A stretch of DNA of 52,311 nucleotides from a virus, in the IMG/VR virus record IMGVR_UViG_3300005532_000255, positions 1 through 52,311 of that record; one strand, given 5' to 3'. Positions 1-52,311 of this stretch are shown here, piece by piece. The first letter of the stretch is position 1. Each line of letters begins with the position of its first letter. The notes beneath the pieces were generated by a model. That model worked only from the letters and a program-made list of their open reading frames with translations. It searched no databases and had not been told where the DNA came from. The position numbers and the translations under genes were made by a program.

Positions 1-165
1 TCGCCGCCACGCCCACGCAAGCGTGGCTCCTTCTGTCTTACCGAGTCCTGTTGGCACCGGCAAGATTTCGGGCAATCCGTTCAGCGCGATCTGCCGTTGC
101 CATTCGTATGGATTGAATCCGGCGGCTTGCTTGAAAAAAGCATCGAACTTTTGTGAGTCGGTCAT
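1..165 (-). CDS. cas3: Cas3-like helicase, N-terminal 55 residues (runs off window)
   Basis: Reading leftward from ATG at 165, an open frame runs to the first base of the window. It has an N-terminal FFKQAAGFNPYEWQRQIA segment (a Q-motif-like helicase entry) and a Walker A loop PTGLGKTE at about residues 39-46, followed by LAWAWRR. The combination of an FF..A.G..PY..Q start, PTGLGKT and LAW.WRR is what I recall for Cas3 of type I-G (formerly I-U) CRISPR-Cas, so a DNA-degrading interference helicase is the best guess. Another superfamily-2 helicase is possible. The rest of the gene and any other cas genes lie outside the window. It is divergent from the tRNA fragment and integrase, and is probably not part of the prophage. 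Confidence 0.6.
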   Translation of the reverse strand, partial: MTDSQKFDAFFKQAAGFNPYEWQRQIALNGLPEILPVPTGLGKTEGATLAWAWRR

Positions 166-429
166 GCCGCATTTCGCCCGCGCTTCGTTTACTGTCGATT
201 AGGGAAATTATACTTCTGCGCGAAGCTGCGCCGGTTAAGCAGAGAAGTGAGAAGTGATCGCACCATCCAGTGTGACCACTTTTGTGCCCACCCTGTGCTT
301 CTCTCGGCTGCGCGCGGTTGCGCGCGGATCGCGCGGGAAGGGCCGTAAGTGTTTGAAACTTTGGCAGTTGTGCGCAACCGGGAACAATCGAGCGCAATCC
401 CGCTAAGTGTTTGATTCTACGCCGGGCGA

Positions 430-477
430 TGGTTCGGGACCAGGAGGTCGGTGGTTCAAATCCACTCGCCCCGACCA
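430..477 (+). other. 3' half of tRNA-Pro(CGG), phage attachment core
   Basis: The anticodon loop TTCGGGA (anticodon CGG at 435-437), a variable loop, a T arm GGTGGTTCAAATCCACT and a CCA end at 475-477 match the 3' half of a bacterial proline tRNA. The upstream bases (about 401-429) do not pair with the acceptor strand CGCCCCG, and the outer two anticodon-stem pairs are missing, so the 5' half is absent. The integrase stop codon lies 7 bases downstream. This is the normal picture of a tRNA 3'-end attachment site. The side is odd: an intact tRNA would be expected next to the integrase end in a single simple integration. Confidence 0.75.
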
Positions 478-483
478 AAGTTT

Positions 484-1650
484 TCAAACAGTTACGCGGT
501 ACTCGTTCCCGCATGGGACTCCATTAGGGACTCCAAGTCCCCATCCTGAACGTGCATATTGCTCGACGGCGGCGCACGCGGCGCCGTCGTCGAGGTGGCT
601 GTAAATGTTCAGCGTCACGTCGACGCTGCTGTGGCCCAGGGCGTCCCGCAGATCCTCTGGGTTAGCCCCCTGGCGACGGCCCCAGGTCGTGAACGTATGT
701 CGGAAATCGTGCCAAGATACCAGCGGAATCCCGGCACGTCGGCACGCTGGCTTGATATGCCTTGCTACGACATTGTGCAGGTCAACCGGGACGTTGACCC
801 TCGTGGCAAACAGGAAGTCGCGCGGGCCTCGGAACCGGCATCGTTGGACCCATTCCGTCAGCGCCGCCTGCGCCAGCGGCCAGAGCTTGACTCGTCGCCG
901 GGACCGCTGGGTCTTCGGCTCGCCGAGTACGCCCCGATAACAGGATTCGTCCACCAGCAGGGCGTCGCCGGTGAAGTCCTCCTGACGGAGCGCGGACAGC
1001 TCGCCCCGTCGCAGCCCCGTCAGCACGGCCACGATGACTAACGTGCTGTGGGGCGGCTCCAGCTCTCGCACCAGGGCCCAGAACTGCCCGGGGGTTAGGA
1101 TCACCTTCTCTCGAACCGTGCGACGAGCCGGCAGCTTCATGCGGCCTGCTGCCGGATTACCGCCAAGCCAGCCCCAATCGATGGCCACCGAGAGCAAGCC
1201 CCGCAGGTAACCCCGAAGCTCCCGAACAGACTTCGGCGCCAACTGGCGCGCCGATTCCGTCAGGAACCGCTGGACGTCCGCCTTCTCGACATCGGCGACA
1301 GGCATCGCCCCGAACGCCGGCTCGATCCGCTTGACAGCCCATTCGTAAGCGAGCTGCGTCGAGAACCGCAAGGTCGGCTTCACCGCCGCCCTCCACTCCT
1401 CGACCAGCTTGGACAAGGTCTTCTCACGGAACTCAACGCCGGGGGCAAGATCGTTGATGGGTTGAAGCACCTGCCGTGCCTTCTGGCAGGCCTCCGTGAA
1501 CGTTATCGACTGAGCCGGGCCAAGACAGGCAGTGCGACGCACACGTCGGTGCTCGTCGCCCTCCACTATGTCCGCCCAATAGCTGATTTTCCATTGTCCG
1601 TTCTGTACGCGTGGCCTGGGATTCTGCCCAGGCCTTCTTTGACGAGCCAT
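484..1650 (-). CDS. int: Tyrosine recombinase / phage integrase
   Basis: 388 residues. It carries the full set of tyrosine-recombinase residues: R214 in TGLRRGE, a lysine-containing turn GEPKTQRSRRR, H314-x-x-R317 in WHDFRH, H340 in LGH and the nucleophile Y350 in NIYSHLDD. An N-terminal SAM-like core-binding region covers about 75-170. It catalyses site-specific integration and excision of the prophage. ATG at 1650 is preferred over an upstream in-frame start at 1731 because AGGAGGG lies 9 bases before it. The stop codon abuts the tRNA-Pro fragment, so that fragment is the likely recombination target. Confidence 0.95.
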   Translation of the reverse strand: MARQRRPGQNPRPRVQNGQWKISYWADIVEGDEHRRVRRTACLGPAQSITFTEACQKARQVLQPINDLAPGVEFREKTLSKLVEEWRAAVKPTLRFSTQLAYEWAVKRIEPAFGAMPVADVEKADVQRFLTESARQLAPKSVRELRGYLRGLLSVAIDWGWLGGNPAAGRMKLPARRTVREKVILTPGQFWALVRELEPPHSTLVIVAVLTGLRRGELSALRQEDFTGDALLVDESCYRGVLGEPKTQRSRRRVKLWPLAQAALTEWVQRCRFRGPRDFLFATRVNVPVDLHNVVARHIKPACRRAGIPLVSWHDFRHTFTTWGRRQGANPEDLRDALGHSSVDVTLNIYSHLDDGAACAAVEQYARSGWGLGVPNGVPCGNEYRVTV

Positions 1651-1750
1651 ACGCCGCCACCCTCCTTGTGTGGCCGTATGGCCCGCCGACTGAACGGAGA
1701 GGATGCTACCTCGTTGTGGCACGGGGATCAAGCGCTAATCGGTGGTGGGT

Positions 1751-1804
1751 TGGACGGGCCGGAATCGAACCGGCGCGATGCGGCGGGATCTCATAACGCA
1801 TCGC
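1751..1804 (-). other. tRNA-like T arm with adjacent 8-bp hairpin
   Basis: On the minus strand there is a perfect tRNA T arm (GCCGG-TTCGATT-CCGGC, 1774-1758) followed by CCGTCCA. Just 5' of it is an 8-bp perfect stem GCGATGCG/CGCATCGC (1804-1797 with 1782-1775) closing a 14-base loop. I could not fold a full cloverleaf: no matching 5' acceptor strand is found in the 100 bases upstream and the stem does not fit an anticodon or variable arm. It could be a decayed tRNA, a second attachment remnant or an atypical phage tRNA-like RNA. It lies about 100 bases upstream of the integrase start and in the same direction. Confidence 0.4.
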
Positions 1805-1818
1805 TTCTTGGCTGGCTT

Positions 1819-2016
1819 TCAGCTATCGGCCACCGGTACGGCCGCCATGCCTCGCCGGGGCCGGGCAGAAAGGGTCCCCACCCAGAAGGCGAGGTCCTTC
1901 TTGCGGCCGAGCTTCAGCGTTACCCACTCCGCGCCGGTTGGCGGCAGAAAGGAGACTTTCGGCTGCTTGTGCCGTCTTCTAGCCTCTCGCTCGCGTTTCC
2001 CGGCCCGGTTCGACAT
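1819..2016 (-). CDS. Small basic hypothetical protein
   Basis: 65 residues, starting MSNRAGKREREARRRHK. The N-terminus is very basic and the middle part reads PPTGAEWVTLKLGRKKD. ATG at 2016 lies 5 bases after the stop of the HNH gene, with GAGAGGT inside that gene as ribosome-binding site, so the two are probably co-transcribed. The 3' end runs into the tRNA-like segment. I do not recognise the family; no membrane segment or zinc motif is seen. The product name stays open. Confidence 0.5.
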   Translation of the reverse strand: MSNRAGKREREARRRHKQPKVSFLPPTGAEWVTLKLGRKKDLAFWVGTLSARPRRGMAAVPVADS

Positions 2017-2021
2017 GGCTT

Positions 2022-2426
2022 TTAGCGGGTTACCTCTCGCATGGCCCCCGCTTGCAGCCGACGACAGGTTTTGCACCTGCGTGCAGCCCTCGCCGGGTAC
2101 ACGTAGGTGTTCCTGCTGTCGTAAGGATGCCCGCTCGGGCACGCAACCTTGCGCCTGTTGTGGTTGTCACCACGCCGAACATTCTCTCCACCAGTGACGG
2201 CTTCGAGATGTGCAGGATTCACACACGCTCGGTAGCGACACAGATGATCGACGTGAAGCCCTGGAGCTATCGGACCTTTGAAGCGTTCGTAGATCCAGCG
2301 GTGGGCGTAATACTTCCGCCGACCAGTTCCGAACCGAGCGTAACCCTTCGGGTCCAGATAGCCTTTCCAGGTCCAGCACTCGCCGGACCTGTCGACGAAG
2401 CTCCAGAATCTGTCCTCTGCGCCCAT
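2022..2426 (-). CDS. HNH endonuclease
   Basis: 134 residues from ATG at 2426 (a GTG at 2465 is an alternative start). The segment HVDHLC...CVNPAHLEAVT (residues 58-77) is the classic HNH core, with H61, N70 and H73 as the metal and catalytic residues, preceded by AHRW at about 41-44. C63 and C68, plus CPSGH and CKTC further on, look like a zinc-ribbon tail. Such genes are either free-standing homing nucleases or phage packaging nucleases. Here it sits in the integration/replication block far from the terminase, which favours a homing or recombination-type nuclease. Confidence 0.85.
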   Translation of the reverse strand: MGAEDRFWSFVDRSGECWTWKGYLDPKGYARFGTGRRKYYAHRWIYERFKGPIAPGLHVDHLCRYRACVNPAHLEAVTGGENVRRGDNHNRRKVACPSGHPYDSRNTYVYPARAARRCKTCRRLQAGAMREVTR

Positions 2427-2544
2427 GCGGATGCCTACTAATCGCAGCCGTCCCACCAGGGGCACCGTCCAATGAATCGCTCGCTGCTCGGCCGGGACCT
2501 TTTGGGCATAGTGAGTTGGAGGGGTTTTCTGACATCGGCAGCGC

Positions 2545-2550
2545 TATACT
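2545..2550 (+). promoter_or_regulatory. Candidate -10 box TATACT for the HEPN gene
   Basis: TATACT lies 12 bases before the ATG of the rightward gene at 2563. No good -35 is seen. If used, the transcript would be nearly leaderless. Confidence 0.45.
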
Positions 2551-2562
2551 TTCCCAACAGAG

Positions 2563-3225
2563 ATGTCGACACTTAAAGCCCGAATCATATTGGACAGCGC
2601 GAAGAGCTCAACGCAGAGCTTCTTCGCCGCCTTTGACACGGTGAGGACTGCCCGAGGGGCAACCGCAGGCGCCCCGACAGATGAAGAACAAGATCTTCTC
2701 CGTGCCGGGCTCGTCTTCGCAGCCGCTGGTTTGGACTCTATGCTCAAGCAGCTCATCCGAGAGGCGATCACGCGCCTCGCCGAGAAGAACCCAAAGGTCC
2801 AAGAGGAACTGGAAACCTTTGTGCACCGGCAGATCCGAGGCGATTCAGAGGGCTCCGAAGCAATCTCGGGCCACAAGTTCTTGGCGAGGGTGCTGGTCTC
2901 CGCGAACTTACAGGCCCGCCTGATCGAGGAATATGTGCGAGAATTAACTGGCACTAGCCTGCAATCGGCAGATCAGCTCTTCAAAACCGTGAGGGCGTTG
3001 GGGCTTGATCCGAAAGAAGCTCAACTTGACGCACAGCAACTTAAGGGCATCTTCGACATCCGAAACAAGATCATCCACGAACTCGATGTAAACCTGAACA
3101 CCGCACGTGGAAGGCGGACGCGTCACAGCCGACGAAAGCCCGAGCTGGAGGAGCACGCCCGAAAGCTTCTTGATGTTGGAGAGCGCATTCTTGGAGAGAT
3201 CGAACAGCAATTGAACTCAGCCTAA
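2563..3225 (+). CDS. HEPN-domain protein (putative RNase), rightward moron
   Basis: 220 residues, mainly helical. The segment DIRNKIIHELD holds R167-N-K-I-I-H172, the R-x4-H signature of HEPN domains, which are often metal-independent RNases in toxin and phage-defence systems. The arrangement (an early conserved helix pair, then RN..IH) is reminiscent of the RiboL-PSP/MAE-type HEPN families. It reads against the leftward phage genes and its end overlaps the helicase end by 9 bases. No antitoxin-like nucleotidyltransferase is adjacent. The motif is seen; the RNase role is family knowledge; a defence role is inference. Confidence 0.6.
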   Translation: MSTLKARIILDSAKSSTQSFFAAFDTVRTARGATAGAPTDEEQDLLRAGLVFAAAGLDSMLKQLIREAITRLAEKNPKVQEELETFVHRQIRGDSEGSEAISGHKFLARVLVSANLQARLIEEYVRELTGTSLQSADQLFKTVRALGLDPKEAQLDAQQLKGIFDIRNKIIHELDVNLNTARGRRTRHSRRKPELEEHARKLLDVGERILGEIEQQLNSA

Positions 3226-4893
3226 ACCGGCGCTCCGGGCTCGACATTCAAACCGCCCCACCTCTCGCAGGAAAACCATCTCGATGTTTTTCGTCGGGCC
3301 GTTCCGCTGTTTGGCAACGGCCAACTCGGCCTTCCCCCGCACCGATTCGTCGCGGGGTTTGTACATCTCCTCGCGGTACAGCAGCAGGACCACATCCGCA
3401 TCCTGCTCCAGCGTGCCGGAGTCGCGGAGATCGCTTAGGCGCGGCCGCATGTCGCCGCCGCGTACTTCCGGCGCGCGGCTCAGCTGTGAGAGCACCAGGA
3501 ACGGCACGTTGAATTCCTTCGCCGCCAGCTTCAGCTCGCGGGAGATGCCGGAGACCTCGGCGTTGCGGTCTCGCCCGCGCCCCGTCATCAGTCCCAGGTA
3601 ATCGATCACCACGAGGACGAGCTTCTGCTGTGCCGCTAGCCCTCGCAGCGCGGTGCACACTCCCTGGACGGTCGCCCTGGTGTTGTCGCTGATGTACAGG
3701 GGCGCCCTGGCAATCTCGCCAAGCGCAGCGGCAATCCGGCGCCGTTCCTCTCTGTCCAACTCGCCGCGCCGCAGACGCTGGCCATCCACGCGCGCCTCCT
3801 GCGAAATCAGCCGGCGCAGCAGGGATTCCTTGCTCATCTCCAGCGAGAACAGGGCAACGCAACCGCCGCCGCTCTTCGCTGCGTGGTAGGCGATCTGCAA
3901 GGCGATCCAGGTCTTCCCCATGGATGGCCGCGCGGCCACCAGACACAGCTCACCGTTGTGCAGGCCGCAAGTGAGGTCGTTCAGGGCCCGCCACGGGGTC
4001 TGTAGGCCTGGCTGCGGTCTAAGGAAGCTGTCCACGCCGCCGGCAGCGGAAAGGATTTGCTCGGGGCTGAAGAACTGCGGCTGAGCCTGTGGCTTGTGGT
4101 TGGCCTGCTCCGGGAACCAGCTCGCCCCCAGCGTGGAGACGGCACCCGCGTCCAGGACAGGCGCTGCCTTGACGGCCTGTACGAGCTCGTCTTTGCCGTG
4201 GCCCCGTGCCAGCCAGTCCGTCGCGTCCCCCTTCTTCGGGAGGCCCGGCAGCTCCACGAGCTTGACGCCACGGGCTACCGGCAACAGCGACTGCGCCGCC
4301 CGCAGAGCATGCCGCCGGCCTTCGTCGTCGTTGTCGGGCAGAATGACGACGAGCTTGCCGGCAAGGGACTGAGCGTAATGATCGCGCCACTTTCCGGCCC
4401 CGTGCGGGTTGCACGTCGCCGTCAGCCCCAGTCCACGCAGCGTCTCGACATCCTTCTCGCCCTCGACCAAGTAGACGCACTCGGCCGCCAGGACCTCCGG
4501 CAGGCGGTACAGAACGCGTCGAACGTCCCCGAGCTTCCAGGTTCCGTCCGCCCGGCGCTGCGCGAACGACTTCGGCGAGTACCGGATGACCTCGAACAGC
4601 AGCTTGCCGTGTTCGTCGGTGTACGGGTAGGTGGCGACGATCTGGCGCTGCGGCGCTTCTGAGGGGCCGTGCTCCTGGCCGCACTTGCATCGGCCACGCA
4701 GCCGGTGCGGGTAGGTTCCACTCTCTGGATTCTGCTCGATCCCGCCGGCTAACTCGTCGCGCGTGCAGTGCGCGAATTCACCGTCGCTCGACAGATAGCC
4801 GAAGCAGCGCTTCCCCTGACCGCGCGGCGCCTCGTCGCAGCCGCCGCAGATCGGACACGGATTGCGGCGATGAAACCGTTGCTGTGGTCTCAT
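3217..4893 (-). CDS. Primase-helicase fusion (TOPRIM + DnaB-type)
   Basis: 558 residues in three parts. The first is a cysteine-rich zinc segment (CPIC at 13-16 and further cysteines to about 71). The second is a TOPRIM primase-like domain with E144 in VEGEKD and D187/D189 in PDNDDEGR. The third is a RecA-type replicative helicase with Walker A ARPSMGKT (320-327) and Walker B VVIDYLGLM (D430). The plan resembles T7 gp4 and makes the protein the replisome motor and possible primer maker. Its ATG overlaps the stop of the O-like gene (ATGA at 4893-4890), so initiator and helicase are translationally coupled. Whether the primase part is active cannot be told from sequence alone. Confidence 0.9.
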   Translation of the reverse strand: MRPQQRFHRRNPCPICGGCDEAPRGQGKRCFGYLSSDGEFAHCTRDELAGGIEQNPESGTYPHRLRGRCKCGQEHGPSEAPQRQIVATYPYTDEHGKLLFEVIRYSPKSFAQRRADGTWKLGDVRRVLYRLPEVLAAECVYLVEGEKDVETLRGLGLTATCNPHGAGKWRDHYAQSLAGKLVVILPDNDDEGRRHALRAAQSLLPVARGVKLVELPGLPKKGDATDWLARGHGKDELVQAVKAAPVLDAGAVSTLGASWFPEQANHKPQAQPQFFSPEQILSAAGGVDSFLRPQPGLQTPWRALNDLTCGLHNGELCLVAARPSMGKTWIALQIAYHAAKSGGGCVALFSLEMSKESLLRRLISQEARVDGQRLRRGELDREERRRIAAALGEIARAPLYISDNTRATVQGVCTALRGLAAQQKLVLVVIDYLGLMTGRGRDRNAEVSGISRELKLAAKEFNVPFLVLSQLSRAPEVRGGDMRPRLSDLRDSGTLEQDADVVLLLYREEMYKPRDESVRGKAELAVAKQRNGPTKNIEMVFLREVGRFECRARSAGLG

Positions 4894-5642
4894 CGCCAGT
4901 ACTCGGGCAGGTCCGCATCGGCGGGTTTGGGATCATCGAGCCAGCGCTTTTCGGAAAGCCATTTCGCCGGAGCGGGGATGTACTTGCCGTTTTCCTTCTC
5001 CCATTCCTCGGATCGCAGCCAGCGCTCGAGGCCCGCCATGACCTGGTCGGCGATGGCATCCAGGCCGAGGCTCAGCCACATCTGCACCGCCATGGCCTTG
5101 CCGGTCTTGCGAGGGTACTTCTCCCAGAACCGGTCGAACGCCTCCCCGGAGTGAGATTCCGGCGACTGTACGCGCGATGCGTGACGCGCTTCTGTTCCGT
5201 TCCCCGTTCCCTTCTGTTCTGTTCTCTTCTCTTCTGTTCTATGTACACTCGGGTGACACTCGGGTGACAGGCGGGTATCACCCGGCTGCCACTCAGGTGT
5301 CCCGCCCGGCTCGATGCTTTCTAACCAGCCTATTTTCAGCAGCCTCGGGATGGCCTCGGCGAACACCTGGGCCGGGCAGCGCGTCACGCGCTCCAGCGCC
5401 TCTTCGTCGTAGGGCCTTCCGCCGTCGCGCACCAGGGTGCCACGCGGGTGACACTTGGATGCCACCTGGATGATAAGGACCCAGGCGCCGAAGTGAGCGG
5501 CCCCGTTTGCGTGGCTGATCAGCTCCGTATATCCGTCGCCGTCGTGCTTGTTGGGGATGGGGACCCAGTGGAGATTCTGGCGACCCCGGCTGCGGCTGTT
5601 CTCAAAGCGGTCGTCCCAATCGACGATGCGGAGGACCTTCAT
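4890..5642 (-). CDS. Lambda O-like replication initiator / helicase loader
   Basis: 250 residues. The N-terminal part (about 1-135) looks like a winged-helix initiator domain. The middle (HRTEEKRTEQKGTGNGTEA) is low-complexity. The C-terminal part FDRFWEKYPRKTGKA...PAPAKWLSEKRW is the helicase-interacting domain seen in many phage O/DnaT-type proteins. ATG at 5642 overlaps the stop of the upstream nuclease gene (ATGA). The coding sequence contains two blocks of 11-bp repeats (5242-5307 and 5426-5480), as the lambda origin lies inside gene O. Initiator function is therefore supported by domain, position and internal iterons. The repeats are not a codon effect, because 11 is not a multiple of 3. 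Confidence 0.8.
   Translation of the reverse strand: MKVLRIVDWDDRFENSRSRGRQNLHWVPIPNKHDGDGYTELISHANGAAHFGAWVLIIQVASKCHPRGTLVRDGGRPYDEEALERVTRCPAQVFAEAIPRLLKIGWLESIEPGGTPEWQPGDTRLSPECHPSVHRTEEKRTEQKGTGNGTEARHASRVQSPESHSGEAFDRFWEKYPRKTGKAMAVQMWLSLGLDAIADQVMAGLERWLRSEEWEKENGKYIPAPAKWLSEKRWLDDPKPADADLPEYWR
5206..5307. repeat. Iteron array A1 with pyrimidine-rich flank, candidate replication origin
   Basis: A pyrimidine-rich tract of TTCTG/TTCTC repeats (5206-5240) ends in TTCTATGTACAC. It is followed by 11-bp units starting at 5242, 5253, 5264, 5275, 5286 and 5297. The best units are GTGACACTCGG, GTGACAGGCGG and GTATCACCCGG; the consensus is GTGNCACNCGG. Spacing is exactly 11 bp, so the sites fall on roughly one face of the helix. 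The array is inside the O-like gene, the classic place for a lambdoid origin. The last unit is weak. Confidence 0.7.
5426..5480. repeat. Iteron array A2
   Basis: A second run of 11-bp units lies in the same gene, starting at 5426 (weak), 5437 GTGCCACGCGG, 5448 GTGACACTTGG, 5459 ATGCCACCTGG and 5470 (weak). It has the same consensus and phase length as array A1 and is separated from it by about 120 bp. Confidence 0.6.
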
Positions 5643-5920
5643 CGCAGGCGCCGAACATCCGGCTGCCGCCGGCGGGGCCGCCAGCGGTGGATCACCTTGA
5701 CGCAGCCCTTGGGACACGGGAAGGCCCGCATAGCCTCCATCTCCACCCCGCTTGCCCAACGGCCGGTCTTGACCTGCACCAGGATAATCTCACTTGCGGA
5801 GATCGCAACGAAATCCCACTCGCCCTTGCTGGCGGCGCTGCGGATGCACCGGTAGCCGGCGCGCTCGAATAACGCCATTGAGCGATGCTCGTTGCGCCGG
5901 CCCTTGGCCGCAGAATTCAT
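5639..5920 (-). CDS. Small PD-(D/E)XK nuclease (resolvase-like)
   Basis: 93 residues. The layout KGRRNEHR (acidic residue in helix 1), then GEWDFVAIS and ILVQVKTGRW gives the E...D...(E/Q)xK active-site pattern of small Holliday-junction-resolvase or VRR-type nucleases, with Q in the place of the middle acidic residue. It is the first gene of a tightly coupled trio (nuclease, O-like protein, primase-helicase) joined by ATGA overlaps, so a role in phage DNA replication or recombination is likely. Branched-DNA specificity cannot be shown from sequence. Confidence 0.65.
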   Translation of the reverse strand: MNSAAKGRRNEHRSMALFERAGYRCIRSAASKGEWDFVAISASEIILVQVKTGRWASGVEMEAMRAFPCPKGCVKVIHRWRPRRRQPDVRRLR

Positions 5921-5965
5921 GGGATGGTTAGGGTGCTAATCCGATCTCCCCGAGACGACCGGCTT

Positions 5966-5971
5966 TAGTAT
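5966..5971 (+). promoter_or_regulatory. Candidate -10 box TAGTAT
   Basis: TAGTAT lies 20 bases before the GTG start at 5991, with GGAGGGA (5980-5986) between them as ribosome-binding site. It would let the rightward gene be expressed from a lysogen. Confidence 0.35.
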
Positions 5972-5990
5972 TCTTAGGCGGAGGGACGAG

Positions 5991-6512
5991 GTGCCCAAGT
6001 TCATCGTAGTCATCGGCTGCTGCCACGATCTACAGAAGGTCTGCCCTACACGCCAGGATCCGGACCACATTGTCCGCCAGCAGATCCAGAAGCTCAAGTT
6101 CGTCCGAACCCTTGCCCAGATGATCGAGCAACACGGTATAAACCTGGTAGCTGAAGAGGCTCGGCATGCAGAACTCACCACAGTAGAGCAACTGGCACGG
6201 CTGGCCCACATTTACTACGCCAACATCGACATGCCGTTGGCGGAGCGGGAGAGGCGAGGGATCCCACGGACTTATTCATCACTTCGGGACATTGACGACG
6301 CCACCAAGGAGCAAGCCCGCAGGTTTGACGAGGTGCGTGAGGATTACATGTTCTCGCGGGCCAAGGAATTCATGACCAGCGACACGAAGGCCCTAGTGAT
6401 CGTAGGCCAGATGCACATGGAACCGTTGAAGAAACGGTTCGAGCAGATTTGCGACTCCGTTTGCGACTACGACGTCACGAAAGAGGCATGGTTCGACTCA
6501 TCCGCTTTCTAG
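5991..6512 (+). CDS. Possible TIKI/TraB-type protein, rightward moron
   Basis: 173 residues from GTG with a strong ribosome-binding site. Two short motifs bracket the protein: GCCH (9-12) after a hydrophobic strand FIVVI, and GQMH (139-142) after ALVIV. E55/E56 and R116/E117 lie between them. Paired GxxH motifs with a conserved glutamate and arginine characterise the TIKI/TraB/ChaN-like fold, some members of which are metal-dependent hydrolases. I infer membership weakly; length is short for the family. It stands alone against leftward genes and its end overlaps the next leftward gene by 4 bases. Confidence 0.5.
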   Translation: MPKFIVVIGCCHDLQKVCPTRQDPDHIVRQQIQKLKFVRTLAQMIEQHGINLVAEEARHAELTTVEQLARLAHIYYANIDMPLAERERRGIPRTYSSLRDIDDATKEQARRFDEVREDYMFSRAKEFMTSDTKALVIVGQMHMEPLKKRFEQICDSVCDYDVTKEAWFDSSAF

Positions 6513-6814
6513 GTCCTGCCACAACTGTCCTTGATGATAAGGGTCTTTCCGTCTATTCTCGCAATCCAAAAAGACGCGCGGCGGCACGGCGGGAGCGCGC
6601 AAAGGCGGCGTAGTCCGGCCTCCCGCGCGCCGGCAGGCACGTGAGCCGCGTCGGCAGGTCCCTTCTTCGGGCACCCGGCCAGACGCCGGTAGAAGATGTC
6701 CCACGCGCGCTCCATGTCCACAACGCGCTGCAAGAACTCCCTGTCTGCGACCGGCGTGTGCGCACGGGCTGCGCGTGCAGCCAAGAGGAGGGCCAAGAAC
6801 CGGCGGCGGATCAC
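6509..6814 (-). CDS. Hypothetical protein with hydrophobic N-terminus
   Basis: 101 residues from GTG at 6814, which overlaps the stop of the DUF4406-type gene (GTGA). The start RRRFLALLLAARAARA could be a short signal or membrane segment. The middle part has DREFLQRVVDMERAWDIFYRR, a likely amphipathic helix, and three cysteines. I do not recognise the family. Coupling to the upstream gene suggests it belongs to the same early operon. Confidence 0.5.
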   Translation of the reverse strand: MIRRRFLALLLAARAARAHTPVADREFLQRVVDMERAWDIFYRRLAGCPKKGPADAAHVPAGAREAGLRRLCALPPCRRASFWIARIDGKTLIIKDSCGRT

Positions 6815-7257
6815 GTCAGGATGGCTTTCACCAGATCGATGGCTTGATCCAGATCGGGGACCATGAAGCCGGAGCACATCTCGACCATCGGGTGCCAGTG
6901 CACGTTGCCGGGCTCGATGACGACGATGCTGGGCTTGCGGAACGCGTCGGCCCAGGCGATCTCCATCACCGTGCCGATCGAGACCTGCCTGGCTCCCAGG
7001 AGGTTGAACAGCACCAGGTCGGCGCGCATCACATCGAAGCGGTCACGCGTGGTGATTCCCTTGGCGGTACTGAGCGGGTGCTCGTCGTAGGCGCCCGCCA
7101 GCACTCCCCGATCCTTCAGGTAGTCCTTCGCGCGGAGCGGCGAGAGGGCCTGGATGTGCGGCGGAAGCCGCGCGGCAACGTAGCCGCGCCAGTCTTCCGA
7201 GTCCGCGAAGGTGAGGCCGCTGATGGGGCCGGCCAGGTAGACGTGATAGGAGTGCAT
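6811..7257 (-). CDS. Nucleoside 2-deoxyribosyltransferase-like protein (DUF4406 type)
   Basis: 148 residues. It starts with HVYLAGPISG, the N-terminal strand-loop of the nucleoside 2-deoxyribosyltransferase fold, followed by DWR, SPLR.KDYL, TTRDRFDVMRADLVLFNLLGA and SIGTVMEIAWA. The last part carries the GT..E.AWA helix with the usual nucleophilic glutamate position. Members cleave or exchange the base of deoxynucleosides or act on NAD-like compounds. In phages they are commonly near dNTP-metabolism genes, which fits the DUF5664-type gene upstream. Activity is inferred from fold only. Confidence 0.75.
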   Translation of the reverse strand: MHSYHVYLAGPISGLTFADSEDWRGYVAARLPPHIQALSPLRAKDYLKDRGVLAGAYDEHPLSTAKGITTRDRFDVMRADLVLFNLLGARQVSIGTVMEIAWADAFRKPSIVVIEPGNVHWHPMVEMCSGFMVPDLDQAIDLVKAILT

Positions 7258-7565
7258 GGTCTGTCATCCAGTTCCGGATGGGTTTGTTCGTACTCCATAA
7301 GCGCCAGGGCGCACCAGGCTATCGAGGCGAGGTGATGCTGCCTGTCGACGGGATCGTGTTTCTCGCCGCCCCACCAGGCCCAGGCGTGGCGCATCAGGGC
7401 GGCGAAGATGCGCCCCCAGCGCATGCCCTTCTCCCAGTTGCGGTCCGCGTACTTCGCCGCGCCCATCGTGTAGACATGCGCGACCTGCTTCAGCGGCTCC
7501 ACCGGGAGCAGGTCGAACCGCAGTTTGCCGCCGTCGTTTTTGCGTCCTTCTTCTCGAATTCTCAT
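7116..7565 (-). CDS. dATP/dGTP diphosphohydrolase-like domain protein (DUF5664 type)
   Basis: 149 residues from ATG at 7565. The segment GGKLRFDLLPVEPL, then GAAKYADRNWEKG, LMRHAWAWWGGE and HHLASIAWCALALMEYE is the helical family often annotated as phage dATP/dGTP pyrophosphohydrolase. E and H residues in the A-W and HHLA helices would bind metal. It probably trims the nucleotide pool during replication. The recognisable domain ends near the start of the next gene at 7257, yet the frame stays open to 7116, giving a 142-base overlap in another frame. The extra tail reads like shadow sequence, so a lost stop or small frameshift is possible. Confidence 0.7.
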   Translation of the reverse strand: MRIREEGRKNDGGKLRFDLLPVEPLKQVAHVYTMGAAKYADRNWEKGMRWGRIFAALMRHAWAWWGGEKHDPVDRQHHLASIAWCALALMEYEQTHPELDDRPCTPITSTWPAPSAASPSRTRKTGAATLPRGFRRTSRPSRRSARRTT

Positions 7566-7890
7566 CTTTTTCCAAGGCTGACGCAAAAAATCGCTGTTCG
7601 AAAAATATCCGCAACCCTGTGCCGCATCCCTTTAATCCAATCCCCAGAGCTGCGGGCTAGGGGAAAGGCCTTAGGGAAGGTTAAGCGAATATCAATGCAA
7701 TCAGTAAGATAGCTAGATTGGCCAGTCGCGAGCACTAGTCACGGTAGGCAGTCGGCTTGGTTTGGTGTTATTCGTTTTTCAGCAGGATAGCGTCAGAGGC
7801 ACGCGATTTGCCACGGCAGTAGGCGGCGACGCCACGAGTTTACGTCCGCTGGGGGGCTACTGGTGCGATTTCTGATGAGCGAGGTGAGAC
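7566..7890. other. Intergenic region, nothing firmly identified
   Basis: About 325 bases between the leftward DUF5664-type gene and the rightward gene at 7891. No convincing gene, hairpin or repeat was seen on either strand. Only the ribosome-binding site GAGGTGAG at 7881-7888 is clear. Confidence 0.5.
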
Positions 7891-8220
7891 ATGCCGGTCA
7901 TACCGATTTCGACTATCCACATTACGAGGCACGACTTCAACGAGCTCAGACGGTTGCAAAGGAGGAAGCGTTGGGACTGGCCAGCCGTCTTCAGCGTCAA
8001 TCCCCGCGGCGTCATTTGGCCCTTTGTAACAAACGGTTGGACGCCCGAGGACGAAAGGATCGACGTGGCTGGGGTTTCTCCGATTGTCGACAGGGTAGCG
8101 TCGGAGTACTTGGACATACGGCCCGAAGGGGGACGATTTTTCATCAAGGACTGTGGCGCGTTCTTCAAAACTGAAGACGGAGGTCCACCGCAGCTTTTCG
8201 CTGTGTTCCTATTCGGCTAA
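7891..8220 (+). CDS. Hypothetical protein, rightward moron
   Basis: 109 residues from ATG at 7891 with GAGGTGAG three bases upstream. It begins MPVIPISTIHITRHDFNELR and has a conserved-looking aromatic segment (WDWPAVF, WPFVTNGW) and an end PPQLFAVFLFG. No signal peptide, zinc motif or known catalytic motif is visible. It is chosen over the antisense frame at 7857-8168 because of its ribosome-binding site and more protein-like composition. It lies between two leftward operon parts, like other rightward inserts here. Function unknown. Confidence 0.55.
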   Translation: MPVIPISTIHITRHDFNELRRLQRRKRWDWPAVFSVNPRGVIWPFVTNGWTPEDERIDVAGVSPIVDRVASEYLDIRPEGGRFFIKDCGAFFKTEDGGPPQLFAVFLFG

Positions 8221-8247
8221 GTCTTGCGGGCAAGTCGCGATTTCGTC

Positions 8248-8724
8248 TCATTTCCGTTTGAGGATCGTTTCCACGGGAGCAGTGGGCGGCCAGAACCGCA
8301 CGCTCGCCCGGAGCCCGCCGGTGCTGGTTTCGTACACCCGGCAGATGGCCGAGATCTTGTCCCACGCCACAGCATCGTGGTCGCTTTCGGACCGCTGTCG
8401 GCCCGGCACGCCGTCGATGGCCGACCATTCCCGATACGTCCAGGGGTGGCTGTGAATGTCTCCAACCAGTTCGGCCCCGGGCTTCCGCGCGTACTCGGCC
8501 GCCGCCGCGATCCATTCGCCTTGCACCTTCACGATCCCCGCCTTACAGAAGTTGTCCGCGCCGTGGGGGAAGCAGATCCCGGTGACCGTGATGATGCGGC
8601 GCGGGCCGGACTTCTGGTCGGTGCCGAGGAGCAGCGCGTACTTTTCGAGCGGAAAGACCGCCTTGGCGGCGCGCTTGAACTGCTCAACGAGCCGGCGCGG
8701 ACACCTGACAACGATGGCTTTCAC
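8248..8724 (-). CDS. JAB/JAMM-domain metalloprotease-like protein
   Basis: 158 residues from GTG overlapping the ERF stop (GTGA). The JAMM motif is complete: E27 in FPLEKYALLLG, H91-S-H93-P94, then S112-x-x-D115 in RSESD. This zinc site cleaves ubiquitin-like or cysteine/thiazole conjugates and other isopeptide bonds. In many phages JAB domains belong to tail assembly proteins (lambda K), but here the gene is embedded in the recombination operon, next to ERF and a RecB-type nuclease. A role in removing protein conjugates, for example counteracting a Cap2/Cap3-type host system, is speculation. Confidence 0.85.
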   Translation of the reverse strand: MKAIVVRCPRRLVEQFKRAAKAVFPLEKYALLLGTDQKSGPRRIITVTGICFPHGADNFCKAGIVKVQGEWIAAAAEYARKPGAELVGDIHSHPWTYREWSAIDGVPGRQRSESDHDAVAWDKISAICRVYETSTGGLRASVRFWPPTAPVETILKRK

Positions 8725-9422
8725 GATTGCTTGGGTTTCTGGAGAGCGGTGACGATCTCGTCGTACTTCTCGACGGTGATGTCCTTGGTGGATTCAAAGC
8801 CGTAGACCTCAAGCAGGGCCTTCACGTCGTCATTGGAGCGGCCGTGCTCCCTGGCAATGGCCCACAGGCGCTTGCTCTGGGCCTCGGTGATGGTTCGAGT
8901 GCCAGCCGAGGCGGGCTTCGGCGCGGCCGGAGCACGGCCCTGGGGCGCGCTCTGCGTCTCGCCGCGCCCCTCGGCTGCTTCGCCATCATCTTCTTCGTCC
9001 GGCGCCACCCCAACCATCGACGCCAAGCCGTAGCGGCGCCCATAGGTGATCGCGCTGCCGATCGCCTGGGGCGTGGCCTGGGCAGCGGCCAGGGTCAGGT
9101 CGCCGGCGATCCACTCTCCGCTCTTGTGGAGCAGGATGGTGGTCACCGTGACCCGCTGCGAGCCATCGGCGGAGACCGGCTGCAAAACGGCCAAGCCGTT
9201 CTTGCAGAGCGCTTTCCGGCAGGCCTCCCAGACGCTCGCGAGGTCAGCGTAGCGGGACTTGAAGTGCGGATTCAGCGAGTCCTTGCTGGCCGCCTCGATT
9301 TCATTCTGCGCCAGCGCCAGCGCCGCGCCCAGTTGCGCCAACTGGTCCGAGTGGCGGACCTTCCCGCCCGCAGGCCCGGCCTGCGGCAGCGTGGCGAACG
9401 TGATGTTGTCTTCTTCTGTCAC
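8721..9422 (-). CDS. erf: ERF-family single-strand annealing protein
   Basis: 233 residues from GTG at 9422, which overlaps the stop of the RecB-like gene (GTGA). The segment LGAALALAQNEIEAASKDS, then PHFKSRYADLASVWE and SAITYGRRYGLASMVGVAPDEEDDG is the ERF core: it binds single strands and anneals homologous DNA in phage recombination. The following Ala/Pro-rich linker leads to a small C-terminal helical domain (TEAQSKRLWAIAREHG...). It pairs naturally with the exonuclease-like gene upstream as a two-part recombination system, similar in logic to lambda Exo/Beta. Confidence 0.9.
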   Translation of the reverse strand: MTEEDNITFATLPQAGPAGGKVRHSDQLAQLGAALALAQNEIEAASKDSLNPHFKSRYADLASVWEACRKALCKNGLAVLQPVSADGSQRVTVTTILLHKSGEWIAGDLTLAAAQATPQAIGSAITYGRRYGLASMVGVAPDEEDDGEAAEGRGETQSAPQGRAPAAPKPASAGTRTITEAQSKRLWAIAREHGRSNDDVKALLEVYGFESTKDITVEKYDEIVTALQKPKQS

Positions 9423-10069
9423 CGTTTTCCGATCCTTTCTTTGATCTTCTTGTCGAGCTCGTAGGCACGCCGGAGGGACAAAAACATCTCCCAAGCGTCA
9501 TCCAGCTCGGCGAAGAACCGCGCCTCGAAGTCGGGGTGCTGCTTGCTGAAGCGCACGAGCTGGAAACCCTCAATGGGTTCTTGCGGGTGATGTTCGTTCC
9601 AGAGCCCCCCGTAGGCTGCGAGTTGGAGCAGATACTCGCCGTAGACCGCGTTGGATGTCTTCCAGTCGCCCAGCAGCCGTCGGCCACCAACGAGGATCAC
9701 ATCGAGCGTTCCGCCGTACCGGTGCTGCTCCGAAACAAGCTGAACCTCGGTCGCCAGCGGCTCGAGCTTGGTCTGCGCGGCCCACTCGCGGTACGTCGCG
9801 TAGGCATGGCGCGCTTTGCTCTCCACGTCATCGGGCACGTCCGGCATCACGAACGGCCGCCCGTGGATTTCGGCCTCCACCATGGCGTGGGCGATGGTTC
9901 CGGCGTCCGCTGCGGCCTGGCGCGTCTCGCGATAATCCCGGCCGGCACGGCCCTCCTCCCAGGCCCAGTGCATCAACGGGCCGGCGTCCTTGAAGCGGCC
10001 GAGAATCGTGGTCACGCCCGGCACACGCGTGCCGTCGGCGAGGAAATACCCTTGCTTGGGTGTCGGCAT
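9419..10069 (-). CDS. RecB/Cas4-type PD-(D/E)XK exonuclease
   Basis: 216 residues. Motifs in order: GTIAH (57-61), E108 in TEVQLVS, D123 in YGGTLDVI, D135-W-K137 in LLGDWKT, and Y146...Q149 in EYLLQLAAY. This is the full RecB-family nuclease set (H, D, D-x-K, Q/Y). It would resect double-strand ends to give the single strands used by the ERF protein encoded immediately downstream. No four-cysteine cluster is seen, so it is not a typical iron-sulphur Cas4. Confidence 0.85.
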   Translation of the reverse strand: MPTPKQGYFLADGTRVPGVTTILGRFKDAGPLMHWAWEEGRAGRDYRETRQAAADAGTIAHAMVEAEIHGRPFVMPDVPDDVESKARHAYATYREWAAQTKLEPLATEVQLVSEQHRYGGTLDVILVGGRRLLGDWKTSNAVYGEYLLQLAAYGGLWNEHHPQEPIEGFQLVRFSKQHPDFEARFFAELDDAWEMFLSLRRAYELDKKIKERIGKR

Positions 10070-10077
10070 CAGCTTCT

Positions 10078-10923
10078 TTACGCCGCCCGCCTCAGGACCG
10101 TGGTCTTAATGGGCGGCAGGGGATAGAGGATCTTCTGGACCCGCACGGGGTCGTCGCCTCGCCGCTTTGCCCCGCCGTCGATCCAGAGCAGCACCGCGCC
10201 AATGCTCGGCAGCATCCGGTAGGCGCTGTTCCGGCGCATAAATCGCGTCTGGAGCTGCCAGCACGGGGTGATCAGGATGTGTTTGGATTCGTGCTCGACG
10301 TGGACGAAGTAGTGCGCGTGGCTTCGCACGACGGCATCCGCCTTCGGCACCTTGCCCTCTTTGCCGGCCAGGGCGGACCAGACACCCTCGCGGTCTGGAG
10401 ACGTAGCGCGATAGAGGCCGCCCGAGACGCTGATACCGTGGCTGAAGTTCGAGACCACGCCGTCCACTTCGAGGTCGAGCACCTCGCGGCAGTAACGCCC
10501 GGTTCCAGCCCCGACGTAGGGCCGGGCATTGAGCGCGCGTGCGACCACCTCGACCTCCCGTCCCGCCTTGGCATCGTGATACTCAGTCCCCTGGGTGAAG
10601 TACCACTTGGCCGAGCCGGTGTGTTTCCGCAGAAACTTCAAGCAAGCCTCGGCGGCGGCTGCCTGGTCCTCGATCATCGGCAGGCACAGCTCGGTGCCGC
10701 GCTGCGCCTGCTGACGGCCGTCCACCACGTCGCCGTTGACGATCACGCCGGCGATCTTCAGCTTGCCGACGTGCTCTGCGAGCGAGGACCAGCAGGACCA
10801 GAGGTAGGCCTGCCCGGCGTTGGGAGAGACGACCCTGCCATCGGACGTGGTGAAGCCGGGCGGCAGGAGCCCGTAGATGGACCCGCAGTGCAGGTCGCTG
10901 ACTACCAGCAGACATTTCGGCAT
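10078..10923 (-). CDS. Calcineurin-like metallophosphoesterase
   Basis: 281 residues. The metal-binding motifs are D10-x-H12 (SDLH), G64-D65...D68 (NGDVVDG), a variant of the GNH[DE] motif reading GTEYHD (112-117), and RSHAHYFVHVEH near residue 215. The asparagine of GNHD is replaced by glutamate, which may change or lower activity. The protein may be an SbcD/Mre11-related nuclease, in keeping with the recombination genes that follow, or a nucleotide phosphatase. Its ATG overlaps the TAA of the small membrane gene upstream (TAATG). Confidence 0.8.
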   Translation of the reverse strand: MPKCLLVVSDLHCGSIYGLLPPGFTTSDGRVVSPNAGQAYLWSCWSSLAEHVGKLKIAGVIVNGDVVDGRQQAQRGTELCLPMIEDQAAAAEACLKFLRKHTGSAKWYFTQGTEYHDAKAGREVEVVARALNARPYVGAGTGRYCREVLDLEVDGVVSNFSHGISVSGGLYRATSPDREGVWSALAGKEGKVPKADAVVRSHAHYFVHVEHESKHILITPCWQLQTRFMRRNSAYRMLPSIGAVLLWIDGGAKRRGDDPVRVQKILYPLPPIKTTVLRRAA

Positions 10924-11132
10924 TACTCGATCCGCCTTTCGATGTTGTCGAGACGCCGGACCAGCTCATCCCACTCGCGGCGAAAGACGTAGCGGCCGTT
11001 CAGCTCTTTGAGGAGTTGAAGCTGGAACATGGCGAAGTCGCTCCGCATGCGCGCGGAGATGGCCCCGGTAACCAGCGGCGCCAGGATCGCGGCCACGGCG
11101 ATCAGCAGCTCGAGGACGTTGTGCAAGGCCAC
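10923..11132 (-). CDS. Small one-helix membrane protein (lysis module candidate)
   Basis: 69 residues from GTG at 11132 with GGAGGGA six bases upstream. One hydrophobic helix LLIAVAAILAPLVTGAI near the N-terminus is followed by a long amphipathic helix (FQLQLLKELN...WDELVRRLDNIERRIE). The start lies inside the preceding two-helix membrane gene, overlapping by 31 bases. A nested pair of small membrane proteins is typical of phage lysis cassettes (holin/antiholin or spanin-like), but no lipobox or other diagnostic motif is visible. Confidence 0.6.
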   Translation of the reverse strand: MALHNVLELLIAVAAILAPLVTGAISARMRSDFAMFQLQLLKELNGRYVFRREWDELVRRLDNIERRIE

Positions 11133-11353
11133 TGGGTCCCTCCGTTCCCGTTGCGCTTGGTCCCGCTCAGAGCCGTGGTGAGGCCCGTGAGGAGGCCGCC
11201 GGCGATGACAGTCCAGAAGTTCTGGCGCATGCCGGAGTCGAACACCGCTTCCGGCTTCCAGATCGTGGCGGCCGCGATGAAGATCAGCACCGTGGCGGTC
11301 AGGATCGCCAGGATGAAAATGGTCGCACCTAGACACTCCAGGTTGTGAAACAT
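11102..11353 (-). CDS. Holin-like two-helix membrane protein
   Basis: 83 residues from ATG at 11353 with GGGAGGT eight bases upstream. Helix 1 is IFILAILTATVLIFIAAATI. Helix 2 is WTVIAGGLLTGLTTAL. A polar C-terminus follows. Size and topology match a class II holin, which would open the inner membrane for the endolysin. It follows the tail genes on the leftward transcript, whereas the endolysin candidate is distant (34101-34487). Another membrane candidate pair sits at 50974-51418, so which is the true holin is open. Confidence 0.6.
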   Translation of the reverse strand: MFHNLECLGATIFILAILTATVLIFIAAATIWKPEAVFDSGMRQNFWTVIAGGLLTGLTTALSGTKRNGNGGTQWPCTTSSSC

Positions 11354-11379
11354 GGGTCGAACCTCCCGGATTTGAATGT

Positions 11380-14300
11380 CTAAAGCAGGCGCACGCGGCG
11401 CCGATGAACGGGCAGCCTCGGATTCCAGCCCATCAGGTGGATGTGGTCGTTGGCCCAGAAGCCGACGCGCGCCAGGGCCTCGTCCGCCGCGAACAGGTAT
11501 TCCCGCTCCCAAGGACAGCCGCCGTTGAACCAGGAAACCAGGTAACCGAGCTTGGACTTGGGCCAGGTCCGGCCGCCGGTGTAGAAGAACTGGATCGCTT
11601 GCCTGGCCTTATCGAGGTTGCGCTCGACGGCTCCGAACGACAGCGCCTCGCAGAGCATGAAGTCGAGGCCGGACCCGGCGTCCGTCTCCCACTCCGTCGG
11701 CAGGTTCACATAGCGGTTGAGCCGCCTGACGCCCGGCTCATTCACATCGTAGGGCCACAGAAGCTCGAATTGGGCGGCCGGATAAGTTGCCTTGACGTAT
11801 GTTCTGATATCGGAACAAAAGTCCCAAAGTCTGTTCCGCGGGAAGTTGGCATCCGCGTAAGCGTTGACGCTCGGATCGTCATTCGGCCCGGTGAACACGT
11901 GAAGCGCCCGCCCGAGGGCCGCGTTCGCGTCGGCCTTCGTCTTGGTGTCGTAGAACGCCATCGACGCGGGCGAGCCGCCGGCGAAGAACCACCACACGGT
12001 CTCGCCGTGCTGCAACCAGATTGGCAGCGTCGCCGCGCTCATGAAGTCCGCCATCTCCTTGTAGGCGGCCTTCAGGTAATCGCGGACCACCGGGTTGAAA
12101 GCGCAGTGGGTGGTCTTCAGGTTCCGCATCACCGTGTCACCAACGGAGGGTGCAGTGCCCGGTCCGGCCGTCAGCGTCGTCAGGTCAAACTTGTTGGCGT
12201 CGAACCGCGTGATGGTCCACGTGCTGCCCGCGATGTTTACCGAGTCGCCGGTGTCATAGCCGTGGGCCGTCAAGGTCACCCGGCTTGGAGTCCCGCTGAT
12301 CGCCTCGACCTTGCCCTTGCCCTCAGTTCCGAAGCCGGTCGCCGTCTTCACTTGGGTGCCGTCGTCGAATCGGGCGGCCCAGTCTTGTGAAGCGCTCGGG
12401 TCGTCCGGCGGATTGAGAAGCTCCATCGAGAACGCGGTGACGCACTCGTAGCCCTTGCTGGCCAGCTCGGCGAAGTACTCCTCGTGCCACTTCTTCGCTG
12501 CGACGTTGATCACCGGCGCGGCGTCCTGGTCGATGATCCAGACCCCTTCCGTCCCGTGCCTCAGGTCCCCGCCGTCGTCGGTCATCGTGCCGTTCGTCGA
12601 GTTTTTCGAGTACGAGAACGTGAAGTCGTACAGCGGGTCCCGGCTGGTGATCGTTAGTTCGCCACCGGAAGCAGACGCCCACGCGCCGATGAACAGCTCG
12701 TTGATGAAAGATTTGAAGTGAGCGGCGATCGTGGAGGTGGTATCCGCCGGGAAGATGCTCTTCCCCATCGTGATCCCGCCGATGGTAATGAAGGCCTCGT
12801 CCCCGGAAGCCCAGGCGCCGCCGAACGTGACCTTCACCGAGTGGAACTTGCCGCCCCGGCGCACCCGCTTGTTCCAGAAGAAGACGCCGGCGTAATGGTC
12901 GATGCGCCCCACGATCCCCAGCCGCTCGATGCCCCAAGCCAGCCTCTGCGGGGAGAGCTGGTAACCGTTGTCCGTATCGTAGTCGGTCGAGATGAAGCGG
13001 TTCGAGTAGGTCTGGGCCGGGTCCTGCACGTCGTCGGGGACCGCCGCATCCAGGAAGTCGAAGTACACCCAGTAATCGCTGGAGCCGGCGTTCTTCGTGC
13101 CCTTGACGCGGATCTCTACGGTGTGCGCCCCCGCCGCCACGTTGCTTCGGACCTTGCGCCGCGTTACCACCTCCGGCTCGGCATTGAGGTAGGTGTCGAG
13201 GTCGGTTTCCGCGTCCCCGTCGAGCCTGATGCCAGCGATGCCCCTATCCTTATATAGGGCGGTTCCCACGTAGAGATCGTGCGAGTATTGGCAGTGGTAC
13301 TGGACGGTGATTTTGTCGCCCGGGGTCTTGGATCGCTTCAGGAATCCACGCGAGTAGTAGATTCCATCCTGGAGCTGCCAACCGGAGCCTGTGTAGGTGG
13401 ACCACGAATCCCGGCTGCCCACCCGAACGCTCTTTGCCGGGTGGGCGATCTTCAGGTTGCGCCTGCCGCTCGGGTCCGTGACGGTCCAGTTAGTGAAGAC
13501 TGCACTCCACTCCTGGGGCGTGTACGCCGCGCCGTCTGCCAGCAAGGGCGCGAAGGTCAGCCAAAGCTGCCGGAGGCTGGCGAGGCCCAGGTTGCTGAAG
13601 TCAATCTTGATGCGCCATTTGGTTGCGGAGTCGCCGCCGGCCAGCTTCGCCGAGGTCGCCGGCGTGAAGTAGAGGTTCGTGTTCTTGTGCAGCTCGTAGA
13701 CTTCGATGTGGTTCGCGCCGACGCCGCCGCGCTCGGCCAGGTACTTCACGTCCGTTTGCGTGCCGGCGCTGCTCGATAGCGTGACCTGGGTCTGGCTGTC
13801 CACGGTCGATACCGTGTAGTTGACGCCGTTGATCCGAATGGCGGCGCCAGCGGCCATCCCTGTGAACTTGTCGCCGGAGCGCCAGGTGATCGTGGTCCCG
13901 CTGGTGTCCACCTTCCCGTACCGGGCGGCCTTGATCGTCAGATCTGTGCCGGAACTGCTGGCCATCAGCGCGTAGGGCATCCCGACCGCCGGCCAGTTGG
14001 TGTCGTTGATCTGGTCCCGGATCTCATCCACCACCTGGGAGGCCGTCTCCGGCGGGTCCGAGACGATCTTGTCAAAAGCCAGGTTGCCGTACCACAGAGT
14101 CACGCGGTCGAACGCAACCGGCGTGCCGTTCAGGGTGAAGGTCCGCGAGGCGACTCCGAACGTTCCGCCCTGCTTGGCGGCGTGATCCCACAGGGGGATT
14201 GTCCCGCTCGCGCCGTCGCTCTTGATGTAGCTGAGGCTGCGCCAGGGAATCCACTCGAAGCGCGGGTCGTCGATGGGCTGGAGGTTGGTGACTTCCAGGT

Positions 14301-14544
14301 CGAAGTCCAGCACCATGTCCGCGAAATCGTCGTCCGGCAGGTATTTGAAGTAGTAGTGCTCGTACTTGTTGTCCCGGTCCCAGAGCATCAGGACACAGAA
14401 GTCGCTCGGCGTCACGAAGTATCCGGAAACAGCGAACCCGGTGTCGCTTGCTCCATGGAGAGCCGCCGCCGCGCCGCGCCCGTCGAAGCCACGCAGATGA
14501 AGCGTGCGGTTAGGCTGGAGTTTCTTGACGATCTCTATCGCCAT
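11380..14544 (-). CDS. Large tail-tip protein with glycosidase-like C-terminal domain
   Basis: 1054 residues from ATG at 14544 (an in-frame TTG at 14592 is the alternative; neither has a strong ribosome-binding site). It is the last gene of the leftward tail cluster, after the hub. The first 800 residues are beta-rich with repeated Gly/Thr/Ser segments, as in receptor-binding or baseplate proteins. The last 350 residues (AAKKWHEEYFAELASKGYE..., PIWLQHGETVWWFF, FELLWPYDVNEP, GYLVSWFNGGCPWE) look like a TIM-barrel glycoside-hydrolase-like domain, with several aromatic and acidic residues at strand ends. It probably recognises and perhaps cuts a surface polysaccharide. The enzyme class is not identified. 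Confidence 0.65.
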   Translation of the reverse strand: MAIEIVKKLQPNRTLHLRGFDGRGAAAALHGASDTGFAVSGYFVTPSDFCVLMLWDRDNKYEHYYFKYLPDDDFADMVLDFDLEVTNLQPIDDPRFEWIPWRSLSYIKSDGASGTIPLWDHAAKQGGTFGVASRTFTLNGTPVAFDRVTLWYGNLAFDKIVSDPPETASQVVDEIRDQINDTNWPAVGMPYALMASSSGTDLTIKAARYGKVDTSGTTITWRSGDKFTGMAAGAAIRINGVNYTVSTVDSQTQVTLSSSAGTQTDVKYLAERGGVGANHIEVYELHKNTNLYFTPATSAKLAGGDSATKWRIKIDFSNLGLASLRQLWLTFAPLLADGAAYTPQEWSAVFTNWTVTDPSGRRNLKIAHPAKSVRVGSRDSWSTYTGSGWQLQDGIYYSRGFLKRSKTPGDKITVQYHCQYSHDLYVGTALYKDRGIAGIRLDGDAETDLDTYLNAEPEVVTRRKVRSNVAAGAHTVEIRVKGTKNAGSSDYWVYFDFLDAAVPDDVQDPAQTYSNRFISTDYDTDNGYQLSPQRLAWGIERLGIVGRIDHYAGVFFWNKRVRRGGKFHSVKVTFGGAWASGDEAFITIGGITMGKSIFPADTTSTIAAHFKSFINELFIGAWASASGGELTITSRDPLYDFTFSYSKNSTNGTMTDDGGDLRHGTEGVWIIDQDAAPVINVAAKKWHEEYFAELASKGYECVTAFSMELLNPPDDPSASQDWAARFDDGTQVKTATGFGTEGKGKVEAISGTPSRVTLTAHGYDTGDSVNIAGSTWTITRFDANKFDLTTLTAGPGTAPSVGDTVMRNLKTTHCAFNPVVRDYLKAAYKEMADFMSAATLPIWLQHGETVWWFFAGGSPASMAFYDTKTKADANAALGRALHVFTGPNDDPSVNAYADANFPRNRLWDFCSDIRTYVKATYPAAQFELLWPYDVNEPGVRRLNRYVNLPTEWETDAGSGLDFMLCEALSFGAVERNLDKARQAIQFFYTGGRTWPKSKLGYLVSWFNGGCPWEREYLFAADEALARVGFWANDHIHLMGWNPRLPVHRRRVRLL

Positions 14545-14587
14545 TTGAAGGAAGTTGCTCCAGGCGGCAGAGTTGCCGCCTAGCTGG

Positions 14588-14593
14588 TACAAT
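14588..14593 (+). promoter_or_regulatory. Candidate -10 box TACAAT
   Basis: TACAAT lies seven bases before the GTG start at 14601. The rightward gene has no clear ribosome-binding site, so a leaderless transcript is possible. Confidence 0.35.
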
Positions 14594-14600
14594 CTCTCGG

Positions 14601-15227
14601 GTGCTTCACTGGCTGAATCAGAACGCTGGCGCAGTAACCGTCATTGGAACTGTCGTTACCGCTATCGCGACGATCACGTACGTTGTGGTTTCCGTTTTCC
14701 TGTGGCTTGCGACTAGAGACAACGCCAGGGCGGCTAGGGAATCAGCCGATGCCGCACGTCATTCCGCCCTCGTTGGGGAGCAGGCCTTCGAGGCTGCGCA
14801 CAGGCCGTTCCTTGGCGTGTCTGAGCTTAGAGTTCCGACCGCCGACGTACTACAGGAACTTACCGTGACGATGAAAAACTACGGCAGCATCCCTCTCTCT
14901 TTCCAAGACTTTGAGATCGAGGCCGTCGTCGATGTTCCGGCGGCTGCCGCCGAAGAGCGCACCGGGGTTCCAGTCGGTCCCTACCGGCAGAAGTTTACGG
15001 CGAGGGGTCAAGGGTTGATCCTCGCTGGAGAAACAGAGACATTCAATTGCGGTCTGGATCATGCGTGGCTGTTTGAGATAATTCGTGATGGTTCCGCCAC
15101 GCTCCGAATCGACGTGGTGTTTCGCTACAAGAGCATTGCTACTGGCAAAGAGTACGAATGGCGGTCGTTCCATCGGTACGACTCTCCCCGAGGGATCTTC
15201 CTGGTCGAGCGCGCTAGCATGACCTAA
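14601..15227 (+). CDS. Membrane-anchored hypothetical protein, rightward moron
   Basis: 208 residues from GTG. A single N-terminal membrane helix (TVIGTVVTAIATITYVVVSVFLWL) is followed by a helical stretch RDNARAARESADAARHSALVGE and a soluble domain of about 140 residues with beta-strand character (ELTVTMKNYGSIPLSFQDFE, RIDVVFRYKS). Similar one-helix proteins of unknown role are common in bacterial genomes. It is placed between the hub and tail-tip genes in the opposite direction. It might act at the envelope of the lysogen, but this is inference. Confidence 0.7.
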   Translation: MLHWLNQNAGAVTVIGTVVTAIATITYVVVSVFLWLATRDNARAARESADAARHSALVGEQAFEAAHRPFLGVSELRVPTADVLQELTVTMKNYGSIPLSFQDFEIEAVVDVPAAAAEERTGVPVGPYRQKFTARGQGLILAGETETFNCGLDHAWLFEIIRDGSATLRIDVVFRYKSIATGKEYEWRSFHRYDSPRGIFLVERASMT

Positions 15228-15331
15228 GGCGGCGCCAGAGTGTCCAAGGCGCGACACGCTTTTTATCTCAAGGCTTGACAGACTGCCCCGCGCGGGCAAG
15301 AGGCGCAAGCGTCAGCCAGTCTAGCATTCGT

Positions 15332-18300
15332 TCATAGGCGAATCGACACCACCAAGCGCCTGCCTGGATCTGTGGTTCCGACAGCAGTGATATCCAGCGT
15401 GATCCCGTCGTCCCGAGCCAGCGGCCCCAATGCCCGACCGCTTGGTGCGCCCGCCGCCGAGGTCTGCCCGTCCGCGACAGCCAGCCTGCACCACATCGTT
15501 CCATTGCGGTTCACGGTGATCCGAATCGGCCCGCCGGTGGGAGCCTCCTGGACCGCGGCAGACACATACCAGACGGCGGCAGGGAACGGCATCGAAAATC
15601 CAGGCGCTGCGTTGCTCTCGATAGATAGCGTTCCCTCGACCTCCAGGTCGATCTGGCCCCCTAACAGTGTCCGGGTCGTCGTCTGGAGCAGGTCATACTG
15701 CCTGGTCGGAGAGTTTCCAAGGGCATTAGTCAGATAACCCTGCACCGCGACGATCCGCGCATTGGGCAGCGTCACCGTCTGCCGCCAGTCCCCGGATTCC
15801 GGCTGAGCGAAAAATCCTGGGCGGAACGCGGCCGTGGCGAGGATGTCGAGGACGCGGTAGAGGCGGGAGCCGGCAATCGATCCACCCGAGACATAGTTTC
15901 CGCTGCCGCTCGATCCGGCCAACTCGAACGAATCACCGCTCGGCGAGTTGACGATGTCCCAGTTGCCGTTTGCGGCGTCATTGCCCAGCACGCCCGATAT
16001 TTCGACCACGTCGTTGATCCGCCGGAGATGCGAGGCTGCTGTGATCACAATAGGCGTCGCATTGCTTGCCCCGGTGATGGTCTTTGGTCCGGCATGCGCC
16101 GCCGCAACCGAGCCAAGCTGGGCGCGCAGCACGGTGATTGTGTTATTGGCCGGGTCCGCCGCCGTTACGGTGATTGTTTCGCGATCAATGACGTACGAGG
16201 CCCCTGCTGAGAAAGCAGAGGCATCATCCACCTGCCAGGTTGTCGCAGCGGAATCGATATCGGCGGCCAGCCTCCCAGTCGGCGCGGAGGTCTCGTCGAA
16301 ATGGAAGATCCTGAACGTGCCCGCGAAAATCGAATGGGTATTATTGAGGTCTTCAAACCCGAGCCCCAGAATGTCGAGCGTCCCTTTTCCGTGCGTGCTG
16401 ATGCCGAATCCTGGCAGAGGCGGCGCGGCGATGTCTCCCAAAGGATCGCCTGGCGCCGGGGCGGCCGGCACGTCGGCGGGTTTTGGCCCGGCCACTATGT
16501 CATACATCGAGTCAGTCGTCGTGCGGCCCTGGATGTCGATGGAAAAATCTTTGTTCAACCGCCACGAGGTGACGCGGAACTCGCCCGAACCGCCCGGCAT
16601 GTCCGGGTGGGTCATCGAGCAGACCATGCCCGGCTCGGTGTTCAGAGCCAAAACGGTTGTGCGGAATGCGATCTGCCGCGCCGCCTTCCATTCCGCCGGC
16701 GTGATGCCGCCAAGCTCCTCGCGCAGACGCGTCGTGATGATGCGCGCGGCCTGAGACTTGCTGGCTGTACCTGAGAGGTTGACGTTGGACTTCAGGAACA
16801 GGGGCGAGACAGCGCCGCCGATCAGCTTCGCGTGGTCGATGTCATAGAGGCTGATCGAGTTGTTGACGAACTGGAACTCCTCGTCGGCGAAATTCGCTGT
16901 CAGATGATTAAACGAAGGCCGAACGGGCGCAAGCTGGAGGCTCTCGAACAGAATATTTCCGACCGTGAAGGCCTCGACCGCCGACGAATTGGCCCTGACA
17001 CCTAACTTCAGCTTGCCAAAGGCAAAGGTGTAGTAGCCCAGGCAGTTCATCAGAACTTCCTGAATCCAGTCCCGCAGGGGTTTCTCTTCCTGGAGGATGC
17101 CCCGGAACTTGAACTGCGTCTCCAATCCCGTTCCTACGAGCCTGTCAACCTGCTGGTCGCAGATCGCAGCGGCCGCTACGGCCGCATCCACGTCGAAGTG
17201 CTGCTCGGCGGTGTCGGCATCAGCGAAGCGCAGGCCTCGCGCCCGGAGCAGCATGTTGATGGCGATCCAGACGGGGTTGGTCAGGATCTGCTGCGAGCGA
17301 ACGCCGGGCGCCGTCCAGACCCAGCCGCTTAGCCCCAGCTGGACGACGGCCTGCATCGCATGATCGCCAGGCCTTGAGAGCTGCAAGCCTTTCGCATCGC
17401 TGCGCCGGATCACAATAAATGCGGTGCCTGCGGCGAAATTGTCCTTGTAGGTGGAATCGCCCGAGTAGACCTTGCGCCAGTCGCCGCCGGTCTGGTCGCC
17501 CGACTGGTCGAGCGAGAAGAAGTCGGTGTCGCCCGCCGGATCGCTCCCCAGATAAGTCCGAAGGCCCAGATTACTCGACGGCCAGCCGTGGTGCGCCTGG
17601 CCATCGAGGGTGCTGCCGACAAATGTTTCGGCATTGCCGTCGCCGTCCCGGTCCTCGTAGTGTGCATCCGTGTAGGCTCCCAGCGGCCCTTCGCCCACGA
17701 TCCCGAGCGCTTCGTAAAAGTCAGACTCGTCGCGGCCGGCGGCGATTTTGCAGTTCACCGGCATTTCGCTGTCGGTATAGACCTCCGGGACCACCTCGTC
17801 ATAGATCGAGTCCGCAACCAGGGAAACACTCGTGACAACGGACCGGCCGAATCCGAACACGCCGGTTGAGTTGTCTTTGATGCGCACGGCCTGCGGCTCG
17901 GCGAGGATCCCGCCGAAGTAGCGCTTCATGCCGTGGGCGAGGCACCCGTTCGGGGTCTCGTAGCCCTTGTCGCAGGAGAACGGACTGGCGCCGCGGAAGT
18001 GCGTCACGTCGAGCCCGCCCTGCTGCGAGTACGGGCAGCCCTGGCCCTGGCCATCGTTGAACTGCTTCCAGCAGGTCCGCGAGATGCGACGGGTGGGATA
18101 TGGCAGGTTCAGCTCGTAGATGCCATCGGCGGCCCGGATGCGGAACTCGGGGCCCGAGTCGAACGACCAATCGACGATGTCTCCCTTCCAGAGATCCAGT
18201 TTGATCCCGGTCCCGACGTGAAACAAGCTGAACTCGATGGATGCCCGGAACAGGTCCACGTCATTGGCGAGATCGCGCATGACCCGATCCGCGTTGCCGA

Positions 18301-18955
18301 ACACGAACTGGGCCTGATCCGCCTCGTTGCCAATGGACTGGGAAATGCCATCGAAGTCGAGCAGGCGCGCTTGGTATAGCTGTACGCCAACGGTGCAGCG
18401 CCGGTCGGAAACGTAGATCGCCGGGTAGCCGGCCTCGAGCGGCTGAATTTTTACCAGGGCAATGACGTGCTGAACCTGGGAGAGAAGCGCCGCCGAGAGT
18501 TCCGAGGAGGGGAAGCGAAAGACAGTGCTGTTGAGCGCGTAAGTCGGTGACGTAGCCGGTATCTCGACGAGGGTGATGCCGACCGAGCAGACGAAGTCGG
18601 AGACCATTTCCCAGGAGAGCGGCTCATTCTCGAACCGGCAGACATAGCGCGTCGTCCCGTTGCCGTCGTCGTTCGGAGCGTCGTAGTAGAAGGCTCCGAA
18701 CGACCCGTATTGGCTCTCCCAGAAGTCGCGCAGCGCGATGCGCTCGGCCTCGCACAGATACGACCGCCGAACCGTGAACCGCTTTGCGCCCGCGCCGAGC
18801 AGGAAGCGTTGCTCGATCTTGGTGTTGGCGCTGCCGAAGCGGTGAACGACCACTTGCGGGGCGTGCGCGCGGCCATGCGGGAACTCAGAAACGACCGGGA
18901 AGACGCCGGAGACAGCAATTTCCGGCACCGGCACTCTGCCGATGAAATCGCTCAT
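15332..18955 (-). CDS. Tail hub: fused gpM-, gpL- and gp27/gpJ-like regions
   Basis: 1207 residues. Residues 60-130 (RRSYLCEAERIALRDFWE, GAFYYDAPNDD) resemble a lambda gpM/DUF2460-type domain. Residues 290-350 contain C295, C307, C328 and C338 in CWKQFNDGQGQGCPY and CDKGYETPNGCLAHG, which matches the iron-sulphur-binding C-terminal domain of lambda gpL. Residues 600-850 look like a gp27/J-type hub. The C-terminal 350 residues are beta-rich. In lambda these are separate proteins, so this is a fused tail-tip organiser. It is transcribed after the tape measure and M-like genes. The start (MSDFIGRVPVPE) is the only sensible one. Confidence 0.75.
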   Translation of the reverse strand: MSDFIGRVPVPEIAVSGVFPVVSEFPHGRAHAPQVVVHRFGSANTKIEQRFLLGAGAKRFTVRRSYLCEAERIALRDFWESQYGSFGAFYYDAPNDDGNGTTRYVCRFENEPLSWEMVSDFVCSVGITLVEIPATSPTYALNSTVFRFPSSELSAALLSQVQHVIALVKIQPLEAGYPAIYVSDRRCTVGVQLYQARLLDFDGISQSIGNEADQAQFVFGNADRVMRDLANDVDLFRASIEFSLFHVGTGIKLDLWKGDIVDWSFDSGPEFRIRAADGIYELNLPYPTRRISRTCWKQFNDGQGQGCPYSQQGGLDVTHFRGASPFSCDKGYETPNGCLAHGMKRYFGGILAEPQAVRIKDNSTGVFGFGRSVVTSVSLVADSIYDEVVPEVYTDSEMPVNCKIAAGRDESDFYEALGIVGEGPLGAYTDAHYEDRDGDGNAETFVGSTLDGQAHHGWPSSNLGLRTYLGSDPAGDTDFFSLDQSGDQTGGDWRKVYSGDSTYKDNFAAGTAFIVIRRSDAKGLQLSRPGDHAMQAVVQLGLSGWVWTAPGVRSQQILTNPVWIAINMLLRARGLRFADADTAEQHFDVDAAVAAAAICDQQVDRLVGTGLETQFKFRGILQEEKPLRDWIQEVLMNCLGYYTFAFGKLKLGVRANSSAVEAFTVGNILFESLQLAPVRPSFNHLTANFADEEFQFVNNSISLYDIDHAKLIGGAVSPLFLKSNVNLSGTASKSQAARIITTRLREELGGITPAEWKAARQIAFRTTVLALNTEPGMVCSMTHPDMPGGSGEFRVTSWRLNKDFSIDIQGRTTTDSMYDIVAGPKPADVPAAPAPGDPLGDIAAPPLPGFGISTHGKGTLDILGLGFEDLNNTHSIFAGTFRIFHFDETSAPTGRLAADIDSAATTWQVDDASAFSAGASYVIDRETITVTAADPANNTITVLRAQLGSVAAAHAGPKTITGASNATPIVITAASHLRRINDVVEISGVLGNDAANGNWDIVNSPSGDSFELAGSSGSGNYVSGGSIAGSRLYRVLDILATAAFRPGFFAQPESGDWRQTVTLPNARIVAVQGYLTNALGNSPTRQYDLLQTTTRTLLGGQIDLEVEGTLSIESNAAPGFSMPFPAAVWYVSAAVQEAPTGGPIRITVNRNGTMWCRLAVADGQTSAAGAPSGRALGPLARDDGITLDITAVGTTDPGRRLVVSIRL

Positions 18956-19138
18956 TGCGGCTTGCTTACTCAGTGGTCCGTCTCAAGTCTTGTTTCTGCC
19001 AGAGGAGCGCCATACCGCCACAAGGACCTAAGATCTCATCGAGGAAGGATCGGTGGAGGAGGCCCCACCTTTGTGGGGCAATTGCCTCGGCTGCGGCGGC
19101 CGAGCGCCACGAGGTTCCCGATTCGGTCGGTGGGAGTC

Positions 19139-19249
19139 ATGAAAAAGTTCGGCCTGAAGATCTGCTTGTTCCTGTTCCTGGAGGCGCTGTTGTTGGGCCG
19201 CACCGACGAACTGGGAACAATCACAGGCTTTATTTTCGGAATGCCTTAG
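19139..19249 (+). CDS. Possible 36-residue hydrophobic peptide
   Basis: ATG at 19139 with GGGAG just upstream opens a frame beginning MKKFGLKICLFLFLEALLLG. It has a positively charged start and a hydrophobic core like a signal or small membrane peptide, and ends FGMP. It could be a real small membrane protein or chance. Nothing else supports it. Confidence 0.3.
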   Translation: MKKFGLKICLFLFLEALLLGRTDELGTITGFIFGMP

Positions 19250-19379
19250 TCTGAGGCAGCTCCCGACGGATCATGATTGTGCGGTTCCGATCCCCGGATA
19301 TCAGATTGATCAACCGTCTCACTTCCCTCTCGGCCGGTCGCCCACACTGCATCTTGCACTGTGGCACAAACCTCGTCCA

Positions 19380-19404
19380 GGGCCGCTAACAATTAAAGCG
19401 GCCC
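19380..19404 (-). terminator. Hairpin after TonB receptor gene
   Basis: GGGCCGCT and AGCGGCCC form a perfect 8-bp stem around an AACAATTAA loop, about 20 bases past the TonB receptor stop codon. No T-run follows on the minus strand, so it is a terminator or transcript-stabilising hairpin. Confidence 0.5.
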
Positions 19405-19424
19405 CTTGACAAGGTCGCTCGATA

Positions 19425-22400
19425 TCAGAAGATCAGTTTTAAGCCCAATTGCATCTGCCTGGGGTTCACTGCAACGGAGGTGATGTTTCCGGTAGCCGCT
19501 ATCCCAATGGTGGAATTCACGCGTCCGAACTGTGCCTTGTTGAAGACATTGAACGCCTCCCATCGGAACTGGGCATCCAGCCGATGTTCCGGAAGAATCG
19601 GGAATGTCTTAAATAAGGAGGCATCCACGTTGGCTATGCCCGGTTCGCGGACACTGGTCAGCGTGCGAGGAGCGGTACCAAACTGGTAAGGCGGCGTGAT
19701 CGAGAATACCGAGGCGTCGAACCAGTGCGCCAAGCGGTCTTGCGTAGTCCCGCTGGTATAGCGGGCGGGCTGGCCATTATTCATCGGTCGCTGCCGCGCA
19801 TTGTAGATTCCGGCTTGGTTCACTGGCTGGAGAATCGGGATCGGCTGCCCGGTTTGCCAGGTCCACAGTCCGTTCATCTGCCAGCCTCCCACAAGCGCGT
19901 CGAGGAGGCGGCTGCTGTTGGAAAGCAGCTTCTTGCCTTTGCCGATGGGCAACTGGTAGTCGGCGCTCACCACTAGGCGGCGGGCGATATCCTCGGTGGA
20001 GACAGCGCGCTCCGCGCGGCGATCGTAGGTGTTCTGCGTGGCGGAGCCGCCGCTGCTGGAGAAAAAGCCGCTCGCTTCGGAGTCGCTGACGAGCTTGGCA
20101 CCGGTGAAGGCGAGCAGGAAGCCAAGCCCTTGTGCGAAACGCCGCTCCGCACGCAGCGTAAAGGCGTGGTAGATCGAGTTGCCGTAGGGCCTCCATTGCA
20201 GATCCAGGCCGGTGATTTGCGGGTAGGGCCGCAGCAGTTGGCCGTACTCCACGGTCCGATTACTCAGAATCGACTTCGGATCGGTGATCACGCCGTAAAA
20301 CGGGTTAGGCACCTGCTGCCGAAGCTGATTGCCTAACGGCATGTACTTTGGATCGAGCTGGTTGTACGGCGTTGTATCGCCATCCTGGATGTGCGTGCCC
20401 TTGTTGCCGAGATAGGCCAGCTCGATGGTTAGCCCGCCCGGCAGTTCCCGCTGGATATTCAAGTTCCACTGTTGCGAGTAGGGGCTGAACCATGCTGGGA
20501 TCCAGCTATCAGTGATGCCAAAACCCAGATCGGTGCTGGGGCTGCGGCCGGGCGTTTTGAAGCCGTCCGGGAACGGGTTGTCAAGCGTGTGGATGGGCGT
20601 CACGCCGTCGAGCGTGGTGATCATCGTGTTTTGCAGGCGGAACCCTTCCAAACCGGCGTTGTGGTTGGCGACCTGCATGGGCGAAGCGTCGTAGATGATG
20701 CCGTAAGCGGAGCGCACCACCGTCTTGCGATTGACCTGATACGCAAAACCCAGGCGCGGGGCGAATTGCTTCCACTCTGTCGGTGTCTGCTGGCGGTGAT
20801 CATTGTCGACGAATCTCATGACCCCGACCAAATTCGGGAAAGTGGGCACTTGGCCGGCGATGGGCGAGGGTGCGCTGAGGTCGTAGTACGACAGGCGGTT
20901 GTAGCGTTCAGTGCGCGGGATATCCACGTCCCAGCGCAGGCCGGCGTTCACGGTGAGCTTTGCTGTGATACGGATGTCATCCTGCACATACCCGGCCCAG
21001 TAGCTGCTAGCGACGGCAATCTTGGGCACGTTGTAGAGTTCGCCGCTGGAGGGGGTGCCCAGCAGGAACGTCGCGAAACCGAACCCTTGCGCGTCATTGA
21101 AGGTGAAGGGATCTTGCCGCGTCCAGTTGTCGCTGAAGCTGAAGCCGCCGTTCGGACCGGAACCAAACGGCTGGAAGAAGTTCAGGAAGAACTTGCGGTA
21201 TTCGCCGCCACCCTTGATGGTGTGTCGGCCGGTCACTTTCGTGAGTGAAGCGGCGATGTTGCCGCTATTGGAGAGCCAGTTCAGGCCGCCTCCGCCGCCC
21301 CTCCCCACCACGCCGCTGACACTAATGCCCGGGAAGTGCATCCACTCGCCAGCGCTCTGAGCTGAGAGATAGTGCGGGAATCCGAGTGTATCCGAGTTGA
21401 ACCCCATGCTGGTGGGATACAGGTCGTACTCCCACCTAGTGACGGTGAAGCGCACGTTGGCGGTGGTGGTGGCATTGATGATGATGGTGTTGTCCCATAC
21501 GCCGTTGTGCCGCGGGCGGATGTTGTCGGACGATACGTCAGCTGGTCCACCGCCCACCAGTTGCACCGGTGCGATGTGGTAGGTCGAGCGGTTGAACCGC
21601 CAGTAGGACCGCCAGGCTTGGGACATGTTGTGGTCTCCTCGGACGGTCAGGTTGCTGGTGTCGACGGCCGTGGTACCCGAATTGAACCAGTTGTTCAAGG
21701 GGGTGTACGGGTTGCTCGAAGGACGGTTGGGCGCCGGCCAGTAGGGCAGGATTTTCAGTGACACCGGGTTGATACGGTTGAGCGGGATCTTGTTTCCCGG
21801 GAATGCGTCGCGCGTCCAGCCACCTTGGCCGTCGGGTTTGGTGGTCAGCGGGTCGTAAAGCGTGATTGGGACACCTCGGAAGTTCAGCAGATCCGAAAAG
21901 TCCCCGCTCCTCCAAGCATCGGCGGGCAGCGTGGTGGTGGTGGAGGCTGGCGTGCGTTCGTTCGTGCGCTCGAAGTCCACGAAGAAGAATGTCCGGTTCT
22001 TGCCGTTAAAGGCGCCCGGGATAACAACAGGGCCGCCCAGCGAAAACCCGTACTGGTTGCGCTTGAAGGATCGCAACGGCACCCCGAACTTGTTGGCGAA
22101 AAAGTCGTTGGCGTCCAGCCTGCTGTTACGGAGGAACTCGCGCGCGGTTCCATGCAAAGCATTGCCACCCTGCCTGGTGGCGATGTTGATGAAGCCACCG
22201 CCGCTCCTTCCGTATTCCGCCGGAAGCCCATTGACCTGAACGGTGAACTCTTGGACCGCGTCGGGAGACGGTGGCAACCCGCCCATCACGCGCGCTCCGC
22301 CGGTCGGATCAGCCACGCTCAGCGGCGCGCCATCGACCATGGCTTCGCTGGTCATGATGCGGCCGCCGCCAATTTGGGGCGTGTAATTGTCGTTCTGGCG

Positions 22401-22904
22401 GCTGGCCGCGCTAACCCCGGTGTAGACGGCCGGAACGGTGGCGGCTAGGTTGAGCACGAGCCGACCGTTCAGCGGCAGGTCGGTAATGCTCTTGTTGCTG
22501 ATCGAAGTCTTCACGACAGAATCGGCATCGGCCAGCATGGGTGGAGTTGCCGTCACCTCCACTGTCGTCGCCACATCTCCGACCTCCAGCACGACGTTGA
22601 GTGTAAGAATCTGCTGTACGTTGAGCTTGATATTGGCCTGTGTGAACCGGCGGAATCCAGTTCTCTCGACGGTCAGGCTGTAATCGCCGGGCAAAAGGAA
22701 CGGGAAGACGTAGCGGCCCTCCTGGCTAGTACTGACCTCTCGCACGACGCCGGTCTTGAGGTTCGTGACGGTCACTCTGGCCTCCGCCACGGTCGCACTC
22801 GTCGCGTCTTGCACCAAGCCTTGGAGTGTGGCCGTCGAAGTTTGCGCGCACAAGGCTCCAGCAAGTGCGAACGCCAGGACTAGCAACAGCAAGCACCTGG
22901 ACAT
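19425..22904 (-). CDS. Oar-like TonB-dependent receptor (cargo)
   Basis: 1159 residues. A signal peptide (1-20, ending LCAQ) is followed by a carboxypeptidase-regulatory beta-sandwich (about 25-105), a plug with LPLNGR at 143-148, and a long outer-membrane beta-barrel ending ...MQLGLKLIF. This is the acidobacterial Oar-type receptor, which is thought to import large substrates such as oligosaccharides or peptides. AGGAGGT lies seven bases before the ATG. It is divergent from a GntR/FadR regulator with a shared control region. Both genes interrupt the phage tail cluster between the M-like and hub genes, where no structural gene is expected, so the pair is probably captured host cargo. Confidence 0.93.
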   Translation of the reverse strand: MSRCLLLLVLAFALAGALCAQTSTATLQGLVQDATSATVAEARVTVTNLKTGVVREVSTSQEGRYVFPFLLPGDYSLTVERTGFRRFTQANIKLNVQQILTLNVVLEVGDVATTVEVTATPPMLADADSVVKTSISNKSITDLPLNGRLVLNLAATVPAVYTGVSAASRQNDNYTPQIGGGRIMTSEAMVDGAPLSVADPTGGARVMGGLPPSPDAVQEFTVQVNGLPAEYGRSGGGFINIATRQGGNALHGTAREFLRNSRLDANDFFANKFGVPLRSFKRNQYGFSLGGPVVIPGAFNGKNRTFFFVDFERTNERTPASTTTTLPADAWRSGDFSDLLNFRGVPITLYDPLTTKPDGQGGWTRDAFPGNKIPLNRINPVSLKILPYWPAPNRPSSNPYTPLNNWFNSGTTAVDTSNLTVRGDHNMSQAWRSYWRFNRSTYHIAPVQLVGGGPADVSSDNIRPRHNGVWDNTIIINATTTANVRFTVTRWEYDLYPTSMGFNSDTLGFPHYLSAQSAGEWMHFPGISVSGVVGRGGGGGLNWLSNSGNIAASLTKVTGRHTIKGGGEYRKFFLNFFQPFGSGPNGGFSFSDNWTRQDPFTFNDAQGFGFATFLLGTPSSGELYNVPKIAVASSYWAGYVQDDIRITAKLTVNAGLRWDVDIPRTERYNRLSYYDLSAPSPIAGQVPTFPNLVGVMRFVDNDHRQQTPTEWKQFAPRLGFAYQVNRKTVVRSAYGIIYDASPMQVANHNAGLEGFRLQNTMITTLDGVTPIHTLDNPFPDGFKTPGRSPSTDLGFGITDSWIPAWFSPYSQQWNLNIQRELPGGLTIELAYLGNKGTHIQDGDTTPYNQLDPKYMPLGNQLRQQVPNPFYGVITDPKSILSNRTVEYGQLLRPYPQITGLDLQWRPYGNSIYHAFTLRAERRFAQGLGFLLAFTGAKLVSDSEASGFFSSSGGSATQNTYDRRAERAVSTEDIARRLVVSADYQLPIGKGKKLLSNSSRLLDALVGGWQMNGLWTWQTGQPIPILQPVNQAGIYNARQRPMNNGQPARYTSGTTQDRLAHWFDASVFSITPPYQFGTAPRTLTSVREPGIANVDASLFKTFPILPEHRLDAQFRWEAFNVFNKAQFGRVNSTIGIAATGNITSVAVNPRQMQLGLKLIF

Positions 22905-22940
22905 ATTCTAAACCTCCTGATCTTTTAAGCGCTCAAGCGA

Positions 22941-22952
22941 TTGAACGTTCAA
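22941..22952. promoter_or_regulatory. Palindromic operator TTGAACGTTCAA
   Basis: A perfect 12-bp palindrome sits immediately downstream of the -10 box of the TonB receptor promoter, where a bound GntR dimer would block transcription. FadR-family regulators bind such short palindromes. That this one serves the adjacent regulator is inference. Confidence 0.6.
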
Positions 22953-22954
22953 GT

Positions 22955-22983
22955 ACTATACTCGCTCGAATGGTGGCTGTCAA
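22955..22983 (-). promoter_or_regulatory. Sigma70-type promoter of TonB receptor gene
   Basis: On the minus strand TTGACA (22983-22978), a 17-bp spacer and TATAGT (22960-22955) form a near-consensus promoter reading toward the receptor gene. It is one of the best promoters in the window. Confidence 0.7.
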
Positions 22984-22998
22984 GTGTAATAGTGTGGT

Positions 22999-23004
22999 TA
23001 TAAT
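22999..23004 (+). promoter_or_regulatory. -10 box TATAAT of GntR regulator
   Basis: A consensus TATAAT lies 21 bases before the regulator ATG at 23026. A weak -35 (CTGTCA, 22977-22982) overlaps the -35 of the divergent receptor promoter. Confidence 0.55.
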
Positions 23005-23025
23005 GTGGGAAGAAAGGATCGGTCC

Positions 23026-23742
23026 ATGACTTCATTCCGGCTGGCGGGCTTGCACAGTTCGCCTCTTGTTAAGGACAGCTTGGCTAGCCTTCTGCGCGAA
23101 GAGATCATTGCAGGACGTCTGGCCCCCGGCGAGAGGATCATCGAGGGCAAATGGGCTTCGAAACTGAACGTGGCACAGGCTTCGATCCGGGAGGCCCTCA
23201 ACATCCTTGCGGCCGAAGGCTTTGTTCAAAGAGGTCCGGGCCGGAGCACCCGCGTGATCGAACTGAGCGCGGATGATGTGGTCCAGATTTACGAGATGCG
23301 GAGCGCGCTCGAGACCCTGGCGGCGCGCCTAATCATGCGAAAGCGGCCCGATCTGAGCGACCTGGACCAGGCGATCGCCGACATGCGTTCGGCCGCGCTG
23401 TGCAACAACGTACGCGCGTTTTATGAGCGGGATATCCGTTTTCATCTGCTGCTAGCGGAAAAGGCCGGCAACCGCTTCTTGGAGCAGGAGCTGCGACGGC
23501 TGATCGTCCCCCTGTTCGCATTCGTCGTAATGCGGGTCCATGGAGCGGTCGATGAGCCGGAGCGCTGGGAGCGCAGCATTGCCGAACACCAGCAGATTCT
23601 AGGCTTGCTTAGAGGCACCGACCCCGAACATTCGGAACGTGAGATAGCCAGGATCAACCAACAATTCTTCGTTGATACATACACGCTGATGGCCGCAGAA
23701 AACGGTGAATGGCATCGCGCCATCGGAGTGAACGCACCTTGA
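23026..23742 (+). CDS. GntR/FadR-family transcription regulator
   Basis: 238 residues from ATG at 23026 (AGAAAGGAT upstream; the GTG at 23005 is less likely). A winged helix occupies about 15-78, with recognition helix AQASIREALNILAAEGFV. The C-terminal FCD ligand domain has D136-x3-H140 and H188 as metal ligands. The usual third histidine near the end is replaced by asparagine (ARINQQFF). It most likely represses the divergent TonB receptor through the 22941-22952 palindrome and senses a small acid or sugar acid. This regulator-receptor pairing is common in Solibacter-type genomes. Confidence 0.9.
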   Translation: MTSFRLAGLHSSPLVKDSLASLLREEIIAGRLAPGERIIEGKWASKLNVAQASIREALNILAAEGFVQRGPGRSTRVIELSADDVVQIYEMRSALETLAARLIMRKRPDLSDLDQAIADMRSAALCNNVRAFYERDIRFHLLLAEKAGNRFLEQELRRLIVPLFAFVVMRVHGAVDEPERWERSIAEHQQILGLLRGTDPEHSEREIARINQQFFVDTYTLMAAENGEWHRAIGVNAP

Positions 23743-23941
23743 CTCCCGGTCATCTCGGGGAGAGGCGTAAGCAGCGTGGGATGTCGTTGTCGATCTTCCT
23801 CACCAAGTGATTTTTTTCACCAGAGAATACGGCATCGATTCTTGTTCTGGAGGTGGGAGCCTGCCCTGTGTGGCGGCCCTGTGTAGCTCTCGAAGGAGCA
23901 TCAGCATAAACAAAATCGCCCTATTTATTTTCTGATAATCC

Positions 23942-24111
23942 CTAAGTGCAGCGCTGCACCAGGTACCGCGCCGCGTTGTCGGCAGGACCGGCCCCGGAAC
24001 CGAACATCATGTCGTAGATGCGCGGCCGGATGTTAGCCGTGGAGATGAGCGTCACCAGCGGCAGCGTCGAGGACTGGGTGTTGGTGGAGTTGCCGTCGAA
24101 TTGTGTGCCAT
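23942..24111 (-). pseudogene. Broken short phage tail-region gene
   Basis: AAAGGAG and ATG at 24111 give only a 19-codon frame. In the -1 frame the same DNA reads GTQFDGNSTNTQSSTLPLVT and then STANIRPRIYDMMFGSGAGP...YLVQRC, which I recognise as the N-terminal half of a small phage protein family that usually continues (AAGT...TPQALDP). One base appears lost right after the start codon, and the frame ends with a TAG near 23942, where the GntR/TonB cargo begins. It is therefore both frameshifted and 3'-truncated. The truncation point marks the likely cargo junction. Confidence 0.6.
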
Positions 24112-24132
24112 GAGGCTCCTTTCAGTGGCCGA

Positions 24133-24534
24133 TCAGGCCAGCTCAACAATCTCGATGGAAACGTCGGAACGGGCGATCCCCGTCTCCTGGGACCAGGCGC
24201 CCTCGAACCGCACGGTGTACCGGCCCTGGCTGGCGGCGCCGGTGGGGTCGTGCGAGAACGGCGGGTTCGTTTCGTAGGGGTCGTAGAACAGGAACGGCTC
24301 CTGCGGGCCGCCCCGCGCGTCGTAGAAATTACGCAGCGCAGATAACCGTGCCGGCGACAGCCGCTTCCCGAGACGCCATCTCCGTCTGCTCGCATCGGCG
24401 ACGTGACTCCGCTGCGATTCTCCGTTGGCGTATTCGTTCACGTAAACGGGGTACTCGCGCGCCTGCGCGAAGACTCGCGAGAGGCTCAGCGGCATCACCG
24501 CTGTTGGCGCCGCGTTTTGCACCGAGCCTGGCAT
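24133..24534 (-). CDS. Minor tail protein, gpM/DUF2460-like
   Basis: 133 residues. RRWRLGKRLSPARLSALRNF, then a PFLFYDPYETNPP motif and YTVRFEGAWSQE, follows the pattern of small tail-tip proteins downstream of the tape measure. It starts seven bases after the tape-measure stop. ATG at 24534 is taken; ATG at 24495 is possible. A similar domain is also present in the hub protein (residues 60-130), suggesting duplication. Confidence 0.7.
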   Translation of the reverse strand: MPGSVQNAAPTAVMPLSLSRVFAQAREYPVYVNEYANGESQRSHVADASRRRWRLGKRLSPARLSALRNFYDARGGPQEPFLFYDPYETNPPFSHDPTGAASQGRYTVRFEGAWSQETGIARSDVSIEIVELA

Positions 24535-24540
24535 TGCCGA

Positions 24541-27500
24541 TCAGCTCGTCAGGGTTCCGGGACTCAGTTGCAGCGCCAGCATTTCTCGACGGCCCGCGTT
24601 GGACCGTGCGGCGTCAATAGCAGCGCTTTGGACCGCGCGCGGGTTCTCGATCACAGCCTGTACGGCCTCGCCGCGCAGCGCCGCGGCGGCTGAGTTGCCG
24701 TTAATACTCACCTGCAACATCAGCTTGTCGCCGAGCGTTATGACTGGCGGGCCGGCATTGGACGGCGTGCCGGGCAATATTCTGTCCAGCGTCGATGGAC
24801 CGAGAGTCGGCAGCGGAGATTGGAAAGCCAGCGCACTGCCGTTCTGGAATGTCGGTGCCTGGAAAAGCCCGCCGCCGAGCTCGACGAGCGAGGCTGGCCG
24901 TACAGAAGCCGGCAGGCGCGCGATGTTCTGGCCGGTGCTCATGGCGTACAGCTCGATCAGGTCCCGAACTTGCTGGCTGCGAATGGCAACATCGAGATTT
25001 CCCCCGAAACCCTGCTTGGCCATATCCACAATCTGCTGCAAGATCCCCTTGTCCGGGATGTCGACGCCGTAGATGGCTTTGATTTTGTCTCGGGCTTTTT
25101 CCATCGCCCCTTTGACGAACAGCCGGATGATGCCGGCGAAGAAGCCGGCAGACGCGCCGATGGCTGCTCCTATGGGCCCGCCGACCTTGAAGCCGATCAG
25201 CGCGCCGCCAGCCGTGGTCTCCGCGACGCCCACCGCGCCTCCGCGACGCAGCCCGTCCAGCGCGAGCAAAGCGCCGCCGACCAGCGCGGCATCAGACTTG
25301 CCGATCGCCTGGAGATTGCCGGAAATGCCCGTGCGCGCAATCGCGACGCCAGGCGCCACCTGCACGGAATTGCTCCCGAGTCCCAAGAAATTCTTCAAGC
25401 CGCCGAAAAGGCCGGCCAGACCGGCAACGTTCGAAACTCCGGCGATACCTCCACTGCTACCGCTTAGAGTTATCGGGACGCCCGTCAACGTCGGCGTGCC
25501 GCCCGGCGCCGCGGGCGATCCAATGATTCCGCCGCCGGCGCCGAACACTGGCACAGCTCCGATTCCCAGCAGAGTGCCCAAGCGGCCGAGCAGCCCGCCG
25601 CCCGCTGCCGCTCCGGCCTCTCCGCCGAAGACCGGGACATTGCCTGATAGGCCGCCAGCGAAACTCACCCGCACGCCGTAGAGCAGGCGCATCAGCGCGG
25701 CGGCGACCTGGCTGGTGACGATCTCTTTCAAGGCCGTCAGCACAGCCGTTTTCAGCGCGTTACCGATTGCCCCAAAGACGGATTCGGAACGATGCAGTAG
25801 CGCATCGAATACGCCGCCGGCGGATTGCTTCAGGGACTCAAAAGTGCTGCGCAGGTGCTCGCGTATCAACTGCGCCGAGCGCACGGCGGCCTGTTCGCGT
25901 GCGGCGTCAATCGCGCCCAGGCGCTTGATTTCGTTCTGCCGCGCGTCTTCCGCCGCCTGTTGCGTGACGGCCTCGACGCGGTCATCGATCTGCTTGGCCA
26001 GGTCCGGCCGCACAAACTTCAGGAATTGCAGGTAACTCAGTTCACGCTCTTTGCGCCGGTTGATCGCATCGGCGTGGATCCTGGCCTCCCGATTCACGTA
26101 ATCGATCTCGATGGCGGCCCGCTGCTGTTCGACCGCCAACTGGTCGCGCAGGGTTTGGGCGCCAACCAGCTCCAGGTTCCTCAGGCGGGCATCGCGGATC
26201 TGCTGCTGCACCTCGGTCTCAAAGTCGAATTGCTTGTCCAGCGTCTCCAGGTGCAGCTCGAGGGATTTCTGCTCGAATTCCCGCTGCTCCTCGAACCGCT
26301 TGTTGTGGTCCTCGAGCGTCACCCGCAGCATTGGAAAAAGCTGCTGGTTATCCTTGTCGCGGAGATGCTCCAGCTTTGTGGCGTGGCCGAGGATACCCTG
26401 CCAGATCGAATCCTCGGCCAGCAGGACCCCCATCTTCCGCTGCTCCCGCTGGACCCCGATCACGGTCGCCTGGTTGATATCGTCGATGGCCTTCTTGCTG
26501 TTGCCGTAGAGATCGATCTGCTTGGCCTGCTGGTTGTAGACCTTGGCCAGGCCGTCGAACTCCTGGGTGATGGCGTTGAGCAGAAACTCGTGGGCCGACT
26601 TTTCGGCCTCTTGGATCTTCCGCAGCTCCTCGGCCGTCAACTGGCGCGGCGGCTTGGGCAGCTCGACCGTCAGCCCCAGCTCGGCGCCCGTGAGCGGCTG
26701 GAACCTGCCGGCCTTCTTCGCTTCGAGCGCCGCCTGGGTGACACCTTCCAGCGCCTTCTCCTCGTTGCCCATCTCCAGGCGAAACCGGAAGGCCTCCTCG
26801 GCGCTCTGGTTGAATCGCTGTTGAATGAAATACAGCGAGCCGCCGAGCACCGCCAATCCAGCCGCTACCTGCCCAACGACAGGAATGCCCGCCAGCGCAG
26901 CCCCCTTCAGCAGCACCGCTGCGCCACCGAGAACAGTCAGGCCCTTGACGACATCGGCCACAACATCCTTGTTCTCGCGGGCGGCCTGCAAGAGGTGCCC
27001 CATCCCGCCGACCAGATCCCGAAGCGTGGGCAGGAACGCGTTGCCTAATTCCTCCTTAAGTTCGTGGAAGCTGCGGCCCAAGGCCATCATCGATCCCTCG
27101 ACCGTAGCGCCGGCCTCGGCGGCGACGCCCTGGAGACCGCTGCCTTTTTCGATCACAGCGTTGAGCGCGATCTGCCGCTTTTCGGTGTCGGTCAGGGCAC
27201 GGCCGCGCCTCAATTCCGCCAGCGCAACCTGCTCCTCGAGGTTGACGAGGATTCCCATTGACCGCAGCGTGCGGGAGCGGTTCGCCTCGATGCCGGACAG
27301 GATCCGGTCGAGAGCCTCTTCGCGGCTGATGCCCCTCAGGGCGGCGGCATTCTTTGCGACCTCGGCGAGCTGGGTGGCTTTGGTGAGGTCCAGCTCGGCG
27401 ACGATCATGCGGTTCACGACGGTGAGGGCTTCGCTGTCGTGGAAGCCCAGCAGCTTGATGGCCTGGGCATGTCCCTTCACGGCCGCCGCGCTCAGGCCAT

Positions 27501-27807
27501 GGATCCTGGCGAGCTGCTCCGTCGTCGCCGCCACGAATTCATTGTGGGCCGCGAGCTTCGTAGCCTCTACCGCAAATTCCTTAGCGACCTCGACGAGCTT
27601 CTCGAAGGTCCCTGCCAGCACCTCGCCGACCGCTGCGCCGGCAGCGATCTTGCCGGTCAGGTGATCGAGCGCACCGCCGGCGTGATCGCCGGCCTGCTTG
27701 CCGTGCTTGCCGATGTCATCGAGGTTCTGGTTGAGGCGCTTGATCTCGGCATTGGCCTTGTCGCCGTCAACGGTGATGACCAGTTCGAGTTTCGCGTCGG
27801 AAGGCAT
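24541..27807 (-). CDS. Tail tape measure protein
   Basis: 1088 residues. It starts with a PSDAKLELVITVDGDKANAEI segment, then long helical and coiled-coil stretches. A hydrophobic zone lies at about 290-335 (VVADVVKGLTVLGGAAVLLK..., VVGQVAAGLAVLGG), and a second helical zone is rich in Glu, Gln and Lys. A Gly/Ala/Pro-rich region with membrane-like segments comes near 780-930. Size and composition are those of a siphovirus tape measure that sets tail length (about 160 nm by the usual 0.15 nm per residue). It lies between the fibre and M-like genes. Confidence 0.88.
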   Translation of the reverse strand: MPSDAKLELVITVDGDKANAEIKRLNQNLDDIGKHGKQAGDHAGGALDHLTGKIAAGAAVGEVLAGTFEKLVEVAKEFAVEATKLAAHNEFVAATTEQLARIHGLSAAAVKGHAQAIKLLGFHDSEALTVVNRMIVAELDLTKATQLAEVAKNAAALRGISREEALDRILSGIEANRSRTLRSMGILVNLEEQVALAELRRGRALTDTEKRQIALNAVIEKGSGLQGVAAEAGATVEGSMMALGRSFHELKEELGNAFLPTLRDLVGGMGHLLQAARENKDVVADVVKGLTVLGGAAVLLKGAALAGIPVVGQVAAGLAVLGGSLYFIQQRFNQSAEEAFRFRLEMGNEEKALEGVTQAALEAKKAGRFQPLTGAELGLTVELPKPPRQLTAEELRKIQEAEKSAHEFLLNAITQEFDGLAKVYNQQAKQIDLYGNSKKAIDDINQATVIGVQREQRKMGVLLAEDSIWQGILGHATKLEHLRDKDNQQLFPMLRVTLEDHNKRFEEQREFEQKSLELHLETLDKQFDFETEVQQQIRDARLRNLELVGAQTLRDQLAVEQQRAAIEIDYVNREARIHADAINRRKERELSYLQFLKFVRPDLAKQIDDRVEAVTQQAAEDARQNEIKRLGAIDAAREQAAVRSAQLIREHLRSTFESLKQSAGGVFDALLHRSESVFGAIGNALKTAVLTALKEIVTSQVAAALMRLLYGVRVSFAGGLSGNVPVFGGEAGAAAGGGLLGRLGTLLGIGAVPVFGAGGGIIGSPAAPGGTPTLTGVPITLSGSSGGIAGVSNVAGLAGLFGGLKNFLGLGSNSVQVAPGVAIARTGISGNLQAIGKSDAALVGGALLALDGLRRGGAVGVAETTAGGALIGFKVGGPIGAAIGASAGFFAGIIRLFVKGAMEKARDKIKAIYGVDIPDKGILQQIVDMAKQGFGGNLDVAIRSQQVRDLIELYAMSTGQNIARLPASVRPASLVELGGGLFQAPTFQNGSALAFQSPLPTLGPSTLDRILPGTPSNAGPPVITLGDKLMLQVSINGNSAAAALRGEAVQAVIENPRAVQSAAIDAARSNAGRREMLALQLSPGTLTS

Positions 27808-27866
27808 TGCGTTCTTCTAAGCAATTTTGGGGAGGCCGATTCGGGTAGGGCTTCTGTACGAAATGG

Positions 27867-27872
27867 TACACT
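27867..27872 (+). promoter_or_regulatory. Candidate -10 box TACACT
   Basis: TACACT lies 79 bases before the PEGA gene in the intergenic space that separates it from the divergent tape measure gene. Support is weak. Confidence 0.25.
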
Positions 27873-27951
27873 AGAGAAAGACTGTTTTCGGCGCTAATCA
27901 CGCTTTTGAGATCCCTCCACAGCCGACACTAACCTGATTGGAGGTGGAACC

Positions 27952-28752
27952 ATGTACCGCACGCTACTGGTTCTGGCTTGCGCGCTGGCGCAAGTGGTTG
28001 CTCAGACTACAGCTGTTCTCCAAGACGGAACCCCGGTCCGACTACGGCTGAATCGCACTCTCTCTTCGGCGGATGCCAAAGTGGGAGACAACGTTGATTT
28101 TGAAGTGCTGGACGAAATCAAAGTCGGCGACGTAATCGTCATCGCTCGCGGCGCGACCGCATTGGGGACAGTGACCGAGGCCCAGGCGAAGAAGAGAATG
28201 GCGAGAGGCGGCAAGCTGAATGTCAACATCGATCACGTCCGACTCGTGAATAACGAAAAAGTTGCACTCCGAGCAGTGAAGGAAACACAGGGTGGCGGCC
28301 ACACCGGCGCGATGACAGGAGCGATGGTCGCCACGGGCATCGTATTCTTCCCGGCCGCACCTCTATTTTTGTTCATGCACGGCAAGGACATCACAATTCC
28401 AAAGGGCACGGAGATCACGGCTTACGTCAATGGTGACGTGGAACTCGATCCAGAGAAGTTCCGGGTTGCGGCTACCGGGCAGCAGCCTCTCTCGGGGCAG
28501 ATCCCCATGCCCGTTCCCAATGCTGCGGGGGGCGTTTCCCTAGCATCTCTCAGCGTCACCTCGACACCACCCGGCGCTGAAATCGAGCTGAATGGCAAAT
28601 TTGCGGGCGACACTCCGTCAATACTGAAGGCCAATCCGGGTTCACACAAGCTGACCATCAAGCGAAGCGGATTCAAGACCTGGGAGCGAGAGTTGCAAGT
28701 TGAGGCGGGAGCTTCGATCAGTATAAATGCGGAATTGGAGAAGGCACAGTAG
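27952..28752 (+). CDS. Secreted PEGA-domain protein, rightward moron
   Basis: 266 residues with ribosome-binding site GGAGGTGG. A signal peptide (MYRTLLVLACALAQVVAQ) is followed by a beta domain with DGTPVRLRLNRTLSSADAKV, a hydrophobic hairpin (GIVFFPAAPLFLF), and a C-terminal PEGA domain (SVTSTPPGAEIELNGKFAGD...GSHKLTIKRSGFKTW). Proteins with this layout are frequent in acidobacterial chromosomes and probably act at the cell envelope. It lies between tape measure and fibre-region genes in the opposite direction, so it may be a lysogenic-conversion gene. Confidence 0.85.
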   Translation: MYRTLLVLACALAQVVAQTTAVLQDGTPVRLRLNRTLSSADAKVGDNVDFEVLDEIKVGDVIVIARGATALGTVTEAQAKKRMARGGKLNVNIDHVRLVNNEKVALRAVKETQGGGHTGAMTGAMVATGIVFFPAAPLFLFMHGKDITIPKGTEITAYVNGDVELDPEKFRVAATGQQPLSGQIPMPVPNAAGGVSLASLSVTSTPPGAEIELNGKFAGDTPSILKANPGSHKLTIKRSGFKTWERELQVEAGASISINAELEKAQ

Positions 28753-28788
28753 TACTACTAGGGAGCTAGACCGATCCTGCACTCTGCA

Positions 28789-29064
28789 CTATTGAACCTT
28801 CTCGAACCAGTACTGCTGGCCAAACGGTTTCTCGCGGGTCCGCAAGAGGAAATGCCTGCGCTCGTCGGTGTAGTCGGTCACGGATGGGTCCAGCACGTGG
28901 AACTTGCCAGCCGAGAATTCCTTGCCGACCGGGTTAGTTGGCTTCACGAAAGGGGGAGTCGGAGCAGGAGTCGGCTGGGGCTGCGGGTCCGGGTATGGTA
29001 GGCCGACACTCGGATCGCCGAACTGAAACCGATGCCGAAGCTCCGCCAGCAGCGTGGAGGGCAT
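28789..29064 (-). CDS. Small proline-rich protein downstream of fibre gene
   Basis: 91 residues. It has a proline-rich middle (YPDPQPQPTPAPTPPFVKP) and a C-terminal segment HFLLRTREKPFGQQYWFEKV. The start is 14 bases after the fibre stop, so the two are co-transcribed. It may assist fibre assembly or attach to the tail, but I know no family. The sequence gives no catalytic motif. Confidence 0.6.
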   Translation of the reverse strand: MPSTLLAELRHRFQFGDPSVGLPYPDPQPQPTPAPTPPFVKPTNPVGKEFSAGKFHVLDPSVTDYTDERRHFLLRTREKPFGQQYWFEKVQ

Positions 29065-29077
29065 TTACTCACCGGAA

Positions 29078-30982
29078 CTATCTTTCGAAGGTGACTATTG
29101 GAGGCTGGTTCGCCGCGGCAGTCGTGACCGAACCGCAGGACGCCGGGAACGTGCCGGCGCTGCCGTTGTTTCCAGCCTGCGCGAATTTCTTGTTGGTTTG
29201 TTGGTTCAGTTGAGTAATCTGCTGCGATGGTATCGAGAACGAACGCAGCGTCAGCGTCGTGGAATCGGTCGTCATCGCCAGCCAGTACACGCCGGGGTTC
29301 AGCGTTGCCGGACCGCCCGATATGGTTTTCGTGTAGACACCGGCGGTGTTGATGTCCGGTGTGCCGCCGGCCGTCATCACGCCGCTGTTGACCACCAGCG
29401 TTGTGCAGGACGCGTCCCAAATACCCAGGCCGAGGCTCTTCCCTACGCCTGAGATGGCCACGACCTCGAAGCTCAGTTGATTGATGGTGACCCGCCAGGG
29501 CAGCACGAATTGCCACAGGCGCATGACGTTCGCCGTGAAAAGGCTCGTGGCGCCGGAGCTCTGTGCGGGATAAATGCTGACGGCTACGAAGTAACCTTGG
29601 TCGGCCGTGGTGATCATGGTCGTGTTCTGGGCGGCCGGCAGATTGCCGCTGGTGATGTTGCCGGCGTTCGTCGTATCGGTAGAGCAGCTCGCGGCGGCGT
29701 TCGACAAATCACTACAGGCCGGCTGGGCGCTCGACACCGAACCGTCCGTGCCGATCTGTGTCAGAAACTGATGTGTAATCGAGACCTTCGATTTAACGCC
29801 GCCGAGAGTGCTGCTTGTCGGCATCGGCAGCCAGGCGGAATCGAGAGTGCCGCCCGACGTGCTCTTGGGGATCGCGTTGGGGGCGGCTGTCGCCGTGGCC
29901 ACTTCATCTGAGCCGCCGTCCTTGTGCGTGCCGGCGTGCGCGGTCGGTGCCCGGGCATTCGTGTTGCGCGGGTCGCCATCGGTAACATATTTGTTACCGC
30001 CGCCTGGAGTCCCGGATGTTCCAGCCAGTGCCGCCTTCTCGCCGGCGCTTGGTAGATTCGCTCCATCGGCAAGAGCGGAGGTAAGCACGCTCCCGGCGCT
30101 CAGGCCGGCGCCGCTCCCGAAAAACGTCAGCGCCTGGAATTCCGCCAGATTGCCCGTGCCCGAGTTCCACACCTTGAAGCGGGACTTGTTGCCAGTGAAG
30201 CTGATCCAGTCATTCGCGCCGGAATTGCCGAACGTCAGCAGGTCGGTTGTAGCGCCATTGATGGTCTGCGCCTGGGTGAACGTGTTTGCCTCGTCCTTAT
30301 AAACCGTCTGGGGGTTTTGGCGGCCTTTGGCCAGCGTGCCAGTCCAGCCCAGAGTGTGGACATCCTGAGCGCTGGAGATAATGACATTGGTGTCGTTGGC
30401 GAAGCTTTGCACGCCACCCGTCTGCCCATTCAGCGAGGTGATGCCGCTGCCACCCGGCGCTGCCCACCTGACGCCGAGGGGCTGACTTGAATCTGCGGTG
30501 AGAAGCTGGCCGTCTGCGCCGGGCGCCAGGCGAGACCAGGCCGTTCCGAAGGCAATCAAGCTGCCCTTGATAGCCCCGAGGCCGCTCAACTGTGAGAGGG
30601 CGACAGTCAATGCCGGGGTCGGCACCGTCGAGACAGCTACGTCCTTGATCTTGAGCGTGTTCGCGGAGGTGGGCACCACCCAATACTGCAGATACGTTGC
30701 CCTGGTGAGGTAGAAGCGCACCTGGTAGCTGGTGCCAGCGGGCGTGGCCGTATCGTTTGGCTCGAGCGTCACGTCAACAACGCCGTTTGTGATCGTGAGC
30801 GTCTGCTTGCTGGCGCCGATCGGCTCGTTGCCGGTGGTGATAAGCGGCGTAAACAGGGTGATGTCGGCCGCGCCGCCGGCGAGCGAGCCGTCCGGGTACT
30901 TAAGCGTGTCCAGTATGCGGGTGCCTGCCGCTTGCAGCTCGAGACAGAGCAGCAAGACCAGAATCGGGATTCGATGGCTCAT
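29078..30982 (-). CDS. Tail fibre or spike-like protein with signal-like N-terminus
   Basis: 634 residues. The N-terminus MSHRIPILVLLLCLELQAAG looks like a signal peptide or membrane segment, unusual for a virion fibre. It is followed by beta-rich, Thr/Ser/Gly-rich sequence typical of fibres, with motifs such as GVRWAAPGGSGITSLNGQTG and HAGTHKDGGSDEV seen in trimeric fibres. A C-terminal jelly-roll-like section comes last. The start overlaps the stop of the T part of the chaperone gene (ATGA). It could be a structural fibre or a secreted surface protein made late in infection. Confidence 0.65.
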   Translation of the reverse strand: MSHRIPILVLLLCLELQAAGTRILDTLKYPDGSLAGGAADITLFTPLITTGNEPIGASKQTLTITNGVVDVTLEPNDTATPAGTSYQVRFYLTRATYLQYWVVPTSANTLKIKDVAVSTVPTPALTVALSQLSGLGAIKGSLIAFGTAWSRLAPGADGQLLTADSSQPLGVRWAAPGGSGITSLNGQTGGVQSFANDTNVIISSAQDVHTLGWTGTLAKGRQNPQTVYKDEANTFTQAQTINGATTDLLTFGNSGANDWISFTGNKSRFKVWNSGTGNLAEFQALTFFGSGAGLSAGSVLTSALADGANLPSAGEKAALAGTSGTPGGGNKYVTDGDPRNTNARAPTAHAGTHKDGGSDEVATATAAPNAIPKSTSGGTLDSAWLPMPTSSTLGGVKSKVSITHQFLTQIGTDGSVSSAQPACSDLSNAAASCSTDTTNAGNITSGNLPAAQNTTMITTADQGYFVAVSIYPAQSSGATSLFTANVMRLWQFVLPWRVTINQLSFEVVAISGVGKSLGLGIWDASCTTLVVNSGVMTAGGTPDINTAGVYTKTISGGPATLNPGVYWLAMTTDSTTLTLRSFSIPSQQITQLNQQTNKKFAQAGNNGSAGTFPASCGSVTTAAANQPPIVTFER

Positions 30983-31925
30983 TTTCGATTCAGCCGCTCG
31001 CGTTCCCAGTTTTCGCGTTCGGCGTGGAGAATTTGGAGCGCGCGAAAATCGTCAGCGTCCACGTCATCAAGCGTCATGGTGAAACCGGCTCGCAGAGCGA
31101 AATCCAAGTCAACTACTCGATGGAGGCTTTCGCCCACAGGGCTTGCCAGCGCAGCCTCCAGCCTCGTCCGCGGGCATTGCTCGCACCGCGTATGGTCATC
31201 GGGCGCTTCGGGGCAGAGCTTCGGCCCCGAACATAGTTCGTCCTTGCGGAGCGCCTGATGGATGAGAAATTGGAGCGTCGGGTTGTCCGGCCACTCGGCC
31301 GGACCTAGGAGTTTCCCAGGTCTTCCTCTTCGGCGCGCAGGGCCTGGAGCAGCTCGGCAACAACCGCCGCCTTGTGGATGATTGGGATACGGTCGCCGGC
31401 GTAGGCCTGCGCGCTTGTCGTTTCCTCGGCCGGCGGCTGCGCCATCAGCGCGTCGTACAACTCCCCAGATGGCCAGAGGTTGACCTTGATCTCCTGACGG
31501 CCGTGGCGGCCATCGATCACCCGGACGGCCGCCTTGCGGTAGTTGCTGACCTGCTTCTGGCTCGGCATCCGCAGGCAGTGAACCGCCTCGCAACCAGGAA
31601 CCGATAGCGGAATACGGAAGACGTTGCCGTCCCGCTCGGCCTCCCCAGCCTCTGCCTGCGCAAGACGTTGAATCGCCGCCGAGGCTTCGGCCTGGTCGAA
31701 TTCGGTTTCCTTGGAAACCAGAATCTTATCGAAAAGCTCGGCGTCGACCTCCTCGGCATTGGTGACCTGCGTTTCCGACGATCCGCGGCCCAAAGACCGG
31801 ATGACGGTCTTCTGTTTCGCCATCCGGTCCGACCACTCGGCATCGGAGGGCCAACGCAGGGTTGCGACTTTGTACCCTTCGGGCGAGGGAATCTTGACCG
31901 CAATTTCTCGGTTGATGTCGAACAT
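30979..31925 (-). CDS. Tail assembly chaperone GT fusion, made by -1 frameshift
   Basis: The reading frame of the G-like gene can shift at GGGAAAC (31317-31311) into a frame that continues to 30979, adding about 110 residues (LLGPAEWPDNPTLQFLIHQA..., with four cysteines, ending ENWERERLNRK). The product would be about 315 residues. In lambda and many siphoviruses G and GT are made in a fixed ratio by such slippage, and T binds the tail tube while G coats the tape measure. Position between tail tube and tape-measure/fibre genes fits exactly. Confidence 0.8.
31305..31925 (-). CDS. Tail assembly chaperone G
   Basis: 206 residues from ATG at 31925 (GGGAGGGAG upstream). It is acidic and helical at the C-terminus (AAVVAELLQALRAEEEDLGNS) and ends four codons after CTG GGA AAC, a slippery site. 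It has no catalytic motifs. It lies just downstream of the tail tube gene, the canonical position. It is needed for tape-measure folding and tail polymerisation and is absent from the virion in known systems. Confidence 0.8.
   Translation of the reverse strand: MFDINREIAVKIPSPEGYKVATLRWPSDAEWSDRMAKQKTVIRSLGRGSSETQVTNAEEVDAELFDKILVSKETEFDQAEASAAIQRLAQAEAGEAERDGNVFRIPLSVPGCEAVHCLRMPSQKQVSNYRKAAVRVIDGRHGRQEIKVNLWPSGELYDALMAQPPAEETTSAQAYAGDRIPIIHKAAVVAELLQALRAEEEDLGNS
31311..31317 (-). other. Programmed -1 frameshift site GGGAAAC
   Basis: The heptamer is in the correct phase, G GGA AAC, six bases before the in-frame TAG stop of G. Lambda uses GGGAAAG at the same place. After slipping, GGG AAA CTC CTA enters the long T frame. 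Confidence 0.8.
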
Positions 31926-31953
31926 GCTCCCTCCCTTGGGATCGAAAGTGTGG

Positions 31954-32964
31954 TTACTGAGCGATGCCATCCACCGGCGTCACGCAGACAGCGGAAACAA
32001 CGCCGTTGGTCGCGTTGTACTGCGGCTTGCCGGTGACCGACACCGTCACGATGCCATCGGTCTCGCCGACCTCGACGACGCTGAAGCCGACCTGCTGCCA
32101 GGTGACCGACAGGCTGTTATTGGCATCCTTCGTCAAGGTGACGACCGCTGTTCCCGTCGTCAGGTCGCGCATCTTCTGGAGCTCGGTGGAACCGTTAACG
32201 AAGCGAGCGACGAAGTTGAACAACGGAACGCGGTCGCCCACTTCGAGCCGTCCCTGAATCTGGAAGCCGTCCTGCTGGCCGCTGCCGGGAAAGAAGCCCT
32301 CCCGGAAGGCGTTGTCCCACCCCATCTCGAGCGACTCGAAGTTCTTGAGGCTGACGTAATCCACCCCCAGGATCGTGATCGCCGCAGAGTAGGCGTTCAG
32401 CAGGTTCTCGGCCGTCGCAGCCGGCAGGGTGATGCCGGACGGGTCGGTGATCGCGCCGGAGTGAGTGAACTCCACCGTCGCTTTGGCGTTGGCGCGACCG
32501 ACCCCCTTGGTGATATTGATCTTCCAGCTCTTGACGGCGCATCCGACCAGCATGCGGTCAAGCACACGGGCCGCGCCCGGCCGGATCTGCTCGATGTAGG
32601 AGAAATAGGGCAGTTCCAGGCCGTCGGTCACCGGATTGAGCGGCGTGCATGTATAGGTGTAGGGGCCGGCGCCGGTTTTGACGACCTTGCCGAGGCCGAA
32701 GGCCCACAGCCAGGCCGCAAACTCGCTCGACAGGTATTTCTCCAGTTGGTGGGCCGCCGAATCGACATGAGACTTGAACAGTTGCGTCGCAAACTCATGG
32801 CCCTTGCCCAGCTCGGCCGCATCATCCTCGGCCATGAACTTCGGATTCGCAAGCTGAACGTTGAGCTTGTTGAGGCGCCAGATGTCGCTCGTGACGTTGG
32901 CCGTGGAAATATCGGCTTGCTTCTTCTTGCCGAAGCCGATCAGTAGCTCTCGGATGTTTGCCAT
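31954..32964 (-). CDS. Major tail tube protein
   Basis: 336 residues. The start MANIRELLIGFGKKKQADI and the later segments VKSWKINITKGVGRANAKAT, FESLEMGWDNAFR and GRLEVGDRVP fit the beta-sandwich tail tube proteins of long-tailed phages. The C-terminal 80 residues (TTGTAVVTLTKDANNSLSV...) may form an extra Ig-like domain on the tail surface. It precedes the G/GT chaperones, the usual order. It forms the rigid tail channel. Confidence 0.85.
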   Translation of the reverse strand: MANIRELLIGFGKKKQADISTANVTSDIWRLNKLNVQLANPKFMAEDDAAELGKGHEFATQLFKSHVDSAAHQLEKYLSSEFAAWLWAFGLGKVVKTGAGPYTYTCTPLNPVTDGLELPYFSYIEQIRPGAARVLDRMLVGCAVKSWKINITKGVGRANAKATVEFTHSGAITDPSGITLPAATAENLLNAYSAAITILGVDYVSLKNFESLEMGWDNAFREGFFPGSGQQDGFQIQGRLEVGDRVPLFNFVARFVNGSTELQKMRDLTTGTAVVTLTKDANNSLSVTWQQVGFSVVEVGETDGIVTVSVTGKPQYNATNGVVSAVCVTPVDGIAQ

Positions 32965-32967
32965 CGG

Positions 32968-33129
32968 TTAGTTTTCCTCTTCGCGGTCCGGCTGTTGCGG
33001 CGGCTCGCACTGGCTCCACCCGGCAACCATCAGGGGAACCAACTGCGCCGGGTCCGCCGGGACTTCTTTGGGCGGCCCGCCGTCTGGCGGCCGCATCCAC
33101 GTTGTTTCCCTCTGCTGTTTTTCCAGCAT
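32968..33129 (-). CDS. Small tail-region protein
   Basis: 53 residues from ATG at 33129, overlapping the stop of the tail completion gene (TGATG) and ending three bases before the tail tube ATG. It begins MLEKQQRETTWMRPPDGG and ends with PQQPDREEEN; the middle part has VAGWSQCEPP. Tight packing on both sides makes it a real gene. Function unknown. Confidence 0.7.
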   Translation of the reverse strand: MLEKQQRETTWMRPPDGGPPKEVPADPAQLVPLMVAGWSQCEPPQQPDREEEN

Positions 33130-33602
33130 CAGTCGTCTCCGATCTCCGTGAAGCTCGTAGTCAGCTCGAAGAAATCCACGCCCTCAACATCGGGAGTCCT
33201 GCGGATCGTGGGCACATCCATGGGATAGAACGAGTCGTGGACTGCGTAATCGGCGAGGGTCTGGCCGGCGCTGTTCTGGCCCTTCCAGATCGCCCGGAGA
33301 ATCCGGTAGAAGGAGCTCGCGTTGCCGTTCAGATCATTCGAGTCGTCGGCGCGGACGTAGATCGACACATGGTGCTTCCAAACCTCGGCCTGGCCAAAGT
33401 TGCCGGGCGCCATCTCCTGCCAGGCGACCATCACCGATCGCGCCGGCATGCGGTAGATGGCGCGATCCAGGCTGACGGCCTCCGCCGGCATGTCCTTGTA
33501 TCCGTAGATCCGCTCGGGATCGCCGCCAACCTCGGCTACAAGGTCAGGGATGGTGCGCAGGGCCGACACCACGGCATCAACGAGCGCGGCTGGATTGATC
33601 AT
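33129..33602 (-). CDS. Tail terminator/completion-like protein
   Basis: 157 residues. An N-terminal helix INPAALVDAVVSALRTIP, a beta domain with HHVSIYVRADDSNDLN, and an end FFELTTSFTEIGDD resemble small neck or tail-terminator proteins located between the gp10-like gene and the tail tube. It would cap the tail tube for joining to the head. Identification rests on position, size and overall layout rather than on a motif. Confidence 0.6.
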   Translation of the reverse strand: MINPAALVDAVVSALRTIPDLVAEVGGDPERIYGYKDMPAEAVSLDRAIYRMPARSVMVAWQEMAPGNFGQAEVWKHHVSIYVRADDSNDLNGNASSFYRILRAIWKGQNSAGQTLADYAVHDSFYPMDVPTIRRTPDVEGVDFFELTTSFTEIGDD

Positions 33603-33611
33603 TCTTTCTCG

Positions 33612-34094
33612 CTACCCGATGAGGTTTCTCGCGTTCTCGGCGAAGATCTGTTTCGCCGCCTGCTTGACGGCGTCCTGGTTGCGCGGCGAGAACACAAGCC
33701 AAGGCTCGATGTTCTGGTTCGCCTGGGCTTTGATGCGATCTATCCGCGTGCTGAGTCCGGCGCGGGCTTCCTTCTCGCTCACCGTGCGGACCTGCAAGTT
33801 GTTGAGCATTTGGCCGGTGAAGGTCAGGTTCCGCGTGTTTCCCAGGCGCAGCATGGACTTCCTGATCGCGTAGCGTCTCGTCAGGCCCTTGGCCGCAGCG
33901 TCCTCCGGCCCAAGACCGGCCTGAACACGTTGCTTGACCGCCGCCACGCCGACCGTCCCGAGCTTCAACATCTGGAATTGCTTGAAGCCTAGCCGATCGA
34001 CGACGATCTTTTTCTTCTGCCAGATGCGGACGCGCGGGTTGGTTGAACGAACCGATATTCCAGAGGCCCCAACCCTGGCAACAAAAGTTGGCAT
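33612..34094 (-). CDS. HK97 gp10-like / minor tail connector protein
   Basis: 160 residues, basic, with WQKKKIVVDRLGFKQFQM in the N-terminal part and helical C-terminal half (DAVKQAAKQIFAENARNLIG). Size, charge and place between endolysin and tail-completion genes match the gp10/gpZ type of proteins that act in tail or neck completion. The start codon sits seven bases before the end of the endolysin gene region, so it is likely in the same transcript. Confidence 0.55.
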   Translation of the reverse strand: MPTFVARVGASGISVRSTNPRVRIWQKKKIVVDRLGFKQFQMLKLGTVGVAAVKQRVQAGLGPEDAAAKGLTRRYAIRKSMLRLGNTRNLTFTGQMLNNLQVRTVSEKEARAGLSTRIDRIKAQANQNIEPWLVFSPRNQDAVKQAAKQIFAENARNLIG

Positions 34095-34100
34095 CTCGAT

Positions 34101-34487
34101 TTACGTTCTCGACGCGTTCGCCACGATCGGCTCCACGAATTCAAAGTGCCCCATGTCTTTCTGTTTCCAGCGGCCGCCCCAGCGCAGGCCCAGGGATTCA
34201 CCGATGCGCCCGATGTCGTCCCACACAGGATCGGCGGCGTTCCATTGCAACTTGTGCGGGCCGCGGAGCTGAAACGACTCATAAGGGCAGATATCGATGG
34301 CCAATCCATCCAGGTGCTTGCTGTGCCTGGTCCAGGATACGCCCTTGGCCAGGTTCGCCTCATGCTCCTGTTCGGTTCGGAGCGTTTCGATGATCATCAC
34401 GGGAATGCCGGCCTCCACACACCGCGCCAGCAGCTCGACAGCGAGAGGCCGGAATCGCGGATCAAGATCGTTGAGCCGTCGGGTCAT
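34101..34487 (-). CDS. M15-type peptidoglycan peptidase (endolysin)
   Basis: 128 residues from ATG at 34487 (an upstream in-frame ATG at 34568 is possible). The M15 zinc site is clear: H55-S-K-H58...D65 in TRHSKHLDGLAIDI, and H114-F-E116 in DMGHFEF. This is the VanY/L-Ala-D-Glu endopeptidase fold used by T5-like endolysins to cut the stem peptide. It has no signal peptide, so it needs a holin. Its place between head and tail genes is unusual; lysis genes more often sit together. Confidence 0.9.
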   Translation of the reverse strand: MTRRLNDLDPRFRPLAVELLARCVEAGIPVMIIETLRTEQEHEANLAKGVSWTRHSKHLDGLAIDICPYESFQLRGPHKLQWNAADPVWDDIGRIGESLGLRWGGRWKQKDMGHFEFVEPIVANASRT

Positions 34488-34593
34488 TGGCAAAGAAGGA
34501 AGGCCGAGTGCGAATTTACAGGGACCCGCGCCAAGCCAGCTCGAATCGCTAGCATCGAAAGTGGCCACGAAAGGGGATCGTGATCCCGCCTGA

Positions 34594-34604
34594 TAAAATA
34601 TAGT
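34594..34604 (+). promoter_or_regulatory. Candidate -10 boxes TAAAAT / TATAGT
   Basis: Overlapping TAAAAT (34594-34599) and TATAGT (34599-34604) lie 6-16 bases before the ATG at 34611, in an AT-rich spot within a GC-rich region. Confidence 0.45.
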
Positions 34605-34610
34605 GAGAAT

Positions 34611-35441
34611 ATGCCGTTACCAGGTATCTGCAGGTTGTGCCGGCAGAAGGCCAACCTGCTAAAGAGTCACCTAATCCCGAGAGCCATTTATAAACGCATC
34701 CGCCGCTCGAATGGTGCGGACAACAGGATCGTCCTGGTTTCTGGCGGGGTCGCCGCGTTCACTGATAAGCAAGTTCAGGATTACCTGCTGTGCGGCGCTT
34801 GCGAGGATCGTCTGGGACGCGTGGAAAACTGGGTGGTGAGCAACTGCCTTCAGGAGGATGGCAGCTTCCCATTCCGAGATGCCGTCTTCGCCGTTCCTCG
34901 CCACCCAGAGACGGACGACGTCGCATTGGGGGCCTATCTCAAGGGTGCAGAGCTAGAAACACTAGCCTATTTCGCAGCGAGTATGCTCTGGCGGGCCGCA
35001 GTCCACCGCTGGGGTCAGTTCGGGTCGGATGTGACAGTAGACTTGGGGCCATACGAGGAGAAATTCCGCCAGTATCTGCTCGGCAAGACTGGATTTCCCC
35101 CCGAAACCGTGTTGGGCATCTTTGTCGCCGGGAAAGCCAATTACCAGGATCAGTTTGCCACCGCGCCCGTACCCCTGGACGTAAAGGGCTACCATCAATA
35201 CACATTTGCGATTCCGGGCATCAAGTTCTCTATTCTCGTTGGCAAGACTCTGCCGGGGAATGTCCGCGCCGGATGCTCTCTGCGTTCTATTGAAGGATAC
35301 ATCTACATCGATGATCACCTGGACAGGCACGAACTGAAGTTCTTGATGGGGCGTGCACAAATAAGCGGAAAGCTTCTGGAACAGGCCAAATTGTACAAAA
35401 AGACACATGGCTTGTCAGGAAACGAAGCAAGCCTGAACTGA
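34611..35441 (+). CDS. Zinc/HNH-like protein (C-x2-C...SHLIP type), rightward moron
   Basis: 276 residues. The N-terminus has CRLC (7-10) then SHLIPRAIYKRI, and later LLCGACEDRLGRVEN, giving a C-x2-C ... S-H-x-I-P ... C-x2-C-E pattern. I recall this as a common zinc-binding protein with an HNH-like start, found scattered in mobile elements. The remaining 200 residues carry no familiar motif. Catalysis is unproven. It runs against the head genes, ends 20 bases from the next leftward gene, and has its own AT-rich promoter-like sequence. Confidence 0.6.
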   Translation: MPLPGICRLCRQKANLLKSHLIPRAIYKRIRRSNGADNRIVLVSGGVAAFTDKQVQDYLLCGACEDRLGRVENWVVSNCLQEDGSFPFRDAVFAVPRHPETDDVALGAYLKGAELETLAYFAASMLWRAAVHRWGQFGSDVTVDLGPYEEKFRQYLLGKTGFPPETVLGIFVAGKANYQDQFATAPVPLDVKGYHQYTFAIPGIKFSILVGKTLPGNVRAGCSLRSIEGYIYIDDHLDRHELKFLMGRAQISGKLLEQAKLYKKTHGLSGNEASLN

Positions 35442-35461
35442 GCCGATCGGACGATATCCCG

Positions 35462-35773
35462 TCAGATCTTGCGCAGCGTCAAATCCGCCCCGCCATGGCC
35501 ATCGTTGGCGATGTCGTAGACCTTGTAGTTGACGCCCTTCACCGTCACGGCGTCTCCCTTGGCGGGCGCGCCAGCAGGGAAATCAGACAACCGCACGAGC
35601 ATGATGATGTACGATCCTTCCGCCGCCGGTTCGAGCTCGCGCGGCGTCTGGCGCACGCCGGTGAGCGCGAACACCGCGCCGAGCGGCGGATTGGGCTGAT
35701 AGGTGACCTGCTCGCCGAAGGCGGCCAGACACCGGTCCAAAATCCCCGCGACCTGCGCGTTGAAATTAGACAT
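35462..35773 (-). CDS. Head-tail joining protein
   Basis: 103 residues. MSNFNAQVAGILDRCLAAFG..., KGDAVTVKGVNYKVYDIAND and GGADLTLRKI show the small beta-barrel pattern of phage head-tail connectors of the gpFII type. Its start overlaps the stop of the repeat protein gene (TGATG). It probably attaches to the portal/neck and receives the tail. Confidence 0.65.
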   Translation of the reverse strand: MSNFNAQVAGILDRCLAAFGEQVTYQPNPPLGAVFALTGVRQTPRELEPAAEGSYIIMLVRLSDFPAGAPAKGDAVTVKGVNYKVYDIANDGHGGADLTLRKI

Positions 35774-36024
35774 CAGATATACGTTCCGTCCGGGCAGCGT
35801 ACCGGATGTCCCGGCACGTAACTGCCATCCGGAGCTTTGGTGATTCGGCCTCGCCCGCCGACGTAACTTCCGTCTGGCGCCCGGCGCGGCTTGCCTGGCA
35901 CGTAGGTGCCGTCCGGCGCGCGCGTGATGGGGCCGCCGATCCCCACGTAAGTCTTATCCGGGGCCATGCGCGGATGACCGTTGACGAAACGGCCGTTGGG
36001 AGCTCGAACCGGCCGCTTGGGCAT
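35773..36024 (-). CDS. Tandem repeat protein (APDGxYVxGxP units)
   Basis: 83 residues made almost wholly of six copies of a 13-15-residue unit, consensus R-x-APDGTYVPGxP-x-R, starting near residues 8, 21, 36, 49, 64 and 77. Alternate units are longer (with GGPITR or RGRITK), so the real period may be a 28-residue pair. It is coupled to the head-tail joining gene (TGATG) and lies in the head gene cluster. The repeats suggest an extended beta or polyproline-type ligand or a decoration protein. I know no described family. Confidence 0.75.
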   Translation of the reverse strand: MPKRPVRAPNGRFVNGHPRMAPDKTYVGIGGPITRAPDGTYVPGKPRRAPDGSYVGGRGRITKAPDGSYVPGHPVRCPDGTYI

Positions 36025-36037
36025 CCCAGGGACGCTC

Positions 36038-36496
36038 CTATAGACTGATCACGCGGTACTTGATATGCACCTTTGCGGCGCCGGTGCCGGCCGCGAAGGC
36101 GGCCGTGGCGTTGGTGATGTCGATCCCCTCGTTGGCCGGCGCCACGAGGCCGCTCGAGCCCACGTTGGGTCCGAGTGCCACAAGCACCGTACCAGCCGCT
36201 CCGGTTACTACCGAGGCCAGAATGCTGCCGGCGTGCGGGATGCTGGTGGTGGTGATGTGGTACTGGAAGCTCACCGCGCCGCCGCCGGTAAAGGCAATCG
36301 AGCTGCGCATCATCTCGAAGACGATGCTCTCGACAATGATCGCCTTGCCGTTGCCCGGCGCCGGCAGGATCTGCACCGGCGCGGCGTTCATCCCGATGAT
36401 GTCAGCGGCCGCGAGACTCACCGTTGCGGCCCGGACGACGCCCGGCGAGTCGAGGCTCGGCGCGTAAACCGGCCGATACAGCTTGTCGATTCCCAT
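36038..36496 (-). CDS. Head-region structural protein, jelly-roll-like
   Basis: 152 residues from ATG at 36496 with AAGGAGA nine bases upstream. It is beta-rich (VVRAATVSLAAADIIGM, AIIVESIVFEMMRSS, AVSFQYHITTTS, AKVHIKYRVISL), consistent with a jelly-roll decoration or neck protein. The gene lies between the capsid and repeat-protein genes. No specific family is recognised. Confidence 0.6.
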   Translation of the reverse strand: MGIDKLYRPVYAPSLDSPGVVRAATVSLAAADIIGMNAAPVQILPAPGNGKAIIVESIVFEMMRSSIAFTGGGAVSFQYHITTTSIPHAGSILASVVTGAAGTVLVALGPNVGSSGLVAPANEGIDITNATAAFAAGTGAAKVHIKYRVISL

Positions 36497-36707
36497 GTTG
36501 CTGTTTCTCCTTTTCTGGGACCTGTTCCGCCAGGCCGATCCGCCGCTGCTCATAGAGCTGCCGCAGCCTGGCGCGGTGGATAGTGCGAGGGACGGCCGCC
36601 CCGATCGGGAGAACTACGCCTGCGCAGAGCAGCGGCCGGTGGATGACGACAAAGTCAGGGATCATGCCGGCGGCGATCCGCGGCCAGGCAGGAGAGACGT
36701 CTCGCAT
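36402..36707 (-). CDS. Small head-region protein
   Basis: 101 residues from ATG at 36707 with GGAGGT five bases upstream. The part DFVVIHRPLLCAGVVLPIGA...RARLRQLYEQRRI resembles short phage proteins of the type 'pLyv.G.l..pGe.vpl..l...rl..Ly..r.i', found next to capsid genes. It overlaps the next gene by 95 bases in another frame, which is long. The last 30 residues are likely shadow sequence, so a shifted or lost stop is possible. Confidence 0.5.
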   Translation of the reverse strand: MRDVSPAWPRIAAGMIPDFVVIHRPLLCAGVVLPIGAAVPRTIHRARLRQLYEQRRIGLAEQVPEKEKQQHGNRQAVSAGLRAEPRLAGRRPGRNGESRGR

Positions 36708-36732
36708 CAGACCTCCGTGACTTGCTTGGTTG

Positions 36733-37722
36733 TTACGCGACGGCATTGTAGAAGAAGCCGCCCAGGTCCGCCCCGACGATCTTGTGGACATAGGCGGAAT
36801 CGATCTCGACGCGAGTCGATTCAAGCCACGGGAGGTAGAAGGATTTCAAGCGGGTGCCCTGGCTGGTGGCGCCGAAGTACCCGGTCCAGGCGAAGGTGTA
36901 ACCGGCGCCCGGAACCATCAGCCCCGGGGTGGAGGGCGTGTAGACGAGCAGCGCGTGGTTGCCGGCGATGAACGCGTTGGTATCGGAGGCTCCTTCGACC
37001 GCAGTGTTCTGGATACCGTCCATCACCAGAACCTCGTCCAGCTCGAACAGCGAGGCCATGATCGCCAGGGTGACCTTCGCCGGCTGGGGAGCAGTCTGGC
37101 CGTATTTCACGCGGTCGATGAAGTCCGGGTGGTCGCAGAGCGTGTCAAACACCTTGCGGGCGAGCACGAGCTTGTTGGGCCGGTACAGGCCGGCGAGCTG
37201 CACCGCGCGCTTCACGGTGCGGACGTCGACGATGGGCGACGACGTCGGATCATTCCACTGGAGAAACTGATTCGCGCCCGGCGCGCCGGCGACCCCGGTG
37301 TAGTTGGTTGTCCAGACGTTGTTGGCAAAGAAGGTGCTGGCCCACTGAAGTTCCCGATTGAGCCGCGCCTGGGTCGAGAGGAACATCGTCGCCTCCAGGT
37401 CGGGCTGGAGCACGCTGTCGGCGTTGGCGCGCACCTGGTCCGGGATGTCCTTGTGCAACGACCAGACATCGCACAGATAGCTCGGCGTGTTGTCGAGCCG
37501 GTAACCGCTGCCGGCCGATTCGGCGCCGGGGCCGCGCTTCTTCATCGTGCTGCGGATGAAGTCGCCCTTGTTGTAGACGTAGTAAACATCGCTCCGCTGC
37601 TGCACTGAAACGATGGGGAAGACTTTGTCGGCCACGAAGGCCTCGTCTTCCTGCCGGTACATCAGGGAGAGATTGGTGAGCGGCACGTTCACGTGAACGT
37701 CGCTGAGCGTCGGTTGCGGCAT
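36733..37722 (-). CDS. Major capsid protein
   Basis: 329 residues. MPQPTLSDVHVNVPLTNLSL, then QEDEAFVADKVFPIV and a C-terminal part ending LKSFYLPWLESTRVEIDSAYVHKIV match HK97-fold major capsid proteins of the family that uses a separate scaffold. It lies right after the decoration protein gene, and the upstream protease supplies the scaffold. No long N-terminal delta domain is seen, consistent with a separate scaffold. Confidence 0.88.
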   Translation of the reverse strand: MPQPTLSDVHVNVPLTNLSLMYRQEDEAFVADKVFPIVSVQQRSDVYYVYNKGDFIRSTMKKRGPGAESAGSGYRLDNTPSYLCDVWSLHKDIPDQVRANADSVLQPDLEATMFLSTQARLNRELQWASTFFANNVWTTNYTGVAGAPGANQFLQWNDPTSSPIVDVRTVKRAVQLAGLYRPNKLVLARKVFDTLCDHPDFIDRVKYGQTAPQPAKVTLAIMASLFELDEVLVMDGIQNTAVEGASDTNAFIAGNHALLVYTPSTPGLMVPGAGYTFAWTGYFGATSQGTRLKSFYLPWLESTRVEIDSAYVHKIVGADLGGFFYNAVA

Positions 37723-37784
37723 GAAAATCTCCTATCGCGACGGACTACGCCGCCGGAAAAAGTGGCATGTTGGTTGTGCTGGTT

Positions 37785-38165
37785 TTACGAGTAGGCGGCG
37801 TTCGACTTGAGAATCAGAACAGCAATGACGGCGACGGCGGAGACGTTGGTGGCCTCGAGCGCCTTGGCCACCACGGTGCCGGAAGCCGCCTTCTTAAGCG
37901 TGCCGCCGGTGTCAACCTCCAGCAGGTCGCCGACGGCGATGTTCTGGTTGGCGCTGATCGCGGCCTTCGAAACTCCAAAGATGGCCGCGACGCCGGCCTC
38001 GCCCGCGACCGGTTTATCCTGGAGGATGCCATCGGCGTTTTTGGCGGCAGCCGCGAGCGCGAGGTTGCCCGCAGTGTCGAGCGTGACGGCGTAGAACTGC
38101 TTGGAAACGAGTCCACTGGCGGCGGCCGGAGCCGTCAGCAGAATTTGCGTTTGTTCGAATGCCAT
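37785..38165 (-). CDS. Capsid decoration protein (DUF2190-like)
   Basis: 126 residues, Ala/Val/Gly-rich beta protein. It begins MAFEQTQILLTAPAAASG and has GVAAIFGVSKAAISANQNIAVGDLLEVD. The pattern of a small domain with 'aGe...vfGv.kaaisagq.iavGd.l.vd' is typical of decoration proteins that bind capsid hexamers or pentamers. It lies between the protease/scaffold and the capsid genes. Confidence 0.75.
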   Translation of the reverse strand: MAFEQTQILLTAPAAASGLVSKQFYAVTLDTAGNLALAAAAKNADGILQDKPVAGEAGVAAIFGVSKAAISANQNIAVGDLLEVDTGGTLKKAASGTVVAKALEATNVSAVAVIAVLILKSNAAYS

Positions 38166-38193
38166 ATCGGGTTGTTCTCCTTTTGTTTCCTCT

Positions 38194-38979
38194 TCACAGC
38201 CGGTTCGAGCTAAGGATCATCTCAGAGCCGGAGAGGCGGGCTTGCAGGTGCTGCACATACATCCGGCGCGATGCCTGCGTCAGCATGGCGCTATCCCGCT
38301 CCTCAAGATAGGCCTCGTAGAGATGCGGGTGCGCGCGCAACACCTGCGCGTAAGCCTCCGCGCTCGGCATCTTCCCGTTCGCCGCGAGCGACTGGGCGCC
38401 CGAGAGGATCTTATCGAGAGCGCTCGTGTTGACCGCGCCGAAGTTCGGGTCGACCTGCCTCCCGCTGCTTTCGGCGGAACGTTTGTCTTGCAGGTCCGCC
38501 AAAGCCTCGGCCAGCGTCATCCCCTTGCCGATGTACTCGGCCGCCAGCTCCGGCTTGCCGGCAAGAGCGCAGATCTTGGCGATCTGGCGCGCCTCAGACG
38601 CGTCAGGACGAAGGGAAGTGGAAGCCGCCTTCTTTCCCCGCTCGCCATCCCCGTCCTCCTCCTCTTCGTCTTCCTCGTCCTGCTTCATCCCCGTTTTCTT
38701 GCGGGCCTTCCTGGCGTCGGCCTCGGCGTCGGCGGCAGCCTCTTCCGCCTCATCGGCTTCTTCGCCCAGCCGTTTGGCTTCCGCTTCCGCCTCATCAGCG
38801 TTCTTGCGGGCATCCTCGGCGTCTTCGGACTCCTCGGCCTCGTCGGCCTTCTTGCGTGCCTTCTTGGCCGTCTCTTCCGCCTCATCGGCTCGCTTGCGCG
38901 CTTTCTTCGCCCGCTCGCGGGCTTCTTCAGCCTCCTCCGCTTTTTTTGCGGCGAGCGCCAGCCACTCACTCACTCTCAT
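38194..38979 (-). CDS. Nested scaffold protein (Nu3-like)
   Basis: 261 residues starting at the internal ATG 38979 (residue 323 of the protease), preceded by a strong AAGGAGA at good distance. The product is MRVSEWLALAAKK plus the Lys/Glu/Ala coiled coil and a C-terminal region ending EMILSSNRL. Lambda uses the same trick: Nu3 starts inside gene C. This gives many copies of scaffold for each protease molecule. Confidence 0.75.
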   Translation of the reverse strand: MRVSEWLALAAKKAEEAEEARERAKKARKRADEAEETAKKARKKADEAEESEDAEDARKNADEAEAEAKRLGEEADEAEEAAADAEADARKARKKTGMKQDEEDEEEEDGDGERGKKAASTSLRPDASEARQIAKICALAGKPELAAEYIGKGMTLAEALADLQDKRSAESSGRQVDPNFGAVNTSALDKILSGAQSLAANGKMPSAEAYAQVLRAHPHLYEAYLEERDSAMLTQASRRMYVQHLQARLSGSEMILSSNRL

Positions 38980-39945
38980 TGTTTTCTCCTTTCGGATTGG
39001 TTCGGCGTTGATCGCCGCAACACTGTCCCTGTGCTCCACCGGGCGGCCCGTTGCGTTCTTGTGCGGCGCGATGGCAGACTCTCCCTTCAGGACCGGCGCT
39101 TCAATCTGTGCCCGCAGCGCTTGCAGGGCGTCGTCCAGCGTTCCCACTTCGTCTGCCAGCAGCGGCACCGCCTGGCCCGCGTAGAGGACGGCGGCCTCGG
39201 TAGCCGCGATCCGCTCCGTCCTCTGCCCCCGGTTCCGCGCCACGGTCGAGACGAACATCTGGTACTCGCGATCTACCTCGGCCTGGGCGTCCGAGCGCGC
39301 TGTCTTGCTCAGCGGCTCATGCGGGTTCCCGTCCGTCTTCTTGTCGCCGGCATAAATGTAGGTGTATTTCAGCCCGGCCTGCTCGTCGGCGCCCGATTGG
39401 TCCAGGTGCAGGGCGAAGACGCCGATGGAACCCACGGCTCCGGTCCGCGTGACGAAAATTCGGTCGGCGGCGCTGGCGATCACGTAGGCAGCCGACAGGG
39501 CGGCGTCGTTCGCAATCGCATAGCACGGCTTCTGCCCGCGCCACGAGTAGATCAGATCGGAGAGATCAAACATGCCGTGGGTTTCGCCGCCCGGAGAATC
39601 GATATCGAGCAGCACTCCCCGGATCTGCGAATCGGCGTAGGCTTGCCGCACCTGCTCCGCAATCCGCTCATAGGAGCTGCAGCCGCTCATGGCCCACAGG
39701 CCGGCCGATTTCTTCATCAGCGTCCCCTGCACGGGGATGAGCGCAATGCCGTCTTCGGTTACCTGGCAGCACCTGCGGGAAGCGGGTTCCGGTTCATACT
39801 GCGCCTGGAGTTGCCCGGGTTGCTCGGTCCTCAACTCCAGCCCAATGCGCGGGCCGATCGTGCGCAGGATGATGTCGAGCTTGTCGGGATGAATCGCCAG
39901 CGGCGTGTCGAAGATTCGCGTCTGCAGATGCGAGAGCAGCTTCAC
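38194..39945 (-). CDS. Prohead protease (S49/SppA type) with C-terminal scaffold
   Basis: 583 residues. The protease part (1-280) has DIDSPGGETHG (114-124), the nucleophile S151 in NDAALSAAY and the general-base lysine near 203 (AGDKKTDGNP), as in lambda gpC. The C-terminal 260 residues are an extreme charged coiled coil (KKAEEAEEARERAKKARKRA...) followed by a conserved tail, equivalent to lambda Nu3. Start and portal stop overlap (ATGA). The protease would remove the scaffold and itself during head maturation. Confidence 0.9.
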   Translation of the reverse strand: MKLLSHLQTRIFDTPLAIHPDKLDIILRTIGPRIGLELRTEQPGQLQAQYEPEPASRRCCQVTEDGIALIPVQGTLMKKSAGLWAMSGCSSYERIAEQVRQAYADSQIRGVLLDIDSPGGETHGMFDLSDLIYSWRGQKPCYAIANDAALSAAYVIASAADRIFVTRTGAVGSIGVFALHLDQSGADEQAGLKYTYIYAGDKKTDGNPHEPLSKTARSDAQAEVDREYQMFVSTVARNRGQRTERIAATEAAVLYAGQAVPLLADEVGTLDDALQALRAQIEAPVLKGESAIAPHKNATGRPVEHRDSVAAINAEPIRKEKTMRVSEWLALAAKKAEEAEEARERAKKARKRADEAEETAKKARKKADEAEESEDAEDARKNADEAEAEAKRLGEEADEAEEAAADAEADARKARKKTGMKQDEEDEEEEDGDGERGKKAASTSLRPDASEARQIAKICALAGKPELAAEYIGKGMTLAEALADLQDKRSAESSGRQVDPNFGAVNTSALDKILSGAQSLAANGKMPSAEAYAQVLRAHPHLYEAYLEERDSAMLTQASRRMYVQHLQARLSGSEMILSSNRL

Positions 39946-41600
39946 TGCGGCCTCCGCGTCATCGGTCCCTTTCCGTTCACGCCGGAAACAGCGGCCAACT
40001 CAGCTTGCTGCTCTTCTTCCTCGAGTTGTTTCCCGCGCGGAGCTTTCGGGGCTGGCTCGGTCGGATTGGTTTCGCGCCCGATCAGCACCTTGGCCGGATT
40101 GGAGTCATAAACGAGCCCGAGCTGCTCGGCGCGGGCGTTGTCAGCAGCCTGCTGCGCGTCGATTTCCTCCGGGTCAAGCCCGCGGGAGCGCGCGATCATG
40201 GCCCGCGAGCTGAAGCCGTTGCGCACATCCATCTGCGCCGCTTGCGATTCCTTCAGCGGATCGACCCAAGCCCAGCCCGGAGCGACCCACACGACCTCTT
40301 CGTAGGGCGTCGGGTCATCAAAATATCCAGGGATGTCCAGGGCGCCGGACAGCACCGCCTCTTTGAGCCACCGGTTCTTGATCGGCTCGCAGGCCTGGTG
40401 GACGATCACGTTGTACTGGAACTGCTCGCAGGCCCTCTGGAACTCCAGCACCCCGGCGCGGATCGACGAGTAGGTCACCCCTTTCAGATCCGAGGTCAAC
40501 TGCTCGTAGGTCATGTTCAGGCCGGCGGCGAAACGGTGCGCCTGCACCCGCACGAAGCTCTCGAAGTCCGAGGCCGTGGGCACTTCGGGAAACTTGATGT
40601 CTTCGCCTGGAAACAGCTGCTGCAGCGTTCCGGCTTCGATTTTCGAGACGTCGGTCCCGATGTCGCGCTGCGGGTCGAAGTTCGAGACGAGCGGCTGCTC
40701 CAGGTTCGGAGAAGCCGGATTCGCCGGGGCCGGCGGCAGGATGCTGTCCTCCGCCGCGGGCCTGGTGATGAAACCGGCGAACATCGAGCAAACTTCCTTG
40801 CGAACCAGCTCGGCGTCCATGTACTTGTCGAGCGTGTAGAGCAGGGTCAGGACCGCCGTCATGTGTGGCTGGCCGCGAAGCTGGCCCGCGCGCAGCGGCT
40901 TGTAGACGTGCCGGATCTCTTCCGCCGGCACTTCCACGAACTGCAAGGCGCCGAGCGGGAAGAACATCGTTTCGCCGGGATGCTCCTTATACATGTGGTA
41001 GGCGACACGGCGTCCATCCTTGTCGAACTCGATGCCCGTGCGGACCACGTTGCCGTTCCTGTCGCTCGGGATGATGTTACGGAAGACCGGGACCTGCTCG
41101 CCCTCGATCAGTTGCAATTGCAGCGGAACAAACAATCGGGCCTTCGGAGGGCGCAGGCGATAGCGGATAAACACCTCGCCCGCCTCGAAGATCTCCCGCG
41201 CGATCAGGGCGAGCAGGCCGTTGAAATCGCTCTGTCCGGCGAAGTCCGCCTCTTTTCCCCAGCGCTCCCAGGCCTTCTGTAGCCTGGTCCGCACCTGCGG
41301 GTCCGGATGTCTCCAATGAGGCTGGATGCCGCTGCCGATGACATTGGACTCGAACTTGTCGATGGCGCTCGCGGCGAGGGGATTGTTGCGGACCGCGTCG
41401 CGGCTGCGGCTGCGGATATTATCGAGGTTGCCCCATAAGAGCGTCGTGGCGCCCAACCGGCTTGCCTGCCAGCCGAGCGAGCGGCGCCCGGTCGAGCCGG
41501 CCTCGTAGGGAGCAGTCGCGGAGGCCCTGCGGCGCAGTGGGGCAGGGGCGATCCGATCAGCGAGCCAACTCCTGAACCGTTGCGTTACGGTTGTCGCCAT
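39942..41600 (-). CDS. Portal protein (lambda gpB-like)
   Basis: 552 residues. The start ...WLADRIAPAPLRRRA, the RSRSRDAVRNNPLAASAIDKF segment, SNVIGSGIQPHWRHPDP, LIEGEQVP, YHMYKEHPGE and SDLKGVTYSSIRAGVLEF are hallmarks of lambda-type portals. The C-terminal part carries a typical EEIDAQQAADNARAEQLGL helix. Its dodecamer forms the DNA entry channel and terminase docking site. It is coupled to the protease gene by an ATGA overlap. Confidence 0.92.
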   Translation of the reverse strand: MATTVTQRFRSWLADRIAPAPLRRRASATAPYEAGSTGRRSLGWQASRLGATTLLWGNLDNIRSRSRDAVRNNPLAASAIDKFESNVIGSGIQPHWRHPDPQVRTRLQKAWERWGKEADFAGQSDFNGLLALIAREIFEAGEVFIRYRLRPPKARLFVPLQLQLIEGEQVPVFRNIIPSDRNGNVVRTGIEFDKDGRRVAYHMYKEHPGETMFFPLGALQFVEVPAEEIRHVYKPLRAGQLRGQPHMTAVLTLLYTLDKYMDAELVRKEVCSMFAGFITRPAAEDSILPPAPANPASPNLEQPLVSNFDPQRDIGTDVSKIEAGTLQQLFPGEDIKFPEVPTASDFESFVRVQAHRFAAGLNMTYEQLTSDLKGVTYSSIRAGVLEFQRACEQFQYNVIVHQACEPIKNRWLKEAVLSGALDIPGYFDDPTPYEEVVWVAPGWAWVDPLKESQAAQMDVRNGFSSRAMIARSRGLDPEEIDAQQAADNARAEQLGLVYDSNPAKVLIGRETNPTEPAPKAPRGKQLEEEEQQAELAAVSGVNGKGPMTRRPQ

Positions 41601-41684
41601 TTCAGATAATCAGGTCAGCTTCTCTGTCAGAGGCCGCTTGCGAACGCTTCGAGACCTCAGACATGCTTACGTCGGCTTCCCCGG

Positions 41685-41693
41685 TGCTATACT
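41685..41693 (+). promoter_or_regulatory. Extended -10 promoter TGCTATACT
   Basis: TG-C-TATACT is an extended -10 box about 45 bases before the ParA start. It would drive the two-gene ParA unit on its own. Confidence 0.55.
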
Positions 41694-41737
41694 GCAAGTC
41701 GCGGTTCATTCGACTCAAGGGCCAAAGGGATGCGCAG

Positions 41738-42679
41738 ATGCCAAAAGCCAAAGTCCTGGCCTTTATAAACTACAAAGGCGGTGTCGCAAAGACTACGACG
41801 ACGTACCATGTGGGGTGCTCTCTTGCACAGCACCTGGAGAAGCGCGTCCTCCTTGTGGATATCGACCCGCAGACTAACCTGACGTTCCTCTGCGCTTCGA
41901 TTGAAGACTGGGAGAAATTCAAAAAGAGCAAAGGCACGATAAACTCGATGTACCGGCGCTATCTCGAGGGCAAGTCGCTCGATCCGAAATACTTCATTTG
42001 GAAAGAGCCTGTTGGGGGATCGATCAAACGGCGCATTCGCGGCCTCGACTTGATTCCCTGCGATATTGACCTGCTCGGCGAGGACCTCGGAGGAGGTGAC
42101 TTGGCTGGGCCCATACCGAGTTTCGAACTCCTGAAGCGCCACGCGGGCAAGTACATCAAAGATCGGTCGTTCCTCCGAAAAGCTCTGCGCGAGGTCGAAA
42201 ACGATTACGACTACATTCTGATCGACTGCCCGCCCAATCTCTACCTAATGACACAGAATGCGCTGGTCGCAAGTCGCTGGTATGTTGTGACGGCTATTCC
42301 GGATCACCTCTCCACGATCGGTCTCAGTATCCTTCAGCAAAAAGCGCACAAGATCGGAGAGTCTTTTAGACACGCCCACACGCTCGCTGGGGATGATGCC
42401 ACTCCCGTTCGAACGGCGGAATTGGGTGGCGTTATCTTTGTCCGGGTAAGGCTCGGCGGTAGCATGATAACGAACGTGCATTTCAGCACAATGGTGCAGG
42501 TACGGAATTCCCTCGGGAACGGCGTTTGCTTCGACGGTCGCACCACCGAGTTAATTGGGTACGGTGAAGCAGCGGAGCAAAGCCTACCGGTGTGGATGAC
42601 CAATACGAAAAACGCCATCAGTGCAGCCGGAAAGGGCGAGTACCAGCGGATCACCAAGGAACTCGCCGAGAGGTTTTGA
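41738..42679 (+). CDS. ParA-family ATPase, rightward moron (first gene of pair)
   Basis: 313 residues from ATG at 41738 (AAAGGGATG upstream), rather than the longer frame from 41591. The deviant Walker A is NYKGGVAKTTTT with K13 and K18. VDIDPQ (D41, D43) follows, and ILIDCPP is Walker B. This makes it a ParA/MinD ATPase that forms ATP-dependent dimers on DNA or membrane. No parS or ParB is adjacent, and an integrated prophage does not need partition. It is followed directly by an unknown gene. A DNA-localised defence or segregation role is possible. Confidence 0.85.
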   Translation: MPKAKVLAFINYKGGVAKTTTTYHVGCSLAQHLEKRVLLVDIDPQTNLTFLCASIEDWEKFKKSKGTINSMYRRYLEGKSLDPKYFIWKEPVGGSIKRRIRGLDLIPCDIDLLGEDLGGGDLAGPIPSFELLKRHAGKYIKDRSFLRKALREVENDYDYILIDCPPNLYLMTQNALVASRWYVVTAIPDHLSTIGLSILQQKAHKIGESFRHAHTLAGDDATPVRTAELGGVIFVRVRLGGSMITNVHFSTMVQVRNSLGNGVCFDGRTTELIGYGEAAEQSLPVWMTNTKNAISAAGKGEYQRITKELAERF

Positions 42680-42684
42680 GTTTA

Positions 42685-43245
42685 GTGGGCACACGGAAAC
42701 GACCGGACTTTTTCAAGGCAGAGAAATTCCTGCAGAGCCTTAGCGGCCTTGTCGAGTCCCTTCCGCCGGAATCGGATAAACAGCGGGTTGCAGCAAATCT
42801 CGATCTGGTTATCGATTTCCTGAGCGAAATTAGGAAAACCGTGAGTTCGCTTCCTTCTCAAGAGAGCGCGACCTCAGTCCAGTCCGCGATCGATGGCCTG
42901 AATTCGCTCTTCGCGCGTGCACGTGCGAGCGCTCCGCTGGCCGCAGCACTAGGCCTGCAACCATCTGCCCGTAAACCGAAAGTCGCACCGTTGACGGAAG
43001 CCGACTCCGAACGAGCCAGGATATTGCTCGAAAAGTTGGAGAAGCTGCCGATCGACGATCTGCGAGCGAATCTGGAGAATACTTCGACAACTTCACCCCG
43101 CGATTTGCATGCAATTGCAGCGCTCATGGGGATAAGATCGACGCAGCGCAGCAGCCGGGAATCATTGGTGCATCAGATTGCTTCGAAGGTCGCCAATGCT
43201 CGTGGCTACGAAACGCTCAGACGTGGAACCGAAGATAGCGATTAG
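42685..43245 (+). CDS. Unknown partner of the ParA ATPase
   Basis: 186 residues from GTG at 42685 (a TTG at 42676 overlapping the ParA stop is an alternative). Mainly helical: FFKAEKFLQSLSGLVESL, a mid helix pair, an Ala-rich linker, then a C-terminal domain LEKLPIDDLRANLEN...AIAALMGIRSTQRSSRESLV, with a helix-turn pattern like SAP or DNA-binding helix-extension modules. It starts 5 bases after ParA and shares its promoter. I do not recognise the family. It may be the ParB-like stimulator or effector of this ATPase. Confidence 0.7.
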   Translation: MGTRKRPDFFKAEKFLQSLSGLVESLPPESDKQRVAANLDLVIDFLSEIRKTVSSLPSQESATSVQSAIDGLNSLFARARASAPLAAALGLQPSARKPKVAPLTEADSERARILLEKLEKLPIDDLRANLENTSTTSPRDLHAIAALMGIRSTQRSSRESLVHQIASKVANARGYETLRRGTEDSD

Positions 43246-43426
43246 CTTCTCGATGGGCAGCACGCCTGAGATCAGGTTGGCTTCGGGGCAAGCGCCCGCC
43301 CGGCTGGCCGCTGCCGTGCAGCGATTGTCGCCGGCGCCTTATGCCGGATTAACTCGGTAGCAGTATCGACTCAGGATCACCGGCCCCCGACTGGTCACCT
43401 GCTCGGGACTGGCCGACTACTCCATT

Positions 43427-43633
43427 TCACCAGCCCTTGTCGGTGTACACGCGGATGTGCCGAATCGTGGTCTTGCCCTCGCTCGCTTTCACCTCGATGA
43501 CCGCCAGCGCCCGCGCCTTTAGCAACTCATCCATGGAGCGATACCGCACCTGCCGGTCCTGGAAGCTGACCAGGGTCACGCCGTTCTTGATCGCCTCGTC
43601 CAGCGCATCGATGTCGGCCTGCGTCCAAGCCAT
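43427..43633 (-). CDS. Head-tail connector gpW
   Basis: 68 residues. MAWTQADIDALDEAIKNGV..., VSFQDRQVRYRSMDELLKA is the standard gpW fold (two helices and a beta hairpin) that joins the portal to the tail. It is preceded by GAGGTTT. In lambda W lies between A (terminase) and B (portal), exactly the order here. The gene is flanked by rightward inserts on both sides (ParA pair and collar protein). Confidence 0.9.
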   Translation of the reverse strand: MAWTQADIDALDEAIKNGVTLVSFQDRQVRYRSMDELLKARALAVIEVKASEGKTTIRHIRVYTDKGW

Positions 43634-43684
43634 TTAAAGTTGAAACCTCGTGGTAAAAAAAGCCCGGCGCAACCTGGCCTGATG

Positions 43685-43690
43685 TATAAT
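43685..43690 (+). promoter_or_regulatory. Consensus -10 box TATAAT
   Basis: TATAAT lies 64 bases before the ATG of the secreted collar-domain gene at 43755. GAGGAGA (43741-43747) is its ribosome-binding site. Confidence 0.5.
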
Positions 43691-43754
43691 CAATCACCAT
43701 GTCAAAGGGCGCAAGCGCTAATCCCAGCCCAATCACATTTGAGGAGATTGTTTC

Positions 43755-45086
43755 ATGAGGCGACTCTTGACTTGCACCTTGATTTGCGCCACCGCTGGAT
43801 CACATTTAGCTGCGCAGAATGCGTGCGTCGCGCTTCTTCGTCATGGGATTTACAACACCCAGCGGAGTCTACAGCTTGGCAGCTCAGCGTCGACCGTCTA
43901 CAATCAGGTTTGCTCCAATTACAATTCGTATAAGGCGGGTACGCTGAGAGCTGACGCTAGCGGCAGATACGGCTTGTTCTCGGCCGGCGCTTCCCTAACC
44001 AAAGAAGAAGTAGAAGCGATTGGTCAAGCCATGTGTAGCACGGGTTACTCAAACGAAGCTGCGAACAACCAGATCGACGCCTTTTCCTCTGTTGTTAGTG
44101 ATACGGGACGAAGGGCGTTTTCCGACTGTATCCACGAAGCCAACGCCGGTCTTGTTATCGAAACGAGTTATGACGAGAATATTCCAAATTTAGTTACGAT
44201 CAGCGCTCGATACAGCCCAATTGGGAATCCCGGACCACAGCGCGTAACAGGTATTGATATCAAGAGTGATGATCCTGATCCCAATCCGCCAGATACCGTG
44301 AGGGTGACTTGCTCCGGAAGCTTGGTCACGGCCGCAAATGAGCGCCAACGGCTGACACCTGGACAGGTTCTGACGATGACCTGTCGGCGCCCCGCTGCCA
44401 ATGACCCGCAGAACGCGTTCCTGATTCTTGGGAACCGAGCTCTCGCCTATGGTGCAGCAATTACAGTGGGAACAGATCTCGGTCCAGTAAGTTTTACGTT
44501 TGCGCCAATTTACGTTCCGCCGCCACCCAGTCCGATTAGACCCGCGTTCGTAGGCGAAATTCGGGCAATCGCCTTTCAGTCCACGGAACCCGCCTTTAAG
44601 GATCTCGTCGCAAATGGATGGATGGAGTGCGACGGCCGTGCACTAAACGCAGCTGAATACCCAGAGCTCTATGCAGCACTTCAGAACACGTGGGGAACGA
44701 CAAACATAGGCGTGACATTCAAGATACCTGACCTGCGGGGACAGTTCCTACGCGGCTGGAGTCACGGCTCAAATGTCGATCCTGAGGCGAATTCCAGAAC
44801 GTATGCCGACCCAACTAACCCGCATGCAGGGTGGACAGGTTCGAGCGGCGATGCCGTTGGTAGCAGGCAGCCTGACGCTTTTGCGCACCATCATCACCCT
44901 ATGGACATGAAGAAGCTAGAGGCATCTGGCGGACACGGCTTTCTAGGGAGTGGACTGCGGAGCAACTCCGACGCGGGTGCGCCTTGGGACCAGCCTGTTG
45001 CAACGAATGATGTGGGCAATACCTACGAGACACGTCCGAAGAATGTAGCTGTGATGTACGTTATTTACACAGGCAAGCGCCCCTGA
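43755..45086 (+). CDS. Secreted protein with C-terminal tail-collar domain, rightward moron
   Basis: 443 residues. A signal peptide MRRLLTCTLICATAGSHLAAQ is followed by a cysteine-containing helical domain (QVCSNYNSYKAG..., QAMCSTG, FSDCIHEAN), a beta-rich middle, a proline linker (VPPPPSPIRP) and a C-terminal domain VGEIRAIAF...WMECDGRALNAAEYPELYAAL...FKIPDLRGQFLRGW...AHHHHPMD. The last part is the phage tail-collar fold. Domestication of a collar domain behind a signal peptide is unusual for a virion part. It may be a lysogen surface protein or decoy. Confidence 0.75.
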   Translation: MRRLLTCTLICATAGSHLAAQNACVALLRHGIYNTQRSLQLGSSASTVYNQVCSNYNSYKAGTLRADASGRYGLFSAGASLTKEEVEAIGQAMCSTGYSNEAANNQIDAFSSVVSDTGRRAFSDCIHEANAGLVIETSYDENIPNLVTISARYSPIGNPGPQRVTGIDIKSDDPDPNPPDTVRVTCSGSLVTAANERQRLTPGQVLTMTCRRPAANDPQNAFLILGNRALAYGAAITVGTDLGPVSFTFAPIYVPPPPSPIRPAFVGEIRAIAFQSTEPAFKDLVANGWMECDGRALNAAEYPELYAALQNTWGTTNIGVTFKIPDLRGQFLRGWSHGSNVDPEANSRTYADPTNPHAGWTGSSGDAVGSRQPDAFAHHHHPMDMKKLEASGGHGFLGSGLRSNSDAGAPWDQPVATNDVGNTYETRPKNVAVMYVIYTGKRP

Positions 45087-45203
45087 ACTGGATGCGAATC
45101 CTGGTCGCGTGCGCGCCGAGTAGCGTGAGGCCGCAATCAAACCGCGGTTCGTGTCCTGAGTACGTGTCGAAGCCCATCAACAATCCGCATCCCCAAGCCT
45201 AAA

Positions 45204-47077
45204 TCAGAGGTGAAACCTCCCCACGATCCGTCGCACGGGCCCAGGCCTGCTAACCGGCCGTGAGGGCGCTGCAGCTTTCGCATGTGGAGCGAGTGCTCCA
45301 ACTTGCTCCCTCAACTGCGCCCACCGTTTCTCACCGAACCTCTCGATGCCCAGCACAATCGCAGCAGCGCGAGCGTAGATCCTGGTGTCGAGCGCCTCGT
45401 TGCGCTCCCGGATCTTCTTCCACTCCTGCTTGCGGTAGCCGCCCTTGGTGACCCGCGTGACCAACTGCTCGGCCGTGAGCTGCCTGAAGAACTCATCGCC
45501 GATCTGCGGGAAGTGGCAGTAGCCGGGCGGGTGCGGCTCGCCGTCGAGCGGCGCCGGCAAACGCAGCCAGCCGTACAGCTCGCTCTTAAGCGTGCCGGTG
45601 GAGACAGGCCACACGCGGATGCCGCGACGCAGCTTCTTCCCCGTGCCAGCCACATCGACAGCGGCCGGTATCCCAACGGCCGCCGGAGCATAATCCACGC
45701 CCTTGACGACCAGGATGCGGCCGGGCCCCTGCTGGCGCGCCCAGTCGTAGACGTACTGCGTGCCAAAACCCGAGTCGATGGCAAGCCGCTGAATCGGCAT
45801 CTCGATTCCATTGGCGCGGCGATATGTGGCCGCGAGCAGATCGGTCAACTGACGCCACACTGACGCGCTCGCCGTGTCGCCCTCCAGCACCACGTAATCG
45901 ACCAGCCAGCTTTCTTTGCCTTCGCCCCAGGCGACAACCTGAACTTCGATGCGATCTTTCTGCACGTCGGCGCCGGCGGTGAGAACCAGACCGCCGGCCG
46001 GCACGGTGCCGAGAACGTAGTCCTCGCGCCGCTCGTAGAGGCGCTGCCAGTCGGGCGCTTCGCCGGATTCCACCCACGGCTCGGCCAGCACCGTGTTGAC
46101 GAACTCCCGCAACGTCTCCTGCGATTTCTGGTCTTGCAGGAACTTCTTGGCGAGCGCGCCCCACTTCCGCCAGGGCGAGTAGAGCGCGTTGATCCAGAAC
46201 CCCACCGTCCCGCTCCCCGGGTTCGCCGCCCGCCATTCGCCCCCCTGGAGCATCCGGTGCTTTTGCCAATCCTGGATGTCGCCAGAACAGTGCTCGCACT
46301 GATAGTGCGCCTTCTGCGGCTCGCCCTTCGGCCAGACTAGGCGCTCCCATCGCAGCACCTGATATTCCTCGCAGTGCGGGCACGGCACCCAGAAGCTGCG
46401 CTGGTCCGACTCCAGCCACGCCGCCTCGATCCTCGACAGCCCTTTCACCGTGGGCGTCGAGCACATGGCGATCTTGCGGTTCCAGAAGTTGGCGTGCGGG
46501 TGATGGCCAGGTTGACCGGATCGCCTTCGCTGCCGGCGCTCGCCGGATACCGGTCGATCTCGTCGAGCAGGCAGTAGCGGATCGAGCGCATCGCCAGACC
46601 CGCCGGCGAGTTGGCGGCCGAGAGCGTGATCGTCCCGCCCAGAAACTTCTTGTGCAGGATCGTGTTCCGCGAGTCGCGGCTGCGGGCTTCGGAGACTTTC
46701 CCGTGCAGGCACGGCGTGTCGCGCAGCATGGGCGCCAGGCGGTCCTTCGAGAAGGCCTCGGCGTCGATCTCGCGCGGCTGGACCATCAGGACGGGCCCGG
46801 GGTCGAGGTCGATGACGTAGCCGAGGAAGTTTTCGAGAATCGAACTCTTGCCCATCTGGGCGGCGCTCATGATTACGACCGTCTCTGCCGGATGGCTGGG
46901 GCTGAGCACATCCATGATCGCCCGCTGATAGGGTGCGCGATCGGTTCGCCACTCGCCCTTCTCCGCCGCCGACTCGGAGCTCAACCGGCGGTTCCGGTCG
47001 GCCCATTCCGAGACCGTCAGGTCGGGCGGCGGAACCAAAACCTCGGCCGCCAGGATCTGGATCTCTTCAACGCGCAT
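45204..47077 (-). pseudogene. Terminase large subunit (gpA-like), interrupted by a frameshift
   Basis: The N-terminal 195 residues (start at 47077) carry Walker A SAAQMGKSS (71-79) and Walker B LLDEID (D172, E173). The C-terminal part is in another frame and continues NFWNRKIAMCSTPT, with zinc pairs CPHC and CEHC, a nuclease-like GADVQKDR and IDSGFGTQYVYDW. The two parts would join at about 46492-46500, where one base is missing: GDPVNLAITRT should flow into NFWNRKIAM. No slippery heptamer is present, so programmed slippage is unlikely. If the loss is real, packaging is dead. A sequencing error would restore a gene of about 624 residues, close to lambda gpA. Confidence 0.85.
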
Positions 47078-47549
47078 ACTGAACGTCCGAGCGGAGCAGA
47101 TTGAGCAGGGCGTGCATCTCGCGCTTGAGCGCCTCGCGCACCTGGCGCTCGTCGTTGATCGCCGCGATCTCCGGCGCGAGCTTGTCAGGCACAGCCAGGA
47201 TCCTCTCTTTCAGCTCCACCAGGATCGACGCCCAGCGATTCTTCACCGCCTCGGCCTCGACTAACTGCTGCCGGCGTTTCTCGTACTCCAGGTGTTTGAG
47301 CTTGGCTTCGTAGATGATCTTGGCAAGCCTCGCCTGGGCATAGCTGGCGCCCGGCTGCGGATCTGGCTCCGCCGGCAAGGCGAGCCGCTCGGGCCGGTCG
47401 TCGAGCACCGCGTCGGACGCGGCCACATCTACCAAATTGCCCCGCATCACCAGCACGCCCGCGTCGGCCAGCCGGCTGATGTACTGCCGGCTCTTGCCGC
47501 GGTGTTTCGCGTACGCGTTTCTGGTCAGATACTGGCGGGATTCGCCCAT
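47067..47549 (-). CDS. Terminase small subunit (Nu1-like)
   Basis: 160 residues from ATG at 47549 (longer frame to 47675 rejected). A winged-helix DNA-binding start NAYAKHRGKSRQYISRLADAGVLV is followed by LPAEPDPQPGASYAQARLAKI and long helices (EYEKRRQQLVEAEAVKNRW). This is the Nu1 pattern, binding cos-type DNA and recruiting the large subunit. Its end overlaps the large-subunit start by 11 bases. Confidence 0.8.
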   Translation of the reverse strand: MGESRQYLTRNAYAKHRGKSRQYISRLADAGVLVMRGNLVDVAASDAVLDDRPERLALPAEPDPQPGASYAQARLAKIIYEAKLKHLEYEKRRQQLVEAEAVKNRWASILVELKERILAVPDKLAPEIAAINDERQVREALKREMHALLNLLRSDVQYAR

Positions 47550-47697
47550 CAATCGCCATCCGCTCCCGCATCTGTTTGAAACATCGCGAGATAAAGTTGT
47601 TTCGGTCCTTCGAGATTTCCCTTGCCTGTCTGCGCCACCCGATCCATCATCGCTGTCGATGGATTGCAGCGGCAATGGCCGTCAACAGGAGATCAGA

Positions 47698-47913
47698 ATG
47701 AAGAAATCCGCAGTAGAAACGGGAGGTATCTACACCGCCAAGGTCAGCGGCAATCTGACCCGGGTCCGCATCACCCGCACGTCGCCGTACGGCGGATGGT
47801 ACGGGATCAATCTCGCCACCGGGCGCGAGGTGTACATCCGCAGCGCCCAGAGGTTGCGCCACAGAGTCACCCACCCCGAGGCCCAACCCATCGCCTGCCA
47901 GGAGACCATATGA
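47698..47913 (+). CDS. KOW-like small protein
   Basis: 71 residues from ATG at 47698 with AGGAG nine bases upstream. The core GGIYTAKVSGNLTRVRI...GGWYGINLATGREVYIRSAQRL has the beta-turn pattern of small KOW/SH3-like proteins often found near DUF3489 genes. It is the first of three rightward genes joined by ATGA overlaps. Function unknown; possible nucleic-acid binding. Confidence 0.65.
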   Translation: MKKSAVETGGIYTAKVSGNLTRVRITRTSPYGGWYGINLATGREVYIRSAQRLRHRVTHPEAQPIACQETI

Positions 47914-48098
47914 CCACCACCTTCGTAATCGAGACACTGCAGCGCGAGCTGACAGCGGCCAAGGAGGATGCCTCGCGGCAAGCATCGCAGGCGACCAACG
48001 ATGACGTACATCGCTTCCTGCTAGGCTTCAGCATCGAGCTGGAACGGGCGCTTCAGATTCTGCAGGAGGTCACCAGACTTACAGGAGCCAAGACATGA
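47910..48098 (+). CDS. Small helical hypothetical protein
   Basis: 62 residues from ATG at 47910, overlapping the upstream stop and itself overlapped by the next start (ATGA on both sides). It begins MTTTFVIETLQRELTAAKED and is all-helical. It is too short for the usual gene-calling cut-off, but the double overlap makes it convincing. No family recognised. Confidence 0.65.
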   Translation: MTTTFVIETLQRELTAAKEDASRQASQATNDDVHRFLLGFSIELERALQILQEVTRLTGAKT

Positions 48099-48670
48099 CC
48101 ACATTTGTACTCGACTGCGACAACAACCTAATCGCCTTCGACTCACGGCAGAAGGCGGAATTCGCCAACATCGCCGGGGCCCGGATATTCAGCTCGCAGC
48201 AGGAGCTGGAGGCCCTCGACCTCGGCGCTTCCAGGCTGGTCGAAATCTGGAATGGATTTGCGGGCGCTGTCCCGTTCGACGATCTGAGGCCGGTCAAGAA
48301 GTTCGAGAACCGCCACATCGCCGCGGCCCGGATCTGGCAGGCGGTCCAGCGCCTGGCCCCCAAAACGGCCGCCCCTGCGCCGGCGAACGCCGCCGCCGCG
48401 CCCAAGACCAAAGGGCCGAAGCCCGCCGGCGCCAAGCCCGCCCCGCGGCCGCAGGGCGGCGCGCCAGCGCCGGATGGCAGCAAGAAGGCCGGCGTTCTGG
48501 CTCTGCTGCGCCGGGCCGACGGCGCGACGCTCGCCGAGATCATGGCCGCCACCGGCTGGCAGGCCCACACCGTGCGGGGCTTCATCAGCGGAACCCTCAG
48601 CAAGAAGATGGGAATCCAGATCGAGTCCTTCCAAACCTCCCAGGGCAAGCGCGCCTACCGCGCCTCGTAG
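48095..48670 (+). CDS. DUF3489-domain protein
   Basis: 191 residues. The N-terminal 85 residues begin MTTFVLDCDNNLIAFDSRQ. An Ala/Pro/Lys linker follows (PANAAAAPKTKGPKPAGAKP), and then the DUF3489 helix-turn-helix-like domain KKAGVLALLRRADGATLAEI...TGWQAHTVRGFISGTLSKK. This domain resembles a DNA-binding winged helix and is widespread in mobile elements, though its role is not known. It is the last tightly coupled gene of the rightward operon. Confidence 0.8.
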   Translation: MTTFVLDCDNNLIAFDSRQKAEFANIAGARIFSSQQELEALDLGASRLVEIWNGFAGAVPFDDLRPVKKFENRHIAAARIWQAVQRLAPKTAAPAPANAAAAPKTKGPKPAGAKPAPRPQGGAPAPDGSKKAGVLALLRRADGATLAEIMAATGWQAHTVRGFISGTLSKKMGIQIESFQTSQGKRAYRAS

Positions 48671-48680
48671 AGAGTCGGCC

Positions 48681-48863
48681 ATGATGATCGAGTTCGAAGA
48701 CCACGGCGCGGAGGAGCAGCGACTCCTCCTCCGCTACCTCGAGCAACGTAAGGCGCAAGGAAGCTTCCCGCCTCAGCCTCCTGCACCGAGGCCCAATTGG
48801 CTCTGGCGCCTCGTCGGATGCATCTGGCTCACCTGGGCACGCCGGCGCTACGGCCCCAAGTAA
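48681..48863 (+). CDS. Small hypothetical protein with hydrophobic end
   Basis: 60 residues from ATG at 48681, ten bases after the DUF3489 stop. It has an acidic helix (FEDHGAEEQRLLLRYLEQ) and a Trp-rich segment NWLWRLVGCIWLTWARRR that may associate with the membrane. A strong hairpin terminator follows, consistent with it being the last gene of the operon. Confidence 0.5.
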   Translation: MMIEFEDHGAEEQRLLLRYLEQRKAQGSFPPQPPAPRPNWLWRLVGCIWLTWARRRYGPK

Positions 48864-48880
48864 ACATCTCCTACCCCGTC

Positions 48881-48919
48881 CGCCGCCGGGCCCAGAGGGC
48901 GCCCCTCTGCCCGGCGGCG
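48881..48919 (+). terminator. Strong hairpin terminator
   Basis: CGCCGCCGGGC (48881-48891) pairs perfectly with GCCCGGCGGCG (48909-48919). Inside, AGAGGG pairs with CCCTCT. CTGTTCTTCC follows. It closes the rightward 47698-48863 operon. Confidence 0.7.
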
Positions 48920-49006
48920 CTGTTCTTCCAGGAATCACCGGCTGCACTTGGAATGCTTCGAAGAAGAAGTACGGCCGGCGGCCTCGCAGGGGAGTCGCCG
49001 GGCCGC

Positions 49007-49234
49007 CTAATCGAGTCCCTTGAACATGGCCGACAGCTTGACATTCAATGCCTTGGCGATGGCCCGAAGGCTGGCGAGGGTCACATTGCGCTCGCCGCGT
49101 TCCACCGAACCCATATAGCTGCGATCCAACCCACAGATATGAGCGAACTCTTCCTGGCTCCAGCCCCGCCGCTTGCGGAGTTCTCTGATCCGTAAGCCCA
49201 ACCGCTTCTGGAAATTCTGGAGATCCTGTTGCAC
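49007..49234 (-). CDS. XRE-family transcription regulator
   Basis: 75 residues from GTG at 49234. A Cro/CI-type helix-turn-helix is clear: RIRELRKRRGWSQEEFAHI, then GLDRSYMGSVERGERNVT and LRAIAKALNVKLSAMF. It has no extra domain, so it is a small regulator. A divergent region with repeats (49235-49344) separates it from the AT-hook gene. It could control the switch between lysogeny and lytic growth or the adjacent operons, but no full CI-like repressor with peptidase domain was found in the window. Confidence 0.85.
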   Translation of the reverse strand: MQQDLQNFQKRLGLRIRELRKRRGWSQEEFAHICGLDRSYMGSVERGERNVTLASLRAIAKALNVKLSAMFKGLD

Positions 49235-49344
49235 TCCAGACAGCTTGGGACTATACTGTCTCGCTGTCCACGGACTTCGAGAACACGGACTATAAGAATC
49301 AAAGTCCGCGGGCGGCTGTTTCGATGGCGCTCTGAGATCAGCTC
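49235..49344. promoter_or_regulatory. Divergent control region with repeated half-sites
   Basis: It contains GACAG...CTGTC (arms separated by 12 bases, near 49239-49260) enclosing TATACT (49252-49257). There are also two direct CACGGACT copies 15 bases apart, and an inverted pair CGGACT...AGTCCG around TATAAGAAT. These are plausible operators for the XRE regulator and promoters for both flanking genes. Confidence 0.5.
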
Positions 49345-49518
49345 ATGAAACCCGACCGGCTGGCCGAAATCATCCGGGAACTCTGGCGCGAACTGCACGC
49401 GCTCGATGAATGTATCGCCGTCTTGGAGACTCTGGCCACCGGACGGCGAAAGCGCGGGCGGCCCCGCAAGAGGCCATTGCCACCGGAGAAGAGCCGCCCC
49501 AGGGCTGAAAGCCGCTAA
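49345..49518 (+). CDS. Small AT-hook protein
   Basis: 57 residues from ATG at 49345. An N-terminal helix (RLAEIIRELWRELHALDECI) is followed by GRRKRGRPRKRPLPPEK, whose core RGRP flanked by basic residues is a textbook AT-hook that binds the minor groove of AT-rich DNA. It diverges from the XRE gene, and its end overlaps the methyltransferase end by 4 bases. A small DNA-architectural or regulatory role is likely. Confidence 0.6.
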   Translation: MKPDRLAEIIRELWRELHALDECIAVLETLATGRRKRGRPRKRPLPPEKSRPRAESR

Positions 49519-50933
49519 GCATTCTCCGCCGTTGCCGCCTGATTGGCGGGCGGCGCTTTTTTTTCTTTCCCCCTTTCCGCTGCCACCGCATCGAACGTCC
49601 GCCCGTCGCCATCCAGCACCGATTTGCGGCCCGTATAGTCCTGCCAGCGGCGAACGATGAGATCGGAATACGGAGGGTCGATTTCCATCAGCCGGGCCCG
49701 GCGCCCGAGCTTCTCCGCTGCGATCAGCGTGCTGCCCGATCCCCCGAACAGATCCAAGACCACCTCGCCGGGACGCGACGAATACGTCAGCGCCCGCGCT
49801 GCCAGCTCGACCGGCTTCTCGGTCAGGTGCACCATGGCGTTCGGACTCACCTTCTTCACGCTCCACACATCCGTCGCGTTCGTGATCTCCGGGTTGAACC
49901 AGTGCGCCGCGCCCTCGCGCCACCCATAAAATGCCCACTCATGGTTGCCCATAAAATCTTTGCGGGTCAGCACGGGATGTTCCTTCACCCAGATGATGGC
50001 TTGGGAAAAGTACAACCCGCACTCGGTGAGCGCCGGCGGGTAGTTGGCGCAGTTGGCGTAGCCGCCCCAGATGTAGAACGAGCCCCCGGGCTTCAGCACC
50101 CGCGCCAGGTGTCCGAACCACTGGCGCAGCAGGACATCGTAATCGGCGTCCTTCATGAAGTCGTTTTCGAGCGCCCGATCCTTGGGCCGCATCTTCTTCG
50201 TGGTGGCCTTGGCCTTCGACGCGCCCCGGTGAACGTCAAAGCTCTGGTGATGGTGCAGGCCGGCGAACGACGACAGCCCGGCGGCGATGGCGTTGTTCGA
50301 GCGCGGCTCCACCCGCACGTTATACGGAGGATCGGTGTTAACGAGATCGACTGGTCCACCCTCCACTAGGCGGTCAACATCCTCGGGATTGGCCGAATCC
50401 CCACATAGCAGCCGATGCTCACCCAACACCCACAGATCACCGCGCCGGGACACCGGCTCTTCGAGCGGCTCCGGCACCGCGTCCTCTGCGCCTATGTCCG
50501 CACCGGCTTCTCCTGTCCCAAGGAGCAAGGCGTCCAGCTCCTCGCTGCTGAACCCGGTCAGATCGAGGTCGAAGTCTGCCTCTTTGAGATCGGCCAATTC
50601 CAGGCTCAATAGCTCGGGGTCCCATCCCGCGTTCAGGGCGAGCTTGTTGTCGGCCAGGATGTAGGCGCGCTTCTGAGTCTCGGTGAGGTGATCGAGAACC
50701 ACGACCGGGACTTGTTCCAGTTTCAGCTTCCGCGCGGCCAGCAGCCGGCCGTGTCCGGCGATGATGCCCGCGTTTATATCCACGAGAATCGGGTTGTTGA
50801 ACCCGAACTCCAAAATGCTCGCGGCGATCTGGGCAATCTGAGCGTCGGAGTGTGTGCGGGGATTGCGTGCATAGGGGATCAGGCGGTCAATGGACCACAG
50901 CTCCATCCCCTTGGCCAGGGCGGGCAAAGGCAT
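49515..50933 (-). CDS. ParB-DNA methyltransferase fusion
   Basis: 472 residues. The N-terminal ParB/Srx-like domain (10-110) has the GHGR motif at 60-63 (AGHGRLLAARKL). The C-terminal methyltransferase has DPPY (201-204) before FGGSGST (396-402), the beta-class order, suggesting N6-adenine or N4-cytosine methylation. A long insert with a His-rich segment lies between. Fusions of ParB nuclease and methylase domains are common in phages as orphan modification enzymes that protect DNA from host restriction or mark origins. No restriction gene is adjacent. Confidence 0.9.
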   Translation of the reverse strand: MPLPALAKGMELWSIDRLIPYARNPRTHSDAQIAQIAASILEFGFNNPILVDINAGIIAGHGRLLAARKLKLEQVPVVVLDHLTETQKRAYILADNKLALNAGWDPELLSLELADLKEADFDLDLTGFSSEELDALLLGTGEAGADIGAEDAVPEPLEEPVSRRGDLWVLGEHRLLCGDSANPEDVDRLVEGGPVDLVNTDPPYNVRVEPRSNNAIAAGLSSFAGLHHHQSFDVHRGASKAKATTKKMRPKDRALENDFMKDADYDVLLRQWFGHLARVLKPGGSFYIWGGYANCANYPPALTECGLYFSQAIIWVKEHPVLTRKDFMGNHEWAFYGWREGAAHWFNPEITNATDVWSVKKVSPNAMVHLTEKPVELAARALTYSSRPGEVVLDLFGGSGSTLIAAEKLGRRARLMEIDPPYSDLIVRRWQDYTGRKSVLDGDGRTFDAVAAERGKEKKAPPANQAATAENA

Positions 50934-50973
50934 CGCGTCGTCTGCTCCGGGGGAGTGATTACGTTCTGGAGGG

Positions 50974-51174
50974 TTACTTGCCGATGTAGGGGGCCTGTGC
51001 CGGCGTGCCGTCCGGGTTGGCGAAGTGGGCCAGCACGGCCGTCAAGCCCTGCACGGCCGACAGCGCCACCATCGCCCAGAACTTCCCCTTGGGCGGCAGA
51101 AAATCCTGGGTGGCGTTGATGCCCTGCGCAGCCAGGGCGAGGATCTGGATAGCAACGTTCACTGAAAATTTCAT
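50974..51174 (-). CDS. Small membrane protein, holin-like
   Basis: 66 residues from ATG at 51174 with CAGGAG upstream. It has two hydrophobic stretches (VNVAIQILALAAQGI and FWAMVALSAVQGLTAVLAHF) separated by a loop DFLPPKGK, and ends GTPAQAPYIGK. It may be a holin or a minor membrane protein. Its position next to another small membrane gene (51260-51418) suggests a pair. Confidence 0.6.
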   Translation of the reverse strand: MKFSVNVAIQILALAAQGINATQDFLPPKGKFWAMVALSAVQGLTAVLAHFANPDGTPAQAPYIGK

Positions 51175-51259
51175 CTTGGTAAGCTCCTGAAATTGTGAAA
51201 TGAGAGGCCGTAAACGCAAAAACAAACGAATTTCGCGGATCATCCGGCGCAATCTCCAA

Positions 51260-51418
51260 TCAGAACGTCCGCCTGATATCCCGCTCGATGCCCTTCAGCA
51301 CCCGCACGATGGCATGGCCGGTCTTTCTTGCGGCCCTCTCCACATCCGGCCCCAGACGCTCCCCGCCATAGTGGACTAGGCCGAGCGTAAGTGCGACGAT
51401 GACGGCGGTGGTGGTCAT
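51260..51418 (-). CDS. Small one-helix membrane protein
   Basis: 52 residues from ATG at 51418, MTTTAVIVALTLGLVHYGGE, followed by a basic amphipathic region (RLGPDVERAARKTGHAIVRVL...). One short membrane helix is visible. It precedes the holin-like gene by 86 bases. It is likely translated, but the family is unknown. Confidence 0.5.
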   Translation of the reverse strand: MTTTAVIVALTLGLVHYGGERLGPDVERAARKTGHAIVRVLKGIERDIRRTF

Positions 51419-51451
51419 GATGCACGTCTCGTTTCAGAAAATTCGCCTGCT

Positions 51452-51484
51452 GTGACACCGGAGTGACACCCTGGTGTCACGGTT
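51452..51484. repeat. Iteron array B1
   Basis: Three 11-bp units start at 51452 (GTGACACCGGA), 51463 (GTGACACCCTG) and 51474 (GTGTCACGGTT). Same family as the units in the O-like gene. Confidence 0.65.
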
Positions 51485-51578
51485 CCCTTCTGTCCCTGTT
51501 CTGTTCTGTTCTGTTCTGTTCTATGTACACCTGAGTGGCAGCCGAGAGACACCCGGGTGACACCCGCGTGTGACCGCT
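51482..51578. repeat. CTGTT tract plus iteron array B2
   Basis: GTTCCCTTCTGT, then five CTGTT copies (51496-51520) and TTCTATGTACAC lead into 11-bp units at 51524 (weak), 51535 GTGGCAGCCGA, 51546 GAGACACCCGG, 51557 GTGACACCCGC and 51568 GTGTGACCGCT. The flank is the same as that of array A1 (5206-5248). Confidence 0.7.
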
Positions 51579-51602
51579 GGTAAGTCTTTGACGGTGGACT
51601 AC

Positions 51603-51618
51603 CTTAGGTGCGCCTAAG
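51603..51618. repeat. Inverted repeat CTTAGG-TGCG-CCTAAG
   Basis: Six-base arms around a four-base centre, between iteron arrays B2 and B3. It could be a regulator or initiator site. Confidence 0.5.
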
Positions 51619-51624
51619 CCAAAG

Positions 51625-51690
51625 GTGGCAGCCGGGTGACAGGCACGTGGCAGGCGAGTGACACGCCCTTGGCATCACAATGTCAACCGC
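51625..51690. repeat. Iteron array B3
   Basis: Six 11-bp units in exact phase start at 51625 GTGGCAGCCGG, 51636 GTGACAGGCAC, 51647 GTGGCAGGCGA, 51658 GTGACACGCCC, 51669 (weak) and 51680 (weak). Confidence 0.7.
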
Positions 51691-51965
51691 ACCCGCACCC
51701 TAATTTTTGGGCAATTCGCTGGCGAAAACGTGCCATCTCTCTACCCGCCGCCCGCCGCGCCAGGAAGTACCTAAAAACTCAAACTCTTACGGGCCATTGA
51801 CGGCGACGTCCGGAATAGAAACTCAAAGTTTATGTTTCAAACACTTCTACGTAAAACGTTTGTAGCCAATGAAGCGGTCTTGGGAAAGGCCGTTGTATTA
51901 CCTCCACGCTCCCCACGACGCGCGGGCGGGCCTATATTGCCCGGGAACTGGTCACCGGCCGGACA

Positions 51966-51998
51966 CTCCGCGTAGCACGGAGGCCGGCCTCTGCGGAG
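51966..51998. repeat. Nested palindrome around GAGGCCGGCCTC
   Basis: A perfect 12-bp palindrome (51980-51991) sits inside a second inverted pair CTCCGC (51966-51971) and GCGGAG (51993-51998). It could form a cruciform or branched hairpin. Confidence 0.5.
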
Positions 51999-52029
51999 AC
52001 CGTAAAAGAACTTGTAAAACCGTTGGCGC

Positions 52030-52311
52030 TCAGCTTCTGACCTGGCCGGGTTGATGCATGGCAAGCGGGTGTTTGTCCGGTCCGTTCCAAAAAATCACGC
52101 CGCGCCCGGCAAGAATCGCGCGTTCCTCAGCCGCACGGGCGTTCGCCAGGACCAGGGTCTGTTGCATCTGACTCAGCACAAGCGTCCCGGCCGCCGTGAA
52201 TTCCGCGTAGCCCCGGTTCACAAGGTCGCGGGCCCGTTTCAAGCTCGTGTACCGCGAAGCCACCGGGTTCTCGATGATCACTACACGGGAAGTTTTCTTG
52301 CGGCGAGACAC
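52030..52311 (-). CDS. Small phage protein, runs to window edge
   Basis: 93 residues if GTG at the last base is the start; the true start may lie outside. It begins VSRRKKTSRVVIIENPVASR and has YTSLKRARDLVNRGYAEF, a motif I recall from short phage proteins that often precede lysis or packaging genes (YTS.KRA...V.RG.AE). The later helix QTLVLANARAAEERAILA is amphipathic. It indicates that the prophage continues past the right edge. Confidence 0.6.
   Translation of the reverse strand: MSRRKKTSRVVIIENPVASRYTSLKRARDLVNRGYAEFTAAGTLVLSQMQQTLVLANARAAEERAILAGRGVIFWNGPDKHPLAMHQPGQVRS

Follow-up and report, generated by a model that had tools for sequence, protein, structure and literature searches.

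Introduction

Replication origins that lie within an initiator gene are a known kind. In phage lambda the iterons and an opening tract (ori-lambda) are located within gene O, with 18-bp sites annotated 20, 24 and 23 bp apart in NC_001416 and 19-bp inverted repeats described in PMC7466680; the next gene, P, serves helicase loading. For the pSK41-type RepA_N initiators of staphylococci the origin boxes are placed midway along the rep gene, and the linker is given as dispensable as protein and the C-domain as one that can be exchanged (PMC5703833, PMC7145576); the iterons are described as semi-palindromic repeats around an A-tract (PMC7145576), and a natural swap of the N-domain together with the origin is known for plasmid pPR9 (PMC5703833). 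These initiators and the RepA of the Vibrio cholerae islands called PLE combine a winged-helix N-domain with an in-gene origin, as would the locus described here. For Bacillus phage SPP1 the published accounts give one origin, oriL, in gene 38 and a second, oriR, in non-coding DNA, with direct repeats and an AT-rich region, both bound by gp38, and suggest that oriR perhaps stops forks, starting concatemer synthesis (PMC6316719, PMC3485210). Helical phasing of iterons matters in plasmids (PMC5043065). In the open-licence literature on origins, iterons and initiators, as represented by titles and the starts of abstracts, no 11-bp iterons in phage initiator genes are mentioned. Because in-gene origins are a known kind (lambda, pSK41, SPP1) only the spacing of one helical turn is unusual at the present locus, and an 11-bp pitch across several initiator families, which we have not found described, is possibly new.

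The DNA studied here, referred to as the window, has 52,311 bases and makes up an entire IMG/VR virus record that is classed as linear. An earlier note on this DNA had proposed a lambda-style origin in an O-like gene. What stands of that proposal is a DNA-level array in the linker of an initiator gene, upstream of a gene for a DnaB-like helicase; what does not is the assignment to the lambda O type and the extent given for the array. From the sequence we consider it probable that the region is the origin of the phage, placed in its own initiator gene, and that the initiator has a further site in a non-coding group of arrays, cluster B.

Results and Discussion

Phased arrays in the initiator gene

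Table 1. Positions of replication-related and neighbouring features in the window (strand given as a point where none is assigned)
Feature	Position	Strand	Remarks
Integrase	487-1731	-	
DnaB-like primase-helicase	3217-4893	-	next gene downstream of initiator
O-like replication initiator gene	4890-5642	-	250 aa; ATG at 5642; stop overlaps helicase start
Purine tract	5196-5240	-	GAACAGAAG type on coding strand; directly after A1; candidate opening region
Array A1	5242-5307	.	six 11-bp registers GTGNCAC-N4; five good units 5253-5303
Winged-helix N-domain	5310-5642	-	predicted DNA-binding part
Array A2	5426-5480	.	three good units 5437-5465; flanks weak; weaker than A1
Holliday-resolvase match	5639-5920		weak
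Erf-type annealing protein	8721-9494		
ParA-like ATPase	41738-42679		among structural genes
Array Bup	51452-51480	.	three exact GTGNCAC units in 11-bp steps; non-coding
Second purine tract	51481-51523	-	CTGTT run on + strand; junction TTCTGTTCTATGTACAC also beside A1
Array B1	51524-51578	.	four good units 51535-51574
Array B2	51625-51686	.	six units, each at least 4/6
Candidate unwinding element	51814-51873	.	record's least stable 60 bp; ~130 bp from B2

The units of the two arrays in the gene (Table 1) begin in 11-bp steps at 5242, 5253, 5264, 5275, 5286 and 5297 and at 5426, 5437, 5448 and 5459, just as the earlier note had them. Its count of nine units fitting GTGNCACNNGG has to be revised, since exact fits occur in the region claimed at 5253, 5437 and 5448 only (3); GTGNCACNNGG is too strict and nine an overcount, but the loose core GTGNCAC is right. 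When the six fixed letters of this near-palindrome are scored, 5 of 6 starts in the first array and 3 of 4 in the second reach 5 or 6 of 6, with the starts at 5242 and 5426 at only 3/6. The core is the part that recurs from unit to unit; outside it the units have diverged, with core and spacing maintained. A2 falls in codons of a stretch of the N-domain, VASKC.PRGT, that is conserved in the family, and it is because of this overlap that A2 is the weaker array.

Over the whole record the highest lag-11 self-matches are located at 5244 (.76), 51531 (.73), 5429 (.73) and 51624 (.70), followed by a next value of.58. As the four best places include 51531 and 51624 a second, non-coding cluster exists, at 51452-51686; the earlier note, correct about the arrays in the gene, had overlooked this half of the arrangement. 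Runs were defined as at least 4 phased units, each with at least 4/6 on GTGNCAC. The window has three, at 5253, 51535 and 51625, with summed scores of 26, 21 and 29, whereas in 100 Markov-1 simulations using the window's neighbour frequencies a record contained on average 0.18 such runs, and the highest summed score was 18. That an 11-bp period is not a codon repeat, as had been argued from the period itself, is borne out by controls with synonymous codons, which rule out such a source: the observed lag-11 score is reached in 0/1000 synonymous-codon shuffles of the O-like gene, and random synonymous codons reach the score of the first array in 4/20,000 and of the second in 9/20,000 cases. Because these controls seldom or never attain the score, the protein does not account for the arrays, and the signal is one at the level of DNA.

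The initiator and its neighbours

Residues 127-243 of the O-like protein match PHROG 9474 and 270, 'replication initiation protein', at 1.3e-21 and 2.5e-17, respectively; the whole protein is without a match in Pfam, and no O-like family was matched in the searches made. AlphaFold2 predicts a winged helix for the N-domain (pLDDT 91.9, pTM 0.86). PF09681 (Phage_rep_org_N), which comprises replisome organisers of streptococcal and other phages, matches 6 of 12 homologous N-domains, with a best value of 1.3e-5, and the window's own only at E 0.2 (12.1 bits, relative to a curated cut-off of 23.3). For the RepA_N profile no match is listed among the 12 N-domains at E up to 10, in a HMMER search whose filters discard most hits above 0.1, and a PDB sequence search returned no match to the N-domain. 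The N-domain model aligns to the RepA_N chains 4pql, 4pt7, 4pta and 5kbj at Z 4.8-5.4, below significance; chains of this same set make up the top five Foldseek rows from the PDB (E 0.14-0.73, again below significance), and with the aligner that gives the Z values, PDB entries of no relation (methionine aminopeptidase, CodY) reach the level of RepA_N. Among viral folds the N-domain is matched best by a protein of an uncultured phage (E 1.9e-4), followed by replication proteins and replisome organisers, and a protein of Streptococcus phage Abc2 matches with TM 0.69 and E 0.078. Judging from the model and from the gene layout, the closest type would be that of RepA_N and the phage replisome organisers rather than lambda O itself.

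Linker residues 119-164 have pLDDT values below 50 and are predicted to be disordered; their codons cover most of A1 and of the purine tract. The next gene encodes a primase-helicase (PF03796, 5.2e-85; PHROG 239 DNA primase/helicase, 1.1e-74; Toprim weak), so that the helicase itself is found here where lambda has P for helicase loading. As in lambda, repeated candidate initiator sites lie within the initiator gene together with a candidate opening tract, but the size and spacing of the lambda iterons (18-20 bp inverted repeats, 20-24 bp apart) are not those of the 11-bp unit found here. The 21-bp period seen in some relatives of the window's initiator (see below) may be set beside the 20-24 bp of lambda. 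With respect to RepA_N, the semi-palindromic iterons of that family differ from the 11-bp GTGNCAC unit.

A purine tract beside the array

Of all 45-nt stretches in the gene, the tract that adjoins A1 has the highest purine content (0.89), with TRF rows there as well, and its 60-bp stability is among the least stable 1.2% of the record in a nearest-neighbour scan of 60-bp windows over the whole record. It is strand-biased and not AT-rich in the sense of lambda, the GC of the 100 bp from 5200 being 0.56. Among 22 genes, 16 have their purine-richest 45-nt stretch starting between -30 and +60 nt from the end of the array, relative to a chance of 0.112 per gene, the misses being L080, L086, L078, L122, L124 and L134; the corresponding P of 2.5e-11 holds only if the genes are independent, and homologues are not. 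Lambda-type origins have an easily opened tract beside the iterons, and on these sequence features the purine tract is likely the opening region here.

Initiators often control themselves, which speaks for reading the arrays as operators, for autoregulation or transcription of the initiator, and not as an origin. Cluster A, however, lies in the middle of the gene rather than at any promoter, and 16 of the 22 genes have a purine tract at a fixed place next to the array; we regard such a function as very improbable.

For the arrays as origin the following course of events is envisaged. The winged-helix N-domain of the O-like protein would bind the GTGNCAC cores. The earlier suggestion that units spaced by one turn would load initiators on one face of the helix is soundly drawn from the 11-bp pitch, and with cores every 11 bp we propose that successive protomers come to lie near one DNA face, where they could stack to build a compact wrapped or filament-like complex. 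Such a complex may strain and open the strand-biased purine tract beside the array, after which the C-domain would recruit the phage's DnaB-like helicase, the product of the next gene. The system offers a clean test of initiators stacking on one face of DNA.

A second, non-coding cluster

Cluster B comprises three arrays outside gene-sized frames, with no frame of more than 75 codons there, and its 17-bp junction to the pyrimidine run (CTGTT/CTTCT) is identical to that at A1. An in-gene site plus, outside coding DNA, another set of the origin repeats near a stretch that melts readily is an arrangement like that of SPP1; the two phages differ in the distance and orientation of the two sites, and the window phage, judged by its integrase, is temperate. 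Cluster B could be a second origin or a fork-blocking or control site similar to SPP1 oriR, and the Erf-type annealing protein together with the weak resolvase match would suit the SPP1-like reading, in which one initiator would bind both sites and replication would pass from theta to sigma. Taken as a circle, the record has its cumulative GC-skew minimum at 6235, which counts for the origin reading, gene direction being a confounder of GC skew. Among the 8 records compared cluster B is present only in that of the window; the records of the 7 relatives, all possibly incomplete, show no B-like second cluster.

The main rival readings of cluster B are a centromere and a dead remnant. R1-type centromeres use 11-bp iterons, and this counts in favour of a division of labour in which cluster A is the origin and cluster B the partition site (centromere) of the ParA-like protein. 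No repeats were found near parA, leaving it without an adjoining site of its own, and of the 8 records searched only the window's has a ParA of this type, the seven related records being without one, as they are without cluster B. Cluster B is nevertheless ~9 kb from parA, no ParB-like DNA-binding partner was recognised (the gene at 42592-43245 belongs to no clear family), and a centromere would not need the purine tract and junction that B has in common with the initiator's array, so that we find a centromere quite improbable.

The same shared junction can be read in another way, namely that cluster B is what is left of another initiator gene, older or foreign, of which only the linker with its ori has survived. 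Consistent with this, tblastn with the initiator matches 51457-51567 (residues 120-156, 49%). An unfiltered hmmsearch of the surroundings detected no trace of an N-domain, however (best E 1.9); the B arrays, free of any coding constraint, match those of A in regularity; and B exceeds A in size, having three arrays and a low-stability stretch. A dead remnant is therefore unlikely, and we continue with cluster B as a second site of the initiator.

Between B1 and B2, at 51603-51618, there is a short perfect hairpin, CTTAGGTGCGCCTAAG. At the other end of the record the stretch 424-477, adjoining the integrase, is by eye an apparent 3' half of a tRNA gene without a 5' half on its left, and ARAGORN detects no complete tRNA in the record. 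Such an attP-like stretch suggests that the record represents free phage DNA and not a prophage integrated in its host.

Homologous initiators keep the pitch

Profiles of the N-domain recovered 16 loci from IMG/VR with 12 distinct proteins (duplicates judged by eye); simple searches of IMG/VR with the whole initiator were unsuccessful. In genomes the domain is present in 3 of 294 from the phylum of G002, which is Planctomycetota since G002 is a Phycisphaerae genome, and in 0/398, 0/188 and 0/200 from the phyla of G008, G004 and G003, empty answers that are weak evidence. It is absent at E 1e-3 from INPHARED (query, the L070 relative) and from PLSDB (query, the window). Taken with cluster B, this points to a phage that may have two sites for its one initiator and whose initiator has kin in Planctomycetota genomes.

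In most of the relatives the linker between N-domain and C-domain carries repeats. For 15 pooled linkers including the window's, with limits set by eye and L085 (no visible array) omitted, there are 164 near-repeats at distance 11, relative to a shuffle mean of 38.8 (max 63); the corresponding numbers are 113 vs 28.9 at distance 22, 73 vs 21.3 at 44 and 86 vs 51.4 at 21, and no further distance is above z 3.2. When distances are evaluated over whole genes, without chosen limits, 11 or 22 ranks top in 8/16 (the window, L080, L088, L087, L082, L086, L122 and L124), 21 in L078 and L123, and others in L073, L083, L084, L079, L077 and L085. For lambda O the whole-gene statistic yields z values of just 2.2 (distance 23) and 2.0 (distance 20), and it is therefore insensitive to loosely spaced iterons. 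The initiator linker is the best lag-11 stretch of the record in 4 of 7 relatives (G009, G011, G012, G018); in G013, G014 and G015 it has a 21-bp repeat instead, which is the top of the piece in G014 and G015 and second in G013. L085, without an array, is a weak member of the set, as are L073 and L086, in which the lag-11 value is equalled in 203/1000 and 77/1000 synonymous shuffles.

Three classes of motif were distinguished by eye. A [GC]TGNCACCC-like unit occurs in the window, L080, L088 and L087; CCGCA/TGCGG half-sites in alternating orientation, mostly 11 + 10 bp apart, in L077, L078, L079, L083 and L084; and a further, different motif in L122, L123 and L124. Because the classes differ among relatives at common distances, the pitch is kept and the motif changes. 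Iteron class tracks the N-domain phylogeny only weakly, with 6 changes for a shuffled mean of 8.0, a number as low in 13/200 shuffles. L073 and L084 are 79% identical in their C-parts and 50% in their N-domains, and their iterons are different, the pattern that joint exchange of N-domain and origin in a single cassette would produce. The comparison suggests that origin and initiator travel together as one cassette in which the spacing is kept and the motif changes. The initiator of L084 (3001-4170) is homologous and has, by eye, an HNH-endonuclease-like extra stretch between N-domain and iterons.

The layout of an array in the initiator linker recurs in the homologues and in other initiator families. 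For O-like genes of named phages, included as controls, the distances are 22/44 in CF183a, 14 and 11 in Shamal and 21, 14 and 11 in MR13, with nothing strong in XanSAC and Aurca01. In the O-like gene of Pseudomonas phage CF183a (L128) the 22- and 44-bp repeats are above synonymous shuffles, with z of 5.2 and 6.0.

Motif scans of other DNA

A scan of viral-contig DNA for three TGNCACCC units at 11-bp pitch gave 23 loci, 9 of which (L005, L034, L133, L134, L138, L139, L142, L146, L150) are located in linkers of initiator-type genes as judged from reading frames, or ~7/18 after collapsing look-alikes by eye. Four that were tested against PHROG (L005, L134, L138, L139) are annotated as replication initiation protein or DnaD-like helicase loader, and L142 and L150 resemble L134 by eye. 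L034, L133 and L146 carry the N-domain of the window, with identities of 43% (L133) and 52% (L146), so that a scan by motif only yielded two new members of the initiator family. The other 14/23 loci are intergenic or plain repeats with no obvious initiator gene. In an earlier scan with a shorter pattern initiator-like frames were found at 3/42 loci and ~39/42 had no obvious initiator gene by reading frames, and in a genome scan 21/21 loci lie, by eye, outside obvious initiator genes. Since most loci are outside initiator genes the motif by itself is no diagnostic feature, and becomes one only in combination with its location. The perfect four-unit arrays at the 21 genome loci resemble minisatellites and were set aside.

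Many of the non-initiator loci are in fact perfect tandem repeats, and the occurrence of perfect 11-bp tandem repeats with this core at many unrelated places might indicate that the window's repeats, too, are a functionless minisatellite, tolerated in a disordered linker. This we hold to be very improbable, given that the window's units have diverged outside a core that is kept with its spacing, that homologues keep the spacing with other motifs, and that a scan based on DNA only arrived in initiator genes at 9 of its loci.

Returning to the arrays as origin, a broader proposal can be put forward tentatively, as a serious possibility that we stop short of favouring: one-turn iterons may constitute a widespread, undescribed origin code, in which spacing and not sequence is conserved across unrelated initiator families and, in the window, the initiator also acts at B. 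Spelled out, winged-helix phage initiators would use the core TGNCACCC or quite different cores at 11-bp or 10+11-bp pitch, with the arrays in the linker between the DNA-binding and helicase-recruiting domains and beside a strand-biased purine tract. Origins in unstudied phages might be located by a sequence rule, namely an 11-bp pitch plus a purine tract in the disordered linker of an initiator.

Other searches were less productive. With the array regions as Blast queries, plasmids and phages returned rows at chance level only, and the tract-array junction sequence, searched for elsewhere, was not found. A search with the helicase was set aside, as it gave only 4 loci whose upstream genes are without such an array. 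L045 (5014-5847) carries a fragment of a helicase with 91% identity to that of the window, on a contig that also has the window's tail-fibre-like gene; with no adjoining initiator, the fragment is a broken replication module. Finally, four non-coding, slightly diverged 11-bp arrays of GTGACAC type (L049, L050, L052, L057) are located on one Dehalococcoidia chromosome.

Follow-up and report, generated by a model that had tools for sequence, protein, structure and literature searches.

The window analysed here, 52,311 bp long, covers a whole virus record for which end repeats are not reported, and the features of interest are collected in Table 1. On its left side lie a replication initiator gene and a gene for a primase/DnaB-type helicase, which are distinct genes. 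The matches of the initiator to the replication initiation families PHROG 9474, 270 and 9327 fall in its C-terminal part, which AlphaFold2 models as helical with weaker confidence. The N-domain (residues 1-112) is modelled mostly with a pLDDT of about 90, and residues 115-166 are disordered (pLDDT <50). Compared with winged-helix chains, including Rep-type initiators, the N-domain gives Z scores of 5-6, which are low; in a Foldseek search of the initiator against the PDB the best E value was 0.16 and no match reached 0.001. One contig, L008:10003, matches the DNA of the helicase gene at about 85% identity, but there window position 4230 is joined straight to 11717. This contig is thus without the initiator and array A, through either deletion or misassembly.

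The initiator gene contains a first array of 11-bp iterons, array A. Judged from their coordinates, block A1 and the adjoining pentamer run encode approximately residues 113-146, that is, part of the disordered linker. An earlier note on this DNA named block A1, but the array extends beyond it to block A2, for a total of about 10 units. At the other end of the window, array B (51451-51689) consists of about 14 units of 11 bp with the consensus RGTGRCASCCG. The three blocks of about 13 units reported earlier at 51452, 51524 and 51625 are indeed present, the weight matrix giving about 14 units; the phasing then ascribed to them holds within each block but not from block to block. Blocks B2 and B3 are separated by an inverted repeat, CTTAGG-TGCG-CCTAAG (51603-51618). 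The pentamer runs of both arrays have 52-56% A+T in 50-nt bins and lie in G+C-rich surroundings, and the A+T-rich stretch adjoining array B is a possible unwinding or promoter region.

Table 1. Coordinates of the two repeat arrays and of associated features in the window.
Feature	Coordinates	Strand	Evidence
Primase/DnaB-type helicase gene, downstream of initiator	3217..4893	-	Pfam DnaB_C 5e-85, PHROG 239
Replication initiator gene, 250 aa: winged-helix-like N-domain, disordered linker, helical C-terminal part	4890..5642	-	PHROG 9474/270/9327, AlphaFold2
Array A pentamer run TAG(AACAG/AAGAG)n, adjoining TATGTACAC unit	5206..5240	-	
Block A1, 6 iterons of 11 bp, in linker-coding sequence	5241..5306	+	weight matrix
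Block A2, 3-4 iterons, in N-domain coding sequence	5436..5479	+	weight matrix
ParB-like/DNA methyltransferase gene, late side, kept in L012	49515..50933	-	
Block B1, 3 iterons, beyond pentamer run from B2	51451..51483	+	weight matrix, shuffle scoring
Array B pentamer run TAG(AACAG)n, non-coding	51489..51523	-	
Block B2, TATGTACAC junction unit and 4 iterons	51523..51577	+	repeat count, BLAST, weight matrix
Block B3, 6 iterons	51624..51689	+	weight matrix
Block of ~85 bp kept in L012, next to the differing array of L012	51699..51785	.	alignment
A+T-rich stretch adjoining array B, 54-60% A+T	51800..51899	.	50-nt bins

Array B duplicates the full module of array A: the 11-bp iterons, the special proximal unit TATGTACAC and the pentamer run (AGAAC)n occur in both with equal order and orientation. 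On the minus strand the common order is iterons, then GTGTACATAG, then pentamers of the AACAG type. The flanking segment said to be shared by the two arrays was found at both places (51482-51530 and 5206-5248), and the whole record contains exactly two copies of TTCTGTTCTATGTACAC. When positions 51440-51700 were compared by BLAST with their own record, array A was matched with an E value of 1.6e-13; the alignment of B to A is ungapped over 104 nt with 72% identity. Circularity was avoided by training a weight matrix on the units of array A alone, with which both strands of the window were then scanned. The best three-unit sites outside array A were the three blocks of array B, with 19.3-30.9 bits; on the plus strand these blocks scored 23.5, 22.9 and 19.3 bits and the next best site in the 52 kb scored 8.3. 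In a four-slot score B3 reached 20 and B2 18, against a best value of 16 in 20 Markov shuffles of the window. Array B is therefore a well supported candidate for a second initiator-binding region, as judged from its sequence.

The second set had been described as non-coding, and no reading frame spans it: stops occur in all frames and none is open over the full length of the array. RNA family and tRNA searches gave no match. The ungapped alignment with array A could have arisen by copying, so that array B might be a functionless leftover, either a duplicated piece of the initiator linker or what is left of an earlier initiator gene; a contig in which the apparent initiator gene adjoins ParB and terminase genes (L143, below) would accord with a leftover. 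However, matches to the N- and C-terminal domains of the initiator are absent around array B, on which ground a relic gene was rejected, and the core positions of the iterons are conserved in B at least as well as in A. The nearest late-region relative, moreover, retains a complete module in this position, although of a different type. A leftover thus seems highly improbable.

This relative, L012, has in common with the window the terminase and the ParB/methyltransferase region. The block of flanking sequence shared by L012 and the window has no further viral match. At the homologous non-coding spot L012 carries another 11-bp module, composed of three copies of TTTCCGAAA, then TTTTCTGCATG and a hexamer run of six GCAGTT; the GTGACAC units of the window are replaced by three copies of TTTCCGAAANN, ahead of TTTTCTGCATG and the hexamers. 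Iterons of the TTTCCGAAA type, TTTTCTGCATG and a hexamer run also occur on a separate contig, L143, inside an apparent initiator gene, which was called by its layout and has no family match; this gene adjoins ParB and terminase genes. The module at the spot in L012 and the same type within the gene in L143 imply that the distal place is kept and has the specificity of a different in-gene type. The initiator is absent from the L012 contig, and a matched exchange of array and initiator is therefore a prediction. Somewhat speculatively, the late side could be a fixed slot for a second origin in which the module is swapped to fit the initiator type of the phage, paired origins co-evolving genome-wide in temperate phages. 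The L013 record has no matching array. The large terminase gene of the window (45204-47077, minus strand) is split over two frames near 46490, while that of L012 is a single frame with an apparent intein; the ParB-methyltransferase gene of L012 also has an apparent intein.

Iterons of this kind are widespread. Exact arrays of four GTGNCA units repeated every 11 bp are present in 89 stretches of viral contigs, and many of the genes that hold such arrays are annotated as replication initiation or O-like. This bears on the proposal that the repeats of array B are used by another DNA-binding protein, such as a repressor, a ParB-like protein or the terminase. GTGNCAC is pseudo-palindromic, as are many operators, and genes for a ParB-like protein and terminase are nearby, but the same units sit in the initiator gene here and in initiator-annotated genes of many other phages, which makes such a protein a very unlikely user of the array. 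The initial pattern scan had matched unrelated A+T-rich contigs, and array B DNA compared with 50,697 phage records gave chance matches only.

A relaxed-pattern search found an array in 48 of 50 records, normally as one cluster among the matches listed, the exceptions there being arrays close together or at record ends; many of the records are fragments, which limits this count of single arrays. No more than one pentamer site is present in any of four prophage genomes that encode related initiators. A distant second site is thus not general for the GTGNCA iteron type, and this counts against a second origin at array B, since phages with such iterons do not in general need another site.

The pentamer run is an apparent part of the origin, as indicated by two observations. 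Among the 111 viral pentamer runs with enough DNA upstream, 19 show strong 11- or 12-bp periodicity just upstream; among 555 random stretches, 1 did so at these periods. Relatives of the initiator at four loci, in MAGs labelled Pirellulales, Planctomyces, Hydrogenedentes and Rhodopirellula, have linkers rich in runs of the AGAAN type; the MAG labels suggest a Planctomycetota-like host. In L145-L147 short repeats coded in the linker precede an AGAAN-type run, with a different repeat unit in each. Many viral genes in L160-L278 have an AGAAG/AGAAC pentamer run just past iterons of 10-12 bp, often joined through CTAG or ACAG. A pentamer run after iterons may be a general origin element. The pentamer alone was discarded as a diagnostic, since its hits in 392 genomes of a single phylum were mostly plain microsatellites.

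Since pentamer runs often follow 11-12 bp iterons in viral initiator genes, array B resembles a complete origin. Three roles had been put forward for it: a second origin, a handcuffing locus, or a site for control of genes. The first is the best reading, because array B has, besides iterons, both the junction unit and the pentamer run; the control roles remain as rivals. We therefore consider that array B is probably a second replication origin, recognised by the same O-like initiator whose gene holds the first. As a control site, array B would bind the initiator for titration, for handcuffing with array A, or for regulation of the late-side genes starting at about 51417. It lies just upstream of the first leftward gene of that side and has more units than array A (14 against 10). 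A control site would not need the TATGTACAC junction and the pentamer run, however, yet both are kept without coding constraint, and the array of L012 likewise keeps an adjoining short tandem run. A search for a sigma-70-like promoter near array B was negative, which is a weak test for hosts of this sort. On balance, a purely regulatory site appears unlikely.

The composition of the genome bears on the relative roles of the two arrays. The raw GC skew declines as far as about 6 kb and then increases until about 38 kb, and the low at fourfold sites is near 9.5 kb. The turn (6-9.5 kb) is thus on the side of array A, which fits a role for array A as the main bidirectional origin. There is no turn at array B, which counts against an origin there and in favour of a control site; if array B is an origin, it may be a late or minor one. 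In the mechanism that we propose, the winged-helix-like domain of the initiator would bind the iterons of both arrays, strands would open at the pentamer run, and the C-terminal domain would recruit the primase/DnaB helicase. Forks starting at array B would travel left into the late genes. Less certainly, initiator bound there might act late in infection, stalling forks and triggering the switch from circles to the concatemers needed for packaging, as has been proposed for oriR of SPP1.

A two-origin layout is already known from this Bacillus phage, in which oriL lies in gene 38 and oriR is distant, intergenic and on the late side; both are bound by gp38, and oriR has been proposed to halt forks and so to initiate the synthesis of concatemers (PMC6316719, PMC3485210). 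As in SPP1, there are here two separate origin-type sites of similar make-up: an array in the initiator gene and, on the late side, a distant non-coding array built of the same units. The direct repeats of SPP1 accompany an opening region, for which the pentamer run is the candidate here. Binding of the initiator to both sites has been demonstrated for SPP1, whereas here it is predicted from the DNA. SPP1 is lytic with a separate helicase loader, whereas the present phage bears an integrase, for which reason we call it temperate; the 11-bp units with a pentamer run and the different distal repeats of L012 also set it apart. The earlier note, which knew of no temperate phage with such a pairing, had overlooked the double origin of SPP1, although the precedent, being lytic, is not a temperate one. 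What we describe is accordingly a variant of a known layout in an integrase-bearing phage.

The origin of lambdoid phages lies in the O gene, and these phages are described with that single origin (PMC7466680). Both there and here the iterons sit midway along the initiator gene, next to an easily opened region in the lambdoid phages (PMC7466680) and to a candidate for one in the present phage. Here a replication initiation annotation is combined with iterons coded in the linker, but the present phage has a second, gene-free copy. A second, looser precedent is provided by two sites with the same short repeats in another element. The satellite phage P4 has separate sites, ori and crr, that share these repeats and one initiator; in P4 the initiator is fused to primase and helicase, and both ori and crr are required. 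Unlike in P4, the initiator and helicase are here on separate genes, so there is no such fusion. In the literature found, reasoning on two origins for one initiator in a small phage rests on SPP1. If our reading is correct, another example from an unrelated phage with an integrase, together with the L012 module, makes the question testable by comparison, and repeat runs in initiator genes would act as DNA beyond their role as protein linkers.

The 46 kb noted earlier between the two arrays applies to the linear contig only, and an excised circle could place the sites about 6 kb apart. The left 162 bp may be host DNA, which makes the ends, and hence the spacing of the arrays on the excised genome, uncertain. 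They code for the beginning of a type I-G Cas3 (Cas3g); the left end is either DNA of the host or another element, or the record is permuted. Ahead of the integrase gene, at about 430-478, the 3' half of a tRNA resembling tRNA-Pro(CGG), its 5' half absent, can be recognised by eye.
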